Of a stretch of 64,000 nt of DNA, positions 1 through 64,000 are shown in pieces. How positions within the stretch are numbered: the first letter of the stretch is position 1; every line of letters starts with the position of its first letter. The stretch is from Hamadaea flava (GTDB lineage Bacteria; Actinomycetota; Actinomycetes; Mycobacteriales; Micromonosporaceae). Below the pieces are notes generated by a model. That model worked only from the letters and a program-made list of their open reading frames with translations, did not search any database and was not told the origin of the DNA. A program made the translations under genes and the position numbers. The stretch spans positions 6,696,001-6,760,000 of the forward strand of contig NZ_JAMZDZ010000001.1 in NCBI RefSeq assembly GCF_024172085.1, read 5' to 3'.

Positions 1-134
1 GGCGGGGGCGGCAGCTCGCCGGCGACCATGAGCTGGAGCAGCTCCAGCCCGGTCAGTTCGGCCGGAGCCTGGGCGTATACACCGGGGTCGTCCCACTCGA
101 ACGTTCGCGTGCGCTGCTGCTGGGTCTGCGTCAT
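1..134 (-). CDS. PaaI-type hotdog thioesterase, N-terminus only
   Basis: Only the first 44 codons are in the window; the rest lies beyond base 1. The start is the ATG at 134-132. The peptide begins MTQTQQQRTRTFEWDDP and continues with GLELLQLMVAGELPPPP. An RTRTFEWDDP opening followed by GLE(L/F)L...GELPPPP is typical of actinobacterial PaaI-family thioesterases, which hydrolyse acyl-CoA thioesters in the cytoplasm. The hotdog fold and its active-site residues are outside the window, so the substrate cannot be judged. It is divergent from the HxlR regulator at 190, with 55 bp between the two starts; a regulator-controlled acyl-CoA function would fit, since the next gene is an acyl-CoA dehydrogenase. 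The family call rests on a short segment. Confidence 0.6.
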   Translation of the reverse strand, partial: MTQTQQQRTRTFEWDDPGVYAQAPAELTGLELLQLMVAGELPPP

Positions 135-189
135 GAACCCAGGCTGCCGACGCTTGCTGAGTCTGTCAAGAAGACTTAGGTTGTCTCAC

Positions 190-672
190 ATGAGGCCGGC
201 GGCGTTGGAATGGTCCGTGGAGAACTGCACGGTCGGGCGCGCCATGGCCGTCCTGGGCGAGCGGTGGACCTTCGTCGTGCTGCGCGAAGTCTTCAACGGC
301 GTACGGCGGTTCGACGACATGCGGAGGCACACCGACATTCCCCGGCAGGTGCTCACCAACCGGCTCGCGACGCTGGTCGAGCAGGGGGTGCTGCGCCGCG
401 AGCCCTACCGCGAGCCGGGCGAGCGGCTGCGCCACGAGTACCGGCTGACCGAGAAGGGCTTCGATCTCTATCCGGTCCTCGTCGCGGTCTGGGAATGGGG
501 CGACCGCTATCTGGCCGACCCCGACGGCTCGCCCGTGACGGTCGCTCATCGCGACTGCGGCGCCACTGTCGGCGTACAACTCGTCTGTTCGGAGGGACAC
601 GTGCTGAAGTCGCCGCGCGAGGCCGCGACGCGCCCGGGACCGGGCGCGCGGCCGTTCGGAGCGCAAGCATGA
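190..672 (+). CDS. HxlR-family winged-helix transcriptional regulator
   Basis: A 160-residue cytoplasmic DNA-binding protein. The conserved HxlR block is present near the N-terminus: ENCTVGRAMAVLGERWT, then LREVFNGVRRFDD and a helix-turn-helix reaching RHEYRLTEKGFDLYPVL. The Cys in ENC is the position that senses electrophiles or thiol stress in several HxlR proteins. I chose ATG 190 because a -10-like TAGGTT (177-182) lies exactly 7 nt upstream, the arrangement of a leaderless actinobacterial transcript, and because HxlR homology begins there; an open frame extends upstream to 28 but has no homology. The stop codon overlaps the start of the acyl-CoA dehydrogenase (ATGA), so the two are translationally coupled. 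It probably controls this pair and perhaps the divergent thioesterase (inference). Confidence 0.85.
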   Translation: MRPAALEWSVENCTVGRAMAVLGERWTFVVLREVFNGVRRFDDMRRHTDIPRQVLTNRLATLVEQGVLRREPYREPGERLRHEYRLTEKGFDLYPVLVAVWEWGDRYLADPDGSPVTVAHRDCGATVGVQLVCSEGHVLKSPREAATRPGPGARPFGAQA

Positions 673-2297
673 CGCATGAGGTCGTCAACCAGGCCCCGCC
701 GCTGATCGGCCACGACGTCGCCGCGGACCCGGCGCTGCTGGAAGCACTGGTACGCGAGGGCGCGGAGTGGCATCGCGGCGACCTGCACGCGCTAGGACGC
801 CTGGCGGGGAGCGAGGAGGCGCAGCGGTGGGCTGACGAGGCCAACCGCTACTCGCCGGTGCTGCGCACCCACGACCGGTACGGGCATCGGATCGACGAGG
901 TGGAGTTCCATCCGTCCTGGCACGAGCTGATGGGTGTGGCGGTCGAGCACGGGCTCGCGGGCGCCCCCTGGGCCGATCCGCGCCCGGGCGCGCACGTCGC
1001 CCGGGCGGCGGACATGCTGGTCTGGGGCACTGTCGAGCAGGGGCACATCTGCCCGATCTCGATGACGTACGCCGTGATCCCGGCACTGCGGGCGCAACCT
1101 GACCTCGCCGCGGTCTACGAGCCGCTGCTGACCTCGCGGGTCTACGACCCGGGTCTGCGTGCGCCCCTCGGGAAGGCCGGGCTGCTCGCGGGCATGGGGA
1201 TGACCGAGAAGCAGGGCGGCTCCGACGTCCGCGCCAACTCCACGGTCGCCGTCCCGGAGACCGACGGGACGTGGCGGCTCACGGGCCACAAGTGGTTCAC
1301 CAGCGCGCCGATGAACGACCTGTTCCTGGTGCTGGCCCAGGCCCCGGGCGGGCTGTCGTGCTTCCTCGTGCCGCGAGTGCTGCCCGACGGGTCCCGCAAT
1401 ACGTTCCGCATCCAGCGGCTGAAGGACAAGCTCGGCAACCGCAGCAACGCGAGCAGCGAGCCGGAGTTCGACGGCACCGTCGCGTGGCTCGTCGGGCCGG
1501 AGGGCCGGGGCGTGCGCACCATCATCGAGATGGTCACGATGACCCGGCTGGACTGCGGACTCGGCTCCGCCGCCGGGATGCGTGCCGCCCTGATGCAGGC
1601 GGTGCACCACACCCGGCACCGGTCGGCGTTCGGCGGGCTGCTGATCGACAAGCCGCTGATGCGTACGGTGCTGGCCGATCTGGCGCTGGAATCCGAAGCG
1701 GCCACCTGTCTCATGATGCGCGTCGCGGGCGCGGTCGATCGTGCGTCGCACGGCGACTCCGGCGAGGCGGACTTCCAGCGGATCGCCACGGCGCTGGCCA
1801 AGTACTGGATCTGCAAGCGGCAGCCGATGATGGTCGCCGAGGCGCTGGAATGCCTGGGCGGCAACGGATACGTCGAGGAATCGGGGATGCCCCGGCTCTA
1901 CCGGGAGGCTCCGCTCAACGGGATCTGGGAGGGCTCGGGCAACGTCACCGCACTCGACGTCCTGCGGGCATCGCGTACCTCGCCGTCGACTGTGGACGCG
2001 TTGGCCGCTGAGATCGCACCGGCGCTGGGCGCCTCGTCCTATCTGGACGTCGCCTGGGCCTCGGTGGCGAAGCTGCTGACCTCGCCGGACGAGGCGTCGG
2101 CCCGCCAGCTCGCCGAACGCGCCGCCCTTGTCCTGCAAGGAGCCCTGCTCGTCCGGTACGCCCCGGCCGCGGTCGCGGACGCCTTCTGCGCCGCGCGCCT
2201 CGGCGGCGAAGGCGGCCTGGCGTTCGGCACCCTGCCCGCCGGCGTGGACATCGACGGCATCCTCGCTCGCGTTCCTCCGCTCTCGCCGGTGGCGTGA
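669..2297 (+). CDS. aidB: AidB-like acyl-CoA dehydrogenase family protein
   Basis: A 542-residue flavoprotein of the acyl-CoA dehydrogenase superfamily, AidB branch. The FAD/substrate motif GMGMTEKQGGSDVRAN lies near residue 180, followed by the beta domain (WRLTGHKWFTSAPMNDLFL) and the C-terminal helical domain with LGGNGYVEESGMPRLYREAPLNG read in segments and IWEGSGNV. AidB proteins belong to the adaptive response to alkylation damage in E. coli and bind both FAD and DNA; many actinobacterial members are of unknown substrate and may simply oxidise isovaleryl-like CoA esters. ATG 669 overlaps the stop of the HxlR gene, which fixes the start. Length fits the family. No signal peptide or membrane segment. 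The call to the AidB branch is firm; the physiological role is not. Confidence 0.85.
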   Translation: MTHEVVNQAPPLIGHDVAADPALLEALVREGAEWHRGDLHALGRLAGSEEAQRWADEANRYSPVLRTHDRYGHRIDEVEFHPSWHELMGVAVEHGLAGAPWADPRPGAHVARAADMLVWGTVEQGHICPISMTYAVIPALRAQPDLAAVYEPLLTSRVYDPGLRAPLGKAGLLAGMGMTEKQGGSDVRANSTVAVPETDGTWRLTGHKWFTSAPMNDLFLVLAQAPGGLSCFLVPRVLPDGSRNTFRIQRLKDKLGNRSNASSEPEFDGTVAWLVGPEGRGVRTIIEMVTMTRLDCGLGSAAGMRAALMQAVHHTRHRSAFGGLLIDKPLMRTVLADLALESEAATCLMMRVAGAVDRASHGDSGEADFQRIATALAKYWICKRQPMMVAEALECLGGNGYVEESGMPRLYREAPLNGIWEGSGNVTALDVLRASRTSPSTVDALAAEIAPALGASSYLDVAWASVAKLLTSPDEASARQLAERAALVLQGALLVRYAPAAVADAFCAARLGGEGGLAFGTLPAGVDIDGILARVPPLSPVA

Positions 2298-2391
2298 TCA
2301 TCGCGCGCTTCACCGATGGCGTGATCGTTGCGTCAGCCATGCGGTTTCGCGGGGCGATTCGTCCGGTCAAACAACCTCTATGAGGCGACGA
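2298..2391. repeat. Short intergenic stretch with GATC-containing direct repeats
   Basis: Between convergent genes. GGCGTGATCATCGCG (from 2291) and GGCGTGATCGTTGCG (from 2320) are near-direct repeats, and ACGATCATGG and CGATCATGG follow at about 2388 and 2425. The motif resembles the GATCATGA hairpins at 23607 and 63625 and the GATCGTCGGC palindrome at 51030. No gene or T-rich terminator is visible. Confidence 0.4.
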
Positions 2392-3537
2392 TCATGGGTG
2401 GGCTACCGCCTCGGAAACGCGGCGATCATGGTCGGGCTGCGGTCGTAGCACCGCGCCGACGCCGTCGACGAGGTCGAGCGGACTCCCGTCGGTCCCGGCC
2501 GCGGTGACCATGAGCAGGTCGGCGTCGGCGGTGGCGGCCGCCCGGATCAGGGCGTCCTCGGCGAGCACCTGCCGGGCCGACGTCCCGTCGCCGGGCAGGT
2601 CGGCCTGGTCGTGGGCCAGTTGGCCGCTGGCCGGATCGAGCCAGAGCACCGTTCCCGCGAGGCCGATCGGGTCCAGCAGCAGCGTCTCGACCTGACTCAG
2701 GTTGAACGCCGCGAGGACGGGTGCGATGCCGATCACGGCGTCACCGTCGTCGCCTTGAAGCCGGTGCAGTACGCCGTCCGCGTGCTGACGCGCGGTCTGC
2801 GCGACGACCTGGGCCGTCACGGCGTCCAGCGCTGTCGGATCGTCCTCAGGTCCCGGCGCGCCGACGTCGGTCAGCACGGTCTTGCTGCGCCAGCGGGGTG
2901 GCAGTTGGTCGATCAGGAGCCGTCCGGCCTGGCCGTCGCCCGCGACGATGATCACTTCCGGGCCCATCGCGTCGGCGAGCCCGGCGAGCTCCCCGGCCAC
3001 GTCCTGCGCGTGGTCCAGGCGATCACTCCGCCCGCCGGAGACGATCTTCCGGATCGGCTGGATCTCACTGCCCGAGACGTCGATGCTGCTGCTGTCGGCC
3101 GACTCGATGCTCCCACTGGCGGGGTCGACGACCACGCGGAGCCAGCTGATCCGCTGCCCCCGCTGAGCCAGCAGCGGAGCGACGTGGGGCAATACGCCGT
3201 ACTCGGCGCTGTCGGCCGGCGGCGGAGCCGCCATCACCTCGGTGTGCACCAGATCGGGACCAGCCTGCACGCCGGGATCATCGCGGAGGCGCTCTCCGGC
3301 GTTGGCGAACACGGCCAGCCCGTGCTGACCGTTCTCCGGCGCCGTGACGCGTACGGCCTCCTCGACGGCGGCCACCATCGGCTCGGCCGCGCCCTGGCGG
3401 AGCAGCGCCTCCCGGAGCGCGCGCCAGCGCAGCCCGACGTCGGCTCGCCCGCGTTCGGTGCCGAGCGAGTCGTCCAGGTAGACGGTGGCCCACGGCCCCG
3501 GCGTGTCGTACAAGGGCCTCAGGAAGCGGAGATTCAT
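2392..3537 (-). CDS. baeRF family 2 protein (Rv2629-like, eRF1/Vms1-related fold)
   Basis: A 381-residue cytoplasmic protein. It starts MNLRFLRPLYDTPGPWATVY, carries a conserved middle segment WLRVVVDPASG, and ends with the family's GVGAVLR motif. This layout matches the bacterial relatives of archaeo-eukaryotic release factor 1 (baeRF family 2), typified by M. tuberculosis Rv2629. Such proteins have RNase H-like/eRF1 domains and are suspected to act on ribosomes or peptidyl-tRNA, but the family has no settled biochemical function. Start ATG 3537; a TACTCG lies 7 nt upstream and could be the -10 of a leaderless transcript. The last 16 residues after GVGAVLR are unusual and are encoded by DNA that looks like the neighbouring GATCATG intergenic repeats, so the tail may be a recent extension. 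It is the lone gene of its orientation before the phosphatase. Confidence 0.75.
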   Translation of the reverse strand: MNLRFLRPLYDTPGPWATVYLDDSLGTERGRADVGLRWRALREALLRQGAAEPMVAAVEEAVRVTAPENGQHGLAVFANAGERLRDDPGVQAGPDLVHTEVMAAPPPADSAEYGVLPHVAPLLAQRGQRISWLRVVVDPASGSIESADSSSIDVSGSEIQPIRKIVSGGRSDRLDHAQDVAGELAGLADAMGPEVIIVAGDGQAGRLLIDQLPPRWRSKTVLTDVGAPGPEDDPTALDAVTAQVVAQTARQHADGVLHRLQGDDGDAVIGIAPVLAAFNLSQVETLLLDPIGLAGTVLWLDPASGQLAHDQADLPGDGTSARQVLAEDALIRAAATADADLLMVTAAGTDGSPLDLVDGVGAVLRPQPDHDRRVSEAVAHP

Positions 3538-3566
3538 GCCCGGCCGAGTACCCCGCCCCGGCTGGT

Positions 3567-4313
3567 CTATTCGAGCAGTTTCGCCCGAAGTCGCGCGATG
3601 TCGTCCGCGCTCAGCCCAGCCGCGGTGAGCAGCGCCTCGACCGACCCGTATGCCGCGTCCAGCTCACGCAGCGTCAACAGCATCGCCTCGGGTGGCGTCG
3701 AGACGTAATAAGGCACCGGAGGCTTCTCGGCGAACCCCGGCACATGCACGTTCGCCCACGCCACGTAGGCCGGGTCGGCCAGCTCGGTCAGGGCGTACTC
3801 GTGGGCGACGGTCTCCTGGTCGACACCGAGGAGGCGCAAGATCAGGGCGATGACGGTCCCGGTGCGATCCTTGCCGGCGACGCAGTGGACGACCGGCGTC
3901 CCGGAGTCGGCCTGGGCGACCAGCGAGATCACCCCGGCGATGTCGGCCGCGCCGTGCTTGATCAGTTCGGCGTAGCGGTCGGCGAGGAACCGCGCGACGC
4001 CTCGTTCGGCGTCGTAGTCCTCGGTCCGCCAATAGGGATGGTCGAGGTGCCGATGGTGGTACGCGGGCGCGGCCCAGTCCGGTGCGCGGCCGCCCGCACT
4101 GACCTCCTCGTGCCGCCGGAGGTCGATCACGGAGTCGACGCCCAGCTGGGCGAACGCCGTGCGGTCGGCGTCGCAGAGCCGCGACAGGGTGTCCGAGCGA
4201 TACAACGCCTTGGTGCGTACGCGACTGCCGTCGGCGGCGGGCAGCCCGCCCACCTCCCGGAAGTTGAAGACGGCCTGGAAGGGGATGAAACTGCCGGTCG
4301 CCTCGATCGTCAC
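3567..4313 (-). CDS. Tyrosine-protein phosphatase family protein
   Basis: A 248-residue protein of the Y_phosphatase3 family. The P-loop VVHCVAGKDRTGTV (Cys and Arg of CX5R) lies near residue 140, and the N-terminal NFREVGG and YRSDTLSRL blocks are the classic features of this family, which dephosphorylates phosphotyrosine or phosphoinositides (MptpB-like in mycobacteria). GTG 4313 is chosen: TACTCT (4321-4326) lies exactly 7 nt upstream, as in leaderless actinobacterial genes, and homology begins right after it. A longer frame opens at 4436, but its first 41 residues are basic and without homology. Divergent from cimA, sharing about 220 bp. No secretion signal, so a cytoplasmic enzyme or one exported by another route. 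Substrate not predictable. Confidence 0.8.
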   Translation of the reverse strand: MTIEATGSFIPFQAVFNFREVGGLPAADGSRVRTKALYRSDTLSRLCDADRTAFAQLGVDSVIDLRRHEEVSAGGRAPDWAAPAYHHRHLDHPYWRTEDYDAERGVARFLADRYAELIKHGAADIAGVISLVAQADSGTPVVHCVAGKDRTGTVIALILRLLGVDQETVAHEYALTELADPAYVAWANVHVPGFAEKPPVPYYVSTPPEAMLLTLRELDAAYGSVEALLTAAGLSADDIARLRAKLLE

Positions 4314-4531
4314 GTCCCCGAGAGTAGCGGTCCCGGGCGACAATCCCACAAGAGGTTTCGCCCACATGGCGAGACGACGTTTCCACTTCTTGGCGCGTAG
4401 TGGCATAGTCACGCTCGTGACGCAGTTCGCCCTCATTATTGGCGACTAGCGCGCCGGCCAAATACGCAGGCCAGCGCGCAGACCTCCCGCATCCGCGGGG
4501 GGTCGTTTTGTTTTGTGGGAGAGAAGGCGCG

Positions 4532-6103
4532 ATGCAGGTATACGACACGACGCTGCGCGACGGCGCACAGCGTGAGGGCCTCACATACTCGGTCGCCGAC
4601 AAACTGGCGGTGGCCAAGCTGCTGGACGAGTTCGGCGTGGGCTTCATCGAGGGCGGCTGGCCCGGCGCGATGCCCAAGGACGTCGAGTTCTTCCGGCGTG
4701 CGCGCGAGGAGCTGGAGTTCCAGCACGCGATCCTGGTCGCCTTCGGGATGACCCGCAAGGCAGGCGTGCACGTCGAAGACGACGCCCTGATCAAGGGCCT
4801 GATCGACGCCCAGACTCCGGCGGTCGCCCTCGTCGCCAAGTCCGATCTCCGGCATGTGCTGCGGGCGCTGCGTACCACGCCGGAGGAGAACCTCGCGATG
4901 GTGGCCGACAGCGTCGCGTACTTCGTGGCCAACGGCCGCCGCGTCTTCCTCGACTGCGAGCACTTCTTCGACGGCTTCCGGTACGACCCCGACTACACGA
5001 CTTCCGTGGTCAAGGCCGGGCTCGACGCCGGCGCCGAGATCGCGGTCATGTGCGACACCAACGGCGGGATGCTGCCCTCCCAGGTCACCAAGGCCGTCGC
5101 CGAGGTCTGCGCCCGGCTCGGGGTGAGCCCGGACCGGCTCGGCATCCACACCCAGAACGACACCTCTTGCGCCGTGGCCAACACGGTCGCCGCGGTGGAG
5201 GCCGGCGTACGCCACTTCCAGGGCACCGCCAACGGCTACGGCGAGCGGCCCGGCAACGCCGACCTGTTCGCCTGCGTCGCCAACCTCCAGTTGAAGCTGG
5301 GCCTGCCCGTCCTACCGGACGGCTGCCTGGAACAGATGGTGCGCGTCTCGCACGCCATCGCCGAGATCGCCAACATCGCACCCGACACCCACCAGGCGTA
5401 CACGGGCAGCGCGGCTTTCGCTCACAAGGCGGGGCTGCACGCGAGCGCGATCAAGCACGACCCGGCCCTCTACAACCACATAGACCCGGCCGTGGTCGGC
5501 AACGATATGAAGATCCTGGTCACGGAGATGGCCGGCCGGGCCAGCATCGAGCTCAAGAGCAAGGAACTCGGGCTCGATCTGGCCGGGCGGCCGGACGTCG
5601 CGACCAAGGTCACGGAGGAGGTCAAGCAGCGCGAGGCGGCCGGCTGGTCCTATGAGGCCGCCGACGCCAGCTTCGAGCTGCTCGTCCGGGATGCCCTCGG
5701 CGGCGGCCCCGCCCCGTTCACCCTCGAGTCCTACCGGGTCATCGTGGAGCACCGCGAGGACGGCGCCGTCGTCTCCGAGGCCACGGTGAAGGTACGCGTG
5801 AAGGGCGAACGGGTCATCGCCACCGCCGAGGGCAACGGCCCGGTCAACGCCCTGGACGAGGCCCTGCGGCAGGCCCTGACCCGGCACTACGCGTCGCTGG
5901 CGACCCTGGAACTGGCCGATTACAAGGTCCGCATCCTGGAAGGCTCGCACGGCACGGGCGCGATCACCCGCGTCCTCGTGGAGACGGTCGACTCGCGGGG
6001 CGGCGACTGGACCACGGTCGGCGTCCACGAGAACGTCGTCGAGGCGAGCTGGCGGGCGCTCGTCGACGCGCTGACCTTCGGGCTGGTCCGCGTACCGGCT
6101 TGA
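4532..6103 (+). CDS. cimA: (R)-citramalate synthase
   Basis: A 523-residue enzyme that condenses acetyl-CoA with pyruvate to (R)-citramalate, the first step of the threonine-independent route to 2-oxobutyrate and isoleucine. The N-terminal TIM barrel opens with the catalytic YDTTLRDGAQ; the metal-binding region reads GIHTQNDTSCAVAN and is followed by QGTANGYGERPGNAD. The C-terminal LeuA-type allosteric domain (from about residue 380) is present, so feedback inhibition by isoleucine is likely from family knowledge. ATG 4532 follows a GAGAAGG ribosome site; the frame upstream to 4439 lacks homology. The length separates CimA from homocitrate or isopropylmalate synthases. It stands alone: the next start is 120 bp away. 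Confidence 0.9.
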   Translation: MQVYDTTLRDGAQREGLTYSVADKLAVAKLLDEFGVGFIEGGWPGAMPKDVEFFRRAREELEFQHAILVAFGMTRKAGVHVEDDALIKGLIDAQTPAVALVAKSDLRHVLRALRTTPEENLAMVADSVAYFVANGRRVFLDCEHFFDGFRYDPDYTTSVVKAGLDAGAEIAVMCDTNGGMLPSQVTKAVAEVCARLGVSPDRLGIHTQNDTSCAVANTVAAVEAGVRHFQGTANGYGERPGNADLFACVANLQLKLGLPVLPDGCLEQMVRVSHAIAEIANIAPDTHQAYTGSAAFAHKAGLHASAIKHDPALYNHIDPAVVGNDMKILVTEMAGRASIELKSKELGLDLAGRPDVATKVTEEVKQREAAGWSYEAADASFELLVRDALGGGPAPFTLESYRVIVEHREDGAVVSEATVKVRVKGERVIATAEGNGPVNALDEALRQALTRHYASLATLELADYKVRILEGSHGTGAITRVLVETVDSRGGDWTTVGVHENVVEASWRALVDALTFGLVRVPA

Positions 6104-6223
6104 TCCGCGTACCGGCGTGAGCAGTTCGGACTCCGATGGAGCCGAGTGGTGGAGCGAACCGGGGGCGGCGAGCGTCTATCGTGACGTGCAGTCCCCGGTC
6201 CGCCCGGAATCATCGGAGTCGCC

Positions 6224-6637
6224 ATGACGCAGCCACCACCGGAACCGCCGATCCGGCCTGAGTTCCGCGTGCCGCCGATGCGCCCGGTTCAGGCGCCGCC
6301 CGCGCTCGACGATCCGGCCGCCCGCAGGCGCCGGATGCGGCTCGGCATCATCGGCGCGGTCGTCGGCATCGGCATTCCGCTGCTCATCGTGGCCGTGGGC
6401 ATCGTCATCGCGCTGAGCGCCTCGGGCACCGGGTCGGAGCGCTGGATCGGTCTGATGTTCGTGATGGCGGCCGGGCTGGTGCTCGTCGGGCCGGTCCAGA
6501 TCGTCACCGGGATCGTGCTGACGGCGGTGCCGAACACCCGCCCGTTCGGGGTCGGCTTCCTGATCGGCTCGGCCATCGGTGTGATGGTCATGGCAGGCGC
6601 GTGCTTCGGCCCGATGCTGGGCAGCTCGTCGTTCTGA
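6224..6637 (+). CDS. Small proline-rich-headed membrane protein, first gene of the Lgt/Tes-like unit
   Basis: A 137-residue protein I do not recognise. A proline-rich cytoplasmic head (residues 1-30) is followed by a basic stretch RRRRMRLG and three predicted membrane helices: about 38-62 (IIGAVVGIGIPLLIVAVGIV), 75-97 and 105-130. Its TGA overlaps the ATG of the Lgt-like gene (TGATG), so the two are translationally coupled, which ties it to the lipid-related operon. TATCGT at 6177-6182 may be the promoter -10. No catalytic motif is visible. It could be a membrane partner of the Lgt-like protein, or an unrelated envelope protein; the coupling is the only functional clue. Confidence 0.7.
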   Translation: MTQPPPEPPIRPEFRVPPMRPVQAPPALDDPAARRRRMRLGIIGAVVGIGIPLLIVAVGIVIALSASGTGSERWIGLMFVMAAGLVLVGPVQIVTGIVLTAVPNTRPFGVGFLIGSAIGVMVMAGACFGPMLGSSSF

Positions 6638-7437
6638 TGCTGCGGCCGATTCTGTTCCACCTCGGGCCGTTCGGCGTGCCGACCCACGACTTCTTCGTCG
6701 GGCTCGGCGTGACGGCCGCCCTCAGCTGGTTCCTGTGGCAGTTGCGCGGGCGTGACCCGATCGACGAGCGGATCTGGGGCGTCATCGCCGGGGCGCTCGC
6801 GGGCGGGGCGCTGCTGTCCCGCCTCGGCACCTGGGCCCAGCACCTGGCGCCCAGCGCCAACGCCGGCCTGGCCGAGCAGTGGCTCTACGGCAGCCGGAGC
6901 ATCCTGTCCGGACTCGTCGGGGCGTACGCCGGAGCGCTGATCGCCAAGCGGGTCACCAAGCTGAAGGTGAGCACCGGCGACCTGTTCGCCGCCCCGGTCG
7001 CGCTGGCCATGGCGATCGGCCGGATCGGCTGCCTGCTCACCGAACTCCCCGGTACGCCGACCGGCGGATCCTGGGGCGTGACGCTGTCCGCCGCCGAGGC
7101 CGCGGCCATCCCGCGCGCGGTCGCCGGAGTGCCGTTGCATCCGTCGTTCGCGTACGAGATCGTCTTCCAGCTCGCCGCCTTCGTCGTGCTCCTGCGCAGC
7201 CGCGAGCGGTTCGCCCAGCCCGGCGCGCTGTTCGCCGGCTACCTGCTCGCGTACGCCGTCTTCCGGTTCCTCGTGGAGTTCGTCCGCGGCAACGAGGTCG
7301 TCGCGCTGGGCCTGACCCGGCCGCAATGGTTCCTGCTGGCCTGCTCGCCGCTCGCCGTCTGGGCCGCCGTACGCCGAGTCCGCCGCGGCGGCTTCGCCCT
7401 CGCTCCCCGTGCCCTCCAGGATGGAGTCTCAGCATGA
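6637..7437 (+). CDS. Lgt-family (prolipoprotein diacylglyceryl transferase-like) integral membrane protein
   Basis: A 266-residue polytopic membrane protein of the Lgt fold. Matching landmarks are MAIGRIGCLLTE (126-137, equivalent to the Lgt signature GR(I/L)GNFINGE), HPSFAYE (168-174), and the C-terminal FRFLVEFVRGNE (209-220) holding the two conserved arginines. Canonical Lgt moves diacylglycerol from phosphatidylglycerol to the lipobox Cys of prolipoproteins. Here the segment equivalent to E. coli SFHGGLIG reads SILSGLVG (88-95), so the essential His is Leu 90, and the signature Asn is Cys 132. Canonical lipoprotein transfer is therefore doubtful, and a different lipid substrate is more likely (inference). 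ATG 6637 overlaps the upstream stop; the gene overlaps the radical SAM start by 4 bp. No second lgt is in the window, so a housekeeping copy should exist elsewhere. Confidence 0.8.
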   Translation: MLRPILFHLGPFGVPTHDFFVGLGVTAALSWFLWQLRGRDPIDERIWGVIAGALAGGALLSRLGTWAQHLAPSANAGLAEQWLYGSRSILSGLVGAYAGALIAKRVTKLKVSTGDLFAAPVALAMAIGRIGCLLTELPGTPTGGSWGVTLSAAEAAAIPRAVAGVPLHPSFAYEIVFQLAAFVVLLRSRERFAQPGALFAGYLLAYAVFRFLVEFVRGNEVVALGLTRPQWFLLACSPLAVWAAVRRVRRGGFALAPRALQDGVSA

Positions 7438-8987
7438 CCGTCGGCATGTCCTTGCGGGGTGACCGGATTCACCGGTACGTCAACGCGTTCTGCCCGCACT
7501 GTCACGCGACCGATCCCGAGCTGGCCCAGGTCCGGCGGTTGTCGGGATGGCTGGCCGAACGCGACGGGCGGATCTGGCTCGAACGCGGCTGCCCGGAGCA
7601 CGGCCTGGTGCGGACGCTCTACGACGAGAACCCCGAGATCCTGAGCTACCTGGAGGAGTGGACCGCGCCGACCAAGGCGCACGTGCCCGATCTGGCGGGG
7701 AACTTCGCGCCGGTGCCTTCGGCGTACCTGGACGGGTTGCCGGAGATGCAGACCCAGCACACCTGCATCCTGCTGGCCGATCTCACCGACCACTGCAACC
7801 TCAAGTGCCCGACCTGCTTCGCCAACTCGTCGCCGCAGATCAGCGGGGTCGTCCCGCTCGCCGATGTGTTGTCGAGTGTGGACACCCGGCTGTCGCGGGA
7901 GAACGACCGCATCGACGTCCTCATGCTGTCGGGCGGGGAGCCGACCCTCTACCCCCAGCTCGAAGAGCTGCTCGCCGAACTGATCGCCCGGCCCGTCACC
8001 CGCATCCTGATCAACACCAACGGAGTGAAGATCGCCCGCGAGCCGGAGCTGGTCGCGCTCCTGAAGAAACACCGCGAGCGCGTCGAGGTCTACCTGCAGT
8101 ACGACGGCCCGTCGGCGGCCACCAGCCGGCACCATCGAGGCGCCGACCTCACCCGGCTCAAGGAACAGGCGATCGACGCGCTGTCGGCGGCCGGCATCTT
8201 CACCACCCTGACCATGACCTGCGCCCTCGGCGTGAACGACGACGAGATCGGCGCGGTCGTCAAACGCGCCCTCGACACTCCATACATCGGCGGGGTCTCC
8301 ATCCAGCCCCAGTTCGGTTCCGGCCGCTCGGCGCCGATCGACTCACAGGACCGGTTGACGCACACCGGCGTACTCGCAAGATTGGAGCCGCAGACCGGCG
8401 GAATCGTCACGTGGCGCGATCTGACCGCACTGCCTTGCTCGCACCCGCATTGCTGTTCCGTCGGGTACCTGCTGAAGGACGATTCGAACGAGTGGCGGTC
8501 GTTGACCGCGCTGATCGGCCATGAGCGGCTGAAGGCGTTCCTGGAACTGTCGCCCGACCTCGTGGCGAACCGCATCGCGGACACCGAGCTGCCTGCGGTC
8601 ATGCGGGGCGTGGTCAAGCAGTCGTTGCTGGACCTGCTCTCGGAGCAGTCGTCGCTGTCCCACCCGCGTGTCGGCGACCTGTGGAAGGACATCTGCGAGA
8701 ACTGCGACCTGGGCATCTCGACACTGCTCACGCTGGCCTCGTCGGCGCTGCCCGGCGGCCGGGACCGGCTCCGCAAGCTGCTGGCCGAACGGGTCAAGCG
8801 GATCACGATCAAGCCGTTCATGGACATCAACACGATGATCGAGGAACGGCTCACACAGTGCTGCGTCCACGTCGCCACTCGCTCGTCGGCCGGCGCCGAT
8901 CAGTGCGCGCCGTTCTGCGCGGTCCAAGCCTGGCCTGCGCTGTCGGCACAGCGGCTGCCCCGCGCGATGCTGCCGGTGATCTCGTGA
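7434..8987 (+). CDS. Tes-like multi-cluster radical SAM enzyme (COG1964/MJ0619 type)
   Basis: A 517-residue iron-sulfur enzyme. Residues 20-56 form a rubredoxin-like knuckle pair (CPHC at 20-23, CPEH at 53-56). The radical SAM motif CNLKCPTC is at 121-128, and GGEP at 167-170 binds SAM. Extra cysteines at 335/340/341 (PCSHPHCC), 421/424 (CENC), 476/477 (QCCVHV) and 491/495 (QCAPFC) are placed as expected for two auxiliary [4Fe-4S] clusters. This pattern matches archaeal tetraether lipid synthase (MJ0619), which joins lipid tails by sp3 C-C coupling through three clusters and a rubredoxin-like iron. The actinobacterial clade has, to my knowledge, no assigned reaction. It overlaps the Lgt-like gene by 4 bp and the following 2-TM gene by 4 bp. 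Joining or alkylating acyl chains is inference; a pterin methylase role once proposed for MJ0619 is the alternative. Confidence 0.8.
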   Translation: MTVGMSLRGDRIHRYVNAFCPHCHATDPELAQVRRLSGWLAERDGRIWLERGCPEHGLVRTLYDENPEILSYLEEWTAPTKAHVPDLAGNFAPVPSAYLDGLPEMQTQHTCILLADLTDHCNLKCPTCFANSSPQISGVVPLADVLSSVDTRLSRENDRIDVLMLSGGEPTLYPQLEELLAELIARPVTRILINTNGVKIAREPELVALLKKHRERVEVYLQYDGPSAATSRHHRGADLTRLKEQAIDALSAAGIFTTLTMTCALGVNDDEIGAVVKRALDTPYIGGVSIQPQFGSGRSAPIDSQDRLTHTGVLARLEPQTGGIVTWRDLTALPCSHPHCCSVGYLLKDDSNEWRSLTALIGHERLKAFLELSPDLVANRIADTELPAVMRGVVKQSLLDLLSEQSSLSHPRVGDLWKDICENCDLGISTLLTLASSALPGGRDRLRKLLAERVKRITIKPFMDINTMIEERLTQCCVHVATRSSAGADQCAPFCAVQAWPALSAQRLPRAMLPVIS

Positions 8988-9229
8988 ACCAGCAGCCCTA
9001 CGACCCACTGCGACTGTGCGTGTACGCGACGATCGCGCTCCTAGGCTGGCTGCTCGGCCCGGTCGCGCTGGTGATCTTCGCCGGGATCGGGTTCGCGGGA
9101 TACTGGCGGGCGCGGCGGGCCGGGCTCACGCGATCGAAGTGCTTCCTGCGGGATACGCGGCTGGTGCTGGCGTACCTCGGTGTGCTGACGCTGGCGGGGC
9201 TCGGCGGCATCGTCTGGTGGATCCTCTAA
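8984..9229 (+). CDS. Two-helix small membrane protein, last gene of the Lgt/Tes-like unit
   Basis: An 81-residue protein starting with GTG 8984, which overlaps the radical SAM stop (GTGA). Two hydrophobic helices flank a basic loop: roughly residues 13-35 (CVYATIALLGWLLGPVALV) and 60-81 (LAYLGVLTLAGLGGIVWWIL). The loop WRARRAGLTRSKCF is strongly positive and should face the cytoplasm. No family is recognised. The 4-bp coupling suggests it is made in proportion to the Tes-like enzyme and might anchor it at the membrane (inference). No terminator hairpin is obvious before the decayed region that follows. Confidence 0.7.
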   Translation: MNQQPYDPLRLCVYATIALLGWLLGPVALVIFAGIGFAGYWRARRAGLTRSKCFLRDTRLVLAYLGVLTLAGLGGIVWWIL

Positions 9230-9253
9230 CCGTCGACCTTCGCCAGCTGACGG

Positions 9254-9485
9254 TCATGGACACGGCTCAGTGCGAGCGACGCCGTCATCGCGCCCCACCC
9301 ACTCCATCAGCTCCCAGAACGCGCTGAACGCCAGGCATACGCAGAAGGTGAGCGGGTTCAACCATCGGCTTCCCGGTAGCCGATGGTTGGGTCAGGACTT
9401 CCCGCACGAGGATCGCCGGGGCGAATCCCTGGAGGAAATGGCCGATCCGGTCGTACGGGTTGCGATCCAGTGCGGTATCACGGTG
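9254..9485 (-). pseudogene. Broken DUF2238 (YjdF-like) membrane protein gene
   Basis: Two pieces of a DUF2238 protein are readable on the minus strand in different frames. From 9485 the frame reads TALDRNPYDRIGHFLQGF then APAILVREVL, close to the family block NHYDRIGHFFQGFVPA. From about 9350 down to the TGA at 9256-9254 another frame reads LTFCVCLAFSAFWELMEWVG, the family's next helix. The frame change falls at a perfect 12-bp stem-loop (9359-9389). An in-frame stop (9488-9486) precedes the first block, so the N-terminal half is missing. The gene is dead by truncation plus frameshift. DUF2238 proteins are integral membrane proteins of unknown function. Confidence 0.6.
9359..9389. repeat. Perfect 12-bp stem-loop inside the DUF2238 remnant
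   Basis: CAACCATCGGCT (9359-9370) and AGCCGATGGTTG (9378-9389) are exact inverted repeats around a 7-nt loop TCCCGGT. There is no T-tract, so an intrinsic terminator is unlikely. It lies where the reading frame of the DUF2238 remnant changes and may be an inserted palindromic element or a scar. Confidence 0.6.
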
Positions 9486-9558
9486 TCACCCGCGCCCGGC
9501 CCACTCTGGACGGTGCGCCTTCGGTGGTCGACGCCGACCGTCGTGGTCGCGGAGACGT

Positions 9559-9708
9559 GCGTGTTGGTGGGCTTCGCTCCGCGCGAGCGTGGTGGTGAGG
9601 TTTCGCTCAGCGACGTGCGTGGTGGTGAGGTTTCGCTCAGCGACGTGCGTGGTGGTGAGGCTGCGCTCCGCGATGAGCGTGGCGGTGAGGGTTGGCGTCG
9701 CAACGAGC
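9559..9708. repeat. Five 30-bp tandem repeats
   Basis: Units begin at 9559, 9589, 9619, 9649 and 9679. The second and third are identical (GTGGTGGTGAGGTTTCGCTC followed by AGCGACGTGC); the others diverge at several positions. The period is a multiple of three, so all frames stay open through the array, but none has homology. There are no spacers, so this is a minisatellite and not a CRISPR. It sits between the two gene remnants of this island. Confidence 0.8.
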
Positions 9709-9717
9709 ACGATCGTG

Positions 9718-9780
9718 TGATCTCCGGAGGCTCACGCACCCAACCGCCGCTCGGTGAGGTGCGTGGCGCTCCGGAGATCA
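9718..9780. repeat. 12-bp inverted repeat pair beside the minisatellite
   Basis: TGATCTCCGGAG (9718-9729) and CTCCGGAGATCA (9769-9780) are exact inverted repeats separated by 39 bp. They lie between the tandem array and the HNH remnant and could be ends of a small excised or degraded element. Confidence 0.45.
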
Positions 9781-9819
9781 TCGCGGCGGTCGGCGATCCG
9801 CGTGGCGCGCGCACCGCTG

Positions 9820-10012
9820 GAACACCATCGACCCAACCGTCGACCGGTGAGGTATACGGCGTTCCACCGACGGGCGGCCGATCCGAATCTGGGTTTGCTG
9901 TGCCGGCATCATCATCGGCTCAGGCACAAGGGCGGCTTTACGCGAACTGGGCCGATTCCGCTGGACCAGCCCGAACGGCCGTTCTTACGAGGTATTCCCC
10001 GAACCGCCATAG
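9820..10012 (+). pseudogene. C-terminal remnant of an HNH endonuclease (DUF222/HNH type)
   Basis: One frame reads ADPNLGLLCRHHHRLRHKGG at about 9876-9935, the second half of an HNH nuclease motif (NLxLLCRxHHRxxH). About 20 bp later a different frame reads FRWTSPNGRSYEVFPEPP and stops at TAG 10010, which is exactly the C-terminus usual for actinobacterial DUF222/HNH proteins. A frameshift between about 9936 and 9960 separates the two, and no DUF222 domain remains upstream. The left edge is approximate. These nucleases are multicopy and often decay, so this is probably the scar of one such gene. Confidence 0.6.
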
Positions 10013-10115
10013 CCGGCTGGGCGTACGTCGGGAGGATGAGGTGGTCCCGTCGGAGTATCCGAAGTAGACACAGCGGCGGACGACCGCCGGGGTTGCCCGC
10101 GCCTAGCGTCGCGGC

Positions 10116-11264
10116 ATGACTCACCTCTCCCGTAGAAGCCTGATCCTGGGGAGCGCGGCCGTCGCCTCGGCGGCCCTGCTCCCGGCGACCGCTGCGTCGG
10201 CGACGTCCAGCCCGCTGCACCTGCTGCGCCCGACCGGCCCGTACGCGGTCGGCGCGACGGCCCGGTATGTGCGGGACACTTCGCGCTCCGATCCGTGGGT
10301 GCCCAGCGTGCCCGCGCGCGAACTCATGATCACCATCTGGTACCCGACGCGCGACCGGCGGGGCGGGCGGTGGGCGTACATGTCGGCCGAGGAGTCCCGG
10401 CTGTTCATCGAGGGCAAGCAGAACTTCGACCTGCCGCTGGACATCTTGAGCACGGTGCGGACGTTCGCGTACGCCGAGGCGAAGCCGATGGGCCGGCCCC
10501 GGAGCCTGCCGCTCGTGGTGCTCTCGCCGGGGTACACGCAGCCTCGCAATTCGCTGTCGGCCCTGGCCGAGGACCTGGCCAGCCACGGCTACGTCGTCGT
10601 GGCGATCGACCACACCTACGAGACGTACGCCGTGACCTTCCCGGACGGCCGGGTCGCCGGGTGCGACACCTGCGCGTTCGACGACGACCGGACGTTCTTC
10701 GCCCGCCTCTACGAGGTACGCGCCGCCGACGTCTCCTTCGTGCTCGACCAGCTTCTGGGTGCGCAGCCGGTGTGGTCGGGCGGCCACCTCATCGATCCGA
10801 GCCGGATCGGGATGTCGGGGCACTCGGCCGGCGGGGCGAGCGCGATTCCCGCGATTCTCGGCGACCGGCGGATCCGGGCCGGCGTCAACATGGACGGCAG
10901 CTCCACGGGGTACACGCCGCCCGCTCCGGTGACCCGGCCGTTCCTGCTGCTCGGTACGCAGTCCTTCCACTCCCCGAACGGCCCGGACGCCTCATGGCAG
11001 CTCGACTGGGACCTCATGACGGGCTGGAAGCGGTGGATCACCGTGGCCGGGACGGAACACGCCTCCTTCAACGACCTGGCGTTGTTCGGCGAGCAACTCG
11101 GCATCGACTTCGGGGCCACGACGACCGGTACACGATCTACGCAGATCACCCGGCGGCTCAATCGGGCGATGTTCGACCGGCATCTGCGGCACCGGGCGGA
11201 GCCGTTGCTCGACCGAGCGGACCCGCGCTACCCCGAGATCACGGTCGCTGCGACCGGCGGCTAG
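10116..11264 (+). CDS. Secreted alpha/beta hydrolase, PAF-acetylhydrolase-like
   Basis: A 382-residue protein with a twin-arginine-type signal (SRRSLILGSAAVASAALLPA, cleavage near residue 30). The mature part is an alpha/beta hydrolase with the nucleophile elbow GHSAGGAS (Ser near residue 240), VVAIDHTYE before it and TEHASF near 315 as the likely catalytic His. The fold resembles type II platelet-activating-factor acetylhydrolases and streptomycete lipases, which cut short ester chains outside the cell. Start ATG 10116: TAGCGT at 10104-10109 lies 6 nt upstream, consistent with a leaderless transcript. It follows the decayed island and is not linked to the lipid unit. Substrate is not predictable. 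Confidence 0.8.
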   Translation: MTHLSRRSLILGSAAVASAALLPATAASATSSPLHLLRPTGPYAVGATARYVRDTSRSDPWVPSVPARELMITIWYPTRDRRGGRWAYMSAEESRLFIEGKQNFDLPLDILSTVRTFAYAEAKPMGRPRSLPLVVLSPGYTQPRNSLSALAEDLASHGYVVVAIDHTYETYAVTFPDGRVAGCDTCAFDDDRTFFARLYEVRAADVSFVLDQLLGAQPVWSGGHLIDPSRIGMSGHSAGGASAIPAILGDRRIRAGVNMDGSSTGYTPPAPVTRPFLLLGTQSFHSPNGPDASWQLDWDLMTGWKRWITVAGTEHASFNDLALFGEQLGIDFGATTTGTRSTQITRRLNRAMFDRHLRHRAEPLLDRADPRYPEITVAATGG

Positions 11265-11315
11265 CAGACTCCACGGCGGACTCCGTGAACGCGTCGTAGG
11301 CGCGACACTGAGCGG

Positions 11316-11756
11316 ATGCGAAATCGATCCGTCCTCCTCGACGCCGGCCGAGGCGCGCTGACCGGAGCCGCCGTGGTGGCCGGCGGTTTCGTGGCCTATC
11401 TCTTCGGCGACTGGTACGCCCGTGGCACGAGCAACAACTACACGAACAGCGCCGACGCCTTCGGCGACTTCGCGTTCGCGTTTCTGTTCGCGGCTGTCGT
11501 GTTGTGCGCGGCCGGGGCGTACCTCGCCGCATGGTTGTGCCACCTGCGTCGGCCACTGCTGATCGCCATCGGGGGCAATATCCTGAGTGTGGTCGCGATC
11601 GTCAGCGTGTTGAGCCGGAGCCCAAATCCAAGCCTGAGCCTCCGCCTCGTCGCGGAGATCGCGGTCCCGATCGTGATCTTCGCCATCGTCGGAGCGGCCT
11701 TCTCGACCCGTTCGACCCGAGAGGTCTCGGCGTCGCCGGCCGCGCCGCGCGGCTGA
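11316..11756 (+). CDS. Four-helix membrane protein of unknown function
   Basis: A 146-residue protein with four hydrophobic segments (about 12-30, 48-72, 78-98 and 108-128), the second being FAFAFLFAAVVLCAAGAYLA. Charged residues at the ends of helices suggest both termini are cytoplasmic. No family or motif is recognised. It starts at ATG 11316, 51 bp after the hydrolase stop, and is convergent with the VOC gene, leaving 4 bp between the stops. It may be co-transcribed with the hydrolase. Confidence 0.6.
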   Translation: MRNRSVLLDAGRGALTGAAVVAGGFVAYLFGDWYARGTSNNYTNSADAFGDFAFAFLFAAVVLCAAGAYLAAWLCHLRRPLLIAIGGNILSVVAIVSVLSRSPNPSLSLRLVAEIAVPIVIFAIVGAAFSTRSTREVSASPAAPRG

Positions 11757-11760
11757 GCGG

Positions 11761-12483
11761 CTAAGGAGTGCGGGAGGTCAGGCAGTAGACGCCGCCCGCC
11801 GGATCTCGCATCACCGTCCACCGCGGACGCGTGTCCACCACGACCGCGCCCAGCGAGACGTGCCAGGCGACCGCGGCGGGGACGTCGGAGCACGCCAGGT
11901 CCAGGTGCATCGCCGGACGGTCGGCGGCGCTCCCGAGCCGCTGCACGAGGATGCGGACGGGCAGCGTCGGCGGCGGCACGACCCGGGAGAACTCGGGGAG
12001 GGTCGCCGCCTGCGACTCCCAGCCGGTGACCGCCGCCCAGAAGGCGTACTCGGTCTCGAAGCCGTCGGGGAGCGCGTCGACGCACATCTGATCGGCCCGG
12101 ACGCGCACGCCTGACGGGCCGGTCACCGGGGCCGGTCGGGTCTGCTCCTTGTGCCACGGAACGGCGCAGAAGAAGTGACCGGCGGGGGAGCGCAGCACGG
12201 CCCAGTCGCCGTGGTCGGCCGTCATGGCGGCGCCCGCATCGAGCGCGCTGGTGATGAAGGCGCGGACGTCGGTGACGGCGAAGTCGAGGTGCCCGCCGCC
12301 AGGTCCGCCCACTGCCTGAAGCTTCAGGAAGGCGTCGCCGGTCACGGGCTGAAAGGTCGCGAACTCGCCGTTCTCGCCACGCCTCGGGGAGAGCGCCGTC
12401 TCCGTCGCCTGTGTCCAGAACTCGGCCGCCGTCTCGAACCGATCGGCGGGACGGTCGAGGAACGCGTACGCCCAGCGGATCAT
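11761..12483 (-). CDS. Double-VOC (glyoxalase/bleomycin resistance superfamily) protein
   Basis: A 240-residue cytoplasmic protein with two tandem VOC modules. The first (about 1-115) contains GGGHLDFAVTDV and LRSPAGHFFCAVPW; the second (about 125-240) contains MHLDLACSDV and MRDPAGGVYCL. The (H/M)xDxxxxDV and DPxGxxxCL patterns are typical of actinobacterial glyoxalase-like proteins, often of unknown substrate. ATG 12483 overlaps the TGA of the upstream LOG gene (ATGA), so the pair is coupled. Earlier in-frame starts lie within the LOG gene and have no homology. Function could be resistance, a metal-dependent lyase or dioxygenase, or ligand binding; residues do not settle it. Confidence 0.8.
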   Translation of the reverse strand: MIRWAYAFLDRPADRFETAAEFWTQATETALSPRRGENGEFATFQPVTGDAFLKLQAVGGPGGGHLDFAVTDVRAFITSALDAGAAMTADHGDWAVLRSPAGHFFCAVPWHKEQTRPAPVTGPSGVRVRADQMCVDALPDGFETEYAFWAAVTGWESQAATLPEFSRVVPPPTLPVRILVQRLGSAADRPAMHLDLACSDVPAAVAWHVSLGAVVVDTRPRWTVMRDPAGGVYCLTSRTP

Positions 12484-13007
12484 CGCAGCGCCGCCCAGAC
12501 CTCGTCGAGCGACGGCGCGACGGTGACGGCCGCCAGGAGCGCCGGGTTGATCAGCGGCCGCGACCCCAGCCAGTCCACCAGGCCGGCGTAGAAGCCGTCC
12601 GCGTCGAGCAGCACGAGGGGCTTGCTGTGCAGGCGCAGCTGTGGACCGGTCGTCCACACCTCGAACAGTTCGTCCAGGGTGCCCAGGCCGCCCGGCAGCA
12701 CCAGGAAGGCGTCAGCCTTGTCGATCATGATGGACTTCCGGGCGGCGAGATCCGGCGAGACGATCAGCTCGTCCACCTCCGGGCTCGCCCGTTCGAGGGT
12801 GACCAGGCCCTCGGGCATCACCCCGGTCACCGGTACGCCCGCTGCGTGGGCGGCCTTAGCCAGCTCGCCCATCATCCCCAGCCCGCCGCCGCCGTAGATC
12901 AGCGAATGGCCCTCGCGCGCGAGCCCACGGCCGGTCTCGCGGGCCAGGTCGAAGAAGGATTCGGGGGCGTCGGGCTTGCCCGAGCAGAAAACGCAGACGG
13001 CGGCCAC
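12480..13007 (-). CDS. LOG-family nucleotide phosphoribohydrolase
   Basis: A 175-residue Rossmann-fold enzyme of the LOG (LONELY GUY) family, which releases a base from a nucleoside 5'-monophosphate such as cytokinin ribotides or AMP. Both signatures are present: YGGGGLGMMG near residue 40 and PGGLGTLDELFE near residue 107. Start is GTG 13007. It overlaps the VOC gene downstream by 4 bp. Bacterial LOG proteins were once mislabelled lysine decarboxylases. The length is slightly short compared with the usual 180-195 residues, but no motif is missing. Confidence 0.88.
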   Translation of the reverse strand: MAAVCVFCSGKPDAPESFFDLARETGRGLAREGHSLIYGGGGLGMMGELAKAAHAAGVPVTGVMPEGLVTLERASPEVDELIVSPDLAARKSIMIDKADAFLVLPGGLGTLDELFEVWTTGPQLRLHSKPLVLLDADGFYAGLVDWLGSRPLINPALLAAVTVAPSLDEVWAALR

Positions 13008-13017
13008 GCGACCGATC

Positions 13018-13322
13018 CTAGACGGGACCGCCGCCCTGCTTGCCGGAGATCAAAGCCCACACGACGGCCGCCACACCACCGGCGGTCAGCAGCGAGCAGA
13101 GCGCCAGCCGGCCCTGTCGCCGGCGGTCGCGCAGCGGAAGCCGACTTCGGTGACTCTCGCCCCGAAGGGGTTCTCCCGGCTCAGTTCGCCGGTGACGATC
13201 CTGGTCGCCGGAGCACCCGGGGCCGGCAAGGACATGCTCTGCGACTCCTGGACGTCGGCGCAGCGCGGGGCGAACACGCCCGTCACCAGACTCCGAAGGG
13301 CCCGGGTGACCTGGCGAACCGG
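13018..13322 (-). pseudogene. Possible broken small membrane-protein gene
   Basis: This 305-bp gap has strongly G/C-biased third positions on the minus strand, but in two different frames. From about 13316 to 13130 one frame reads TGVFAPRCADVQESQS and RENPFGARVTEVGFRC. Nearer 13018 another reads RRRQGRLALC, then a clear hydrophobic helix LLTAGGVAAVVWALIS and GKQGGGPV before TAG 13018. No normal start precedes the helix frame. A single frameshift near 13130 would join them. The GFRC ending recalls SUMF1-type proteins, but that is weak. It could also be untranslated DNA with chance coding bias. Confidence 0.3.
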
Positions 13323-14183
13323 TCAGGCGCGTACGCGGAACGGGGCGAGGACCTCGCGCACATAGCCGACCGCGTCCCAGTCGTCGTCACCGTGCGCGAT
13401 CGTGCTGAGCACCTCGCGCAGGTGCAGCACCCGCATGCGATCCGCCCAGCCGTCGACCAACGGCGCGATCTCGGCGTACGCCGAGAAGAAGCGCGCCGAC
13501 GACGGCGGTCGCGGGGAGCACCACATCATGCTGAGGTCGACCTCGGCCCAGGCGTAGGAGACGGCCGGGTCGATGACGGCGACGCCGCCGTCGGGCGTGC
13601 CGAGGATGTTGCCGGTCCAGAGATCCCCGTGAGTGAGGCAGGCCGGCTGCGCGGGGATCAGCTCGGGCAGCCGCTCGCAGAGCCGTTCCAGGGCACGCCG
13701 GTCCTCGGCCGTGAACTTCGTGATGTCCGGCAGCCATCGGAGGATGCGGTGCTCGGCGAAGAATTCATGCCCGTCGGTGTGCCATGTGTTGACCTGCCGC
13801 ATCCGGCCGAGCCAGCCGTCGGCGGGCCAGCCGAAGCGGTCGGCGGCCGTCGAGGTGTGCAGGCGTGCGAGCGCCCGGCCCAACGCCGCCCAGGCGTCGT
13901 CGGTGTCGGGGAACGCCGGGAACGGCGCGAGCACCAGCAGCTTGGGCGAGACGTGCAGGACGTCCGGCGTACGCAGCCCGGCGTCGCGCAACGCGGCGAG
14001 CCCGGCGGCCTCGACCTCGAAGACGTCCGGATCGTCCGTCCGAAGCGTCTTCGCGAAGACCTGCGTACCGGTGGAGAAGAGGGTGGCGACCCCGGCCTGT
14101 GCGATCACCCCGCCTCCGGCGGGCTGCACGGACTCCGCATCGAACCCGGCCAACCGCAGGCGCCAGCGCAGAAGCTCGGTCAC
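13323..14183 (-). CDS. Fructosamine-3-kinase family protein
   Basis: A 286-residue kinase-like protein. It has the catalytic loop THGDLWTGNIL near residue 190 and the Mg-binding VAVIDPAVSYAWAEVDLSM, both typical of ketosamine/fructosamine kinases, plus FAKTL with the ATP-binding Lys near residue 45. These enzymes phosphorylate sugars attached to amines of proteins or small molecules and start deglycation. GTG 14183 is preceded 6 nt upstream by TATTCT (14190-14195), so the transcript is probably leaderless; the divergent carboxypeptidase has a similar box in the same 37-bp gap. The family is sometimes confused with aminoglycoside phosphotransferases, but the DLWTGN loop favours FN3K. Confidence 0.85.
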   Translation of the reverse strand: MTELLRWRLRLAGFDAESVQPAGGGVIAQAGVATLFSTGTQVFAKTLRTDDPDVFEVEAAGLAALRDAGLRTPDVLHVSPKLLVLAPFPAFPDTDDAWAALGRALARLHTSTAADRFGWPADGWLGRMRQVNTWHTDGHEFFAEHRILRWLPDITKFTAEDRRALERLCERLPELIPAQPACLTHGDLWTGNILGTPDGGVAVIDPAVSYAWAEVDLSMMWCSPRPPSSARFFSAYAEIAPLVDGWADRMRVLHLREVLSTIAHGDDDWDAVGYVREVLAPFRVRA

Positions 14184-14220
14184 GCACCAAGAATAAGCGC
14201 GGCCCCGCTAAGCTGCCGTC
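14184..14220. promoter_or_regulatory. Back-to-back leaderless promoters
   Basis: The 37 bp between two divergent starts hold a minus-strand TATTCT (14190-14195), 6 nt before GTG 14183, and a plus-strand TAAGCT (14209-14214), 6 nt before ATG 14221. Both genes are probably read from their first coding base. There is no room for ribosome binding sites. Confidence 0.6.
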
Positions 14221-15147
14221 ATGATCGATCCCGTCCGCCCGGCCGCCCTCGCCGCCGGTGACCTGGTGGCCCTGGTCTCGCCGTCCGGACCGGTCCGGTC
14301 CGTCCGCGCCGACGCCGCGGTCGGCGTGCTGACCGGATGGGAGCTGCGGACCCGGCTGGGCCGGCACGCCCTGGCCCGCACCGGGTACCTCGCCGGCACG
14401 GATGAGCAGCGGCTGGCCGACCTCAACGAGGCGTTCGCCGACCCCGAGGTGCGGGCCGTGCTCTGCCTCCGGGGTGGCTACGGCATGCAGCGCATCGTCG
14501 ACGGGCTCGACCTCGACGCGGTCCGCGCCGATCCGAAGCTGGTCATGGGATTCTCCGACATCACCGCGTTGCACCTGGCGCTGTGGCAGGGCGCTCGGCT
14601 CGCGACCGTGCACGGTCCGGTGGCGGCGCAGCTGGACAAGGGCGCGCAGTCGCCGACCGCGCTGGGCGCGAAGACCGTCCTGATGTCGTCCGCGCCGGTG
14701 ACGGTCAAGGCCGACGAGGCGGAGAGCACGTTCCGCGTACGCCGGGTGGGGCGCGCCGAGGGTGTGCTGATCGGCGGCAATCTCGCGATGCTGGCCAGCA
14801 GCGTCGGCACCCCGCACATGCCCGACCTGACCGGGGCGATCCTGCTGGTCGAGGACGTCAACGAGCAGCCCTACCGGATCGACCGGATGCTGACCCAACT
14901 GCTGCGCTCGGGCGCGCTCGACGGGCTGGCGGGTGTCGCGATCGGACAGTTCACCGACTGCGACGCCGAGGGCGGCCCGGCCGCGGAGGAGGTGCTGGAG
15001 GAACGGCTCGCGCCGTTGGGCGTACCACTCTTGGGCGGACTGCCGATCGGGCACGGCGATCAGCACGTGGCGATCGGGGTCGGAGTGCCCGCGGTCCTGG
15101 ACGCCACAGCGGGCACGCTGCACGTCCAACCCGTAGGACGAGCGTAA
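14221..15147 (+). CDS. ldcA: LD-carboxypeptidase (peptidase family S66)
   Basis: A 308-residue enzyme that trims the terminal D-Ala from murein tetrapeptides during peptidoglycan recycling. The S66 nucleophile sits in VMGFSDITALH (Ser near residue 102), the Glu in LLVEDVNEQPYRIDRML near 215, and the His in PIGHGDQH near 280, completing the Ser-Glu-His triad. LRGGYGMQR near 82 is another family block. No signal peptide, so it acts in the cytoplasm. TAAGCT 6 nt before ATG 14221 suggests a leaderless transcript. The length fits the family. Some S66 members (MccF) cleave toxic aminoacyl nucleotides instead; that cannot be excluded from sequence. Confidence 0.88.
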   Translation: MIDPVRPAALAAGDLVALVSPSGPVRSVRADAAVGVLTGWELRTRLGRHALARTGYLAGTDEQRLADLNEAFADPEVRAVLCLRGGYGMQRIVDGLDLDAVRADPKLVMGFSDITALHLALWQGARLATVHGPVAAQLDKGAQSPTALGAKTVLMSSAPVTVKADEAESTFRVRRVGRAEGVLIGGNLAMLASSVGTPHMPDLTGAILLVEDVNEQPYRIDRMLTQLLRSGALDGLAGVAIGQFTDCDAEGGPAAEEVLEERLAPLGVPLLGGLPIGHGDQHVAIGVGVPAVLDATAGTLHVQPVGRA

Positions 15148-15188
15148 CGGGTGTGCGGGCCGGGGGGTCGTTAGTATAGGAAAGGAGT

Positions 15189-16997
15189 ATGAGCCCCCGC
15201 ATCGACCCCGACAGAAGCAAATCCTGGTTACGGCGGGCGCTCCCGCTGGTTCGCGCGCATCGCGGGATGCTGTTCACCTCGCTCGGCCTGTCGCTGGTCG
15301 GCCTGCTGGTTCAGGTGCAGATTCCGGATGCGCTACGGCGCGGGATCGACGACGCGCTGGTCGCGCGTACGTCTGATCTGAACACATATGTCTGGCTTGT
15401 CGCCGCGTTGGCGATCGCGCAGGGCGTGCTGAACTTCGGGGCGCGGAAGTATCTGCTGCGCACGGCGTACGAGATCGAGTACGACCTGCGGACCCTCATC
15501 TACTCGCACCTGGTCCGGCTGCCCTACGGGTTCTACGACCGCGTCCAGTCCGGCGAGCTGATGTCGCGGGCCGCCTCCGACGTCCGCGCGGTCCAGATGT
15601 ACCTCGCCTTCGGCCCGTCGATCCTGGTCCAGTGCGGCATCGCGCTGGTCGCCTTCGGGCTGATGGTGTCGATCAACCCGCTGCTCGCGGTGGTCGCGAT
15701 GGCGACCATGCCGCTCATCGCGCTGCTCGGCGTCTGGATGCGCAAGGCCATCTTCCCGGTGTCCTGGCTCATCCAGGCCCGCCTCGCCCGCGTCGCGACG
15801 ATCGTGGACGAGAACACCCAAGGGGTACGCGTGGTGAAGGCGTTCGCGGCCGAACCCCGGCAGGTGCAGGCGCTCGCCGACGCCGCCGATCGGGTGCGGT
15901 GGGCGTACCGGCGCGACGCGCTGATCCGCAGCCGGTGGGCGCCCACTCTCGAGAGCCTGCCCCGGCTCGGGCTCGCCCTCGTGCTGCTGTTCGGCGGCTG
16001 GATGGTCATCGACGGGCAGACCACGATCGGCACGATCGTCGCGTTCAACTCCTACGTCCTCATGCTCCAGCCACCCTTCCGGATGCTCGGCATGATGATC
16101 ATGCTCGGGCAGCGGGCCGCCGCGTCGGCACAGCGCATCTACGAGATCCTCGACACCGAGTCGGAGATCGTCGAGGCGGACCGCCCGATCGACGCCCGGC
16201 TGCGGGGCGAGCTGGAATTCCGCGGGGTCGGCTTCGCGTACGCCGACGGCACGGTCGCGCTGGCGGACCTGGATCTGCGGGTCGCGCCGGGGGAGACGGT
16301 GGCGCTCGTCGGCCGGACCGGCTCGGGCAAGTCGACGCTCGGCCGGCTGCTGGCCCGCTACTACGACGCCACGGCCGGGACGGTGCTGATCGACGGCCGC
16401 GACGTCCGTGAATACGGCCTGGCCGAGCTGCGCCGCCAGGTCGGCATCGTGCCGGAGGAGCCGTTCCTCTTCTCGGCCACGATCCGGGACAACATCGCGT
16501 TCGGCCGGCCCGACGCCGCCGACGAGGACGTGATCGCCGCCGCGCGGGCCGCCGGGGCGGACGAGTTCATCGGGCACCTGCCGGAGGCGTACGCGACGGT
16601 GGTCGGCGAGCGCGGTTACACGCTGTCCGGCGGCCAGCGGCAACGCGTCGCGATCGCGCGGGCGCTGCTGATGAACCCGCCGGTGCTCGTGCTCGACGAC
16701 GCGACGAGCGCCGTGGACGTCTCCGTCGAGCAGCGGATTCACACCGCGCTACGGGATTTGATGGTCGGCAGGACAACCTTGATCGTGGCACATCGCCTCT
16801 CCACCATCGGGCTCGCCGATCGGGTGCTGCTCGTCGAGGACGGCCGCGTCGTCGCCGACGGCACTCATCGGGAGCTGCTCGACGACCCGCGGTACGCCGC
16901 GGTGCTGGCGAGCTACGACACCCCGACCGACACCGCGACTGACATCCCGACTGACACTGCGGCTCATGTCGCGAACGATGAGGTGACGACGGCATGA
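15189..16997 (+). CDS. ABC exporter half-transporter, degenerate ATP-site subunit
   Basis: A 602-residue membrane protein: six transmembrane helices (about 22-310) followed by an ATPase domain. Walker A is GRTGSGKST, the signature LSGGQRQR is intact, and Walker B VLVLDD ends in Asp where the catalytic Glu is expected. That Asp is typical of the non-catalytic half in heterodimeric type IV exporters such as TM287/288. The next gene encodes the partner and overlaps by 4 bp. A TAGTAT lies shortly upstream and an AAAGGAG ends one base before ATG 15189. The C-terminal tail is an odd Thr/Asp-rich run with repeated PTDTA-like units. The substrate is unknown; drugs or lipids are usual for the class. 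Confidence 0.9.
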   Translation: MSPRIDPDRSKSWLRRALPLVRAHRGMLFTSLGLSLVGLLVQVQIPDALRRGIDDALVARTSDLNTYVWLVAALAIAQGVLNFGARKYLLRTAYEIEYDLRTLIYSHLVRLPYGFYDRVQSGELMSRAASDVRAVQMYLAFGPSILVQCGIALVAFGLMVSINPLLAVVAMATMPLIALLGVWMRKAIFPVSWLIQARLARVATIVDENTQGVRVVKAFAAEPRQVQALADAADRVRWAYRRDALIRSRWAPTLESLPRLGLALVLLFGGWMVIDGQTTIGTIVAFNSYVLMLQPPFRMLGMMIMLGQRAAASAQRIYEILDTESEIVEADRPIDARLRGELEFRGVGFAYADGTVALADLDLRVAPGETVALVGRTGSGKSTLGRLLARYYDATAGTVLIDGRDVREYGLAELRRQVGIVPEEPFLFSATIRDNIAFGRPDAADEDVIAAARAAGADEFIGHLPEAYATVVGERGYTLSGGQRQRVAIARALLMNPPVLVLDDATSAVDVSVEQRIHTALRDLMVGRTTLIVAHRLSTIGLADRVLLVEDGRVVADGTHRELLDDPRYAAVLASYDTPTDTATDIPTDTAAHVANDEVTTA

Positions 16998-18934
16998 CGA
17001 TGTTCGGTGGCGGCTTCGGCGGGCCGGGCGCCGGCGGCGGCGGGGCCATGGGCGGCCCCGGTCGCGGCGGCCTCAACAAGTCGCCCGAGGGTCTGGCGTT
17101 CGCGGGCATCCCGCCCGAACTCCAAGCCGGGGTCGACCGGCTGGAGGCGATCGAGAGCCGGCGGCCGCAGCCGTCCGAGCCGGTCGAGTTCCGGCAGGCC
17201 GTCGCCGGCGAACGGCGGCTCACCCTGCCCGGCCTGCTGCTGGGCCGGTGGCGGCTGTTCGCCGTGGCCTGCGTCATGCTGCTCGGCGAGACGGTGCTGC
17301 TCCAGGCCGGTCCGCTGCTCGTGCAGGTCGGGATCGACCACGGCATCATGCGCGGCGATCTGCGTACGCTGCTGCTCGCGGCCGGCGCCTTCATCGGCTC
17401 GGTCGTGCTCTCCTGGGGCGCCTCGGTGGCGCGGATGCGGCAGACCGGGCGGCTGGCCGCCGATGCCGTCCGGGATCTGCGCGTACGCGTCTTCGCCCAA
17501 CTGCAACGGATGTCGCTGGACTTCTTCACGACCGAGAAGGCGGGCGTGATCCTCACCCGGATGACGTCCGATGTGGAGGCTGTGCAGAGCCTGCTCTCCG
17601 ACGGCCTGGCCCAGTTCGTCATCCAGGGCCTGACCATGGTCGTGGTCACCGTCGTGCTGTTCTCCTACGACGTCGAGCTGGCCCTGATCACGTTGCTGCT
17701 GGTGGTGCCGCTGCTGACGGCCGCCTCGCTGTGGTTCCGGCGCGCCGCCGACGACGGGTACCGCCGCCAGCGCGACACCATCGCCGCGATGTACTCCGAC
17801 CTGTCGGAGAGCATCTACGGCGTCCGGGTCGTCACGGCGTACCACCGGCAGGACCGCAACGTCGCCGACCACGAGGCGGTGGTCGGCAGGTATCGCGACG
17901 CCAACAACTTCACCGGCCACATCAACGCCGTCTACGGGCCGGGCACGTCCGTCATCGGGCTGCTGGGCATGGCCGCGCTGCTCCTGATCGGCGGGGAACG
18001 CGTACTGCGCGGGGAGATCAGCGTGGGTGAGCTGACCGCCTTCGTCCTCTATCTGAACGCGTTCTTCGCCCCCGTGCAGCAGCTCGTCCAGCTCTACACG
18101 AGCTACCAGCAGGGGCGGGCGGCCGTGGTGAAACTGCGGGACCTGCTGTCGTCGCAGCCGACGGTGGCCGAGAAGCCGGATGCGGCGGCGCTGCCCCCGG
18201 TGCAGGGCGAGATCCGGTTCGACCGGGTCACCTTCGGCTACCTGCCGGGCCGGCCGGTGCTGCGCGACGTCGACCTCGTGATCGCGCCCGGGGAGACGGT
18301 CGCCTGCGTCGGTCCGACCGGTGCGGGCAAGTCGACCCTGGCCAAGCTGGTCACCCGGTTCTACGACCCGGAGTCCGGGCAGATCCTCATCGACGGGCAC
18401 GACCTGCGGGACGTCACGCTGTCCTCGCTGCGCCGGCAGATCGGCGTCGTGCCGCAGGAGCCGTTCCTGTTCGCCGGGACGATCCGGGAGAACATCGCGT
18501 TCGCCCGGCCGGACGCGTCCGAGGCCGAGATCTGGGCCGCCGTCGACGCCGTCGGCCTGCGCGACCTCGTCGAGCGTACGCCGGACGGGCTGGACGCCCG
18601 GCTGCACGAGCGCGGTCAGAGCGTCTCGTCCGGACAGCGCCAGTTGCTGGCCCTGGCACGGGCGTTCCTCGCCGAACCCCGGGTGGTGGTGCTCGACGAG
18701 GCCACGTCCAACTTGGACCTTCAATCCGAGCTACGGGTGGAACGAGCGCTCGACCGGCTGCTGGAGGGCCGGACCGCGCTGCTGATCGCGCACCGGCTCA
18801 GCACCGCGATGCGGGCCGACCGGATCGTGGTCGTCGACGAGCACGGGATCCTCGAAAGCGGCTCGCACACCGAACTGCTGGCCCTCGACGGCCGGTACGC
18901 CCAGATGCACGCCACCTGGGCCGCCCATGCGTAA
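16994..18934 (+). CDS. ABC exporter half-transporter, catalytic subunit
   Basis: A 646-residue partner of the upstream half-transporter, coupled by an ATGA overlap. A Gly-rich N-terminal tail (GGGFGGPGAGGGGAMGGPGR) of about 25 residues precedes six membrane helices (about 85-370) and the ATPase domain. Walker A is GPTGAGKST and Walker B VVVLDEATS keeps the catalytic Glu, but its signature reads VSSGQRQL instead of LSGGQ. The non-canonical signature would complete the degenerate site formed with the first subunit's Asp-type Walker B, so exactly one of two ATP sites should be active. The stop overlaps the start of the next gene by 8 bp. Confidence 0.9.
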   Translation: MTMFGGGFGGPGAGGGGAMGGPGRGGLNKSPEGLAFAGIPPELQAGVDRLEAIESRRPQPSEPVEFRQAVAGERRLTLPGLLLGRWRLFAVACVMLLGETVLLQAGPLLVQVGIDHGIMRGDLRTLLLAAGAFIGSVVLSWGASVARMRQTGRLAADAVRDLRVRVFAQLQRMSLDFFTTEKAGVILTRMTSDVEAVQSLLSDGLAQFVIQGLTMVVVTVVLFSYDVELALITLLLVVPLLTAASLWFRRAADDGYRRQRDTIAAMYSDLSESIYGVRVVTAYHRQDRNVADHEAVVGRYRDANNFTGHINAVYGPGTSVIGLLGMAALLLIGGERVLRGEISVGELTAFVLYLNAFFAPVQQLVQLYTSYQQGRAAVVKLRDLLSSQPTVAEKPDAAALPPVQGEIRFDRVTFGYLPGRPVLRDVDLVIAPGETVACVGPTGAGKSTLAKLVTRFYDPESGQILIDGHDLRDVTLSSLRRQIGVVPQEPFLFAGTIRENIAFARPDASEAEIWAAVDAVGLRDLVERTPDGLDARLHERGQSVSSGQRQLLALARAFLAEPRVVVLDEATSNLDLQSELRVERALDRLLEGRTALLIAHRLSTAMRADRIVVVDEHGILESGSHTELLALDGRYAQMHATWAAHA

Positions 18935-19885
18935 GGCGGGCATCGTCGCGGGCTGGGCCTTCGCCGTGGGGGTCGCCGTCTGGGCGGTAGTGCGACTCGT
19001 CGGGCTCGACGGGTGGTATCCGGCGGTGCAGGTAGTGGCCTTCACGCCCTATGCCGTCCTGGTCGCTGCGCTGGGCGTACCCGTGCTTGCCTGGTGGAAG
19101 AAGTGGCCGGAAGCCGCGGTCGCCGCCGTGAGCGCCGTGGTGCTCGCGGCCTGTGTGCTCCCGCGGGCGGTGACGGCGACGCGCTGGCCGGGGCGACCGG
19201 GCCGACCCTGCGGGTGGCGAGCGCGAATCTGCTGATCGGCGGGGCCGATCCGGCCGAGATCCTCCGGCGGGTACGCGAAGAGCAGGTGGACGTGCTGGCG
19301 GTGCAGGAGATGACGCCGGAGTGGCTCGCGGCGGCCGACGCCGCCGGGCTGGGCGACGTGCTGCCGCAGCGGTTCGTGGCGCCCGCGAGCCTGGCCGAGG
19401 GCTCGGCGGTCTTCTCGCGGCGGCCGCTGAGCGACGGCGGCTCGCACCTGATGGCCTTCGGCTGGTTCCAGCAGGTCCACGCGGTGATCACGGTCGACGG
19501 CGTGCCGGTCTTGCTGGAGTCGGCCCATCCGGCCTCGCCCTACAACGCCGACGTGACCCCGGCCTGGCGGTCGAACCTGCGCAAGGAGCCGCCCGCGACG
19601 CCGGACGGGCCGCTGCGGGTGCTGATGGGCGACTTCAACTCGACCCTCGACCACGGGCTGCTGCGCGACGTGATCGACAGCGGCTACCGGGACGCCGCCT
19701 CGGTGGTCGGCAAGGGGCTGGTCGGGACCTGGGGACCGTACAACGGCGACCCCGTGCCGCCGGTGACCATCGATCATGTGCTGGCCGACCGGCGGATCGG
19801 CGTACGCGCCTTCGCGGCGTTCACCATCCCCGGCAGCGACCACCGGATGATCGTCGCCACCCTGGTCCTCCCGGGCACTCACTAG
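18927..19885 (+). pseudogene. Endonuclease/exonuclease/phosphatase (EEP) membrane protein, frameshifted
   Basis: Two overlapping frames make one gene. From ATG 18927 the first frame encodes three hydrophobic segments (VAGWAFAVGVAVWAVVRLVG, a second from WYPAVQVVAFTPYAVLVAAL, and AVAAVSAVVLAACVLPRAV). At about 19163-19175 coding shifts to the other frame: GDGDALAG, TLRVASANLLIGGAD, then a complete EEP domain with VQEMTPEW (Glu), ESAHPASP (His), MGDFNSTLDH (Asp, Asn), TIDHVLADRR and GSDHRMI. Such proteins have three TM helices followed by an extracytoplasmic EEP domain. One missing base explains everything, either a real null mutation or a sequencing error in a GC run. Coupled to the ABC exporter upstream. 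Confidence 0.75.
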
Positions 19886-19895
19886 ACTGGGCGGC

Positions 19896-20657
19896 GTGAG
19901 TGCCGCCCTGGTGATCGAGAACGACCCGACCGACGACGCCCGCCGACTGGGTGACTGGCTCACCGACGCGGGCCTGGCGCTGGACGTACGCCGAGTGCAC
20001 GCCGGTGATCCGCTGCCCGAGGAGCCGACGGAGCATTCCGCGCTCGTGGTGCTGGGTGGATCGCAGGACGCCTACCCCGAGGGGAACACCGCGCCGTGGT
20101 TCCCGCAGCTGGAGGCGTTGCTGCGCAAGGCGGTGCGGCATCGCGTACCCACGCTGGCGATCTGCCTCGGCGGTCAGCTGCTCGCCCAGGCCCACGGCGG
20201 CACCGTCGAGCGGTCCGCGTCCGGCCCGGAGGTCGGCCCCGGCCTCGTCGCCCGGCGGGACGCCGCCGAGAAGGACCCGCTCTGGGCGCCGGTGCCGTTC
20301 GTCCCGGACGTCCTGCAGTACCACTACGACGAGATCACCGAGCTGCCGCTGGGCGCGACCCTGCTGGCGACCTCCAGCCGCTACCCGAACCAGGCCTTCC
20401 GGATCGGCGACCTCGCCTGGGGCACGCAGTTCCACATCGAGTGCGACACCGAGCAGTACGCGGGCTGGCTGGAGTCGACCCGGGCGAGCCTGGCCGAGCT
20501 GGGCGTCGATGCCGACGAACTGATCGAGCGGGCGGACGGGCTGATGGACGACCTCTTCGAGGTCTGGCAGCCGTTCGCCCGGCGGTTCGCCGACATCGCG
20601 CTCGGGCGGCTGGAGCCGCCGGTGAGCGCCCGCACGACGCTTCCGCTGCTCGGCTGA
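19896..20657 (+). CDS. Class I glutamine amidotransferase (GMP synthase-like)
   Basis: A 253-residue cytoplasmic protein of the type 1 glutamine amidotransferase superfamily. The nucleophile elbow is AICLGGQLLA (Cys near residue 91), and the His and Glu of the triad are in WGTQFHIECD near 180. It is the stand-alone kind, without a synthetase domain, often annotated as GMP synthase-like or gamma-glutamyl-hydrolase-like. GTG 19896 is 7 nt after TAGACT (19883-19888), consistent with a leaderless transcript that starts just before the EEP stop. It lies 6 bp before glnE and is probably co-transcribed with it; a link to nitrogen metabolism is suggestive only. Confidence 0.82.
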   Translation: MSAALVIENDPTDDARRLGDWLTDAGLALDVRRVHAGDPLPEEPTEHSALVVLGGSQDAYPEGNTAPWFPQLEALLRKAVRHRVPTLAICLGGQLLAQAHGGTVERSASGPEVGPGLVARRDAAEKDPLWAPVPFVPDVLQYHYDEITELPLGATLLATSSRYPNQAFRIGDLAWGTQFHIECDTEQYAGWLESTRASLAELGVDADELIERADGLMDDLFEVWQPFARRFADIALGRLEPPVSARTTLPLLG

Positions 20658-20663
20658 TCCGCG

Positions 20664-23570
20664 ATGGCGGCGGGCATCGGGCGGCTGGCACGGTACGGCT
20701 TCACCGCGGTGCCGGGCCGGCCTGACCCGGTGGGACTGCTCGGCCCGCGCGGGATGAACCTCTGGGTCGCGGAGGAGCAGCGGCCGTACGACGAGGAGGC
20801 GGCGCTCATCCTCGACCAGCTGCGCCGGGTCGCGGACCCGAACCTGGCGCTGCGGCAGCTCGCCCGGCTGCACGAGCGGGATCCGGCCGTGGTCGAGGCC
20901 GTCGGCGCCGATCACGACCTGCGCGATCGGCTGATCACGGTGCTGGGCGCGTCCGAGGCGCTCGGTGACCATCTCGCGGCCCGGCCCGGCGAATGGCGGT
21001 GTCTGACGGACACCATGCCCGCCCGCTACGAGGTGCACGCCGGGATCGCCGACGTCGCGGCGCTGCGGCTGGCGTACCGGCGGGGGCTGCTGCGCGTGGC
21101 GGCGGCGGATCTGGCCGACCACGTCGACGTCGAGCAGACCATGGCCGAGTTGACCGCGCTCGCCGACGCCACCTTGCGGGTGGCGTACCGGCTGGCCTCG
21201 GCCCGGGTCGCCGGGAATCCCCGGCTGGCCGTCATCGCCATGGGCAAGTGCGGCGGCACCGAACTGAACTATGTGTCCGATGTGGATGTCATCTTCGTCG
21301 CCGCCGAGGACGAGGACCTGCCGGCCGCCACCGCCATCGCCACCAGGCTGATGGAGATCTGCGGCCAGGTCGCCTGGCCGGTCGACGCCGCGCTGCGGCC
21401 CGAGGGCGGGCGCGGGCCGCTGGTGCGCACACTCGCCAGCCATCTCGCGTACTACCAGCGCTGGGCGCGTACGTGGGAGTTCCAGGCGCTGCTCAAGGCG
21501 CGGGCGGTCGCCGGGGAGGTGGCGCTCGGCCGGTCGTGGCTGGTCGCGTTGCAACCGCTCATCTGGCACGCCGCGGAACGCCCTGAAGCGGTCGAGGACG
21601 TCCGCAAGATGCGCCGCCGCATCGTCGAGCAGATCCCTCGCAGCGAGATCGATCGCGAGATCAAGCGCGGCCCCGGCGGCCTGCGCGACATCGAGTTCGC
21701 CGTCCAGCTCCTCCAGCTCGTGCACGGCCGCGCCGACGAAACGCTGCGCTCGCCCAACACGCTCACCGCGCTGCGCGCGCTCGTCGCCGGCGGCTACGTC
21801 GGGCGGCACGACGGCGAGGCGCTCGTGCTCGCGTACCGGTTCCTGCGGGAGGTGGAGCATCGGCTCCAGCTGCAGAAACTGCGCCGCACGCACACCGTCC
21901 CGGCCGCCGACGGGGGCGCCGGTTCCGCGGCTCTGGTCTGGCTCGCGCAGTCCATGGGGTACGCCGGAAGCGGCACCCGGACAGCGGAAGAGATGTTCCG
22001 GGCGGACTGGGTCGCGCATGCCGCCGAAGTCCGGCGACTGCATGCGAAGTTGTTCTTCCGGCCGCTCCTGACGGCGGTCGCGCAGGTCTCCGCCGACCAT
22101 CTCGCGCTGCGGACGGCACAGGCCCGGGAGCGTTTGGTGGTCCTCGGGTACGCCGACCCGGCCGGAGCGCTGCGGCACATCGAGGCGTTGAGCGGGGGAG
22201 TGTCCCGGACGGCGGCGATCCAGCGCACCCTGCTGCCGGTGCTGCTGGAAGAGCTGGCCGACGCGCCCGACCCCGACGCCGGGCTGCTGGCGTACCGGCA
22301 GGTGTCGGAGAAGCTGGGCGCGACGCCCTGGTACCTGCGCCTGCTGCGGGACGAGGGCCCGGTCGCGCTGCGGCTGGCCCGGCTGCTGGGCACCTCGCGG
22401 TACGCCGTCGACCTGCTCGCCCGCGACCCCGAGGCGCTGCGCCTGATGGCGTCCGACGGCGAGTTGGCACCTCGGGAAGGGCGCGCCCTGGTCGAGGCGA
22501 TGTCCTCGGCCGCCGGCCGCTACCGGGTGCCCCAGGAGGCCATCCGGGCCGTCCGCGCGGTACGCCGTCGCGAGCTGTTCCGGACGGCTTGCGCCGACCT
22601 GTTCCTCCGGCCGACCGAGCTGGAGACCGGGCAGGCCCTCTCCGACGTCACCGACGCGACGCTGGCCGCCGCACTGGAGGTCGCCCGGGCGGCTGCCGGA
22701 GCGCCGGAGGACTTCGAGTTCTCGATCATCGGCATGGGCCGCCTCGGCGGGTACGAGATGAGCTACCCGTCCGACGCCGACGTGCTGTTCGTCTACGAAC
22801 CCGGCTCGGGCATGCGGGACGACGAGGCGCAGGGCACGGCGCTGGCCGTCGCGGAGAATCTGCGTACGCTGCTGGCCGCGCCGGCTCAGGATCCGCCGCT
22901 CGGGGTGGACGCCGACCTGCGCCCGGAGGGACGGCAGGGGCCACTGGTCCGGTCGTTCACCGCGTACCAGCGCTACTACGCGAAGTGGAGCGCGATCTGG
23001 GAGGCGCAGGCGCTGCTGCGAGCGCGCCCGGTCGCCGGGTCCGAAGCCCTCGCCGCCCGGTTCATCGAGCTGATCGAGCCGATCCGCTATCCCGAGGGCG
23101 GCCTGACCCGGGAACAGGTCGTCGAGATCCGGCGGATCAAGGCCCGGGTCGAGAACGAACGGCTGCCCCGCGCGGCCGACCCGCTCACCCACACCAAGCT
23201 CGGGCGCGGCGGGATCGCGGATGTCGAATGGACCGTCCAGCTCTGGCAACTGCGCCACGCGTACGAGCTGGAAAAGCTGAAGACGACGCGGACCCTGACC
23301 GCGCTCGCCGCCGCGACCGAGGCGGGCCTCGCGTCTGCCGCGGACGCGGAGATCCTGCGGACGGCCTGGAGTTTCGCGGCCCGAGTACGCAACGCGCTGA
23401 CCCTGGTCCGCGGCCGGGCGGCCGACCAGCTGCCCCGGCACGGCCCGGAGTTGGAGGGCATCGCACAGATCCTGGGCCAGGACGGCGAGCCGACCCTGGT
23501 GCTGGAGGAGTACCTGCGCGCGACCCGGCGCGCGCGGGCGGTCGTCGAGCGCCTCTTCTTCACCGACTGA
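20664..23570 (+). CDS. glnE: Bifunctional glutamine synthetase adenylyltransferase/deadenylyltransferase
   Basis: A 968-residue enzyme that adenylylates and deadenylylates the active-site-loop Tyr of GlnA according to nitrogen status. Two nucleotidyltransferase domains are visible: MGKCGGTELNYVSDVDVIFV near residue 191 and MGRLGGYEMSYPSDADVLFV near 689, each with the DxD metal motif, and each followed by a GlnD-UR_UTase region (KRGPGGLRDIEFAVQ near 335, KLGRGGIADVEWTVQ near 845). The length is normal (950-1000). ATG 20664 is 7 bp after the amidotransferase stop. Its substrate gene glnA is 5 kb downstream on the other strand, close to the arrangement in other actinobacteria. Confidence 0.95.
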   Translation: MAAGIGRLARYGFTAVPGRPDPVGLLGPRGMNLWVAEEQRPYDEEAALILDQLRRVADPNLALRQLARLHERDPAVVEAVGADHDLRDRLITVLGASEALGDHLAARPGEWRCLTDTMPARYEVHAGIADVAALRLAYRRGLLRVAAADLADHVDVEQTMAELTALADATLRVAYRLASARVAGNPRLAVIAMGKCGGTELNYVSDVDVIFVAAEDEDLPAATAIATRLMEICGQVAWPVDAALRPEGGRGPLVRTLASHLAYYQRWARTWEFQALLKARAVAGEVALGRSWLVALQPLIWHAAERPEAVEDVRKMRRRIVEQIPRSEIDREIKRGPGGLRDIEFAVQLLQLVHGRADETLRSPNTLTALRALVAGGYVGRHDGEALVLAYRFLREVEHRLQLQKLRRTHTVPAADGGAGSAALVWLAQSMGYAGSGTRTAEEMFRADWVAHAAEVRRLHAKLFFRPLLTAVAQVSADHLALRTAQARERLVVLGYADPAGALRHIEALSGGVSRTAAIQRTLLPVLLEELADAPDPDAGLLAYRQVSEKLGATPWYLRLLRDEGPVALRLARLLGTSRYAVDLLARDPEALRLMASDGELAPREGRALVEAMSSAAGRYRVPQEAIRAVRAVRRRELFRTACADLFLRPTELETGQALSDVTDATLAAALEVARAAAGAPEDFEFSIIGMGRLGGYEMSYPSDADVLFVYEPGSGMRDDEAQGTALAVAENLRTLLAAPAQDPPLGVDADLRPEGRQGPLVRSFTAYQRYYAKWSAIWEAQALLRARPVAGSEALAARFIELIEPIRYPEGGLTREQVVEIRRIKARVENERLPRAADPLTHTKLGRGGIADVEWTVQLWQLRHAYELEKLKTTRTLTALAAATEAGLASAADAEILRTAWSFAARVRNALTLVRGRAADQLPRHGPELEGIAQILGQDGEPTLVLEEYLRATRRARAVVERLFFTD

Positions 23571-23606
23571 CCCCCCTCGCGCGCCCCCGGCCGCCCTCTT
23601 TCTGCG

Positions 23607-23632
23607 CGATCATGAACTATCGGTCATGATCG
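23607..23632. repeat. GATCATGA intergenic hairpin
   Basis: CGATCATGA (23607-23615) and TCATGATCG (23624-23632) pair around an 8-nt loop ACTATCGG. An almost identical hairpin (loop ACCAACGG) is at 63625-63648. More GATCATG/GATGATC motifs follow up to 23692. It lies between the convergent ends of glnE and the phosphoesterase gene; no U-tract follows, so it is not a classic terminator. Confidence 0.6.
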
Positions 23633-23692
23633 ACCGGCGTGTCGTGTCCGCGCGACCATGATCGATCCCGCAGCGCGATGATCGACTACTCG

Positions 23693-24478
23693 TCAAGCGG
23701 GGACCGGAGTCAGCTCGAACGGTACGCACCGCGCCCCGAGCGCGATCCCGGTGTCGACCGACATGACCAGCCCGTCGGCGTAGACGACCGGGGCGTCGAC
23801 CTCGGCCGGCGGGACCGCGAAGGTCTCGGGAATGGTCGAGTGGCCGTGCACGATCCGCCGCCCGCCGAGCCGGTCGAGCAGCTGACGGGCGCGGCCGGGC
23901 CCGGTGGCCCGGTCGAGGAACTCGAAGCGCCGGAAGATCAGCCGCATCTGGCCGCCGAAGGTCGCCGGATCGCGGTCGGCCATCATCTGCCGGACCGTCG
24001 CGTTGATCTCCTCGATGGTGTCCCCGAACTCCAGGTACGCCGTCGTGTCCGCGTGGATCAGCAGGTTGTCGTCGACGAGGGCGACCGCCGGCAGCGCCGC
24101 CAGCCAGGCCAGCTGGGCGTCGGTGAGACCCTCGAGGTCGGTGCCCTGGCCGCCGTTGAGCGCCCAGGACTGGATGATCGTGCGCTCGGCGGTGATCGGC
24201 GCGTCCGGGATGTATCGCGACCCGTAGATCAGCAGGTCGTGGTTGCCCAGCACGCAGCCCACCTCGCCGCCGGCCGCGGCCGCCTGCGGCTGGAGCGTCA
24301 TGATCAAGTCGATGACGCCGATGCCGTCCGGCCCGCGATCGGTGAGGTCGCCGAGGAACCAGAGCCGGGCGTCGCCGCCCGCCCACGAGCCGCCCGCGTC
24401 GAGCAGGCCGGCCTCGCGGAGAGCCTCGGTGACCTGGGCGCGATGCCCATGGGTGTCGCCGATGACATAGAGCGCCAC
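23693..24478 (-). CDS. Calcineurin-like metallophosphoesterase
   Basis: A 261-residue cytoplasmic phosphoesterase. The dimetal motifs appear in order: YVIGDTHGH near residue 5, FLGDLTDRGPD near 42, VLGNHDLL near 77, LLIHADTT near 141, and IVHGHSTIPE near 210. The order DxH / GDxxDRG / GNHD / GHT places it in the PPP-like group, with relatives such as serine/threonine phosphatases and ApaH, but the exact substrate is open. GTG 24478 starts 9 nt after the TAA of the upstream acylase gene, so the two form an operon. Confidence 0.87.
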   Translation of the reverse strand: MALYVIGDTHGHRAQVTEALREAGLLDAGGSWAGGDARLWFLGDLTDRGPDGIGVIDLIMTLQPQAAAAGGEVGCVLGNHDLLIYGSRYIPDAPITAERTIIQSWALNGGQGTDLEGLTDAQLAWLAALPAVALVDDNLLIHADTTAYLEFGDTIEEINATVRQMMADRDPATFGGQMRLIFRRFEFLDRATGPGRARQLLDRLGGRRIVHGHSTIPETFAVPPAEVDAPVVYADGLVMSVDTGIALGARCVPFELTPVPA

Positions 24479-24487
24479 GGCGTCAGC

Positions 24488-27004
24488 TTATCCCTTCGGG
24501 CGATCTTGTGTGGTGAGGGTCAGGGTGTGCTCCGTGGCGGCGTCGATGGACGCCCGCGCGAAGCGGAACGGCAGCGTCTGACCGGTACGCCAGCGCTCGT
24601 ACTGGTCGTCGTAGGTGGTCGCGAAGGCATGCCCGGAGTTGCCGGTCAGCTGAATCCACCGCGAGTCGTCCAGGTTGGACAAGTTGACGATCATTCGCAT
24701 CGACGGGACCGCGTCGACCTCGTAGCCCTCGCCCGCGGTCCAGCCGGTCGCGTTGACGATCGAGTCGCCGCCGCTGACCCCGGTCTTCTCGTGGTTGAAC
24801 AGCCACTCGATCGGGCCGATGCCGCTGGTGCCGAAGGTCGCGTGGGTCGCGGTGAGCGTGTGCATCGCGCCCCAGCGCCACTTCTTCGGGTCCTTGTCCT
24901 GGTCCTCGGTCAGCTCGGCGACCGCGTCCGCCTGTGCCTGGGCCAGGATCTGCTCACGGGTCTCGTGCCCGGCCGTCGACTTGACGTCCCACCAGGCCGC
25001 CTCGGGCTGGTCGAGCAGGTGCCGGACCACCTCGAACCAGCGGTCGCCGCCGTCGGCCGGATAGCCGTCGTCGCCGTAGCCCAGCTCGTCGAAGACCAGC
25101 CGGAGCAGGTTGCGCCAGACGGCGTTGTAGTACGCCGCCGCGGCCGAGTCCTCCGGCTGCTGGTAGTCCCAGCCGTCGAGCAGTCGCACGGCCTGCTTCG
25201 CCGCGTCGGGCGCGGTCCGGGCCAGCCACGGGACCAGCGTCGGGGCGAACCCGTTGCGGTTGTCGAACTGCATCTTCTGGACGTCGTCCAGGGTGATCTT
25301 GCCGGCCTTCGCGGTCGCCTGGATCATGTCGTTGATCCGCTGCGACCGGTAGCCGTAGCTCCAGTCGCTGGTCAGGAAGTGCTGGTACCGCGGGCCGATG
25401 ACGGCCTGGTTCGCCGTCGCGACGTACCCCTGCTTGGGGTTCAGGACGGTCGGCAGTTCGGCGAACGGGAGATAGCCCGTCCAGTCGTACGCCGAGTCCC
25501 AGCCGGGCGCCGGCCAGCGGCCGTCGCCCTTGCCGCGTACCGGGATGCGGCCCGGCGACTGGTAGCCGATGTTGCCGTCGACGTCGGCGTAGACCATGTT
25601 CTGCGCGGGCACCTCGAACAGCGCGGCGGCCGCCCGGAACTCGGTCCAGTTGCCGGCCTTGTTCAGGGCGAACAACGCGTCGGCGGTCCGGCCCGGGTCG
25701 AGTGCGGTCCAGCGCAGCGCGACGGCGTACCCGTCCTTGCTGAGCTTCTTGAGGTCGTCGCTGGCGTCGGACAGCAGCGGCCCGTGGCCGGTCGAGCGGA
25801 CGGTGATCGTCTTCCGCCCGCCGCCGGCGATCTTCAGCACCTCCTGCCGCGTGGCCAGCGGCTTGAGCTGCCCGTCCACCTCGTACTGATCGCCGGTGAC
25901 CTTCTCGTAGTAGAGGTCGGTGACGTCCGGGTCGAGGTTGGTGAAGCCCCACGCGATCCGCGCGTTGTGCCCGATCACGACGCCGGGCACGCCGGAGAAG
26001 CTGAACCCGGCCACGTCCTGCGACTGGGCGTCGCAGGCGCAGTGCAGCCCGATCTGGTACCAGATCCCGGGCTGCGACGGGCTCAGGTGCGGGTCGTTGG
26101 CGAGGATCGGCTTGCCGGTCGCGGTCAGGTCGCCGCTGATCACCCACGAGTTCGAGCCGATGCCAGGCCCGCCGTCGCCCATCAGCTGCGGCATCCGGTC
26201 CAGGCCGTCGGCCAGCTCCCGGAGCAGGTCGCCCTGCGCGCTCGTCGGCTTCACGGCCGGCTGCGTCGGCGGCGTCCCGGTCGCCTCGCCGCCGGAAACG
26301 ATCGGAACATTTCGATCATAGGGGTACGCCGGATAGAGCTGTTCGATCTGCTCGACGCTCAGCCCCTCGGCGAGCAGGGCGGCCCGCCGGATCTCCGTCT
26401 CCATGTTGCCGCGCAGATCCCAGGCCATCGCCTTCAGCCAGGCGAGCGAGTCGATCGGATCCCACTGCTCGATCTCGTAGCCGGAGTTCTGCAGACTCAG
26501 CAGCGTGTACTCCAGGCTGAGCTGGCCCGCCGAGTGGCCGGCCAGGTAGGCGTTGACGCCCTCGGCGTACGCGGTGAGGTTGGCGCGGGAGTCGGCCGAG
26601 ATGAGGTCCCACTCCTGCTCGGCGACCCGCCGCCAGCCCATCGTCCGCAGGTACGCGTCGGTCTCGAGCTGGCTCTCGCCGAACAGTTCGGCGAGACGGC
26701 CGCCGGTGACGTGCCGCCGGAAGTCCATCTCCCAGAACCGGTCCTGGGCGTGCACATAGCCCTGCGCCCGGTAGAGGTCGGCCGTCGTGGTCGCGTAGAT
26801 CTGCGGAACGCCATGCGCGTCCCGCTGGACTCGGACCTCGGCGGACAGGCCGGGCAGCGCGATCGTGCCGTCGAGTTGGGGCAGCGCCCGGCGGATGGAC
26901 CAGACGAGGGTCCCCGCGCCGACGAGCCCGAGGACGATCACCACCGCGAGGGTCCACAGCGAGATCTTTCGGGCACGGCGCAGCCAAACGCGGGAACGGC
27001 TCAT
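24488..27004 (-). CDS. Penicillin acylase family protein (Ntn hydrolase)
   Basis: An 838-residue precursor with an N-terminal membrane anchor or signal (ISLWTLAVVIVLGLVGAGTL at about 14-34). The Ntn-hydrolase nucleophile is the Ser of GIGSNSWVISG near residue 280, where self-cleavage should give alpha and beta chains; the beta chain includes ILANDPHL and VPGVVIGHNARIAWGFTN, typical of the family. Members cleave amide bonds of beta-lactams, acyl-homoserine lactones or echinocandin-type lipopeptides outside the cell. I chose ATG 27004 (MSRSRVWLRRARK) with GGAAAA upstream instead of the in-frame codon 24 bp earlier. The metallophosphoesterase follows 9 nt after. Quorum-signal or antibiotic acylase activity is possible, not shown. 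Confidence 0.88.
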   Translation of the reverse strand: MSRSRVWLRRARKISLWTLAVVIVLGLVGAGTLVWSIRRALPQLDGTIALPGLSAEVRVQRDAHGVPQIYATTTADLYRAQGYVHAQDRFWEMDFRRHVTGGRLAELFGESQLETDAYLRTMGWRRVAEQEWDLISADSRANLTAYAEGVNAYLAGHSAGQLSLEYTLLSLQNSGYEIEQWDPIDSLAWLKAMAWDLRGNMETEIRRAALLAEGLSVEQIEQLYPAYPYDRNVPIVSGGEATGTPPTQPAVKPTSAQGDLLRELADGLDRMPQLMGDGGPGIGSNSWVISGDLTATGKPILANDPHLSPSQPGIWYQIGLHCACDAQSQDVAGFSFSGVPGVVIGHNARIAWGFTNLDPDVTDLYYEKVTGDQYEVDGQLKPLATRQEVLKIAGGGRKTITVRSTGHGPLLSDASDDLKKLSKDGYAVALRWTALDPGRTADALFALNKAGNWTEFRAAAALFEVPAQNMVYADVDGNIGYQSPGRIPVRGKGDGRWPAPGWDSAYDWTGYLPFAELPTVLNPKQGYVATANQAVIGPRYQHFLTSDWSYGYRSQRINDMIQATAKAGKITLDDVQKMQFDNRNGFAPTLVPWLARTAPDAAKQAVRLLDGWDYQQPEDSAAAAYYNAVWRNLLRLVFDELGYGDDGYPADGGDRWFEVVRHLLDQPEAAWWDVKSTAGHETREQILAQAQADAVAELTEDQDKDPKKWRWGAMHTLTATHATFGTSGIGPIEWLFNHEKTGVSGGDSIVNATGWTAGEGYEVDAVPSMRMIVNLSNLDDSRWIQLTGNSGHAFATTYDDQYERWRTGQTLPFRFARASIDAATEHTLTLTTQDRPKG

Positions 27005-27084
27005 GTTTTCCGGCACGGCGTGCAGCATATTGGGCGGACCCGCTGGTCAGAAAAGGGGTTGCGGCCACTGGTAGACCTTCGGGT

Positions 27085-28005
27085 ATGAGTGCACTCCTCC
27101 GTCCGGCCAATGGCGCCGCCGACGCGGCCGCGTTCAACACGCTGCGGCGGGTCGTCACCCCGTACCAGGTCTTCAGCGCCGAGCGGATCCTGCACTTCTG
27201 GGCGGTGACGCCGGAGCGGGCGTACGCGAAGGTGCTCGTCGCCGAGGTCGACGGCCAGATCGTGGCAGCCGGACGGGCCGGGTTCAACACCTGGACCTCC
27301 GAGCAGGGAGCGGCCTCGCTCTTCGTCATGGTCCACCCCGACCACCGCCGCCAAGGACTCGGCGCCCAGCTGTACGCCGTCCTCGAAGCCCACCTCGCCG
27401 AGCACGACGCACGCAAGATTCAGGTCTGGGGCACCGACGACGAGGACGTGGCCGGCTTCCTGGCGCGGCGAGGCTATGGGCGTACGGCGGAGCTGCGCTA
27501 TTCCAAGCTCGACCTGACCGACGTCGCGAAGCTGCCGCCCGCGCCCGCCACCCCCGACGGAGTGGCCCTCGTGTCCGCCCGTGAGGCCGGCCCGGAGGCG
27601 CTCTACTCGGTCGACGCCGCGACAGTCGTCGACGAGCCGGGCGACACCGCGATGGACGCCGTCTCCTACGAAGACTGGTACGCCGAGATCTGGCAGAACC
27701 CTGCGACCGACCACGACGCCAGCGTCGTCGTCCTCGCCGACGGGGTCCCGGCCGCGTACACCCTGGTCGAGATGGACCGGGAAAGCGGCCGGATGTGGTC
27801 CGGCGGCACGGGGACGCTCCGGTCGCATCGCGGTCGCGGGCTGGCCAAGCTCGCCAAGTCCGACGCCGTGCGCCGCGCCGCAGCCGCGGGAGTGACGGCC
27901 GCGTACACCAGCAACGACGAGGTCAACCAGCCGATGCTGGCGGTCAACGAATGGCTCGGCTATCAGCCCTGCGCGGTCCAGTACTCCTACGTGCGTACGC
28001 TCTGA
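27085..28005 (+). CDS. Tandem GNAT-domain acetyltransferase
   Basis: A 306-residue protein with two GNAT-like halves. The first (1-150) has the acetyl-CoA loop VHPDHRRQGLGAQLY (Q/RxxGxG/A) near residue 92. The second (160-306) has LRSHRGRGLAKLAK near 252 and the closing NEWLGYQ, typical of the MshD-like double GNAT layout seen in actinobacteria. The donor is acetyl-CoA; the acceptor is not evident. ATG 27085 follows TAGACC by 7 nt, suggesting a leaderless mRNA. Its 3' end overlaps the convergent membrane-protein gene by 19 bp. Mycothiol synthase is a possible relative, but the general GNAT label is safer. Confidence 0.82.
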   Translation: MSALLRPANGAADAAAFNTLRRVVTPYQVFSAERILHFWAVTPERAYAKVLVAEVDGQIVAAGRAGFNTWTSEQGAASLFVMVHPDHRRQGLGAQLYAVLEAHLAEHDARKIQVWGTDDEDVAGFLARRGYGRTAELRYSKLDLTDVAKLPPAPATPDGVALVSAREAGPEALYSVDAATVVDEPGDTAMDAVSYEDWYAEIWQNPATDHDASVVVLADGVPAAYTLVEMDRESGRMWSGGTGTLRSHRGRGLAKLAKSDAVRRAAAAGVTAAYTSNDEVNQPMLAVNEWLGYQPCAVQYSYVRTL

Positions 28006-28418
28006 GCTTCCACCTGGGCCTGGAGGGTCCGGGGCTCGCCGAAGGCCGTGAGCTCCCGGGCGGTGTCGTCGATGAGGTGCGCGGAGGCGCGCCACCCGGA
28101 GATCGCCGTCCAATAGGTGTGGTCACCGCGACCGGCCCGGATTCCGACCGGCCACGGCCGACCGAAGCCGACCCGGAGGAGGAGCACGACCGGCAGGGCC
28201 GGGATCAATGCCAGCCACTCGCCGATCGTGAGCACGATCCCCAGCAGGATCGGGAGCACGAAGCTCAGGATCAGTCCCAGAACGCTCAGGATGAGCCCGA
28301 ACAGGTCGTCACCGTCCAAGTCGACGTCGAAGTCGCCGTCGAACCAGTTGTGTGGACGCCACGGCAGCCAGCCACGGCCGACCCACCAGTCCGTTCCGCC
28401 TGGGGACGTCACACGCAT
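27987..28418 (-). CDS. Small membrane protein of unknown function
   Basis: A 143-residue protein. A Trp/Asp-rich N-terminal part (WLPWRPHNWFDGDFDVDLDG) leads into two strongly hydrophobic stretches at about 40-62 (LFGLILSVLGLILSFVLPIL) and 65-82, then a soluble C-terminal half with GRPWPVGIRAGRGDHTYW and a final helix. No catalytic motif is recognised. It is convergent with the GNAT gene and overlaps its last 19 bases. A terminator hairpin for glnA lies just upstream of its start, so it has its own promoter. Confidence 0.6.
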   Translation of the reverse strand: MRVTSPGGTDWWVGRGWLPWRPHNWFDGDFDVDLDGDDLFGLILSVLGLILSFVLPILLGIVLTIGEWLALIPALPVVLLLRVGFGRPWPVGIRAGRGDHTYWTAISGWRASAHLIDDTARELTAFGEPRTLQAQVEAQSVRT

Positions 28419-28444
28419 GCGGCGAGCCTAGGCGGCGTACGCAA

Positions 28445-28471
28445 AAGGCCCCGGCGTTCAGCCGGGGCCTT
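28445..28471 (-). terminator. Intrinsic-type terminator hairpin after glnA
   Basis: AAGGCCCCGGC (28445-28455) pairs perfectly with GCCGGGGCCTT (28461-28471) around GTTCA. An A/T edge on both sides allows it to work in either direction. It lies 23 bp beyond the glnA stop. Confidence 0.85.
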
Positions 28472-28493
28472 CTGCGTGACTGCGACGTCGAAT

Positions 28494-29927
<1,434 letters not shown>

Positions 29928-30036
29928 CACGTCCTCCTGGCAATGGCTCTAGATCGGTGCGCTCGCGGTCACTGGTCAAGGCGTTCGTCGACTTGCGCAG
30001 GTGGCCGTTGGCTGGTCGCGACGGTACGGAGGCGGC

Positions 30037-30074
30037 GTTGCCCAGCCGTGTCGGCTTTGTTTCGGCCGTGTTAC
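30037..30074 (-). promoter_or_regulatory. GlnR operator of glnA (two boxes)
   Basis: Read on the minus strand from 30074, the sequence is GTAAC, 6 nt, GAAAC, 6 nt, GACAC, 6 nt, GCAAC. The first box matches the actinobacterial GlnR consensus gTnAC-n6-GaAAC perfectly; the second has one mismatch per half and the same 11-nt period. Its location upstream of glnA is where GlnR sites are known in Streptomyces. Confidence 0.75.
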
Positions 30075-30134
30075 ATGGCACGTGCGCTGCGCCACCGTGC
30101 GTTCACCAAAGCCTAGGCGAGTACGCTGACGTCC

Positions 30135-30500
30135 GTGACCGAGACCTCGCAAGAAGCCGTTCCGACGCTCTTCCGCCGGTTCGTGGCGCTCTTCGTCGAC
30201 TGGCTGCTGTGCTTGCTGGTCTCCGGCTTCTTCGTGCCCGATCTGCGTACCGCCACCTGGGAACCGGTCGCGGTGCTCATCCTGGAGTACGCCTTCTTCC
30301 TCGGCCTGTTCGGCCAGACCCCGGGCATGCGGCTGGCCCGCATCCGGTGCGTCAGCATCGACGGCGGTACGCGGATCGGCGTACCCCGGGCGGCGCTGCG
30401 GGGCCTGCTGCTGGCTCTCGTCGTCCCCGCGCTGATCATGGATCCTGAGCGCCGGGGCGTCCACGACCGTCTCGCCCGCAGTGTGATAACGCCTGCCTGA
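30135..30500 (+). CDS. RDD family membrane protein
   Basis: A 121-residue protein of the RDD family. The motif that names it starts in VPTLFRRFVALFVDWLLCLL (Arg near residue 15, Asp near 21), with a later TPGMRLARIRCVS near 62-75 and a third helix GLLLALVVPALIMD. Three membrane helices are predicted. GTG 30135 is preceded 7 nt upstream by TACGCT (30122-30127), so a leaderless mRNA is likely. It is divergent from glnA; an RDD gene next to glnA1 is also found in mycobacteria. RDD proteins may transport ions or solutes, but this short type is not characterised. Confidence 0.8.
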   Translation: MTETSQEAVPTLFRRFVALFVDWLLCLLVSGFFVPDLRTATWEPVAVLILEYAFFLGLFGQTPGMRLARIRCVSIDGGTRIGVPRAALRGLLLALVVPALIMDPERRGVHDRLARSVITPA

Positions 30501-30535
30501 GCGGGCAGAGATCGAAGCCGTTAGGCTGCGATCTT

Positions 30536-31405
30536 GTGACATACCCCCCTCAGCCCCAAAATCCTCAGAATCCGCCACCCTACGGTCAGCCCCCGCAGCC
30601 GTACGGCGCGCCGCAGCCCCAGCCGCAGTACGAGCAGCCCCAATACGGGCAGCCCCAATACGGGCAGCCCCAATACGGGCAGCCCCAATACGGGCAGCCC
30701 CAATACGGGCAGCCTCAGCCGCAGTATGGGCAGCCTCAGTACGGCGCGCCGGGGCAACAGTTCCCGCCGCCCGGTTCGCAATGGGAGCCGCAGACCCCGC
30801 CGCCGTCGGGCACCAACGGCTTCGCCGTGGCGTCGCTGATCTTCGGCATCCTCGGCGGCATCCTGTTCGCCGTCATCTTCGGCTTCGTCGCCCTCAGTCA
30901 GATCAAGAAGCGCAACCAGAAGGGCCGGGGCATGGCGATCGCCGGTCTCGTGCTCTCCGTGGTGTGGCTGCTGGCCTGCGGCGCGGGCGTCGCGATCAGC
31001 GCGCTGAACCAGCCCGACCGGGACGCCGACGGCACGGTGACCGAGGAGGGCACGGTCAGCTCGGTCGAGCTGAAGCTCGGCGACTGCCTCAAGAAGCTGC
31101 CCGCCGAGGGCGTCGTGAAGGCCGTCGACGTGGTGCCCTGCTCGCAGGCGCACGGCGCCGAGGTGTACGCCGTGTTCAACCTGAGCGGCTCGACCTACCC
31201 GGGCAGCGACACCGTGATCAAGCAGTCCGAGGATGGCTGCACGGAGCGGGTCGACGCGCTGAGCGCCGAGGCGCAGAAGGACGACACCCTGGAGGTCTAC
31301 TACCTCTACCCGCACACGTCGCTGGTCTGGAACAGCGGCGACCACTCGGTCTCGTGCCTGGTGGGCAGCGAGACCAAGCAGTACACCGGAAGCCTGCGGA
31401 AATAA
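30536..31405 (+). CDS. DUF4190/septum-formation-domain membrane protein with PQYGQ repeats
   Basis: A 289-residue protein in three parts. Residues 1-90 are Pro/Gln/Tyr-rich, including five exact PQYGQ units. Residues 95-160 hold two membrane helices of the DUF4190 type (LIFGILGGILFAVIFGFVAL and MAIAGLVLSVVWLLACGAGV) with the KKRNQKGRGMA loop between. The extracytoplasmic C-terminal part has LGDCLKKL, VPCSQAHGAEVYA and SVSCLVG, the paired-Cys pattern of the actinobacterial septum formation domain. GTG 30536 follows TAGGCT (30522-30527) by 8 nt. An envelope or cell-division-linked role is suggested by domain names only. Confidence 0.8.
   Translation: MTYPPQPQNPQNPPPYGQPPQPYGAPQPQPQYEQPQYGQPQYGQPQYGQPQYGQPQYGQPQPQYGQPQYGAPGQQFPPPGSQWEPQTPPPSGTNGFAVASLIFGILGGILFAVIFGFVALSQIKKRNQKGRGMAIAGLVLSVVWLLACGAGVAISALNQPDRDADGTVTEEGTVSSVELKLGDCLKKLPAEGVVKAVDVVPCSQAHGAEVYAVFNLSGSTYPGSDTVIKQSEDGCTERVDALSAEAQKDDTLEVYYLYPHTSLVWNSGDHSVSCLVGSETKQYTGSLRK
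30635..30709 (+). repeat. Five exact 15-bp in-frame repeats
   Basis: CAGCCCCAATACGGG repeats five times without a change at 30635, 30650, 30665, 30680 and 30695, encoding PQYGQ units of the DUF4190 protein. Perfect identity implies recent slippage expansion, so the copy number may vary among strains. Confidence 0.9.
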
Positions 31406-31436
31406 CCCGCGGTGGACTGTCCGCCGGTACCTACGG

Positions 31437-32135
31437 TCAGCGGCCACGCATCTGGCGCATGGCGCCCTTCGGGGGGCGGAACTCCTTCGGGAGTCCGCCC
31501 TTCGGCATCTGGGGCCGCGCCGTGAGCGCCGTCAGCGCCCGGTCCAAGGAGTTGATCTCCTTGCCGGAGAGGTTCTTCGGCAGCCGCAGCACGTGCGTAC
31601 GCAGCTTGCGGATGGAGACCTGGCCCTCGTCGTTGCCGATGATGATGTCGTAGAGCGGGGTCTGGCCGATGACCTTGCCCAGCCGCCGCTTCTGCTCACC
31701 GAGCATCGGCTTGACCCGCTGCGGCTCGCCCTCGCCGATGAGCACCACGCCGGCCGGGCCGAGCACCAGGTGCACGAAGTCGTTGTTCACGGTGAACGCG
31801 AGCGGCTGCTCCTTGGTACGCCAGTTGCCGCGCAGCGACGACAGGATCTGGGTGGCCGCGCCGGGCTGGCCCTCGATCGCGTTCATCATCGCCGTGTTGC
31901 TGCGCAGATTGAGCACGACCAGGACGGCGAGGAGCGTCACGAGGACGCCCATGGGGATCCAGATCCAGCTGCTCGTCAGACCGACGACGAGCACCGTCAC
32001 GGCGATCGGAATGAGCACGGCGGCCACCACAAGCGGAACGAACCATTTGTCCTGCTTTGCGGTGAACTTGAACACCATGCCGATCTGCTTCAGCCGTCCG
32101 CCGAAGGAGACCTTTTCCTCTGAGGGTTTCGCCAT
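31437..32135 (-). CDS. DUF4191 family membrane protein
   Basis: A 232-residue protein with two adjacent membrane helices (about 32-54, VPLVVAAVLIPIAVTVLVVG, and 57-77) and a soluble C-terminal part containing LGPAGVVLIGEGEP, VRKLxTH-like SIRKLRTHVLRL and a basic tail ending MRQMRGR. It belongs to the DUF4191 family, conserved in actinobacteria directly downstream of lipA (Rv2219 in M. tuberculosis); here the two starts and stops are 20 bp apart. Function unknown; the linkage suggests a role near lipoate synthesis or simply an old operon. Confidence 0.85.
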   Translation of the reverse strand: MAKPSEEKVSFGGRLKQIGMVFKFTAKQDKWFVPLVVAAVLIPIAVTVLVVGLTSSWIWIPMGVLVTLLAVLVVLNLRSNTAMMNAIEGQPGAATQILSSLRGNWRTKEQPLAFTVNNDFVHLVLGPAGVVLIGEGEPQRVKPMLGEQKRRLGKVIGQTPLYDIIIGNDEGQVSIRKLRTHVLRLPKNLSGKEINSLDRALTALTARPQMPKGGLPKEFRPPKGAMRQMRGR

Positions 32136-32155
32136 GACCTGAAGTCTAATCAGCT

Positions 32156-33094
32156 TCAGGCGGCGGCGAGCTTGCGGGCGTCCAGCGCCTGGCGGTAGAG
32201 CCGGCCGGCGCGGTACGACGAGCGCACCAGCGGCCCGGACATGACCCCGGCGAAGCCGATCTCCTCGGCCTCGGCCTTCAGCTCGATGAACTCCTCCGGC
32301 TTCACCCAGCGGTCGATCGGGTGGTGCCGCGGCGTCGGGCGCAGGTACTGGGTGATCGTGATCAGCTCGCAGCCGGCCTCGTGGAGGTCGCGCAGCGCCT
32401 GGGAGACCTCGGCGCGCTCCTCGCCCATGCCCAGGATCAGGTTGGACTTGGTGACCAGGCCGGCCTCACGGGCCCGGGTGATCACGTCGAGCGACCGCTC
32501 GTAGCGGAACGCCGGGCGGATGCGCTTGAAGATCCGGGGGACCGTCTCCAGGTTGTGTGCCAGCACCTCGGGCCGGCTGCCGAAGACCTCGGCCAGCTGG
32601 GCCGGCTCGGCGTTGAAGTCGGGGATCAGCAACTCGACACCGCACCCCGGGACGAGCGCGTGGATCTGTCGGACCGTCTCGGCGTACAGCCAGGCGCCGC
32701 CGTCGGGCAGGTCGTCGCGGGCGACACCGGTCACGGTGGCGTACTTGAGCTCCATCGAGGCGACCGACTCGGCCACCCGTCGCGGCTCGTCGGCGTCGAA
32801 CTCGGCCGGCTTGCCGGTGTCGATCTGGCAGAAGTCACAGCGCCGGGTGCACTGGTCGCCGCCGATGAGGAAGGTCGCCTCCCGGTCCTCCCAGCACTCG
32901 TAGATGTTGGGACAGCCGGCTTCCTGGCAGACGGTGTGCAGCCCTTCGCGCTGGACGAGGCCGCGCAGCTGGGTGAACTCGGGGCCCATCTTCGCTTTGA
33001 CCTTGATCCAGTCGGGCTTGCGCTCGATCGGGGTCTCGGCGTTTCGGGCCTCGATACGCAGCATGCGCCGGCCCTCGGGAGCAACCATGGTCAC
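32156..33094 (-). CDS. lipA: Lipoyl synthase
   Basis: A 312-residue radical SAM enzyme that inserts two sulfurs into octanoyl groups on E2 and GcvH proteins. The auxiliary cluster motif [12 protein letters not shown] and the radical SAM motif CTRRCDFC are both present, and the C-terminal RSSYRAG supplies the Ser ligand of the auxiliary cluster. GTG 33094 is preferred over ATG 33088: it gives the same N-terminal length as streptomycete LipA ([12 protein letters not shown]), and TAGTCT (33102-33107) lies 7 nt upstream, pointing to a leaderless mRNA. lipB is unusually not adjacent: the aspartyl-tRNA synthetase gene with its T-box separates them. Confidence 0.95.
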
Positions 33095-33250
33095 GAGGCA
33101 AAGACTACGCTCACTGGCCGCCCCCGGGCAGTCGAGGTAAGCACCGCCACAACCCGGTTGCGGCGTCTCTTCCCTCACGTTTACCCTGTTCGGCAACAGC
33201 GACGACGGGCCGAGTCACCGGTTGACGCCCGGGTGGACCGGTTCTGAGCT

Positions 33251-33421
33251 GCGGGGAAGAGGGCGCGTCAGCGCCGGTAGACCCCCGCCGGGATGATCTC
33301 CGTCAATCTGATCGAGAGGCCGCTCACCCCGAGCGGCGAAGGTGTGGTGGTACCGCGAGGCTTCCCGCTCGCCCGCACCTCCCTGGGGATCGCGTTGCGA
33401 TTGATCGAGGAGGTTCACACC
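33251..33421 (+). promoter_or_regulatory. Translational T-box riboswitch, GAC specifier
   Basis: Ultrashort stem I: GCGGGG (33251-33256) pairs with CCCCGC (33283-33288) and encloses hairpin GGCGC-GTCA-GCGCC (33262-33275); the 3' internal loop GGTAGAC ends in the likely specifier GAC (33280-33282, Asp). Stem III is GCCGCTC/GAGCGGC (33319-33337). The T-box proper GGTGGTACCGCG (33346-33357) matches the consensus. AGGTG (33340-33344) can pair with CACCT (33376-33380) as antisequestrator; alternatively ACCTCC (33377-33382) pairs with the ribosome site GGAGGT (33409-33414), helped by hairpin ATCGC-GTT-GCGAT. So uncharged tRNA-Asp should free the ribosome site of aspS. Confidence 0.85.
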
Positions 33422-34690
33422 ATGCAACGCATCCTGTCCGCTGAACTCGCCCGGCACGTCGGCGAGCAAGTGACGATCGCCGGCTGGATTCACCGCCGCC
33501 GAATGCTCAAGTCCGTCGCCTTCCTCATCCTCCGGGACCGCTCCGGGTTCGCCCAGGTCGTGACGACCTCGGCCGAGCTGGAGGCGCTCAGCGAGGAGAC
33601 GGTGGTCCGCGTGACCGGCACCGTGACCGCGAACGAGGTCGCCCCCGGTGGAGTCGAACTCACCGGCCCGACCATCGAGGTGCTGTCCGACGAGGTCGAG
33701 GCCCTGCCGGTCGAGCTGTTCCGACCCAGCCTCACCGTGACCCTGCCGACACTGCTCGACCACGCGCCGCTGACGCTGCGGCATCCGGCCCGGCGCCCGT
33801 TGTTCGACCTGCGGGCGGCCGTGATCCGCGGCTTCCGGTCGACCCTCGACGGGCTCGGCTTCACCGAGGTGCACAGCCCGAAGATCGTCGGCATCGCCAC
33901 CGAGTCCGGCTCGAACGTGTTCGAGCTGGACTACTTCGGGCGCAAGGCGTACCTGGCGCAGTCTCCGCAGCTCTACAAGCAGACGCTGGTCGGGGTGTTC
34001 GAACGGGTCTACGAGATCGGCCAGGCGTTCCGGGCCGAGCCGAGCGACACCGCTCGTCACCTGGCCGAATACGTCTCGCTCGACGCCGAACTGGGCTTCA
34101 TCGAGAACCAGCGCGACGTCATGGCGGTGCTGCGCGACGTGGTCGCCGGGATGATCGCCGAGGCCAAGGCAGTGCCGTCGGTCGCCGGAGCCGGGTTCGA
34201 CCTGCCGGAGGTTCCGGCGGAGATCCCGATCCTGCACTTCAGCGAGGCGCTGAAGATCGCGGGCGCGTCGCCGGACGAGGAGGACCTCGCCCCGGCGCAC
34301 GAGCGGGCGGTCGGGGAGTGGGGTCTGCGTGAGCACGGTTCGGACTTCGTCTACGTCGAGGGCTATCCGACGCTGAAACGCGCCTTCTACACGCATCCGG
34401 AACCGGGCCGGGAACCCTACTCGCGGGCGTTCGACCTGATCTTCCGGGGCATCGAGATGGTCTCCGGCAGCCAGCGCCTGCACCGGTACGCCGACTATGT
34501 CTCGACGCTGACCGAACGCGGTGCGCAGCTCGGCCCGTATGAGTCGTTCCTGGAGGTCTTCAAGCTCGGGATGCCGCCGCACGGCGGGTTCGCGATCGGG
34601 CTGGAACGGTTCGTCGCGCAGCTGACCGGGATCGCCAACATCCGCGAGGTGACCTACTTCCCCCGCGACCTCCACCGGGTCACGCCCTGA
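33422..34690 (+). CDS. aspS: Archaeal-type aspartyl-tRNA synthetase (aspartate--tRNA(Asn) ligase-like)
   Basis: A 422-residue class IIb synthetase that charges tRNA with aspartate. The OB-fold anticodon domain (VTIAGWIHRRRMLKSVAFLI) is at 15-35; motif 1 lies in FTEVHSPKIVGIATE, motif 2 in VYEIGQAFRAE near 195, and motif 3 in GFAIGLERFVAQLTG near 395. It lacks the bacterial GAD insertion domain, so it is the archaeal/eukaryotic type and probably a second AspRS besides a housekeeping bacterial one. ATG 33422 is set by the AGGAGGT site (33408-33414). The T-box leader indicates induction by uncharged tRNA. It may relax specificity toward tRNA-Asn or serve resistance to an AspRS inhibitor; neither is shown. 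Confidence 0.88.
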   Translation: MQRILSAELARHVGEQVTIAGWIHRRRMLKSVAFLILRDRSGFAQVVTTSAELEALSEETVVRVTGTVTANEVAPGGVELTGPTIEVLSDEVEALPVELFRPSLTVTLPTLLDHAPLTLRHPARRPLFDLRAAVIRGFRSTLDGLGFTEVHSPKIVGIATESGSNVFELDYFGRKAYLAQSPQLYKQTLVGVFERVYEIGQAFRAEPSDTARHLAEYVSLDAELGFIENQRDVMAVLRDVVAGMIAEAKAVPSVAGAGFDLPEVPAEIPILHFSEALKIAGASPDEEDLAPAHERAVGEWGLREHGSDFVYVEGYPTLKRAFYTHPEPGREPYSRAFDLIFRGIEMVSGSQRLHRYADYVSTLTERGAQLGPYESFLEVFKLGMPPHGGFAIGLERFVAQLTGIANIREVTYFPRDLHRVTP

Positions 34691-34714
34691 GCCGGGCCTT
34701 CCCCTGCTGCGGGC

Positions 34715-35389
34715 CTACTCCTGCAGCAGGGGGAGGTTGCGCTCGACGAGCGGCAGCACCTCGGCGACGGTCACGTCCCGGCCCAGTTCCTGGCTGAGCG
34801 AGGTGACCCCGGCGTCGCGGATGCCGCACGCCACGATGCGGTCGTACCAGCTCATGTCGGGGTCGCAGTTGAGCGAGAAGCCGTGCTGCGTCACCGAGCG
34901 GGCGACCCGGATGCCGATGGCGGCGATCTTCCGGTCCGGGCCGCGGTGGTCTTCGCGTACCCAGACGCCGGAGCGGCCCTTGACCCGCTCGGTCGCCACG
35001 CCGAGGTCGGCGCAGACGGCGATCAGCATGCGCTCGACCCGCCGCACGTACGCCACGACGTCCATCGCGTGCCCACCGGGAACCCCGGCGAGCCGCATGA
35101 TCGGGTAGCCGACGATCTGACCCGGTCCGTGCCAGGTGATCTGGCCGCCGCGGTCGACGTCGATCACCGGCGTCCCGTCGAACGGCCGCTCCCACGGCTG
35201 CGTACGCTTCCCGGCCGTGTAGACCGGCGGATGCTCCAGCAGCAGCACGGTGTCGGGTCGGGTGCCCTCGACCACCTTCTGGTGCAGCTCGCGCTGCAAG
35301 TCCCAGGCCGCCAGGTATTCGAGCTCGCCGAGCCACTGGACCGCGATGGCGGACGGGCCGGCGACGGTGGACGGTTCAGTCGTCGTCAC
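34715..35389 (-). CDS. lipB: Octanoyltransferase (lipoyl-protein synthesis)
   Basis: A 224-residue enzyme that transfers octanoyl from ACP to lipoyl domains, the substrate step before LipA. Recognisable blocks: [13 protein letters not shown] near 50, [18 protein letters not shown] near 78, the catalytic Lys in RKIAAIGIR near 153 and the catalytic Cys in [11 protein letters not shown] near 175. GTG 35389 is placed by TACGCT (35396-35401), 6 nt upstream, as for a leaderless mRNA; the upstream frame to 35443 is only Ala/Ser-rich. In most actinobacteria lipB is adjacent to lipA; here 1.6 kb with aspS is interposed. Confidence 0.95.
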
Positions 35390-35448
35390 GCTCCCAGCGT
35401 AGGCCGACGCGGACCCAGCGCTAGCCGCTGTGCCACGGCTCACGGCGG

Positions 35449-37290
35449 TCAGACCTGCCAGAGCCAGACGTCGTCGACTCGCTGCGGCTCGCCGAGCAGC
35501 CGCTTCATGACCTCCAACAGGGCGGGCTGATGCGTCTCCCAGTGCGCGCCCTGGACGTCGTCGGCGAGGACGACCGCCTCGGCGCCCCAGTACTTCAGGT
35601 CCGCCCGGAAGCGGGTGCGCTCGGAGTCGGTGATCGGCGGGGCGTATCCGGTCTTCGTCACGTCTTCGAGCAGGGTCTGGGCGTACGTGGGGACGGGGCC
35701 GATGCGTCCGGTGCCGTCGGGGCCGCCCGGCCCGAGGAAGAAGCCGGCCGGGATGCGGAAGACCGGGCCCCGGTCACCGGCCGACCGGGCGAGCGCGTCG
35801 GCCTGCCAGCGCTGACCGTCCGGCACGAGGTCGTTGGCGATCGGCACCGAGACCAGCACACCGCGGTCGCTCACATATCGCTCCCATGCGCCGGAGCTGA
35901 TGAAGTGCGGCACCGGCGGCCGTTCGCGTACCAACAGGGGAGTGGGAACGAGCGGCAGCAGAGCCGCGACCAGCCCCGCGACCCAGACCCACCGCGGGCC
36001 TGGCACCACCCGGAGACGGCTCACCAGCAGCGCGAGCAGCGCGCCGACGACCGGTGAGACGACCAGGGCCAGCCGCGACGGCAGCGCCGCGTTGAACACC
36101 GGCAGCTTCACGAGCAGCGCGGCCGGCATCGGAACCGGGGTCAGCGAGCCCCACCAGCGCAGTTGCGGGCCAAGGGAGAGCACCGCGAAGACCACTCCGG
36201 TGACCGCGAGCGCCCGCACGATCGCACGGTCGGACACTCGGCGCAGCACCAGGTACGCGGCGATGCTGAGCAGCAGCAACGGCAGCCCGAAGAAGGAGTT
36301 CTCCTCGGTCGGGTTGGGCGCCAGGTTCAGGTTGAGTCCGAGCGCGCCGGCCAGCGATCGGACCGGCCACGTCCCGTACGCCGCCAGGTCCTCACTGTGG
36401 ATCTTGGCGTCGAAGCCGGTGCCGTGGAAGCCGTAGGGGCCGGCGAAGTGCAGCCACAGCGGATACGCGAGCAGTACGCCGGACACCCCGGCGGCGACGG
36501 CCAGCCCCTTCAGCACCGGCGCGGCCATCGAGCGCACCTGCGCCCGTTCGGTGACGGCCCAGACGGCGACGAAGATCACCCCGGCGAGCGCCGCGAAGAA
36601 GAGCTGCTCGGCCGCGATCGAGAAGCAGGCCGCGATGAGCAGCCCGAGGATGATCCCGTCCCGGATCCAGCGCCGGTTCCGGCCCAGCCGTACGACCGTG
36701 CCGATCATGAGCGGCACCAGCCATTGCGCGGTCCAGTTGAGGTGGGCGTTCGCATGGGAGACCAGGGCCGGGGCGAAGCCGCAGAAGATGCCCCCGACAG
36801 CCGCGCCCGCCGCTGAGAGCTTGCTTGAAGCGCCAGGAGTGCGGTCAGTGGTCGTGCTGGGCAGATAGCGGCGGAACAGCCAGAACCAGCAGTACGCCGT
36901 CGCGGCGAGGTTCAGCGTCAGGATCACGGTGAAGGCGACGGCCGGGCCGAGCCAGATCGTCAGCGGCGCGAAGACCACCGCGTACGCCGTGATCGAGGTG
37001 TTGACCGCGAGGTTGACCCCGTCGGGAGCGTTGAGCCAGGTCGTCAGCAGCGGGTTCTCCCCGTGCGTGAGCGCATGCGCGCCGAGGCCCAGCAGCCACT
37101 CGAACAGCGCCTGGTCGCCGGAGTTGACGCCGATCGCCCGATGCGTCGGGCCCGCCCACAGCCCGCTCGTCAGGTAGACCGCCAGGGCCAGCGAGATCAC
37201 CGCGACGGCGAGGTCAGGCTTCCTCGACAGTCGCGTCTGCGAAGGGGGCGGTGCCATAGCGGGAGGGTTCTCGACCTGCGTACGCGCCAC
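35449..37290 (-). CDS. Large polytopic membrane protein, GT-C glycosyltransferase-like
   Basis: A 613-residue protein with about 11-12 membrane helices and a soluble C-terminal domain from about residue 460. The first periplasmic loop has [13 protein letters not shown] and [22 protein letters not shown] in segments, a layout like actinobacterial GT-C glycosyltransferases that use lipid-linked sugars; no DxD-type catalytic motif is certain. GTG 37290 follows TAAAGT (37297-37302) by 6 nt, so the transcript is probably leaderless. One loop (near residue 150, [13 protein letters not shown]) is encoded by copy D of the dispersed 39-bp element and looks like a tolerated insertion. Substrate unknown. 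Confidence 0.7.
36810..36848 (+). repeat. Dispersed 39-bp element, copy D (in coding sequence)
   Basis: Shares GCGCCAGGAGTGCGGTCAG-like right half and GAGAGCTTGC left half with copies at 53260, 53441, 55471 and 56573; 32 of 39 positions equal copy C. It lies in a hydrophilic loop of the membrane protein and is translated (minus strand) as [12 protein letters not shown]. Confidence 0.65.
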
Positions 37291-37336
37291 CGGAGAACTT
37301 TAGCAATGACCGGAGTGTCGCCCTCGACAGGCTAAA

Positions 37337-37357
37337 TGAAAACGACTACCACTATCA
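37337..37357. promoter_or_regulatory. Possible Zur/Fur-type operator before the CooC-like gene
   Basis: TGAAAACGAC-TACCACTATCA directly abuts ATG 37360. It has the TGAAAACG..TATCA layout of Fur-family zinc operators in actinobacteria but is an imperfect palindrome. It overlaps an alternative in-frame ATG at 37336, which would make an eight-residue-longer product. Confidence 0.3.
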
Positions 37358-37359
37358 GT

Positions 37360-38346
37360 ATGAAGACGGCATTCGTCGGCAAAGGCGGGTCGGGCAAGAC
37401 CACGCTGGCCGCACTCTTCTCCCGGCATCTGGCCCAGCGCGGCAGTCCGCTGCTGGCCGTGGACGCCGACATCAACCAACACCTGGCGGCCGCTTTGGGC
37501 GCGCCCGAAGACGAGGCGGTCATGCTGCCCGCCCTCGGCGACCAGCTCCCGGCGATCAAGGAATACCTGCGCGGGACGAACCCGCGGATCTCCTCGGCGG
37601 CGGCCATGGTCAAGACGACGCCACCGGGGACGGGCTCCCGGCTGATCACGATCACCGGCGACAACCCGATCTACGACGCCGCCGTACGCGAGGTCGGCGG
37701 CGTCCGCCTCGCGGTCACCGGACCGTTCGCGACCGAGGACCTCGGCGTCGCCTGCTACCACTCGAAGGTCGGCGCGGTCGAACTGCTCCTCAACCACCTG
37801 GTCGACGGCCCAGGGGAGTACGCCGTGGTGGACATGACGGCCGGCGCGGACAGTTTCGCCTCCGGCCTGTTCACCCGATTCGACGCCACCTTCCTCGTCT
37901 GCGAGCCCACCGTACGCAGCGTCGGCGTCTACCGGCAGTACGTCGGCTACGCCCGCGAGTTCGGCGTCCGCGTGCACGTGGTCGGCAACAAGGTCGACGA
38001 CGACTCCGACGTGGACTTCCTGCGGGAGCACGTCGGCGACGACCTGCTGACCTCGTTCAGGCGGTCGGCGTACGTGAAGGCGGCCGAACGGGGCGTCGCC
38101 CGGCCGCTCGCCGAGCTGGAACCGGCCAACGCCGCCGCGCTCGACCGGCTCCGGACCGCCCTCGACGGCTGCGTCCAGGACTGGGCCCGCTACACCGCCC
38201 AGGCCGTCGAGTTCCACCTGCGCAACGCCCAAGCCTGGGGCAACGCCAAGACCGGCGAAGACCTCGGCGCGCAGATCGATCCCACCTTCGTGCTCGGGCC
38301 GCAGGCGCTCGAGCCTTTCGGAAAGGAAGTACGCAATGTCCCTTGA
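37360..38346 (+). CDS. CooC/MinD-like P-loop ATPase
   Basis: A 328-residue SIMIBI-class ATPase. The deviant Walker A with the signature Lys is FVGKGGSGKTTLAA at residues 4-17, LLAVDADINQH is near 35, and the nucleotide-base motif HVVGNKVDD is near 210. CooC-type proteins use ATP to deliver metal (nickel in CODH) or to control a partner enzyme. No CO dehydrogenase gene is in the window. I prefer ATG 37360 (MKTAFVGKGG), since the preceding 24 bases look like an operator; ATG 37336 is the alternative. The next gene starts within its last codons (11-bp overlap), a pairing I believe is conserved in streptomycetes. Confidence 0.75.
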   Translation: MKTAFVGKGGSGKTTLAALFSRHLAQRGSPLLAVDADINQHLAAALGAPEDEAVMLPALGDQLPAIKEYLRGTNPRISSAAAMVKTTPPGTGSRLITITGDNPIYDAAVREVGGVRLAVTGPFATEDLGVACYHSKVGAVELLLNHLVDGPGEYAVVDMTAGADSFASGLFTRFDATFLVCEPTVRSVGVYRQYVGYAREFGVRVHVVGNKVDDDSDVDFLREHVGDDLLTSFRRSAYVKAAERGVARPLAELEPANAAALDRLRTALDGCVQDWARYTAQAVEFHLRNAQAWGNAKTGEDLGAQIDPTFVLGPQALEPFGKEVRNVP

Positions 38347-38731
38347 TGTGCCGACCGCGTTGCTGGAGCGAGCCGAGGCCGGTGCGGTCGACGACGCCGA
38401 GTTCGTCGACTGTGTCCGTCAATCCCTCCCGTATGCCTGGTCCGTCGTGAGCGCCGCCGCCGAAGACCTCGCGGCCGACCCGGATGCCGAATTCGGCCGG
38501 CACGAAGTCCCGCCGCCGAGCGAGGCCGAGCGTGGCCAGCTGCTGCGCGCCCTGGCCAGTGACGCGATCCGTGGCGGCCTCGGCCGCCACTTCGGCGTCA
38601 CGTTCGCCTTCCAGAACTGCCATCGGGTAGCGGCGTTCCGGCCCTCGGCCGTCGGCGGCGCGACCTACCAAGCCTTCATCTCGCCGCGCGGCCAACTGCT
38701 GAACCAGTCGCCCGCTCTCCGCGACTGCTGA
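38336..38731 (+). CDS. SCO5389 family protein
   Basis: A 131-residue cytoplasmic protein. It starts MSLDVPTALLERAEAGAVDD, continues FVDCVRQSLPYAW, then RGQLLRALASDAIRGGLGRHFG, FQNCHRVAAF and ends SQLLNQSP-like QLLNQSPALRDC. I recall the same pattern from the actinobacterial SCO5389 family, which has no known function. Three conserved Cys (CVRQS, QNCHR and the C-terminal DC) might bind metal or form disulfides. It overlaps the CooC-like ATPase gene by 11 bp, so the two are translationally coupled and probably act together; a metallochaperone plus target is one reading. Confidence 0.78.
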   Translation: MSLDVPTALLERAEAGAVDDAEFVDCVRQSLPYAWSVVSAAAEDLAADPDAEFGRHEVPPPSEAERGQLLRALASDAIRGGLGRHFGVTFAFQNCHRVAAFRPSAVGGATYQAFISPRGQLLNQSPALRDC

Positions 38732-38828
38732 CCCGGGACGGCGGGGCGGTTCGCGCCATAACTCGGTGCATCGAAATGTGTCGCCACACCATGTCGGGGG
38801 TGGGGTGAATCTCCCCATCCTGACGGGC

Positions 38829-40058
38829 ATGAACCGTCCCCTGTCCGCCCTCGTGGCGGCGGCCGCCGGAGTCCTCGCCGCGGCCGCCCTCCTCGCCGCG
38901 CCCGCCCGCGCGGCCTCGCTGACTCAGGTCAGCAGCTTCGGGAGCAATCCCGGCAGCCTGGCCATGTACAGCTACCAGCCGGACAACCTGGCGTCCGGCG
39001 CCGCCCTGGTCGTCCTCCTGCATGGCTGTACGCAGGACGCCACCGGCTACTTCACCAATTCCGGCTGGCGCAAGTACGCCGACCAGGCCGGGTTCGCGTT
39101 GGTGTTGCCCCAGCAGAGCAGCTCGAACAACTCCTCCAAGTGTTTCAACTGGTTCCAGTCCGGCGACATCACCCGGGGTTCCGGGGAGGCCGCCTCGATC
39201 CGCAGCATGATCGCGTACGCCGTCTCGAACTATGGGGTCAGCGCCTCGCGGGTCTACGTCACCGGGCTGTCCGCCGGTGGGGCGATGAGCGCGGTCATGC
39301 TGGCCGCGTACCCGGACGTCTTCGCGGCGGGCTCGATCGTCGCGGGGCTGCCGTACGGCTGTGCCACCTCCCTGACCGAAGCCACGACCTGCCAGTACAG
39401 CCCGCCGACCAAGACCGCCCAGCAATGGGGCGATCTCGCTCGTGCCGGGTACTCCGGCTACTCCGGGCCGTACCCCCGGGTGGCGATCTGGCACGGCACC
39501 TCGGACACGACGGTGCAGCCGAAGAACGCCACGAACTCGCGGGACCAGTGGACGAACGTCCGCGGCGTCTCGCAGACGGCCACGTCGACGTCCACCTTGA
39601 CCGGTGGCACCACACTGTCGGTCTACGGCTCCGACGACGTACGCCTCTATCAGATCAGCGGGATGGCCCATGGGCTGCCGGTCGACCCCGGCAGCGGCAG
39701 CGACCAATGCGGTTCGACGGCGGCGTACTTCCTGGACTACATCTGCTCGGCGTACTACGACGCGGTGTTCTTCGGGCTGCTCTCGGGCTCGTCGCCGTCC
39801 CCGACCGCCACGCCGACTGCCACTGCTTCGGCCTCACCCTCGCCGTCGGCGTCCGTGTCGCCGACTCCGTCCGCTTCCTCGGGCCCCTGCTACACCGCGA
39901 GCAACTACGCCCACACCGTGGCCGGGCGCGCGCACCAGACACTCGGGTACGCGTACGCGAACGGGTCCAACGACTACCTCGGACTGTGGAACACGTACGC
40001 CACGACGTCCCTGCGCCAGACCGGCACCAACTACTACGTCCTCGTCTCCGCCTGCTGA
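38829..40058 (+). CDS. Secreted PHB depolymerase/esterase with C-terminal accessory domain
   Basis: A 409-residue secreted enzyme. Signal peptide LVAAAAGVLAAAALLAAPAR ends near residue 31. The catalytic domain (to about 320) has the oxyanion block LLHGCTQDA, nucleophile GLSAGGAMSAV, Asp in WHGTSDTTVQ and His in GMAHGLPVD, the pattern of extracellular type 1 poly(3-hydroxybutyrate) depolymerases. A Ser/Pro/Thr linker follows (SPTATPTATASASPSPSAS), then a roughly 55-residue module with CYTASNYAHTVAGRAHQT and a final Cys, probably a polymer-binding unit. ATG 38829 is chosen because the signal peptide starts there. It may instead act on polysaccharide esters such as feruloyl esters. Confidence 0.85.
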   Translation: MNRPLSALVAAAAGVLAAAALLAAPARAASLTQVSSFGSNPGSLAMYSYQPDNLASGAALVVLLHGCTQDATGYFTNSGWRKYADQAGFALVLPQQSSSNNSSKCFNWFQSGDITRGSGEAASIRSMIAYAVSNYGVSASRVYVTGLSAGGAMSAVMLAAYPDVFAAGSIVAGLPYGCATSLTEATTCQYSPPTKTAQQWGDLARAGYSGYSGPYPRVAIWHGTSDTTVQPKNATNSRDQWTNVRGVSQTATSTSTLTGGTTLSVYGSDDVRLYQISGMAHGLPVDPGSGSDQCGSTAAYFLDYICSAYYDAVFFGLLSGSSPSPTATPTATASASPSPSASVSPTPSASSGPCYTASNYAHTVAGRAHQTLGYAYANGSNDYLGLWNTYATTSLRQTGTNYYVLVSAC

Positions 40059-40082
40059 CCCTGTGGCTGGCCCTGTGGCTGG

Positions 40083-40120
40083 CCCTGTGGCGGGCCCGCC
40101 AAGGCGGGCCCGCCACAGGG
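40083..40120 (+). terminator. 18-bp perfect hairpin terminator between convergent genes
   Basis: CCCTGTGGCGGGCCCGCC (40083-40100) is exactly complementary to 40103-40120 with only AA between, so a few inner pairs must open for the loop. Two further copies of CCCTGTGGCTGG precede it (40059-40082). It stands between the convergent depolymerase and amidase genes and should serve both. Confidence 0.8.
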
Positions 40121-40126
40121 TTGGGG

Positions 40127-41248
40127 CTAGTGGAGGGTGCCTTGGAACTCGTCCTTGACGATGCCGCCGGCCACCGCGCACCACGTGGACAGGTCGACCT
40201 TGCCGTTGGCGGGCAGCCCGTGCAGCCGCTGCATCTCCTGGACGGCCTTCATCGTGTCGTGGTCGTACGCCCCGGTCACGGCGACCTGGTAGCCCTTGTT
40301 CGCCAGGACGAACTGCAGCCCGGCGACGTGCTCGCCGACCGCGTCCTTGTCGACGTCGACCGCCAGCGTCTCCCAGGTCGGGTCGGAGACGGTGCCGTCG
40401 CTCTCCACCGTGATGCCGTGCTTGCCCTGCCAGTCCTGGACCGCCGCGAGCAGGCCCGCGTCGAAGGTGCCGTTCGTGGTGAGCGTCGTGTAGCCCTGGT
40501 TGCGCAGCAGGTACTTGGTCAGCACCACGGTCTGCCCGGCCGAGCTGGTGAAGATGTCGGGCCAGGTCCGCTCCGGCACCTCCGACAGCGGCGTGCCGAT
40601 CGCGACGGCCACCCGGCGCCGCAGCTCCGGGAAGAGCCGGTAGAACGCGATGCCGGGGCACTGCGTGCTGTTCCAGTCCCAGTGCCCGAACATGTTGTGC
40701 GCGTGGATCTTGTACTGCGTGCAGATCGTCGCCGACAGCTTCACCAGCGAGTCGAGCAGCGCCTCCGGCGGCGTCTCGTCGATGTAGGTGCCCTCGTTCT
40801 CGATGCCGATGCTCTGGGTGTTCTCACCCACGCAGTGCGCCGAGGTGACCTGGGCCTGGCCGGACTTCAGACCTTCGAAGCTGCGGTGCCGTCCTTCGAG
40901 GACGTACCCGCCGCGGCTGATGGTGAAGTGCTGACCGGTGTCGGACCAGCCGTTCTTGTCCATGTGCAGGTTCTGGCAGGACTTCGCGAGCGCCAGGGCG
41001 TGCTCCCGCGAGTAGTCGGTGACGTTCGGGAACGCCATGTGGTGAATGACGATCTTCCGGGTGGTCCCGGTACGCATGACCAGCGAGCCCGAGGGCGGCC
41101 GGGCGCCCCACGAGTCGCAGTCGATGATGAAGTCGAACGCGTCGTCGTCGGCGAACGCCGCGGTCGCCGCGGTGAGCGGGAGCAGCGCGCCCGCGCCCGC
41201 GACCAGGCCGCCCTTGAACAGGGAACGGCGGCTGGGGGTAAGTGCCAT
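40127..41248 (-). CDS. Secreted PGRP-type N-acetylmuramoyl-L-alanine amidase with two PG-binding domains
   Basis: A 373-residue exported enzyme with a Tat signal (SRRSLFKGGLVAGAGALLPL). The amidase/PGRP domain spans about 40-210: zinc ligands are expected in IVIHHMAFP and in FGHWDWNSTQCPG (His, Cys), and VGENTQSIGIENEG is a family block. Two peptidoglycan-binding-like domains follow (about 235-295 with TNGTFDAGLLAAVQDWQ, and 305-365 with TGAYDHDTMKAVQEMQ). It cuts the MurNAc to L-Ala bond of peptidoglycan. GAAGGAAA precedes ATG 41248. A 17-bp palindrome about 30 bp upstream is a likely operator. It sits in the accessory block between lipB and sucB. Confidence 0.88.
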   Translation of the reverse strand: MALTPSRRSLFKGGLVAGAGALLPLTAATAAFADDDAFDFIIDCDSWGARPPSGSLVMRTGTTRKIVIHHMAFPNVTDYSREHALALAKSCQNLHMDKNGWSDTGQHFTISRGGYVLEGRHRSFEGLKSGQAQVTSAHCVGENTQSIGIENEGTYIDETPPEALLDSLVKLSATICTQYKIHAHNMFGHWDWNSTQCPGIAFYRLFPELRRRVAVAIGTPLSEVPERTWPDIFTSSAGQTVVLTKYLLRNQGYTTLTTNGTFDAGLLAAVQDWQGKHGITVESDGTVSDPTWETLAVDVDKDAVGEHVAGLQFVLANKGYQVAVTGAYDHDTMKAVQEMQRLHGLPANGKVDLSTWCAVAGGIVKDEFQGTLH

Positions 41249-41273
41249 GGACGTTTCCTTCGGGGGAGGGGGC

Positions 41274-41290
41274 TCGTGAATGATTCACGA
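41274..41290. promoter_or_regulatory. Palindromic operator candidate upstream of the amidase gene
   Basis: TCGTGAATGATTCACGA is a perfect 8-1-8 palindrome, 26 bp before the amidase start. A second palindrome AGAATATTCT lies at 41306-41315. Both sit where the promoter must be, so a dimeric repressor or activator site is likely. No known regulator is assigned. Confidence 0.55.
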
Positions 41291-41348
41291 AGGTGATCAA
41301 GTCGCAGAATATTCTTAACACCCCGTCGGCACCAGACCCCCGAGTGGA

Positions 41349-42224
41349 TCAATCGTGCAGCGCTGCGGTCAGCCCCTCCCGGATCGTCCGGTGCTCGAAG
41401 TCGAAACCGGTACGCCGCAACGCTTCCGGCACCATCCGGGTGCTCTTGAACGCCTCGTTCGCGAATTCGCCGACGAGGAGGCGTACGCCGAACTCCGGGA
41501 TCGGCATGATCGTCGGCCGATGCAGCAGCCCACCCAGCGTGGTGGTGAACTCGGCGTTGGTGGCGGCCTCAGGCCCGGCCAGGTTCACCGGCCCGGCCAA
41601 CTCCTGGGTCGCGATGATGTGGCCGATCGCGCGCAGCCAGTCCGTCCGCGAGATCCAGGGCAGCCACTGCCGGCCGCTGCCGAGCTTGCCGCCGACGCCG
41701 AGTTTGAAGGCCAGCAGCAACGGTTTCAGCAGACCGCCACTGCGGTGTAACGGAAGACCCGTACGCAGAATCGCGACGCGCGCCGGGGCAGCCGTCATCG
41801 CGGCGCCCTCCCAGTCCACGCTGAGATCGGCGAGGAAGTCGCCGGTGACCGTGGCCGAGTCGTCGGTGAGCACCTCGTCGCCGCGATCCCCGTACGCCGC
41901 CACGCCGGAGGCGTTGACCAGCAGCGGGACGTCCTGCTCCCGGACGGCCGTGGCAAGCGTGGTCGTCGGCACGATCCGGCTGCTGTAGATCAGCTCCTTG
42001 TACGCCGTCGACCACCGGTGGTCGCCGACACCCGCGCCGCAGAGGTTCACCACCGCACCCGTCTCGTCCGGGAGGCGTATCGGCTTGGTCGGGTCCCATC
42101 GCACTTGACCTGGCCGCTCGGGCTCTCGGCGTACCAGTTGAGTGACCTGATGACCCGCGGACCGCAAGTGCGCGATCAGCGGCTGGCCCAGGAAGCCCGA
42201 GGCCCCCGCGACGACGATCCTCAT
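41349..42224 (-). CDS. TIGR01777 family NAD(P)-binding epimerase
   Basis: A 291-residue Rossmann-fold protein of the SDR39U1/TIGR01777 family. The nucleotide motif VVAGASGFLGQPL is at residues 4-16, VVNLCGAGVGDHRW near 58 is a family hallmark, followed by SSRIVPTTTL, NASGVAAYGDRGDE near 105 and the C-terminal DUF1731 region ending FEHRTIREGLTAAL. Biochemical function is unclear. ATG 42224 is preceded by TAGCTT 6 nt upstream. The gene is next to the sucB/dlaT terminator, as in the mycobacterial order dlaT-Rv2216-lipB. Confidence 0.88.
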   Translation of the reverse strand: MRIVVAGASGFLGQPLIAHLRSAGHQVTQLVRREPERPGQVRWDPTKPIRLPDETGAVVNLCGAGVGDHRWSTAYKELIYSSRIVPTTTLATAVREQDVPLLVNASGVAAYGDRGDEVLTDDSATVTGDFLADLSVDWEGAAMTAAPARVAILRTGLPLHRSGGLLKPLLLAFKLGVGGKLGSGRQWLPWISRTDWLRAIGHIIATQELAGPVNLAGPEAATNAEFTTTLGGLLHRPTIMPIPEFGVRLLVGEFANEAFKSTRMVPEALRRTGFDFEHRTIREGLTAALHD

Positions 42225-42242
42225 GAGACCAAGCTATAGAAA

Positions 42243-42269
42243 AGCCCCCGGCCGTAGTGGCCGGGGGCT
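42243..42269. terminator. Terminator hairpin after sucB
   Basis: AGCCCCCGGCC (42243-42253) pairs with GGCCGGGGGCT (42259-42269), loop GTAGT, with AAA on the far side giving a U-tract for the minus-strand transcript. It ends the lpd-sucB operon 13 bp after the stop. Confidence 0.85.
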
Positions 42270-42281
42270 GATCAGCGTGCG

Positions 42282-44066
42282 TCAGAGGCCGAGATCGGCT
42301 TCGAAGTTGCCCGCCTCCAGGCGCTCCTTGACCGTCGTCAGGTAGCGGGCCGCGTCGGCGCCGTCCACCAGCCGGTGGTCGTAGGAGAGGGCCAGGTAGA
42401 CCATGTAGCGCGGGACGATCAGCTCGCCCAGGTCCGGGTCGTCGACGACGACCGCACGCTTGACCACCGAACCGGTGCCGAGGATGGCGACCTGCGGCTG
42501 GTTGATGATCGGCGTGTCGAACAGCGCGCCCCGGCTGCCGGTGTTGGTCAGCGTGAACGTGCCGCCCGAGATCTCGTCCGGGGTGAGCTTCTTGCTCCGG
42601 GTGCGCTCGGCGATGTCGCCGATGCGCTTGGCGAGCCCGGCCAGGTTGAGGTCACCCGCGTTGTGGATCACCGGCACCATGAGGCCATCCGGGGTGTCGA
42701 CCGCCATGCCCAGGTGCTCGACGTCGAAGTAGGTGACCGTGCCGGCCTCCACGTCGACCTTCGCGTTGACCGACGGGTGCTGGCGCAGGGCCTCCACCGC
42801 GGCGAGCGCGAAGAACGGCAGGAAGGACAGCTTCACGCCGTGCCGGGCGAGGAAGTCCTTCTTGGCCTGCTCGCGGAGCTTGGCGACCTTGGTCACGTCG
42901 ACCTCGACCACCGTGGTGAGCTGCGCCGAGACCTGCAGCGACTCGACCATGCGCTTGGCGATGACCTGGCGCATGCGGGTCAGCTTCTCGGTACGCCCCC
43001 GCAGCGGGCTCGGCTCGGCCTTCGGCTGCGCCTTCGCCGGGGCAGCCGCCGGAGCGCTCGCGGCCGGAGCCGCCGGAGCCTTGGCCTTCGCCGCCGCGTC
43101 CAGGACGTCCTGCTTGCGGATGCGGCCACCGACCCCGGTGCCGTTCAGGCTGCCCAGGTTGACGCCGTGCTCGGCGGCGAGCTTGCGGACCAGCGGGGTC
43201 ACGTAGCCACCGGCGTCGCCGTTGACCTGCGTCCCAGCCGTGGGCCGGCCGTTCGCCGCGGGCTGGGCCGGCACCAGAGCCGCCGGAGCGGGCTGGGCCG
43301 GAGCGGGCTTCGGCGCCTCGGCCACCGGCTGCGGGGCCGGGGCGGCGGGCTTCGGGGCTTCCGCCACCGGCTGCGGGGCCGGGGCGGCCGGCTGTGTCGG
43401 AGCGGGAGCCGGGGCCGCGGGTGCGGGAGCGCCGCCGGCCGCACCGACGAGCGCGAGCACCGCGCCGACCGGAGCGGTCTCGTCCTCGGCGACCTTGATC
43501 TCCAGCAGCGTCCCGGCGACGGGCGACGGGATCTCCGTGTCGACCTTGTCCGTCGAGACCTCCAGCAGCGGCTCGTCGACCTCGACCGCGTCGCCGACGC
43601 TCTTCAGCCAGCGAGTGACCGTGCCCTCGGTGACGCTCTCGCCAAGCGCCGGGAGGGTCACCGGGGTGCCCTCGCCGCCACCCTGCGGAGCGGCCTGCGC
43701 GGCCGGCTGGGCCGGCTCCGGCTGAGCCGCGGGCGCGGCGGGCTGCTGCGGCGCGGGAGCCTCAGCAGCGGGCGCGGCGGCCGCCGGCTGCGCGGCCGGA
43801 GCGTCCTGCTGCGGCGCGGCCGCCTCCCCCTCGTCGGAGATGACGGCGAGCACCGCGCCGACCTCGGCGGTCTCATCCTCCGCCACCAGGATCTGCGTCA
43901 CGACACCGGCGCTGGGCGACGGGATCTCCGTGTCCACCTTGTCGGTCGAGACCTCCAGCAGGGGTTCGTCGACCTCGACTCGGTCACCGACGCTCTTAAG
44001 CCACCGGGTGACCGTGCCCTCCGTGACGCTTTCCCCCAGTGCGGGAAGCGTGACCGATACCGGCAT
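42282..44066 (-). CDS. sucB: Dihydrolipoamide acyltransferase E2 with two lipoyl domains
   Basis: A 594-residue E2 component. Two lipoyl domains (about 2-80 and 130-205) each contain the lipoylated Lys in [14 protein letters not shown]. They are joined by long Ala/Pro-rich linkers. A subunit-binding domain follows ([16 protein letters not shown] near 318), then the acyltransferase domain with [12 protein letters not shown] and the active site [12 protein letters not shown] near residue 565. Actinobacterial equivalents (M. tuberculosis DlaT) serve both pyruvate and 2-oxoglutarate dehydrogenase complexes, so the sucB symbol is by convention. GAGGAG precedes ATG 44066. It lies 50 bp after lpd and depends on lipA/lipB nearby for its cofactor. 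Confidence 0.94.
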
Positions 44067-44116
44067 GAGTCCAGACTCCTCGTTATTCGATCTTCTCTGT
44101 GACGATCGTAGACAGC

Positions 44117-45493
44117 TCAGTTGTGGGCGTGCAGCGGCTTCCCGGCAAGAGCCAGGTGCGCTTCGCCGAGCGCCTCGTTCTGGCTGGGGTGCGCGTGGAT
44201 CAGCTGCGCGACCTCGGCCGGGAACGCCTCCCAGTTGACGATGAGGGAAGCCTCGCCGACCTGCTCGCTCATCCGAGCGCCGATCATGTGCACGCCGACC
44301 ACCGGGCCGTCCTTGACCCGGACGAGCTTCACGAAGCCCTGCGTACCGAGGATCTTGCTCTTGCCGTTGCCCGCGAGGTTGTAGTTGTAGGTCGCGACGT
44401 TGTCGGCGCCGTGCTTCTCCTTGGCCTGCGCCTCGGTGATGCCGACGGAGGCGATCTCCGGGTCGCAGTAGGTCGCGCGGGGGATGCCCGACTCGACGAT
44501 CGCGACCGGGTTGAGGCCCGCGATCTCCTCGGCGACGAAGATGCCCTGGAGGAAGCCACGGTGCGCCAGCTGCAGGCCGGGGACGATGTCGCCGACCGCG
44601 AAGACGTTGGGGAGGTTGGTGCGCAGCCGGTCGTCGGTGAGGACGAACCCGCGCTCCATGCGTACGCCCTGCTCCTCGTAGCCGGTGTTCGCGGTGGCCG
44701 GGCCCCGGCCGACGGCGACCAGCAGCAGCTCGGCCTCCAGCGTCTCGCCCCCGGCGATGGTGACCTTCACGCCACCGTCGGTCTTCTCGACCTTCTCGAA
44801 CGGCTTGCCGGTCTTGAACGCGATGCCGCGCTTGCGGAACGACCGCTCGAGCTGCTTGGAGATGTCCTCGTCCTCGGCGGCGACCAGGCGGGGCAGCGCC
44901 TCCACGATGGTCACGTCGGCGCCGAAGGACTTCCAGGCGCTGGCGAACTCGACGCCGATGACGCCGCCGCCGAGCACGATCGCGCTGGCCGGGACGCGGT
45001 CCATGGTCAGGGCGTGCTCGCTGGCGATCACGCGCTCGCCGTCCAGCTCCAGGCCGGGCAGCGTCTTCGAGTAGGAACCGGTGGCGAGCACGACGTGCCG
45101 GCCGGTGTAGCGCTGCCCGTTCACCTCGACAGTGTCGGCCGAGACGAGCTTGCCGGTGCCCTCGACGTAGGTCACCTTGGCGGCCTTGACGAGGCCCTGC
45201 AGACCCTTGTAGAGCCCGGCGACCACGCCGTCCTTGTACGCGTTGACGCCGCTCATGTCGACGCCGATCAGCTCGGCCTTCACGCCGAACGCGGCGGCCT
45301 CCCGAGTCTGGTCGGCGACCTCGCCGGCGTGCAGCAGCGCCTTCGTCGGAATGCATCCGCGGTGCAGGCAGGTGCCGCCCAGCTTGTCCTTCTCGATCAG
45401 GGCGACGCTCAGGCCCAGCTGAGCCGCGCGCAAAGCGGTCGCGTAACCACCGCTGCCGCCGCCGAGAATCACCACATCGAACGTGTCGCTCAC
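44117..45493 (-). CDS. lpdA: Dihydrolipoyl dehydrogenase (E3)
   Basis: A 458-residue flavoprotein that reoxidises dihydrolipoamide of the E2 and glycine cleavage H proteins with NAD+. FAD motif [17 protein letters not shown] is at 6-22; the redox disulfide is [16 protein letters not shown] near 38-53; the NAD motif [15 protein letters not shown] is near 180; the C-terminal [14 protein letters not shown] carries the catalytic His-Glu pair. GTG 45493 is preceded by GGGAG at 6-nt spacing. First gene of an operon with sucB. Confidence 0.95.
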
Positions 45494-45661
45494 GTCATCT
45501 CCCACCGAGTGCTTCGCTGCCGGCCGGGCGGCCCTTCGTGAGAGCACACCCCACGCCGGTCATCTTGTCACTCGGCGGCCCACCCCGCGCACAGAGGTGC
45601 CCAAGGACACGTTACCCCCGCGTACTCTGGGAACCTCTTCGACAACGGATGAGGAGCGTCA

Positions 45662-45988
45662 GTGGGATGGCTTCGGCGGCTTCTCGACGGCGACCAGACG
45701 CCTTCGGGGAGCACCACCCGGCAGCAGCCGGTGGATTTGTCGCACCTTGAGTGGTTTGCCCGGAACAAGTATGGCGTCGAGGCGTACATCGAGCCGCAGA
45801 CGACGGTGACCCAGACCACGGTCATCCTCATCGCCCACGATGGAGAGTGGACCCGGCGGCGAATCGGCTCGCCGCAGGTCGCGTGGCGGTGGGGCCGGTC
45901 GCTGAACATCCCCGTCTACGACGTCCACCTCACCGGCTACCCGCAACGGATGCGCGACTACAACGCCCGGCAGCGCCAGGCGTCGTAG
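45662..45988 (+). CDS. Small conserved hypothetical protein
   Basis: A 108-residue soluble protein without a recognised domain. It starts at GTG 45662 after GATGAGGAGCGTCA, giving a good ribosome site. The core reads HLEWFARNKYGVEAYIEPQT and TTVILIAHDGEWTRRRIGSP, a mixed alpha/beta pattern, with an aromatic end NIPVYDVHLTGYPQRMRDYN. Divergent from lpdA and convergent with pepA. I believe similar proteins occur beside lpd/pepA in related actinobacteria, but cannot name a function. Confidence 0.65.
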   Translation: MGWLRRLLDGDQTPSGSTTRQQPVDLSHLEWFARNKYGVEAYIEPQTTVTQTTVILIAHDGEWTRRRIGSPQVAWRWGRSLNIPVYDVHLTGYPQRMRDYNARQRQAS

Positions 45989-46014
45989 TCGCGGGCTCGC
46001 TTCGTCGGCGGGCG

Positions 46015-47571
46015 TCAGCCGTTGGCGGCGATGTCGTCCACGACGGACAGCAGCGTCCGCAGCGGCACCGCGGTGCCGCCCTTGGTGAGGTATCCGTTGG
46101 TGTCGCCGGAGAAAGACGGGCCCGCGATGTCGATGTGCGCCCAGTCGACGCCGTCGGCGACGAACTCGCGCAGGAAGATCCCGCCCTGCAGCATGTGCCC
46201 GGATCGCTCCATGCCGGCGCTGACCTGCAGGATGTCGGCGATCTCAGACTCCATCGTCTTGCGGATGTCGTCCGGCAGCGGCATCGCCCAGGAGGCCTCG
46301 CCGACGGAGTCGCCGGCCGCCTTGATCCGGGCGGTGAGCGACTCGGTGCCCATCAGGCCGGAGACACGCTTGCCGAGCGCGACGACCTGGCCGCCGGTCA
46401 GCGTCGAAGTCTCCAGCAGGTAGTCCGGGCCCTCCTCGCAGGCGCGCGCGATGGCGTCGCCCAGGATCATCCGGCCCTCGGCGTCGGTGTTGAGCACCTC
46501 GACCCGCTTGCCGCCGCGCATCGTGACGACGTCACCCGGCCGGTACGCCGAACCGGAGACCATGTTCTCCGCGATCGGGATGTAGGCGGTGACCTGGACG
46601 GCCGGGCGCAGGGCGGCGATGGCGACCATCGCGCTCGACACCGCGGCGGCGCCCGCCATGTCGCTCTTCATCTCCCACATGCCCTGACCGGGCTTGATCG
46701 AGACACCGCCGGTGTCGAACGTGATGCCCTTGCCGACGAGGGCCACCTTCACCGGGTCGGCGACCCCCTCGGGCCGGTACGCGATGCGTACCAGGCGGGG
46801 TTCGGCGTCCGAGCCCTGGCCGACGGCGAGGATGCCGCCGTAGCCGCCCTCGATCAGCGCGGCCTCGTCGAGCACCTCGACCTCGAGCCCGGCGTCCTTG
46901 GCCACGGCGGCGATCTGCTCGGCCAGCACCGGCGGGCGCAGCTGGTTGGCGGGCGTGTTCACCCAGTCGCGGGCGCGATAGACGGCGGCGGCCACGATCG
47001 CGGCCCGGTCCAGCTCGGCCTGGGCCGCCTCGTCCTTCGCGTCCGGCACCAGGACGGAGATCGCGTCCACCGGGTCCTTCCGCAGCGGCTGCGGCTTCGC
47101 CTTGTAACCAGCGAACTTGTACGCCCCCAGCTGTGCGCCCTCGACGACGGCGCGCAGGGACGGCGTGTGCGAGACCGAGTCGTCGTCCGACAGCGGCAGC
47201 GCGAACGCGACGGCGGTCGTCCCGGCCAGCGCGCGGGTGGCGTTGCCGGCGGCGCGCCGCAGGGTCTCCGCGGCCGGGGCGGCGCCGGTCGGCTCCGGGC
47301 CCAGCCCGACGGCGACCACGATCGGGGCGGTGATGGCGCCCAACGTGGCCAGCTTGGTGATCTCCCCGGCGGAGCCGGTCGCTCCGAGCAGGCTCAGCGT
47401 GGCGCTCAGCCGGCCGTCGAACGCCGCCGCGACGCTCTGCGCGCCCGAGGCCAGCAGGAGGTCACGGGACTCGGCGTCCTCGCCTGGGCTGTGGACGCCG
47501 ATCACGACAGCGTCCACGGCCAGCTCAGCGGGATCGGTGTCGAACAAGCTCAGTGCGATAGAGGTGGTCAC
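46015..47571 (-). CDS. pepA: Leucyl aminopeptidase (family M17)
   Basis: A 518-residue cytoplasmic metallopeptidase that removes N-terminal residues from peptides. The M17 signature [10 protein letters not shown] is near residue 360; the metal ligands and catalytic Lys lie in [20 protein letters not shown] near 270-290 and [10 protein letters not shown]. The N-terminal domain [20 protein letters not shown] is the family's regulatory half. GTG 47571 has GGAG at 7-nt spacing; the upstream frame to 47700 overlaps the divergent gcvT start and has no homology. Equivalent to pepB of M. tuberculosis, which is also beside gcvT. Confidence 0.93.
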
Positions 47572-47648
47572 CCGGGTTCTCCGAATCACAGATAGATCCT
47601 GACCCTGCGACTCTAACCACATCAGGGGCACCGGGTAAGTTCGTCCCC

Positions 47649-48782
47649 ATGTCTGACGTGACCAGCGCCGCTCACCAGCCTCTTCTCCGGTCGCCCGCAC
47701 ATGATCGTCACGTGGCGCTGGGCGCCAAGTTCGCCCCCTTCGGGGGCTGGGAGATGCCCCTCGAGTACGCCGGGGGCGGCGTGCTCAAGGAGCATGCCGC
47801 GGTCCGGGAGGCCGTCGGCGTGTTCGACGTGTCGCACCTGGGCAAGGCCCGGATCGCCGGACCGGGCGCGGCGGCGTTCGTCAACGCGTGCCTGACCAAC
47901 GACCTCGACCGCATCAAGCCGGGCAAGGCGCAGTACACGTTGTGCTGCGACAACCTGACCGGCGGCGTCGTCGACGACATCATCGCGTACCTGTTCGCCG
48001 AGGATCACGTCTTCCTGATCCCGAACGCGGCGAACACCGCCGAGGTCGTCCGCCGGTTCACCGCCGCCGCGCCGGCCGGGGTGACCGTCACCAACGAGCA
48101 CCCGGACCACGCCGTCTTCGCCGTCCAGGGGCCGAAGTCGGCCGAGCTGCTGGCCGCGCTGGGCCTGCCGACCGAGCACGACTACATGAGCTTCGAGCTG
48201 GCCACGCTCGCCGTCGGGGACGAGCCCGTCGAGTTGACCGTGTGCCGCACCGGATACACCGGCGAGCACGGCTACGAGCTGGTCGTCCCGGCCGCCCGGG
48301 CCGCCGAGGTGTGGGACGCCCTCTTCGGTACGCCGATCGAGGCCCGCGCCTGCGGTCTGGCCGCCCGGGACACCCTGCGGACCGAGATGGGCTACCCGCT
48401 GCACGGTCAGGACCTCTCGCCGGAGATCAGCCCGGTCGAGGGCCGCGCCGGGTGGGCGGTCGGCTGGAACAAGCCGGCCTTCTGGGGCCGGGACGTGCTG
48501 CTGGCCGAGAAGGACTCCGGCTCGGTGCGTACGCTCCGGGGCCTGGTGGCCAACGATCGGGGCATCCCGCGCCCGCACATGAGCGTCTACGTCGGCGACG
48601 ACATCGTCGGCGAGATCACCAGCGGCACCTTCTCGCCCACCCGCAAGGTCGGCATCGCGCTCGCGCTCATCGACACCGCCGCCGGCCTGGTCGACGGCGA
48701 CACCGTGGAGGTCGACATCCGGGGTCGCCGGTCGTCCATGACGCTGACCCGGCCGCCCTTCGTGACCCCCTCGGTCCGCTAG
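47649..48782 (+). CDS. gcvT: Aminomethyltransferase, glycine cleavage T protein
   Basis: A 377-residue tetrahydrofolate-dependent enzyme that takes the aminomethyl group from lipoylated H protein and releases ammonia and methylene-THF. Blocks: [17 protein letters not shown] near 27, [11 protein letters not shown] near 55, the catalytic region [17 protein letters not shown] near 83, [15 protein letters not shown] near 198 and [17 protein letters not shown] near 240. TAAGTT (47636-47641) is 7 nt before ATG 47649, so no leader and no glycine riboswitch is possible here. Lipoate enzymes for the H protein are encoded nearby. Confidence 0.94.
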
Positions 48783-48790
48783 TTCTCCTT

Positions 48791-48849
48791 GCAGATCAGG
48801 GATACGCAGCCTTCCGGAGACCCCGGAAGCCTGCGTATCCCTGATCTGC
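48791..48849. terminator. 27-bp near-perfect inverted repeat between convergent genes
   Basis: Arms 48791-48817 and 48823-48849 pair over 27 positions with one mismatch (C against C at 48810) around a 5-nt loop AGACC. The outer part begins GCAGATCAGGGATACGCAG. The left arm starts 9 bp after the gcvT stop and the right arm ends 3 bp before the convergent gene's stop, so it should block both transcripts. It is much longer than the usual terminators here. Confidence 0.8.
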
Positions 48850-48851
48850 GT

Positions 48852-49844
48852 CTAAAGGGAAGCCAGCCGGTCGAGGTCGGCCGCCAGGTTGGGTCGGACC
48901 CAGCTGAGCACCCGCTGCTCCTCGTCCGGCGGATAGAGCCGGACCGCGAGTTCGACCACGAGGATCAGCCACAAGTAGACCCGGTACAGGCACAGCCGCA
49001 GCTGCTCGTCGTCGGTCAGCGGCCGGCCGAGCCAGCCGTCGACGACCGCCGCCGCCTCCTCCGGCCCGCAGAACGTGATCAGCGAGACGAGTTCCAGGAT
49101 CGGGTCGGCGTACAGCGCGCGCTCCCCGTCGATGATGCCCTCGATCGCCCATCCGCCCGCTTCGCGGCGGACGAAGATGTTGCCGTCCCACAGATCGAAG
49201 TGCACCAGCGCCGGCTCGGTCACCGCGTCCAGCACGGCCGCGTTCCGTTCGATCAAGGCCCGCACCTCGCTCACCGGCCGCGTCAGGTCCCGCTCGAACT
49301 CCTCCGCGTCGGCCAGGATGTCCGCGATGATCGCCAGGAACGCCTCCCGCCAGCTCGCCGATCTGGTACGCCCATCGCGGCGCGGATAACCGAAAAGCTC
49401 TCCGCGTACGCGATTGAGCCGCGCGCAGAGTTCGCCGATGTGCCGCCGGACCTGCTGGATCTCCTCGGCGCTCATCTCCTCCTTGGCCTTGGAGAAGAGG
49501 TTCCCGCCGAGCCGCTCCATGATCATGAAGCCGACGTCGGGGTCGGCGTGCCAGAGCCGGGGGAGCGGCACGCCCGCCGTCGCGGCCTTCTCGTAGAACT
49601 CGATCTCGGTCCGCATCAGGTCCACTTCGTACCGCAGCTGCCGCAGGGTCGGATCGGGGGCGACCTTGAGCACGACCTGCCGCCCGTCGGCGAGCGTCAC
49701 CCCGTGCACGGCGGCGTAGAAGCCCTCGGTGAACTCCGAATGCGCGACGACTTCGGCGTCCGGCCCGAGTCCGGCCCGGATGAACTGCCGGATGTCGTCC
49801 GGCGTCAGCTTGCGCTTCGTGACGCTCTCCATGGCGGACATCAT
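48852..49844 (-). CDS. Phosphotransferase family (APH-like) protein
   Basis: A 330-residue kinase-fold protein. The ATP-binding Lys is expected in VVLKVAPDPTLRQL near residue 60, the catalytic loop is ALVHFDLWDGNIFV near 213, with His-x-Asp and Asn in place, and IEGIIDGERALYADPILE supplies the Mg-binding Asp. The family includes aminoglycoside, choline and macrolide kinases; HFDLWDGN is common in uncharacterised actinobacterial members. The start could be Met 1, 2 or 5 of MMSAMESVTKRKL; the first is annotated. Substrate unknown. Confidence 0.8.
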   Translation of the reverse strand: MMSAMESVTKRKLTPDDIRQFIRAGLGPDAEVVAHSEFTEGFYAAVHGVTLADGRQVVLKVAPDPTLRQLRYEVDLMRTEIEFYEKAATAGVPLPRLWHADPDVGFMIMERLGGNLFSKAKEEMSAEEIQQVRRHIGELCARLNRVRGELFGYPRRDGRTRSASWREAFLAIIADILADAEEFERDLTRPVSEVRALIERNAAVLDAVTEPALVHFDLWDGNIFVRREAGGWAIEGIIDGERALYADPILELVSLITFCGPEEAAAVVDGWLGRPLTDDEQLRLCLYRVYLWLILVVELAVRLYPPDEEQRVLSWVRPNLAADLDRLASL

Positions 49845-49912
49845 CGACTGAGAGCGCTCCCACCGGCAACCCCCGTCTCGTCTCGCGTGCTGAGATCACT
49901 AGGGTCGCCGGT

Positions 49913-50263
49913 ATGGCGGTGACGTACGAGCAGCTCAAGCAGTGGGTTCTCGACCTGCCCGGCGGCGCGGAGGTCATGGTGGCCGAATGGGGTCACCCGA
50001 CGCTCCGGGTCAACGGCAAGATGTTCGCCTCGGGTTCCCCGGACAGCCCGAGCTGCACGGTCAAGGCGAGCAAGGACGAGCAGGAACAGCTGCTCGCCAC
50101 GCAGCCCGACGTGTACGCCTTCGCCGCGTACGTGGGCCGGTTCGGCTGGGTGCGGGTCGACCTCGCGAAGGTCGATCCCGACGAACTGCACGAGCTGGTC
50201 GTCGAGGCGTGGCGGCGTACCGCGCCGAAGAAGTTGGTCCGGCAGTTCGACGAGGCCCGATGA
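49913..50263 (+). CDS. MmcQ/YjbR family DNA-binding-like protein
   Basis: A 116-residue protein of the MmcQ/YjbR (double-wing CyaY-like) family. It shows MAVTYEQLKQWVLDLPGGAE, the WGHPTLRVNGKMFAS strand pair and a C-terminal LHELVVEAWRRTAPKKL. These proteins are small and of unclear role; DNA binding is inferred from the fold. TAGGGT (49900-49905) is 7 nt before ATG 49913, suggesting a leaderless mRNA. Its TGA overlaps the start of the TauE/SafE gene (ATGA), so the two are coupled. Confidence 0.83.
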   Translation: MAVTYEQLKQWVLDLPGGAEVMVAEWGHPTLRVNGKMFASGSPDSPSCTVKASKDEQEQLLATQPDVYAFAAYVGRFGWVRVDLAKVDPDELHELVVEAWRRTAPKKLVRQFDEAR

Positions 50264-51012
50264 CGGCGCGTCGCCCGGTGCTGGTGGGCATCGGCCTGCT
50301 CGCCGGCGTCATGTCCGCCTTGTTCGGCGTCGGCGGCGGCGCGGTCGTGGTGCCCGCCCTGGTCGCCTGGTGCGGCCGGGACCAGCGGCAGGCCGTTGCC
50401 ACCTCGTTCATCGCGATCGGCCCGTTGTCGCTCGCCGCCATGATCGCGTACGCCCTGCACGGCGAGGTCGACGTCGTCGTGGCGCTCCCGTTGATCACCG
50501 GTTCCCTGATCGGGGCCTGGATCGGCACCCACCTGCTGACCCGGTTGCCGCTTGACGTCCTGCGCTGGATCTTCGGCATCTTCGCCCTCGGCATCGCCGT
50601 CCGGATGGCGTTCGGCACGGCCGAGGCCACCGGCACGGTCGACCACGGCTGGCGGCTGGTGTGGCTGATCCCGGCAGCGATTGCGATCGGCGTGCTGGCC
50701 GCGTTGACCGGCGTCGGCGGCGGGGCGGCCATGGTGCCGCTCATGCAACTCGGCTACGGCCTGTCCGCCGTCCTCGCCAAAGGGACGTCCCTGCTCGTGA
50801 TCCTGCCGACCTCCGCCCTCGGCAGCTGGCGCAACCTCCGCAACGGACTGGGCTCGCTGCCCGAGGCGTTGTGGATCGGCTGTTCCGGGATGCTGGCCGC
50901 GCTCGCGACCGCTCAGCTGTCCGTACGCCTCCCGCAGGGGGTGGCGGACCGTCTCTTCGCCTGCTTTCTCGTCTTCGTCGGCGTACGCACGCTCTGGCCC
51001 CGGCGCGCCTGA
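50260..51012 (+). CDS. TauE/SafE family anion permease
   Basis: A 250-residue membrane protein with about eight helices in two repeats. Each repeat starts with the family motif: ALFGVGGGAVVVPAL near residue 22 and ALTGVGGGAAMVPLM near 150. Members export sulfite, sulfoacetate or related anions. Start ATG 50260 overlaps the upstream stop; the open frame upstream is the shadow of the MmcQ gene. The direction and substrate of transport cannot be told. Confidence 0.85.
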   Translation: MTARRPVLVGIGLLAGVMSALFGVGGGAVVVPALVAWCGRDQRQAVATSFIAIGPLSLAAMIAYALHGEVDVVVALPLITGSLIGAWIGTHLLTRLPLDVLRWIFGIFALGIAVRMAFGTAEATGTVDHGWRLVWLIPAAIAIGVLAALTGVGGGAAMVPLMQLGYGLSAVLAKGTSLLVILPTSALGSWRNLRNGLGSLPEALWIGCSGMLAALATAQLSVRLPQGVADRLFACFLVFVGVRTLWPRRA

Positions 51013-51029
51013 TCACGGCGCATTCAGCC

Positions 51030-51088
51030 TGATCGTCGGCCGCCGACGATCAAGGCGCTCTCGGCTCCACGAACGTCGGCGGCCGACG
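51030..51088. repeat. Two related GTCGGC palindromes between convergent genes
   Basis: TGATCGTCGGC, one C, GCCGACGATCA (51030-51052) is an 11-1-11 palindrome. CGTCGGC, G, GCCGACG (51074-51088) repeats its core and is followed by ATCATGG. They lie between the convergent TauE/SafE and Rv2578c-type genes and may act as terminators, but neither has a U-tract. Confidence 0.65.
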
Positions 51089-51109
51089 ATCATGGACGCG
51101 GCGCAACGG

Positions 51110-52558
51110 TCAGGCGGTACGCAGCGGCGCGGGCGGCACGAGTCCGCAGCGCCGAGCGGCCGCCCGCACCCGCGCACTGATGACGCGCTGCTGGTCCTGA
51201 CTCAGGTACGCCCGTGCGCCGTACAACGAACGGTAGTGCGGCAGCAGGTGGGGGTGGTTGCGGGCGAGCCAGGCCGCATACCACTCCTTGGCCCCCGTAC
51301 GCAGATGCAGCGGGATCGGCATCACTCCGGCCGCTCCCGCGGCCGCGATCGCCGAGACGGTGGCGGAGATGGACTCCTCGGTGTCGGTCAACCCGGGCAG
51401 GATCGGCGCCATGAGGACGTTGACCTCGAAACCGGCGTCCGACAGCCGGCGCACCACGTCGAGGCGGCGCTGCGGGCTGGGCGTCCCGGGTTCGACGGCA
51501 CGCCACAGCTCCTCGTCGACGAAGCCGATCGACATTGCCAGCCGGACCGAGGTGACCTCGGCCGCCTGCTGGAGCAGGTCGAGGTCGCGCAGGATCAGCG
51601 TGCCCTTGGTCAGGATGGAGAACGGGTTCGCGAAGTCGCGCAGGGCGGCCAGGATCTCCCGCATGAGCCCGTAACGGCCCTCGGCCCGCTGGTAACAGTC
51701 CACATTGGTGCCCATCGCGATCGGCGCGCCCGACCAGGACGGCCGGGCCAGCTCCCGGCGCAGCACCTGACCGGCGTTGACCTTGACGATTACCTTGCTG
51801 TCGAAGTCGTGCCCCGAGTCGAGGTCGAGGTACGTGTGGGTGTTGCGGGCGAAGCAGTTGTGGCTGACCACGCCGTTGGCGATGAAGTCGCCGCTGCCGG
51901 TCGTGATGTCGAACAGGTTCTGCCGCTTCTCCAGCGGCTCCACGTCCACGACGTCGAGGTCGGGCGCCACGCCCACGTACGCCCCCTCCAGCGGGCCGCT
52001 CGGCGGGGTCTGCCCGAACCCGGCGAGCCGATCGCCCTCGGCGACGTGCCGCCAGCCCTTGGCGGTCAGGAACCGGTGGTCGCCGCTCGCCACGAGCTGG
52101 GTGCCGTCGGCCAGGGTCACCCGGAAGGCCGGCTTGTACGTGATCCAGTGGTCGAGCACCTCGGTCACCGCGTAGCGGCGGCGTGACCCGAACCGGACGG
52201 TGCCGTAGATCTTGTCCCCGACCCGCAGCTCGGCCAGCGGGCGGGTGTGGCCGTCGGCCATCAGGATCTGGGTGTCGCCGCCGAGGCAGTAGACGCAGGC
52301 GTGCGAGCAGCCGCGATAGGGGTTGACGGTCCACTCGAACGGCACCTGCGACTGGCTGGGCACCCGGTTCAGCAGCGACTTGGCGTTGATCTCGTAGAAC
52401 GTCATCCCGGCGAAGCCCGGCGTGTCGAACGTCCGTGCGACCGCGCCGGGGATGTCGAACAGTCCCGGCTGCGTCGGCGGCAGGGGTGGGGTCGCCGACG
52501 CAGCCGGGAAGTCAGTGGGGGGTACAGCTGAAGAAGCAGCTTGGCCGAGCCATCGCAT
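51110..52558 (-). CDS. Rv2578c family radical SAM protein interrupted by a mini-intein
   Basis: A 482-residue precursor; after splicing about 338 residues. The host motif is GCSHACVYC, a CX3CX2C radical SAM cluster, continued after the intein by CFARNTHTYLDL. MSIGFVDEELWRAVEPGTPS and NVLMAPILPGLTDT are typical of the Rv2578c/SPL-like group, related to spore photoproduct lyase. The product is suspected to act in DNA damage responses, because Rv2578c is in the LexA regulon of M. tuberculosis. Here too a LexA-type box precedes the gene. ATG 52558 is the only start in register with the host homology. Convergent with the TauE/SafE gene. Confidence 0.88.
   Translation of the reverse strand: MRWLGQAASSAVPPTDFPAASATPPLPPTQPGLFDIPGAVARTFDTPGFAGMTFYEINAKSLLNRVPSQSQVPFEWTVNPYRGCSHACVYCLGGDTQILMADGHTRPLAELRVGDKIYGTVRFGSRRRYAVTEVLDHWITYKPAFRVTLADGTQLVASGDHRFLTAKGWRHVAEGDRLAGFGQTPPSGPLEGAYVGVAPDLDVVDVEPLEKRQNLFDITTGSGDFIANGVVSHNCFARNTHTYLDLDSGHDFDSKVIVKVNAGQVLRRELARPSWSGAPIAMGTNVDCYQRAEGRYGLMREILAALRDFANPFSILTKGTLILRDLDLLQQAAEVTSVRLAMSIGFVDEELWRAVEPGTPSPQRRLDVVRRLSDAGFEVNVLMAPILPGLTDTEESISATVSAIAAAGAAGVMPIPLHLRTGAKEWYAAWLARNHPHLLPHYRSLYGARAYLSQDQQRVISARVRAAARRCGLVPPAPLRTA
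51857..52288 (-). other. Mini-intein (144 residues) in the radical SAM protein
   Basis: Encodes residues 91-234 of the precursor. It begins CLGGDTQILMADGHTRPL (block A, Cys 1) and contains block B LVASGDHRFLTAKGW, then block F NLFDITTGSGDFIANG, and ends in VVSHN, followed by Cys +1 of the C-extein. The junction is the third Cys of the iron-sulfur motif: Cys 1 of the intein stands in its place until splicing brings Cys +1 into position. There is no homing endonuclease domain. The enzyme is inactive until spliced. Confidence 0.92.
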
Positions 52559-52566
52559 ACGTCGAT

Positions 52567-52582
52567 TAGAACACGTGTTCTA
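52567..52582. promoter_or_regulatory. LexA-type SOS box
   Basis: TAGAACACGTGTTCTA is a perfect 16-bp palindrome with the GAAC-n4-GTTC core of actinobacterial LexA boxes (usual ends TCGAAC/GTTCGA). It starts 9 bp upstream of the Rv2578c-type gene and overlaps the cobS stop codon. Confidence 0.75.
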
Positions 52583-53365
52583 GGACAGGGTCAAGCCGAT
52601 CAGGACCAGCGTCACGACCGTCTCGGTCGCTGCTCCCAACACGTCTCCGGTGATGCCGCCCAGTCGGCGTACCAGATGGCGAAGGAGCAGGAGCAGCGCG
52701 AACAGGGCGAGGGCGACGACGGCCGGCCCCTGCCACGGGCGGCCTGGCACCGCGGGAATGGCAAGCGCCGCCACGGCGACCGCGCTGACCAGCGCGACCA
52801 CCCGGGGAACCGAGCCCGCGACGAACGCGCCGAGCCCGTCGGGCCGCGCGGACGGGATGCCCCGCGCGCAGGCCAGCGTGATCGCGCAGCGCCCGGCCGC
52901 GAACGCCGCGACCACCGCCCAGACCGACGCCTGGGCCAGGGTGAGCGTCTGGAGCAGCAGGACCAGCACCAGCGCGACGACCCCGAACGGGCCGACCTCG
53001 GGCGACTTCATGATCCGCAGGGCGCGCTCACGGTCGCGATAGGACCCCAGCGCGTCCACAGTGTCCGCGAGCCCGTCCAGGTGCAGGCCACGAGTCAGCA
53101 GCGCGGCCAGCCCGACGGTCAGCGCGCCGGCGATCGGGGCCGCGGTCACCTCGCGCAGACCCGCGAGCACCGCGCCCAGCACCGCCCCGAGCAGCGCGCC
53201 CAGCCAGGGCGCCACCGCCATCGCCCGGCCGGCCGCGCGCCGGTCCAGGACAGCCGTCGCCGGGGAGGGCTTGCCCGAGCCGCCAGAAGTGCGGTCAGGC
53301 CAAGGCACGACCGTGAACGTGGTCAGCGCCAGGCGCAGCGCGTCACTCCAGACCGTCGGCGGCAT
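52580..53365 (-). CDS. cobS: Adenosylcobinamide-GDP ribazoletransferase
   Basis: A 261-residue integral membrane enzyme that joins adenosylcobinamide-GDP and alpha-ribazole in the last steps of cobalamin synthesis. Hallmarks: LTRGLHLDGLADTVDALGS near residue 92 and GGITGDVLGAATE near 238, plus about six helices. ATG 53365 lies inside the end of cobUT (23-bp overlap), so the genes are coupled. The segment PDRTSGGSGKPSPATA near residue 23-38, between the first helix and the conserved GRAM block, is encoded by copy C of the dispersed element and is extra compared with relatives. Confidence 0.92.
   Translation of the reverse strand: MPPTVWSDALRLALTTFTVVPWPDRTSGGSGKPSPATAVLDRRAAGRAMAVAPWLGALLGAVLGAVLAGLREVTAAPIAGALTVGLAALLTRGLHLDGLADTVDALGSYRDRERALRIMKSPEVGPFGVVALVLVLLLQTLTLAQASVWAVVAAFAAGRCAITLACARGIPSARPDGLGAFVAGSVPRVVALVSAVAVAALAIPAVPGRPWQGPAVVALALFALLLLLRHLVRRLGGITGDVLGAATETVVTLVLIGLTLS
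53260..53298 (+). repeat. Dispersed 39-bp element, copy C (in cobS)
   Basis: Left part CCGGGGAGGGCTTGCCCGAG, right part CCGCCAGAAGTGCGGTCAG. Translated on the minus strand as DRTSGGSGKPSP in the N-terminal region of CobS, in the same codon phase as copy D. Confidence 0.7.
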
Positions 53366-55172
53366 CGAGATCCGCCTTTTCTTCCGTTTCCTCGACTGGT
53401 ACGCCGTCAGCGGTCTCCGGCGCGGCGACGCGACCAGTCACTGACTGCACTCCTGGCGGCTCGGTCAAGCCCTCCCCGGCGTGCTCCGGCCCATCGGCGG
53501 CCTGGGCGAGGCTGATCGCCGACTGGATGAGCGGCAACGCAGCGAGTGCCGACGCCCCCTCGCCCAGGCCCAGTCGCAGGTCGAGGAAGGGCTCGAGGCC
53601 GAGGACGTCGGCGCCCTGCAGGGTGGCCGGATCGCCGCCCGCGTCGGGCAGCAGGCACCAGTGCCGCACCTGACCGGCCAGATCCCGGGCCAGCAGGGCG
53701 GAGGCGATCGCGACCGGGCCGTCCATCAGCACCGGCGTACGCCGGGCGGTCGCGCCCAGCAGGATGCCGACGGCGATGGCGAAGTCGACGCCGCCGATCC
53801 GGGCCAGCAGCATCTTCGGGGAGACCGTGTCCTCCCGCAGCCGGTTGAGCGCGTCCCGGGCGGCGGCACAGCGCAGCATCCAGGAGTTGTCGTCCACGCT
53901 GCCGTCGGCGCTGACGCGGCGGCCCAGCAGGGCGGCCAGTTCGGCCGAGGTCATGGCCGAGATGAGCGTCGCCGCCACGGTGTCGGCGCCCGCGCCGCAG
54001 GAGCCCAGCGCGATGAGGTCGACTCCGGCGTCCACCGCCTCCTCGGCCAGCCGCCAGCCGTGGCGCAGCCCGGCCTCCACCGCCTCCGGGGTCGCGGCGT
54101 CGACCCACTCGATGTCGCCCGCCGTCGCCGCGTCGACGACCTGGATCGTGGCCCCCGTACGCGCGGCCAACAGCCCGATCGGGCCCGCTCCGGCGCGCGC
54201 CTGCGCCGCCCAGTGCGCCGAGTCGCCGACGTCCACCCCGGCCGCGATGTTGCCCTCGTGGTCGGCGTACAGCAGCATCATGCGCACCGAACGCCACGGG
54301 TGCGGCGTCGCCGCCCGCTGGGTCGCCGCGGCGAACCGGATCGGCTTGGCGAGCTTGCCGAAGCCCGACCCGGGCAGGTCCAGTGCGCCGAGCCGGGCCT
54401 TGGCGTCGCGCTCGGCCTCCTCGTCCGGCAGCGGCAGCTCCATGTTGGCCTGGATGACCAGCCCGGTCGCGATCATCGGCAGAGCCATCGTCGGCTCGGT
54501 GAGCGCGCCGCCGGCGGTGTCCGGCTCGGCGACCGGCGTGATGACCTCCGGGACGTCCATCTCGACGGCCTGAGCGGGCTGCGAGGTGCTCACCGGGCGG
54601 GCCGGCGCACCGTCGGCCGACGGGCCGCCCGCCGGCTTCAGCCAGGACGTCTGCCCGGCGATGATCAGCGCGACCCGGTCGGCGGCGTCCGCGACGATCT
54701 GGTTGATCTCACCCACCAGGTCGGCGAAGTCCGCGCCGGACTCGGTCGCCGGGACGAGACTGAGCCCGACCTCCGGGCTGACCAGGACGACCTGGCCGGC
54801 GCACGCCGCGACCGAGCGCCCGAGCGCGTCGATCCGTTCTCGGCGCTCCTCCGCGGTCAACGGCAGCAGCCGCGTCGCCCAGCCGCCGAGGTCGTCCACG
54901 AGCAGAACCTCGCCCGCCTCCGCCGTACGCAGCGCGACCAGCAGATCGGTGGGATCTTCCAGTTCCTCGGTGGTCCACCCGGCCGGCCGGCGGGCGCGGT
55001 GCGCCTCGATGCGCTGCTGCCACACCTCGTCGGCGGGATCGGTCTGCGCGGTCGCCACATAGCGCACCACACCGCCGGCGGCGGCCTCGGTCGCGAGGCC
55101 CTCCGCGAAGTCCGACTTGCCGGAGCGGATGCCACCGAGCACCAGCGCGGCCGTCCACAGGTCTTGTGCCAT
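53343..55172 (-). CDS. cobUT: Fused CobU-CobT: cobinamide kinase/guanylyltransferase and DMB phosphoribosyltransferase
   Basis: A 609-residue bifunctional protein. Residues 1-180 are CobU, with the P-loop LVLGGIRSGKSDFAE at 10-24, YVATAQTD and VLLVDDLGGW. After an Ala/Pro linker (about 185-270), residues 270-560 are CobT, with RIGGVDFAIAVGILLGA-like elements and GSCGAGADTVAATLI near 405, which makes alpha-ribazole phosphate. The fusion puts nucleotide-loop activation and base activation in one chain. ATG 55172 follows TAGATT (55180-55185) by 7 nt, a leaderless layout; the longer frame to 55316 is unconserved. An acidic tail after CobT includes copy E of the dispersed element. Coupled to cobS. 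Confidence 0.88.
   Translation of the reverse strand: MAQDLWTAALVLGGIRSGKSDFAEGLATEAAAGGVVRYVATAQTDPADEVWQQRIEAHRARRPAGWTTEELEDPTDLLVALRTAEAGEVLLVDDLGGWATRLLPLTAEERRERIDALGRSVAACAGQVVLVSPEVGLSLVPATESGADFADLVGEINQIVADAADRVALIIAGQTSWLKPAGGPSADGAPARPVSTSQPAQAVEMDVPEVITPVAEPDTAGGALTEPTMALPMIATGLVIQANMELPLPDEEAERDAKARLGALDLPGSGFGKLAKPIRFAAATQRAATPHPWRSVRMMLLYADHEGNIAAGVDVGDSAHWAAQARAGAGPIGLLAARTGATIQVVDAATAGDIEWVDAATPEAVEAGLRHGWRLAEEAVDAGVDLIALGSCGAGADTVAATLISAMTSAELAALLGRRVSADGSVDDNSWMLRCAAARDALNRLREDTVSPKMLLARIGGVDFAIAVGILLGATARRTPVLMDGPVAIASALLARDLAGQVRHWCLLPDAGGDPATLQGADVLGLEPFLDLRLGLGEGASALAALPLIQSAISLAQAADGPEHAGEGLTEPPGVQSVTGRVAAPETADGVPVEETEEKADLDAADGLE
53441..53479 (-). repeat. Dispersed 39-bp element, copy E (in cobUT)
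   Basis: Opposite orientation to the other copies. On the minus strand its left part is CCGGGGAGGGCTTGACCGAG and its right part CCGCCAGGAGTGCAGTCAG, 36 of 39 positions as in copy C. It is translated in the poorly conserved C-terminal tail of CobUT as GEGLTEPPGVQS. Confidence 0.7.
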
Positions 55173-55225
55173 GGCACGTAATCTAATGGCTTGTTGGTCT
55201 TGCCCGCAGCGAGGGAGGCACGGCG

Positions 55226-55420
55226 ATGGCGTGGACATGGCGTTACGAGGACGCGGACGGCAAGCCGATCGAACACCCGGCCGAATCGTTCGGCGGTCAG
55301 GCCGACGCCGAATCATGGCTGGGGCAGACCTGGAAAGAGGCGGTCGCGGCCGGTGCGGTCACCGCGGTGCTGGTGGAGGACGACCGGATCGAGTACCGGA
55401 TGAGCCTGCTCTCCCCGTAG
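55226..55420 (+). CDS. Small conserved actinobacterial protein
   Basis: A 64-residue soluble protein, MAWTWRYEDADGKPIEHPAE at the start, then FGGQADAESWLGQTWKEAVA and VEDDRIEYRMSLLSP. A GGGAGG ribosome site stands 8-9 nt before ATG 55226. The pattern (Trp-rich start, acidic, DAESWLG...W) recurs, as far as I recall, in many actinobacterial genomes without assigned function. Divergent from cobUT, 53 bp apart. Confidence 0.7.
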   Translation: MAWTWRYEDADGKPIEHPAESFGGQADAESWLGQTWKEAVAAGAVTAVLVEDDRIEYRMSLLSP

Positions 55421-55442
55421 CCGCGGCTCCGCTCGGCTTTGG

Positions 55443-55541
55443 GCTGGATCAGGGTTCTGGGTCGAATTCGCCGGGGAGCCTCTTGGGCGAGCCGCCAGGA
55501 GTGCATTCAGCGCATGATTCGACCGGGAACCCTGATCCAGC
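55443..55541. repeat. Long inverted repeat enclosing dispersed-element copy A
   Basis: Arms 55443-55467 and 55517-55541 match over 25 bp with two mismatches (GCTGGATCAGGGTTC then GTCGAAT in common). The 49-bp interior is mostly copy A (55471-55510). The structure fills the gap between a convergent pair of genes and could be a non-autonomous element or an elaborate terminator. Confidence 0.7.
55471..55510 (+). repeat. Dispersed 40-bp element, copy A
   Basis: Begins CCGGGGAGCCTCTTGGGCGA and ends GCCGCCAGGAGTGCATTCAG. Closest to copy B (33-34 of 40 positions). Intergenic and enclosed by a 25-bp inverted repeat. Confidence 0.7.
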
Positions 55542-55551
55542 GCGTACTGGG

Positions 55552-56547
55552 TCAGGGGCGCTGAGCCGGCGACTGGGTCTGGCTCGGGTCACGCTCGATG
55601 ACCGGCTCCAGCACGTCGTCGATCGCCTTGAGTAGATCCGCGCCCAGCTTCACGCCGGACGCCTTGACGGTGTCCCGGAGCTGCTCCGGCCGGGTCGCGC
55701 CGACGATGGCGCTGGACACGTTCGGGTTCTGCAGCACCCAGGCCACGGCCAGCTGGGCCAGCGTCAGGTCGGCCTGCGCCGCGATCGGCTTGAGCTGCTG
55801 CACCCGGGTCAGCACGTCGTCAGCGAGCCACTTCTGGATGAAGTGCGAGTTCGCCTCGTCGGTCGCCCGGGAGCCGGCGGGCGGCGGCTGCCCCGGCAGG
55901 TACTTGCCGGTCAGGACGCCCTGCGCCATCGGCGACCAGACGATCTGGCCGAGCCCCAACTCCTCGGAGGTGGGCACGACCTGGGCCTCGATCACGCGCC
56001 ACAGCATGGAGTACTGCGGCTGCGACGAGACCAGCGGGATGCGCAGCTCGGTCGCCAGCGTGTGAGCCTGCCGGATCTGGTCGGCGGTCCACTCCGAAAC
56101 GCCGATGTAATGCGCCTTCCCCGCGTGGACGATGTCGGCGAACGCCACCATCGTCTCCTCCAGCGGGGTGCTGTAGTCGAAACGGTGAGCCTGGTAAAGG
56201 TCGACGTAGTCGGTCTGCAGCCGGCGCAGCGACCCGTCGATCGACTCCATGACGTGCTTGCGGGACAGGCCACGGTCGTTGCGGCCCGGCCCGGTCGGCC
56301 AGTAGACCTTCGTGAAGATCTCCAGCCCCGCCCGGCGCTCGCCCTTGAGCGCCCGGCCCAGCACCTCCTCGGCGCGGGTCCCGGCGTACACGTCGGCGGT
56401 GTCGAAGGTGGTGATGCCGAGGTCCAGCGCCTCGCGTACGCACGCCTGCGCGGCCTCCTCCTCGACCTGCGAGCCGTGCGTGATCCAGTTGCCGTAGGAG
56501 ATTTCACTGACGAGCAGGCCAGAGCGGCCGAGATGACGGAACTCCAT
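55552..56547 (-). CDS. Aldo/keto reductase
   Basis: A 331-residue NADPH-dependent reductase of the Kv-channel-beta-like AKR group. Catalytic residues are placed normally: Asp and Tyr in FDTADVYAGTRAEEVLG near 49-55, Lys in EIFTKVYWP near 79, His in YQAHRFDY near 119. NADPH-binding SAIVGATRPEQL is near 277. ATG 56547 is 7 nt after TAGGGT (56555-56560), so probably leaderless. Substrates of this group include aldehydes and methylglyoxal; no neighbour narrows it. Confidence 0.88.
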   Translation of the reverse strand: MEFRHLGRSGLLVSEISYGNWITHGSQVEEEAAQACVREALDLGITTFDTADVYAGTRAEEVLGRALKGERRAGLEIFTKVYWPTGPGRNDRGLSRKHVMESIDGSLRRLQTDYVDLYQAHRFDYSTPLEETMVAFADIVHAGKAHYIGVSEWTADQIRQAHTLATELRIPLVSSQPQYSMLWRVIEAQVVPTSEELGLGQIVWSPMAQGVLTGKYLPGQPPPAGSRATDEANSHFIQKWLADDVLTRVQQLKPIAAQADLTLAQLAVAWVLQNPNVSSAIVGATRPEQLRDTVKASGVKLGADLLKAIDDVLEPVIERDPSQTQSPAQRP

Positions 56548-56572
56548 GCAGCCGACCCTATCGGGTCAGTCA

Positions 56573-56612
56573 CCGGGGAGCCGCTCGGGTGAGCCGTCAG
56601 GAATGCAGTCAG
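56573..56612 (+). repeat. Dispersed 40-bp element, copy B
   Basis: Begins CCGGGGAGCCGCTCGGGTGA and ends GCCGTCAGGAATGCAGTCAG. Its right end supplies the TGA stop codon (56611-56609) of the WG-repeat gene on the minus strand. Confidence 0.7.
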
Positions 56613-59458
56613 AGCACGGGTTTGGTGTCCGCCAGCAGTCGGTCGATCTCCTCGATGACGGCGATCCGGCTGCCCAGCTCCATGTCGATCAGTGGCCGGC
56701 CGCGCCGGTCGAGCGCACCCCACTTGCCCTGCGGGCTGGCCACCAGGAACGCCACGGGGTGAATCACCAGCGCCGGGTGCACCGGCGGGACGACCATCTT
56801 GCCGGACTTGTCGACCACGCCCTTGCGCCCGCCGTTGTCGACGATGGCCAGGCCCTCGTCGGTGAAACCGTCGACGTAACGGCCGTCGGTCAGCGCGGTG
56901 GCGAACGCCGCGAACTGCGTCGGCACCACGACCTTGCCGGCCTTGTCGACCGCGCCCCAGCCGCCGCGGCGTACCGCGGCGACCCCACGGCGGAACGGCC
57001 GGACGTCGTCGAAGCCGCCCGGGATCACGACGCGGTTCTTCTTGTCGATCGCGACCCAGCCACTGTGCCCGTCGCGGGACACCCAGGCCAGGCCCTCGCT
57101 GAACGAGCCGACCCCGAGCCAGCCCGCGTTCGCGTCGATCAGCCGCAGCCCGGCCTCGTCGATCAGCTCCCAGGTCTCCGACTCCGGGCGGCGTACCCAG
57201 GCGACCCCGTCGCGGAACGGCTGGACGTCGGCGAACGCCGGGGAGATCCCGGTCGTGCCGGACGGATCCACGTAACCCCAGCACTGCTTCTTGTCGTCGA
57301 ACTGCGGCACCGGCGGCTTGTGCACCCGCAGGATCTCGTCCCGCGTACGCGGATAGGGGCCCCAGCCGTTCTCGGCGACCTTGCGGAAGACGGCGTCGAG
57401 GGCGATCTCGGTCCGGGCCATCAGCTCCGGGTCCTCGACCTTGCGCAGCTCGAGCGCCTTCTCGAAGTGGTTGCAGGCCTCGATGTAGCGGCCCTGGTCG
57501 TAGCAGGACTTGCCGGCGTGCTCATGCATCGTCGCGCGCAACCGGTCGGGCAGCTCCGGCGAGTTCGCCTCGGCGAACAACTGGTCGGCGTCGGCGAAGT
57601 CGCCCCGCCACTGCAACACGTGCGCCAACCGGGCCTGCGCGATCGCGATCCGGCGCAACTGACCGGTCGCCTCGGCGTGCATCAGCGCCATCTTGGCGTC
57701 CGACAGCGCCTTGCTCAGGTCGCCGAGAATTCGGGAGACCACGGCGCGCAGGCTCAGCAGCCGCGCGCGTACGGCGTTGTCGGTCGCCGGGGTGAGCTTG
57801 GTGGTCAGCCGATCCCGGATCTCCCGCAGCAGATCCGGATCGTCGACGAGCTCGCGCAGCGTGTCGTGGTGGAACCGCCACTCGACGGCGGCCAGCTCCT
57901 GCTCCGGGTCCGGCGTCTTCTCGTCGGCCGCCGGTTCCTCAGCCGCCTCGGGCTCGTCGCTCGCCTCCCCGACCGGCTTCGGCTCGACCTCGGTCGCCTG
58001 CTCCTCGGCCGCCGTGACGTCGGCCAGCGTCTTCGGGCGTACCAGGGGATGCAACATCGTGGGCGCGGACAGCGCGGGAGCCGCGCCGCTCGCGCTGGCG
58101 GCGACCGGAAGCACGGTGTCCGGCGTGGCCACGGCGGCGGGCGAGACCGGCGCGTCCGAGTGCTCCTGGTCGACCGGCGCAGGGCTCACCGGCGCAGGGC
58201 TCACCGGAACGCCGCTCGCGGGTACGGCACTGGTGGGTACGGCGCTGGTGGGCACAGCACTGGTTGGCACGGCGCTCACCGGAGCGGCGCTGACCGGGGC
58301 GGCACTGACCGGGGCCGCGCTCGCCGGAACGGCGCTCACGGGAGCCGCGCTCGACGGCGGAACGGCGCTCACTGGAGCTGCGCTCACTGGAGCCGCACTC
58401 GACGGCGGAACGGCGCTCATTGGACCGGCGCTCACTGGCGCCGCGCTTACCGGCGGAGCACTGAACGGGGCCGTTTGCGGCGCGGCTGGTGCCTGCGGTC
58501 CGGCAGCCGCCTGCGGGACGGCCGCCGAGCCGTGGGCGCCGCGGCCTTGTCCCTGCTGGCTTTGACCCTGCTGGCTTTGACCCTGCTGGCCCTGACCCTG
58601 CTGGTCGGGCTGACCCTGCGGACCGTGCTGGCCTTGCCCGTGCTGACCCTGCCCGTGCTGACCCTGCCCCGGCTGGCCTTGCTGCGGGCCGGGCTGGCCG
58701 TAGACCTGGCCGGGCGGGCCGAACTGCGGGCCGTGGCCCGGCTGGCCCTGCGGTCCCGGGCCGTGCTGTCCCGGCTGGCCCTGTCCAGGGTGGCCTTGCC
58801 CGGGCTGGCCGTGTCCTGGCTGCCCGTGCTGACCCTGCCCCGGCTGGCCTTGCTGCGGGCCGGGCTGGCCGTAGACCTGGCCGGGCGGGCCGAACTGCTG
58901 GCCCTGCGGCTGACCGTGCGGCGGCTGCGGGTGCCCCGGCTGGCCGTACCCCGGCTGGCCCTGCTGACCGTGTCCCTGCTGTCCCGGCTGTCCCGGCTGG
59001 CCGGGCTGGCCCTGCGGACCGTGCTGGCCCTGCTGCGGGCCGGGCTGGCCGTAGACCTGGCCGGGCGGGCCGTACTGCGGCTGACCGTGCGGTGCCTGCG
59101 GACCGCCCGGGTACTGCCCCGGGGGGAACTGGCCGGGCGGCGGACCGTAGCCGGGCTGCGCGTAACCCGCGCCCGGGTGCTGCGGCTGACCAGGGTGCTG
59201 TGGCTGGCCGGGGTGCTGCTGGTGGCCGTTGGGGCCCGGCGGCAGCGGCTGGCCGTTCGGCCCGAACTGCGGCTGCGCCATGCCGGTCGCACGGGGCGGG
59301 AACGGCCCCGGCGGCGTGGCTTGGCCGTGCTGCTGCGGATCGGGGTTGTCGTCGGCGGGCTGGCGCTGAGCAGGCACCTTCGACCACGGCGAGGTCGGCG
59401 TGCCAGCCCAAGCTGGGACGTCCGACCCGGGCCGGCCGCTGGTGCGCTCGATGGTCAC
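56609..59458 (-). CDS. WG-repeat protein with TPR-like middle and long low-complexity N-terminus
   Basis: A 949-residue protein in three parts. Residues 1-300 are Gly/Gln/Pro-rich, with [15 protein letters not shown] occurring three times. Residues 300-440 are Ala/Pro/Val/Ser repeats ([10 protein letters not shown] units). Residues 500-680 form an alpha-helical, TPR-like region ([40 protein letters not shown]). Residues 710-949 carry WG-type repeats ([64 protein letters not shown]). No signal peptide. GTG 59458 is the start. Likely a scaffold or interaction protein; divergent from the ABC-2 exporter genes. Confidence 0.82.
58180..58460. repeat. Degenerate 12-18 bp in-frame repeats ([10 protein letters not shown] coding)
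   Basis: Repeating units of 12, 15 and 18 bp such as GCGCTCACTGGAGC and GGCACGGCGCTGG-like words encode Ser-Ala-Val-Pro and Ser-Ala-Ala-Pro-Val repeats of the WG protein. A second, Gly/Gln-coding repeat field covers about 58560-59170. Lengths are probably variable between strains. Confidence 0.7.
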
Positions 59459-59581
59459 GCCACACCTCGTGAAGATCGGGTCGCCGGTGTCCCGGCGAAA
59501 ACGGTTGTCCCGCCGTTCCCTGACGACGATAGGGTCACCCCGGCCGGCAGAGAAGATGCGGTTGCAACGGGAGGGTACGGC

Positions 59582-60433
59582 GTGCCGAATGTCACCGCCA
59601 CTGTGGCTCGGGTACCTTTCCGAAACTTCTCCGAAGTGGTGGGACGATTCGGGGCATTAGCCGCAATCGGCTTCCGTCGTTATGCCACCTATCGGCAGGC
59701 GGCCATCGCCTCGCTGGCGACCAACACGATGTTCGGGTTCCTGAGGTCGTACGTCCTGCTCGGAGTGGCCGCCGGAACGGGTGCGGCGGCCGGCTACTCC
59801 ACCGAGCAACTGCTCACGTTCGTCTGGCTCGGCCAGGGGCTCATCGGCGTAGTCCAGCTCTGGGGTTGGACCGAGCTGTCCGACCGCATCCGCAGCGGCG
59901 ACGTCGTGATGGACCTGCTGCGCCCCCAGCGGACCCTGACCACCTACCTCGCCCAGGACATGGGGCGAGCCGGGCTGGCGATGCTCATTCGGTTCGCCCC
60001 TCCGCTGATCGTCGCGAGCCTCGTCTTCGGCCTGGCCAAACCGCAGCACGTCTGGACCTATCCGCTCGGGCTGCTGTCCATCGTGCTGGCCGTGGTCGTC
60101 TGCTTCTGCTGCCGGTTCCTGGTCAACTGCTGCGCGTACTGGTTGCTCGACAACCGTGGGCCGTCCATGTTCTGGTTGTTCTGCTCCGGCCTGTTCGGCG
60201 GGCTGTTCTTCCCACTGCACTTCCTGCCCGAGCCGCTCACGTGGGCGCTGTGGCTGGCGACGCCCTTCCCCTCCCTGCTCCAGGCTCCGCTCGACGTCAT
60301 CTCCGAGTACGCCGGCCGGCCCGGGCCGCTGGTGATCGTGGGCCTGCAACTGTTCTGGGCCGCAGTGCTGCTCGGGCTGTGCGAGCTGATCCAGCGCCGG
60401 GCCGAGCGGAAGCTGGTGGTGCAAGGTGGCTGA
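59582..60433 (+). CDS. ABC-2 family transporter permease (subunit 1)
   Basis: A 283-residue membrane protein with six helices, ABC-2/DUF990-type permease. Near the start it reads [20 protein letters not shown], and [13 protein letters not shown] in the loop after helix 2 is typical. GTG 59582 is chosen because GGGAGGG (59568-59574) lies 7 nt upstream; the same frame is open for 3 kb upstream but that part is antisense to the WG gene. Its end overlaps the second permease by 8 bp. Together with the next two genes it forms a complete ABC exporter of unknown substrate. Confidence 0.85.
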
Positions 60434-61223
60434 CCGGCCCTACGTCGCGCTCGCCCTCGCCCAGGTACGCAGCCAGGCGTCCTACCGGGTGTCGTTCTGG
60501 CTGGACATGGCGGGCAACCTCGTGGTGCTCTCCGCCGACCTCATGGCGATGCTGGTCATGTTCCAGGTGACCGACGACCTCGGCGGCTTCAGCCGGCCGC
60601 AGGTGCTGCTGATGTTCGCGATCACCGCCGTCGCGTTCGCCCTGGCCGATCTGGCCGTCGGCAACATCGAGCGCATCCGCGTCTACGTCCGGACCGGGAC
60701 GCTGGACACCGTGCTGGTGCGGCCGTTGGGCGTACTGGGGCAGCTGCTCGCGGTGGACTTCAGCATCCGGCGGCTGAGCCGGGTCCTGTACGCGGCGGTC
60801 ATCCTCGCGGTCGCGCTGCACGCCGCGCACCTCGCCTGGACGGTACCGAAAGCGGTGTTGCTGCTGATCGCGATCGTGGCGGGGGCGCTCTTCTTCGCGG
60901 CGCTCTTCGTCGCCTCGGCGACCGTCGCGTTCTGGTGGATCGAGTCGGGCGAGCTGGGCAACATCGTCACCTACGGCGGGCGCGACTTCACGGCGTACCC
61001 GATGTCGCTGTATGGGGCGTGGTTCCGGCGGCTCTTCGGCTTCGTCCTGGGCCTCGGCTTCATCTCGTACTATCCGGCGCTGGCCCTGCTGGGCCGGCCG
61101 GACCCGATCGGGCTGCCGGACTGGACCGGCTGGGTCGCCCCGCTGGCCGGACCGATCGCCGCCACCGTCGCGGCCCTCATCTGGCGCACCGGGGTGCGGC
61201 ATTACAGGAGCACGGGATCATGA
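60426..61223 (+). CDS. ABC-2 family transporter permease (subunit 2)
   Basis: A 265-residue membrane protein, also six helices, paralogous to subunit 1: SYRVSFWLDMAGNLVVL at the first helix and VRTGTLDTVLVRPLGVL in the cytoplasmic loop (compare [10 protein letters not shown]). GTG 60426 overlaps the end of subunit 1 by 8 bp; its TGA overlaps the ATPase start. The paired DUF990 permeases probably form a heterodimer. Confidence 0.85.
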   Translation: MADRPYVALALAQVRSQASYRVSFWLDMAGNLVVLSADLMAMLVMFQVTDDLGGFSRPQVLLMFAITAVAFALADLAVGNIERIRVYVRTGTLDTVLVRPLGVLGQLLAVDFSIRRLSRVLYAAVILAVALHAAHLAWTVPKAVLLLIAIVAGALFFAALFVASATVAFWWIESGELGNIVTYGGRDFTAYPMSLYGAWFRRLFGFVLGLGFISYYPALALLGRPDPIGLPDWTGWVAPLAGPIAATVAALIWRTGVRHYRSTGS

Positions 61224-62194
61224 CTGTCATCGAGGTACGCGGCCTGCGCAAGCACTTCACCATCCGCAAGAAGGTGAGCCGGTTCCGCCGGGAGTCCACC
61301 GAGGTACGCGCGGTCGACGGCGTCGACCTGACGGTGGAACGCGGCGAACTGCTCGGCTACCTCGGCCCCAACGGCGCGGGGAAGTCCACCACGCTGAAGA
61401 TGCTGACCGGCGTGCTCACCCCGAGCGGCGGCGAGCTGAGCGTCTGCGGGCTCACCCCGGTGCCGCAGCGGCGGCGGCTGGCCGCCCGGATCGGCGTGGT
61501 CTTCGGTCAACGGTCGGCGCTCCAATGGGACCTGCCGCTGCGGGAATCGTTCTCGTTGCTGCGTCACGTCTATCGCGTACCAGCGGGTGATCACGAGACG
61601 GCCTTGCGCCGGTGCCGGGACCTGCTGGACCTCGACGCTTTTCTGGACACCCCGGTCCGGCAGCTGTCGCTCGGCCAGCGGATGCGCGGCGAGCTGACCG
61701 CCGCGCTCCTGCACCGGCCCGAGGTGATCTTCCTCGACGAGCCGACCATCGGCCTCGACGTGCTCAGCAAGCAGGCGGTCCGGGGTTTCCTCGCCGAGCT
61801 GGGCGCCCGGGGCGATACGACGATCGTCCTGACCACGCATGACCTGGCCGACATCGAACGGCTCTGCCGACGGATCGTGGTCATCGACCACGGCCGGGTC
61901 GTCCACGACGGCTCGTTGCCCGAGCTGCACGCGCGCTACGGCTCGCGCCGCCGGGTCACGGTCGACTTCGCCGAACCCGTGACGGGGCTCTCCGTCGACG
62001 TGCCCGGCGTCACCCTCGAACGAGCCGAGGGCACCCGGCTGGAGTTCGCCCTGGAGAGCACGGCCGAGGTCGGCGACCTGCTGGCGCGGCTCGTCGCCGT
62101 CGGCGGCCTGCGCGACGTCACGATCGCCGAACCCGAGATCGAGGATGTGATCTCCCGCCTCTACACCTCCCAGGTCGCCGCCCCGGTCGACTAG
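61220..62194 (+). CDS. ABC transporter ATP-binding protein of the ABC-2 exporter
   Basis: A 324-residue ATPase. Walker A is LGPNGAGKSTTLKML near residue 48, signature LSLGQRMRGELTAAL near 150, Walker B VIFLDEPTIGLD near 171 and the switch His in LTTHDLADIE near 206. The C-terminal 85 residues are a DrrA/NatA-like extension. ATG 61220 overlaps the stop of permease 2 (ATGA). All key residues are intact, so it should be active. Third gene of the exporter unit. Confidence 0.9.
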   Translation: MTVIEVRGLRKHFTIRKKVSRFRRESTEVRAVDGVDLTVERGELLGYLGPNGAGKSTTLKMLTGVLTPSGGELSVCGLTPVPQRRRLAARIGVVFGQRSALQWDLPLRESFSLLRHVYRVPAGDHETALRRCRDLLDLDAFLDTPVRQLSLGQRMRGELTAALLHRPEVIFLDEPTIGLDVLSKQAVRGFLAELGARGDTTIVLTTHDLADIERLCRRIVVIDHGRVVHDGSLPELHARYGSRRRVTVDFAEPVTGLSVDVPGVTLERAEGTRLEFALESTAEVGDLLARLVAVGGLRDVTIAEPEIEDVISRLYTSQVAAPVD

Positions 62195-62293
62195 ACTTCA
62201 CGGGTCCGCCTCGGTGGACATTTGCTCAGGGCCGTAAGGGGCGTACCGGTTGGGTGGGACGGTGCGCGAAGACTCTTACGCTGGAGCCCTCGC

Positions 62294-63547
62294 TTGTCTC
62301 GCTATCGCGCGGTCGTGCAGACCACCGGCCCGTTCTTCCTCGTCGTCGCTTTCCTGGCCCGGCTGCCCGCCGCGATGGGCCCGCTCGGCGTGGTCACCCT
62401 CGTCGCCGCCACCACCGGCAGCTTCGCCGTCGCCGGGGCGGTCGCTGCCGCCTACGGGGTGGGCGCGGCGGTGGGCGGCCCGGTCGTCGGGGCCCTGAGC
62501 GACCGGCACGGCCAGCGCCTCGTCGGCGTCACGACCGCGATGATCGACGCGGTGGCGCTGGCCGCGATCGTGCTCGCGGTCACCTCCGGCGCCCCGCCCG
62601 CGGCGGTCGCGCTGGTCGCCGCGCTCGCCGGCTTCGCGAATCCCCAGGTGGGCCCACTGGTACGCGTCAGGTGGGCGACCTTGTTCAGTGACCCGAGTCG
62701 CACCCGGCTGCTACCCACCGCGTTCTCCTACGAGGGGGCGGCCGACGAACTGTCCTACATGGCCGGTCCAGCCCTTGTCGGCATCGTCGCGTTGGCCGGA
62801 CCGCCGACCCTGCCGTTGCTCGTGGCGGCCGTCCTCCTGCTGCTCGCGGCGATCCCGTTCGCGCTGCACCCCACCACCCCATCCGTACGCGGTTTCGTGC
62901 CGGCCCGCAGCCGCGACCGGCTGCCCGTCGGGGCGGTGTCGATGCTGGTCGCGGCGATGGCCGTGATCGGCGTCCTGTTCGGCGCCACACAGACCGGCGT
63001 GACGGCGTACGCGGAAGAGTCGGGCATGCCAGGCGCGGCCGGACTGATCTACGCGGTGCTCGGCATCGGCAGCGCGGCCGCCGGAGTCGCCACCGCCTGG
63101 CTGCCCGCCCGATGGGGCCCCATCCTCCGGTACGCCACCGCAGCAGTAGCCCTGGCCGTCGGAGCGATCGCGCTCGTCGTGCTGGGGACGTCGCTCGGCG
63201 GCGTACTGGCGGCGATGGCCGTCCTCGGCGTCGTCAGCGCGCCCTACCTGATCGCCGTCAACGCCCTGGCCAGCGCGATCGGCCCGACCCGGCGCGCGTC
63301 GGCAGTCATGACACTGGTCGCCTCCGGAGTCGTCGCCGGGGGTGCGATCGGCGGCGCCGTGGGCGGACGCCTCGCCGACGCGTACGGGTACGCCGGTGCT
63401 TTCGCCGTCCCCGCCGTCGCCTCGCTCGCCGGGGTCGCGCTCGCCGCCGCCTCCCGGCGCCTGCTCGCCCCCGCGCTCCGCTCCGCCGCCGCGTCGGCTG
63501 ACGCCGCCGCTCCCGCGCCGGCTTCCACCGCCCACCGCGTCGGCTGA
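62294..63547 (+). CDS. MFS transporter
   Basis: A 417-residue major facilitator protein with about 12 helices. The inter-helix 2-3 loop reads GALSDRHGQRLVG (GxxxDRxGxR/K motif A) near residue 70; the second half has LPARWGPILRY and GRLADAYGYAGAF. TTG 62294 has GGAG 7 nt upstream and starts the homologous part (LSRYRAVVQT); GTG 62309 is an alternative. The C-terminal 25 residues are Ala/Pro-rich and encoded by the first unit of a 46-bp tandem repeat; the second unit brings the stop into frame, so the tail is a by-product of the repeat. Substrate unknown. Confidence 0.85.
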   Translation: MSRYRAVVQTTGPFFLVVAFLARLPAAMGPLGVVTLVAATTGSFAVAGAVAAAYGVGAAVGGPVVGALSDRHGQRLVGVTTAMIDAVALAAIVLAVTSGAPPAAVALVAALAGFANPQVGPLVRVRWATLFSDPSRTRLLPTAFSYEGAADELSYMAGPALVGIVALAGPPTLPLLVAAVLLLLAAIPFALHPTTPSVRGFVPARSRDRLPVGAVSMLVAAMAVIGVLFGATQTGVTAYAEESGMPGAAGLIYAVLGIGSAAAGVATAWLPARWGPILRYATAAVALAVGAIALVVLGTSLGGVLAAMAVLGVVSAPYLIAVNALASAIGPTRRASAVMTLVASGVVAGGAIGGAVGGRLADAYGYAGAFAVPAVASLAGVALAAASRRLLAPALRSAAASADAAAPAPASTAHRVG

Positions 63548-63608
63548 CGCCGCCGCTCCCGCGCCGGCTTCCACCGCCCACCGCGTCGGCTGACGCCGCC
63601 GCTCCCGC
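63491..63608. repeat. 46-bp tandem repeat (2.6 copies) across the MFS stop codon
   Basis: Unit 1 is 63491-63536, unit 2 63537-63582, both identical, and a partial third unit 63583-63608. Units open with GCGTCGGCTGACGCCGCCGC. Because 46 is not a multiple of three, each unit is read in a new frame, and GGCTGA of unit 2 gives the MFS stop. Identity of the copies implies recent duplication. Confidence 0.9.
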
Positions 63609-63867
63609 ACCCCAAAGCCCCGTCGATCATGAACCAACGGTCATGATCACTAGCGTTTTTACAGGTCACGGGCCCAGTTTCGCCATGATCGTTCCCCGAA
63701 CCACGTGATCGCTCCGTCCGCGCCACCGTCGGAGTTGATCAGGCTCTTCGGGGAACGACCAGGGAGCTACGGACACGACACGCCGGTCGATCACGCACAC
63801 AAGTTCATGATCAACGGGGCGGGGAGCGGGAGGCGAGCGGAGCGGAGCGAGCAAGGGGGAGGGGTGG
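63609..63867. repeat. Gene-free stretch with GATCATGA hairpin and a 12-bp inverted repeat
   Basis: GATCATGA (63625-63632) and TCATGATC (63641-63648) repeat the hairpin at 23607. TCGTTCCCCGAA (63689-63700) and TTCGGGGAACGA (63747-63758) are exact inverted repeats 46 bp apart. GATC words are frequent (for example GTTGATCAGG and ATGATCAACG). Short open frames here have no homology. It separates the convergent MFS gene and the partial gene at the edge. Confidence 0.6.
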
Positions 63868-64000
63868 TCACCGGCGGGGTGGCATGGTGAACTCGCCGAC
63901 GTAGGTCGCCACCCACTCCACCAACGGGGCCAGGGCGTGCCAGTCCGCGCGTACGACCGCAGCCGCAGCGGCGGTGTGCAGCGACGGTGAGGGTTCGTGG
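63868..64000 (-). CDS. C-terminus of an unidentified protein
   Basis: The last 43 codons and the TGA (63870-63868) of a gene that continues beyond base 64000. The readable end is HEPSPSLHTAAAAVVRADWH, ALAPLVEWVATYVGEF and TMPPRR. Third positions are strongly G/C in this frame, supporting coding, but no family can be named from it. Confidence 0.5.
   Translation of the reverse strand, partial: HEPSPSLHTAAAAAVVRADWHALAPLVEWVATYVGEFTMPPRR

Follow-up and report, generated by a model that had tools for sequence, protein, structure and literature searches.

A radical SAM gene, an Lgt paralog and a C-terminal G-x-C tag in a conserved bacterial module possibly devoted to protein lipidation

Results

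Four open reading frames follow one another on the + strand between positions 6224 and 9229 of the window, i.e., the whole 64,000-nt stretch of Hamadaea flava DNA that was analysed, and overlap at their stops and starts as the first-pass annotation had claimed. The first (6224..6637) encodes a small membrane protein of 137 aa with three predicted helices, characterized through its translation, an iterative HMM, a tail HMM and topology prediction, and shares a TGATG stop/start overlap (6635..6639) with the gene of a 266-aa paralog of Lgt (PF01790; 6637..7437), described by Pfam, a residue table and a tree. An ATGA overlap (7434..7437) leads into the gene of a 517-aa radical SAM (rSAM) protein, similar to Tes and TrsS and falling in a separate clade (7434..8987; translation, 7tol match, NCBIfam and tree), and at a GTGA junction (8984..8987) begins, with a GTG start, the gene of an 81-aa protein with a two-transmembrane (2-TM) hairpin (8984..9229; translation, alignment and topology). 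All features located below lie on the same strand. Neither Rfam nor a tRNA scan returned a match in the window, and a promoter/terminator scan of positions 6050-9500 was likewise negative.

The module was found across many actinobacteria. The Lgt paralog adjoins the rSAM gene on the same strand in 80/80 of the closest named loci of the latter, and the 2-TM gene lies beside it in 78/80, with a gene order that varies (13 arrangements were counted). When 101 related genomes were compared, the rSAM ortholog and the Lgt paralog occurred together in 13 and were both missing from the other 88. The four-gene module is therefore patchy in its distribution and strongly conserved where present; the neighbours are kept together in related genomes, a point on which the first-pass reading had been made to depend beforehand, and, since the rSAM-Lgt pair recurs in every named locus, the pairing of the genes is not a matter of chance. 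When ORFs of at least 80 aa located up to 6.5 kb from the rSAM gene were clustered over the 80 loci, no other neighbour was comparably conserved, as none of the 25 widest clusters extends beyond 19 loci or 9 genera, and shadow frames of module genes are among them. No description of the module was found in the titles and abstract starts of the open-licence PMC papers searched.

The cysteine layout previously attributed to the rSAM protein was recovered and extends across 81 aligned sequences. The rubredoxin-like CX2C...CX2H ligands C20 and C23 (CPHC), C53 and H56 (CPEH) are present in 81/81 rows; they are followed by CNLKCPTC, the CX3CX2C site of the radical SAM cluster (C121/C125/C128; 7794..7817), and by three later groups, namely PCSHPHCC (C335-C341; 8436..8456), C421/C424, and CC...C..C (C476, C477, C491, C495, in CCVH...QCAPFC; 8859..8918). 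All these Cys/His sites are kept in 81/81 sequences, except C341 (80/81) and C421 (79/81). The protein matched Methanocaldococcus jannaschii Tes (7tol, MJ0619) over residues 18-497 with an E value of 1.6e-33, and the likeness to Tes (GDGT-MAS, NF045702) comprises, besides this near full-length homology, the rubredoxin-like CxxC...CxxH site, whose ligands in Tes are listed in the excerpt of PMC9433317 that was available, the CX3CX2C core and the region of the C-terminal Cys pair.

Bacterial Tes homologues have been proposed as makers of membrane-spanning lipids (PMC8941075, available in part), and the similarity to MJ0619 could be taken to mean that the rSAM protein is a bacterial Tes producing membrane-spanning or macrocyclic lipids by linkage of acyl tails, with the paralog and the small proteins as handlers or scaffold. 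We regard this as quite unlikely. The protein scores 158.5 bits with the Tes profile, for which the cut-off is 450, and its clade is separate from Tes with 100/100 support and a long stem. The stretch aligned with C73/C77/C80, ligands of the N-terminal [Fe4S4] cluster of Tes, is devoid of any Cys; the labile Met439 of the Tes C-terminal cluster corresponds to Lys460 in 81/81 rows, a replacement to be read with the activity retained by the Tes M439A variant according to the same excerpt (PMC9433317). The PCSHPHCC region is additional with respect to Tes, the aligned MJ0619 stretch having no counterpart to it, and the CCVH...QCAPFC region matches the MJ0619 C-terminal region partially. A pathway for bulk lipids would, moreover, leave unexplained the tagged proteins described below and the exact co-occurrence with the Lgt paralog. 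Membership of the Tes family, as initially annotated, was consequently rejected on score, on its own clade, on the missing N-cluster cysteines and on the replaced Met439.

The rSAM clade groups with no family of known reaction. Among NCBIfam models, TrsS (NF045646) scored highest, with 193.7 bits over residues 19-497 (cut-off 490), and cut-offs were reached by none of the 25 matches listed out of 49, peptide maturases included; the search of open-licence PMC papers returned no published function for TrsS. In PADLOC, a match was obtained for the rSAM protein alone, whose residues 117-203 scored 36.7 and 23.9 bits against a pair of viperin models, and a known anti-phage defence system was discarded because the match is partial in length and confined to this protein.

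The second protein of the module belongs to the Pfam LGT family (98 bits, cut-off 24.9), and the equivalents of E. coli R143, E151, Y235, R239, E243 and R246, needed for function according to the accessible portion of PMC4728403, are kept in 79/79 paralog rows. This likeness of fold and residues to canonical Lgt is accompanied by differences from the E. coli enzyme, as Y26 is replaced by His, H103 by Leu, N146 by an invariant Cys and N149 mostly by Thr; the signature GRIGC (7018..7032) contains both R129, equivalent to R143, and the invariant C132, equivalent to N146. With 97/100 support, the tree separates the paralog from five canonical Lgts, and all six NCBIfam Lgt models (6/6) matched it below their cut-offs, the best two with 67.7 (cut-off 334) and 64.8 bits (cut-off 118.9). 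A second, canonical-looking Lgt is encoded elsewhere in the same genome, and it also lacks H103, so that the loss of this residue was rejected as proof of a new acceptor. Because helix prediction was poor (1-6 helices; 54 paralogs N-out vs. 26 N-in), the topology of the paralog was taken solely from E. coli Lgt; by analogy with its fold family, the active site would lie on the outer face.

The most telling part of the module, left unexplained by the first-pass annotation, is the C-terminal end of the small membrane protein, where a helix is followed by G-x-C and then mostly by 6-12 residues (5-23 overall). In H. flava the tag is G-A-C (6596..6604), with Cys127 10 residues from the C-terminus. 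The tagged-protein family, which occurs as one or two divergent copies beside the rSAM gene, was detected in 59/80 named loci by the iterative HMM and in 77/80 by the tail HMM; 107/108 matches of the latter end in G-x-C, and G and C are invariant in the tail alignment A5 (55/55 rows). A pattern search for a helix followed by a Cys near the end, in which Gly was not required, compared the surroundings of the module with equally long outer stretches: near the module it retrieved 86 same-strand ORFs, every one with Gly at -2 (86/86), and one ORF on the opposite strand, as opposed to a single ORF in the outer stretches. Over 72 copies taken together, 173 K/R occur in the 16-residue segments preceding the last helix vs. 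4 in the tails after the Cys, the former number exceeding the latter in each of the 72; the last helix is accordingly predicted to run from inside to outside, with the tag cysteine outside the cell.

The association of tag and module has exceptions. The tail HMM left the tag unmatched in 8/97 sequences (L063, L082, L083, L158, L159, L160, L174 and L029), for which closer reading revealed GAC in L160, GIC in L174, only VAC in L029 and no tag in L158 and L159. The Cys near the end is missing in 5/77 family copies, of which four come from Nocardioides and the fifth is an overlapping ORF of L038. Tail-HMM matches occurred in 3/88 module-free genomes: in G010 and G029 the tagged protein is present without the module enzymes, and in G085 the match is weak and away from any C-terminus. 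The H. flava genome has a single tagged copy (next match, E 0.19), on which ground a genome-wide sorting signal was dismissed. The lipobox of bacterial lipoproteins has the pattern [LVI][ASTVI][GAS]C, and this classical form fits 0/107 of the G-x-C tags.

Tail sequences are kept within clades, e.g., CTGLNPxxY; as motif type in the Lgt paralog and tail type both follow phylogeny, their covariation was not accepted as proof of contact. Such clade-wise tails, together with the occurrence beside an rSAM gene of one or two divergent small-protein copies sharing a C-terminal motif, would also suit a RiPP-like module, in which the small protein would itself be the substrate of the rSAM enzyme, gaining a thioether or a C-C link or losing its short tail as a peptide, with the paralog as a helper or as the source of a lipid added afterwards. 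This is unlikely in our opinion, given that the peptide maturases were among the NCBIfam matches that stayed below cut-off and that topology prediction puts the tag on the extracellular side, away from the cytosol where a radical SAM enzyme should reside.

A plasmid of Persicobacter (Bacteroidota) extends the module to a second phylum, carrying the Lgt paralog, the rSAM gene and a 59-aa tagged protein that ends in GICGSLLS and whose gene overlaps the rSAM stop. The Persicobacter branch is long in both the rSAM and the Lgt trees and its placement inexact; its paralog has Thr in place of E151 and Lys in place of R246, and its rSAM protein is without most of the C-terminal Cys of the Hamadaea one. 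Two Mycobacterium plasmids also carry the module core, consisting of rSAM, Lgt paralog and tagged protein.

The 2-TM hairpin protein has an invariant cysteine, Cys53 (79/79 alignment rows), predicted in the cytosolic loop. Invariant cysteines in this loop and in the tag alignment could indicate a structural or redox membrane complex, where they would bind metal or form disulfides without any lipid; we judge this very improbable, as it accounts neither for the Lgt donor-site residues kept in all paralog rows nor for the Gly at -2, and no 2-TM protein was found in the two Mycobacterium plasmid stretches or the Persicobacter stretch, though the tag is present there.

Discussion

The unit had been considered from the beginning to point to lipids or lipoproteins, and it proved real and conserved together with an Lgt paralog. 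Of the two directions then offered, the modification of lipoproteins is the closer reading in view of the conserved G-x-C tag on the small membrane protein, while the production of bulk membrane-spanning lipids fits less well. We propose that the Lgt paralog lipidates the cysteine of the C-terminal tag and that the lipid is tailored by the rSAM protein, in a self-contained protein-lipidation module, a reading to which we assign an even chance. The small membrane protein looks like the acceptor (substrate), and its last helix, G-x-C and short tail would amount to a lipoprotein signal peptide placed C-terminally. On the outer face, the paralog would act as a diacylglyceryl transferase, moving diacylglyceryl from phosphatidylglycerol to the thiol of the tag cysteine. 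Before use by the paralog, the lipid would be tailored at the cytosolic face by the rSAM protein, through activation of an sp3 carbon of the acyl tail, and docking or feeding of this enzyme might perhaps be aided by the 2-TM hairpin, whose cysteine loop is predicted to be cytosolic. Lipidation of the tag cysteine by the paralog appears to be the better supported half of the proposal, and a lipid is tentatively suggested as the rSAM substrate. The predicted position of the tag cysteine outside the cell, with the rSAM protein presumably cytosolic, is a point against the lipidation reading. A more specific version, possible and in our estimate clearly short of even, is that the rSAM protein remakes a phospholipid, for instance by joining its tails, and that the paralog attaches it to the C-terminal cysteine of a multi-pass protein, giving a reverse-order lipoprotein whose tail (5-23 residues) is perhaps released as a lipopeptide.

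Bacterial lipoproteins are known from a single pathway, in which a lipobox closing an N-terminal signal peptide is recognized. If the lipidation reading is true, a dedicated Lgt paralog, a C-terminal cysteine tag and a lipid-type rSAM protein would constitute a second lipoprotein route, and a group of bacterial Tes-like proteins would gain a testable function, with enzyme, partner and likely substrate side by side. It also bears on the reading of bacterial Tes homologues as signs of membrane-spanning lipids.

Among known systems, TrsS resembles the rSAM protein as its best NCBIfam match; in four related plasmid records, which may or may not be TrsS loci, the gene after that of the rSAM protein encodes a methyltransferase, whereas the Hamadaea module has the Lgt paralog and the tagged proteins at this gene. 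The MYXO-CTERM/myxosortase sorting system, as described in the portion of PMC11980579 at hand, likewise has an invariant cysteine in a C-terminal tag, and an Lgt-like enzyme is believed to lipidate it. The order reported there is, nevertheless, cysteine, helix and basic residues, while in the Hamadaea-type tag basic residues and helix precede the cysteine; the K/R distribution around the last helix, uniform over the copies examined, led us to reject MYXO-CTERM membership. The Hamadaea-type tag gene further differs from the MYXO-CTERM system, as far as that portion of the source describes it, in its linkage to an Lgt paralog and an rSAM gene.

Results

Composition of the module

The first-pass annotation had placed a four-gene unit on the forward strand of the Hamadaea flava genome (8.86 Mb, single contig) at 6224-9229, and the sequence bears this out: a small membrane protein (6224-6637, 137 aa; below the tagged protein, after its C-terminal Gly-x-Cys or G-x-C tag), an Lgt paralog (6637-7437), a radical SAM protein (rSAM; 7434-8987) and a 2-TM protein (8984-9229) overlap through TGATG, ATGA and GTGA. 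The second protein belongs to the LGT family (98 bits), scores below cut-off against each of the six NCBIfam Lgt models it matched, and is outscored by a second Lgt elsewhere in the same genome. The rSAM protein best matched TrsS, a family of radical SAM (seleno)proteins (193.7 bits vs. a cut-off of 490), matched the archaeal tetraether synthase (Tes) family next (158.5 vs. 450), and aligned over residues 18-497 to the solved Tes structure 7tol (E 1.6e-33); in the comparison with Pfam and NCBIfam it exceeded the Pfam cut-off only for the general Radical_SAM and zinc-ribbon domains. Neither the 2-TM protein nor the Hamadaea tagged protein reached the cut-off of any Pfam or NCBIfam family, and the same held for six more tagged proteins analyzed with the latter and six in another set. 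Just downstream of the module lies a tandem array (30-base unit, 4.6 copies, 9554-9690), and dense nested tandem repeats at 58269-59081 (with unit lengths that include 15, 48 and 171 bases) resemble the coding sequence of a low-complexity repetitive protein.

Conservation and gene order

Searching named genomes with 11 aligned rSAM orthologs as the query returned at least 521 relatives, of which the best 80 loci were examined, all actinobacterial by name and two (L054 and L055) from one genome. Within these best 80 of at least 521, the Lgt paralog gene lay near rSAM on the same strand in 80 and the 2-TM gene in 78, confirming the expectation that the neighbours are conserved together in relatives; no other gene family was as widespread around the module in the 80 loci. 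Three deeper actinobacterial members (L158, L159, L160) also carried the Lgt paralog and the 2-TM gene. Gene order varied, with 13 arrangements when copy numbers and missing genes are counted, among them rSAM-2TM-Lgt-GxC (23 loci), Lgt-GxC-rSAM-2TM (14) and GxC-Lgt-rSAM-2TM (12). Among 184 adjacent gene pairs in which the tagged gene is not second (starts assigned by script), 157 were at most 60 bases apart, and 66 of the 157 overlapped. Among 101 related genomes, a close rSAM ortholog occurred in 13 (two more had distant relatives only), the Lgt paralog (E ≤ 1e-40) occurred in the same 13, and neither was present in the other 88. A species of the same genus (G001) kept the flanking gene, which we take to be CimA-like, and lacked the module both there and elsewhere in its genome. 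That the module is a functional unit is, in our judgement, virtually certain.

The C-terminal cysteine tag

Plain tblastn detected the small membrane protein in 12 of the 80 loci, and an iterative HMM in 59 (77 copies, five of them without Cys in the last 25 residues). A tail HMM, built from the C-terminal 45 residues of 72 Cys-bearing copies, found it in 77 loci, 76 on the module strand and one (L048) on the opposite strand; the Hamadaea genome holds a single copy. Over 97 sequences, with some genomes represented twice, this model gave 108 hits in 89 sequences, and 107 hits ended in G-x-C, followed by 5-23 residues (6-12 in 97 of the 107 tags). None of the 107 tags fitted the classical lipobox. 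Gly at -2, the Cys and one upstream Gly were invariant in a 55-row tail alignment. A looser pattern, not requiring Gly (an uncharged hydrophobic stretch after K/R, followed by a Cys 3-14 residues ahead of the stop), was applied to the 80 loci in all six frames and retrieved 86 ORFs near the module on its strand, one on the other strand, and one in the outer parts, which comprise about as many bases; all 86 had Gly at -2. As the pattern was devised after the family had been seen, the independent evidence consists of the Gly and the enrichment only.

The tail HMM found no tag in eight of the 97 sequences (Microbacterium L063, L082 and L083; L158, L159 and L160; L029; L174); by reading, L160 has GAC, L174 GIC and L029 VAC, and none was found in L158 or L159. 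Additional Cys-less homologs of the tagged protein occur at four Nocardioides loci (L065:10012-10797, L070:9955-10737, L093:5207-5677, L111:9941-10648), and a Cys-less overlapping ORF in L038 may be a shadow frame. One of the 13 module genomes (G064) lacked the tag by HMM, and three of the 88 module-free genomes gave hits: that in G085 was weak and away from the end of its ORF, and in G010 and G029 the tagged protein lies directly 3' of the CimA-like gene, with no rSAM or Lgt paralog, as either a remnant or a stand-alone relative. These two tagged proteins (L192:5168-6055, L193:5771-6133) sit at the position taken by the whole module in Hamadaea.

Three helices were predicted in 68 of 72 tagged proteins and two in the other four. 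Over these copies, the 16 positions preceding the last helix held 173 K/R in total and the tails after the Cys held 4, so that the tag is predicted to face outward. For the 2-TM protein, a hairpin with its loop inside is predicted (78/78), and the Cys in this loop is invariant (79/79 rows).

Residues of the two enzymes

E. coli Lgt is reported to require R143, E151, Y235, R239, E243 and R246, which form part of the buried network surrounding the donor lipid, as well as H103 and Y26 (PMC4728403). The paralog retains all six of these network residues in 79 of 79 rows, evidence in favour of a diacylglyceryl donor; Y26 is replaced by an invariant His, H103 by Leu, N146 by an invariant Cys and N149 mostly by Thr. 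Loss of H103 is by itself no proof of a new acceptor, since H103 is also missing from the genome's second Lgt. A simple helix finder detected only 1-6 helices in the paralogs, with mixed orientations (54 N-out vs. 26 N-in), and for the outer-face active site we therefore rely on E. coli Lgt.

Within the rSAM clade, the rubredoxin-like ligands and CX3CX2C are conserved in 81 of 81 rows, C341 in 80 and C421 in 79. A tree of 41 rSAM proteins, which covered part of MJ0619 (Tes) and, beyond it, only functionally uncharacterized haloarchaeal relatives to represent archaeal Tes, placed the 23 Lgt-paired actinobacterial proteins in one clade (100/100 support), set off by a very long stem of 3.62 changes per column. 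A methyltransferase gene follows related Tes/TrsS-like rSAM genes on four plasmids (L172, L173, L175, L176), three from haloarchaea and one from Mycolicibacterium vanbaalenii, the last of which also has CcdA and disulfide oxidoreductase genes nearby.

Plasmids and a second phylum

On Mycobacterium avium plasmid pS2b and an M. branderi plasmid (L170 NZ_CP076860.1, L171 NZ_AP022607.1), rSAM and Lgt genes enclose two tagged proteins, and no 2-TM gene was found in the stretches read; the pair's presence on plasmids indicates that the module can move between lineages. A plasmid of Persicobacter psychrovividus (Bacteroidota) carries an LGT-family gene (84.9 bits) overlapping a radical SAM gene whose product is 32% identical to the Hamadaea rSAM over 68% of its length. 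The Lgt-like protein grouped with 22 actinobacterial paralogs against five canonical Lgts (97/100), its exact place being unsure given the long branches, and in tblastn it matched three plasmid-collection paralogs (E 2e-22, 9e-22, 9e-19) better than the Lgts in 13 further records (3e-7 to 8e-6). Directly after the rSAM gene, with an ATGA overlap at its stop, a 59-aa membrane protein ends in GIC plus GSLLS; it was identified by reading, not by HMM, and scores below threshold against DUF4190 (15.1 of 35 bits). This rSAM keeps the N-terminal cluster cysteines and lacks most C-terminal cysteines of the Hamadaea protein, and the Lgt differs at E151 and R246; the pairing is thus shared, and the chemistry may not be identical.

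Discussion

Judged by title or abstract start, none of the papers listed in the literature search describes the module. We regard its composition as new, with the reservation that we infer its mechanism and that each enzyme superfamily is already known. The archaeal relative Tes is reported to bind phospholipids and activate their tails (PMC9433317); by this relationship, the rSAM enzyme would alter the lipid before transfer, and we propose only tentatively that a lipid is its substrate. Compared with MJ0619, with cluster ligands as given in that paper, the clade lacks C73/C77/C80 and has Lys in place of Met439. Against the proposal count the sequences in which no tag was detected, the Cys-less family copies, the tagged proteins in genomes that lack the enzymes, the misfit of all 107 tags to the classical lipobox, and the expected cytosolic place of the rSAM enzyme as opposed to the tag outside. 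Taken whole, with the tag lipidated by the Lgt paralog and the lipid altered by rSAM, we consider the proposal evenly balanced; the tag as lipid acceptor is somewhat more probable. In layout the tagged protein is like a lipoprotein signal peptide shifted to the C-terminus, with basic residues, helix and Gly-x-Cys predicted outside. Its gene neighbours that of a diacylglyceryl-transferase relative with a conserved donor site, and on the simplest interpretation this paralog would lipidate the tag cysteine.
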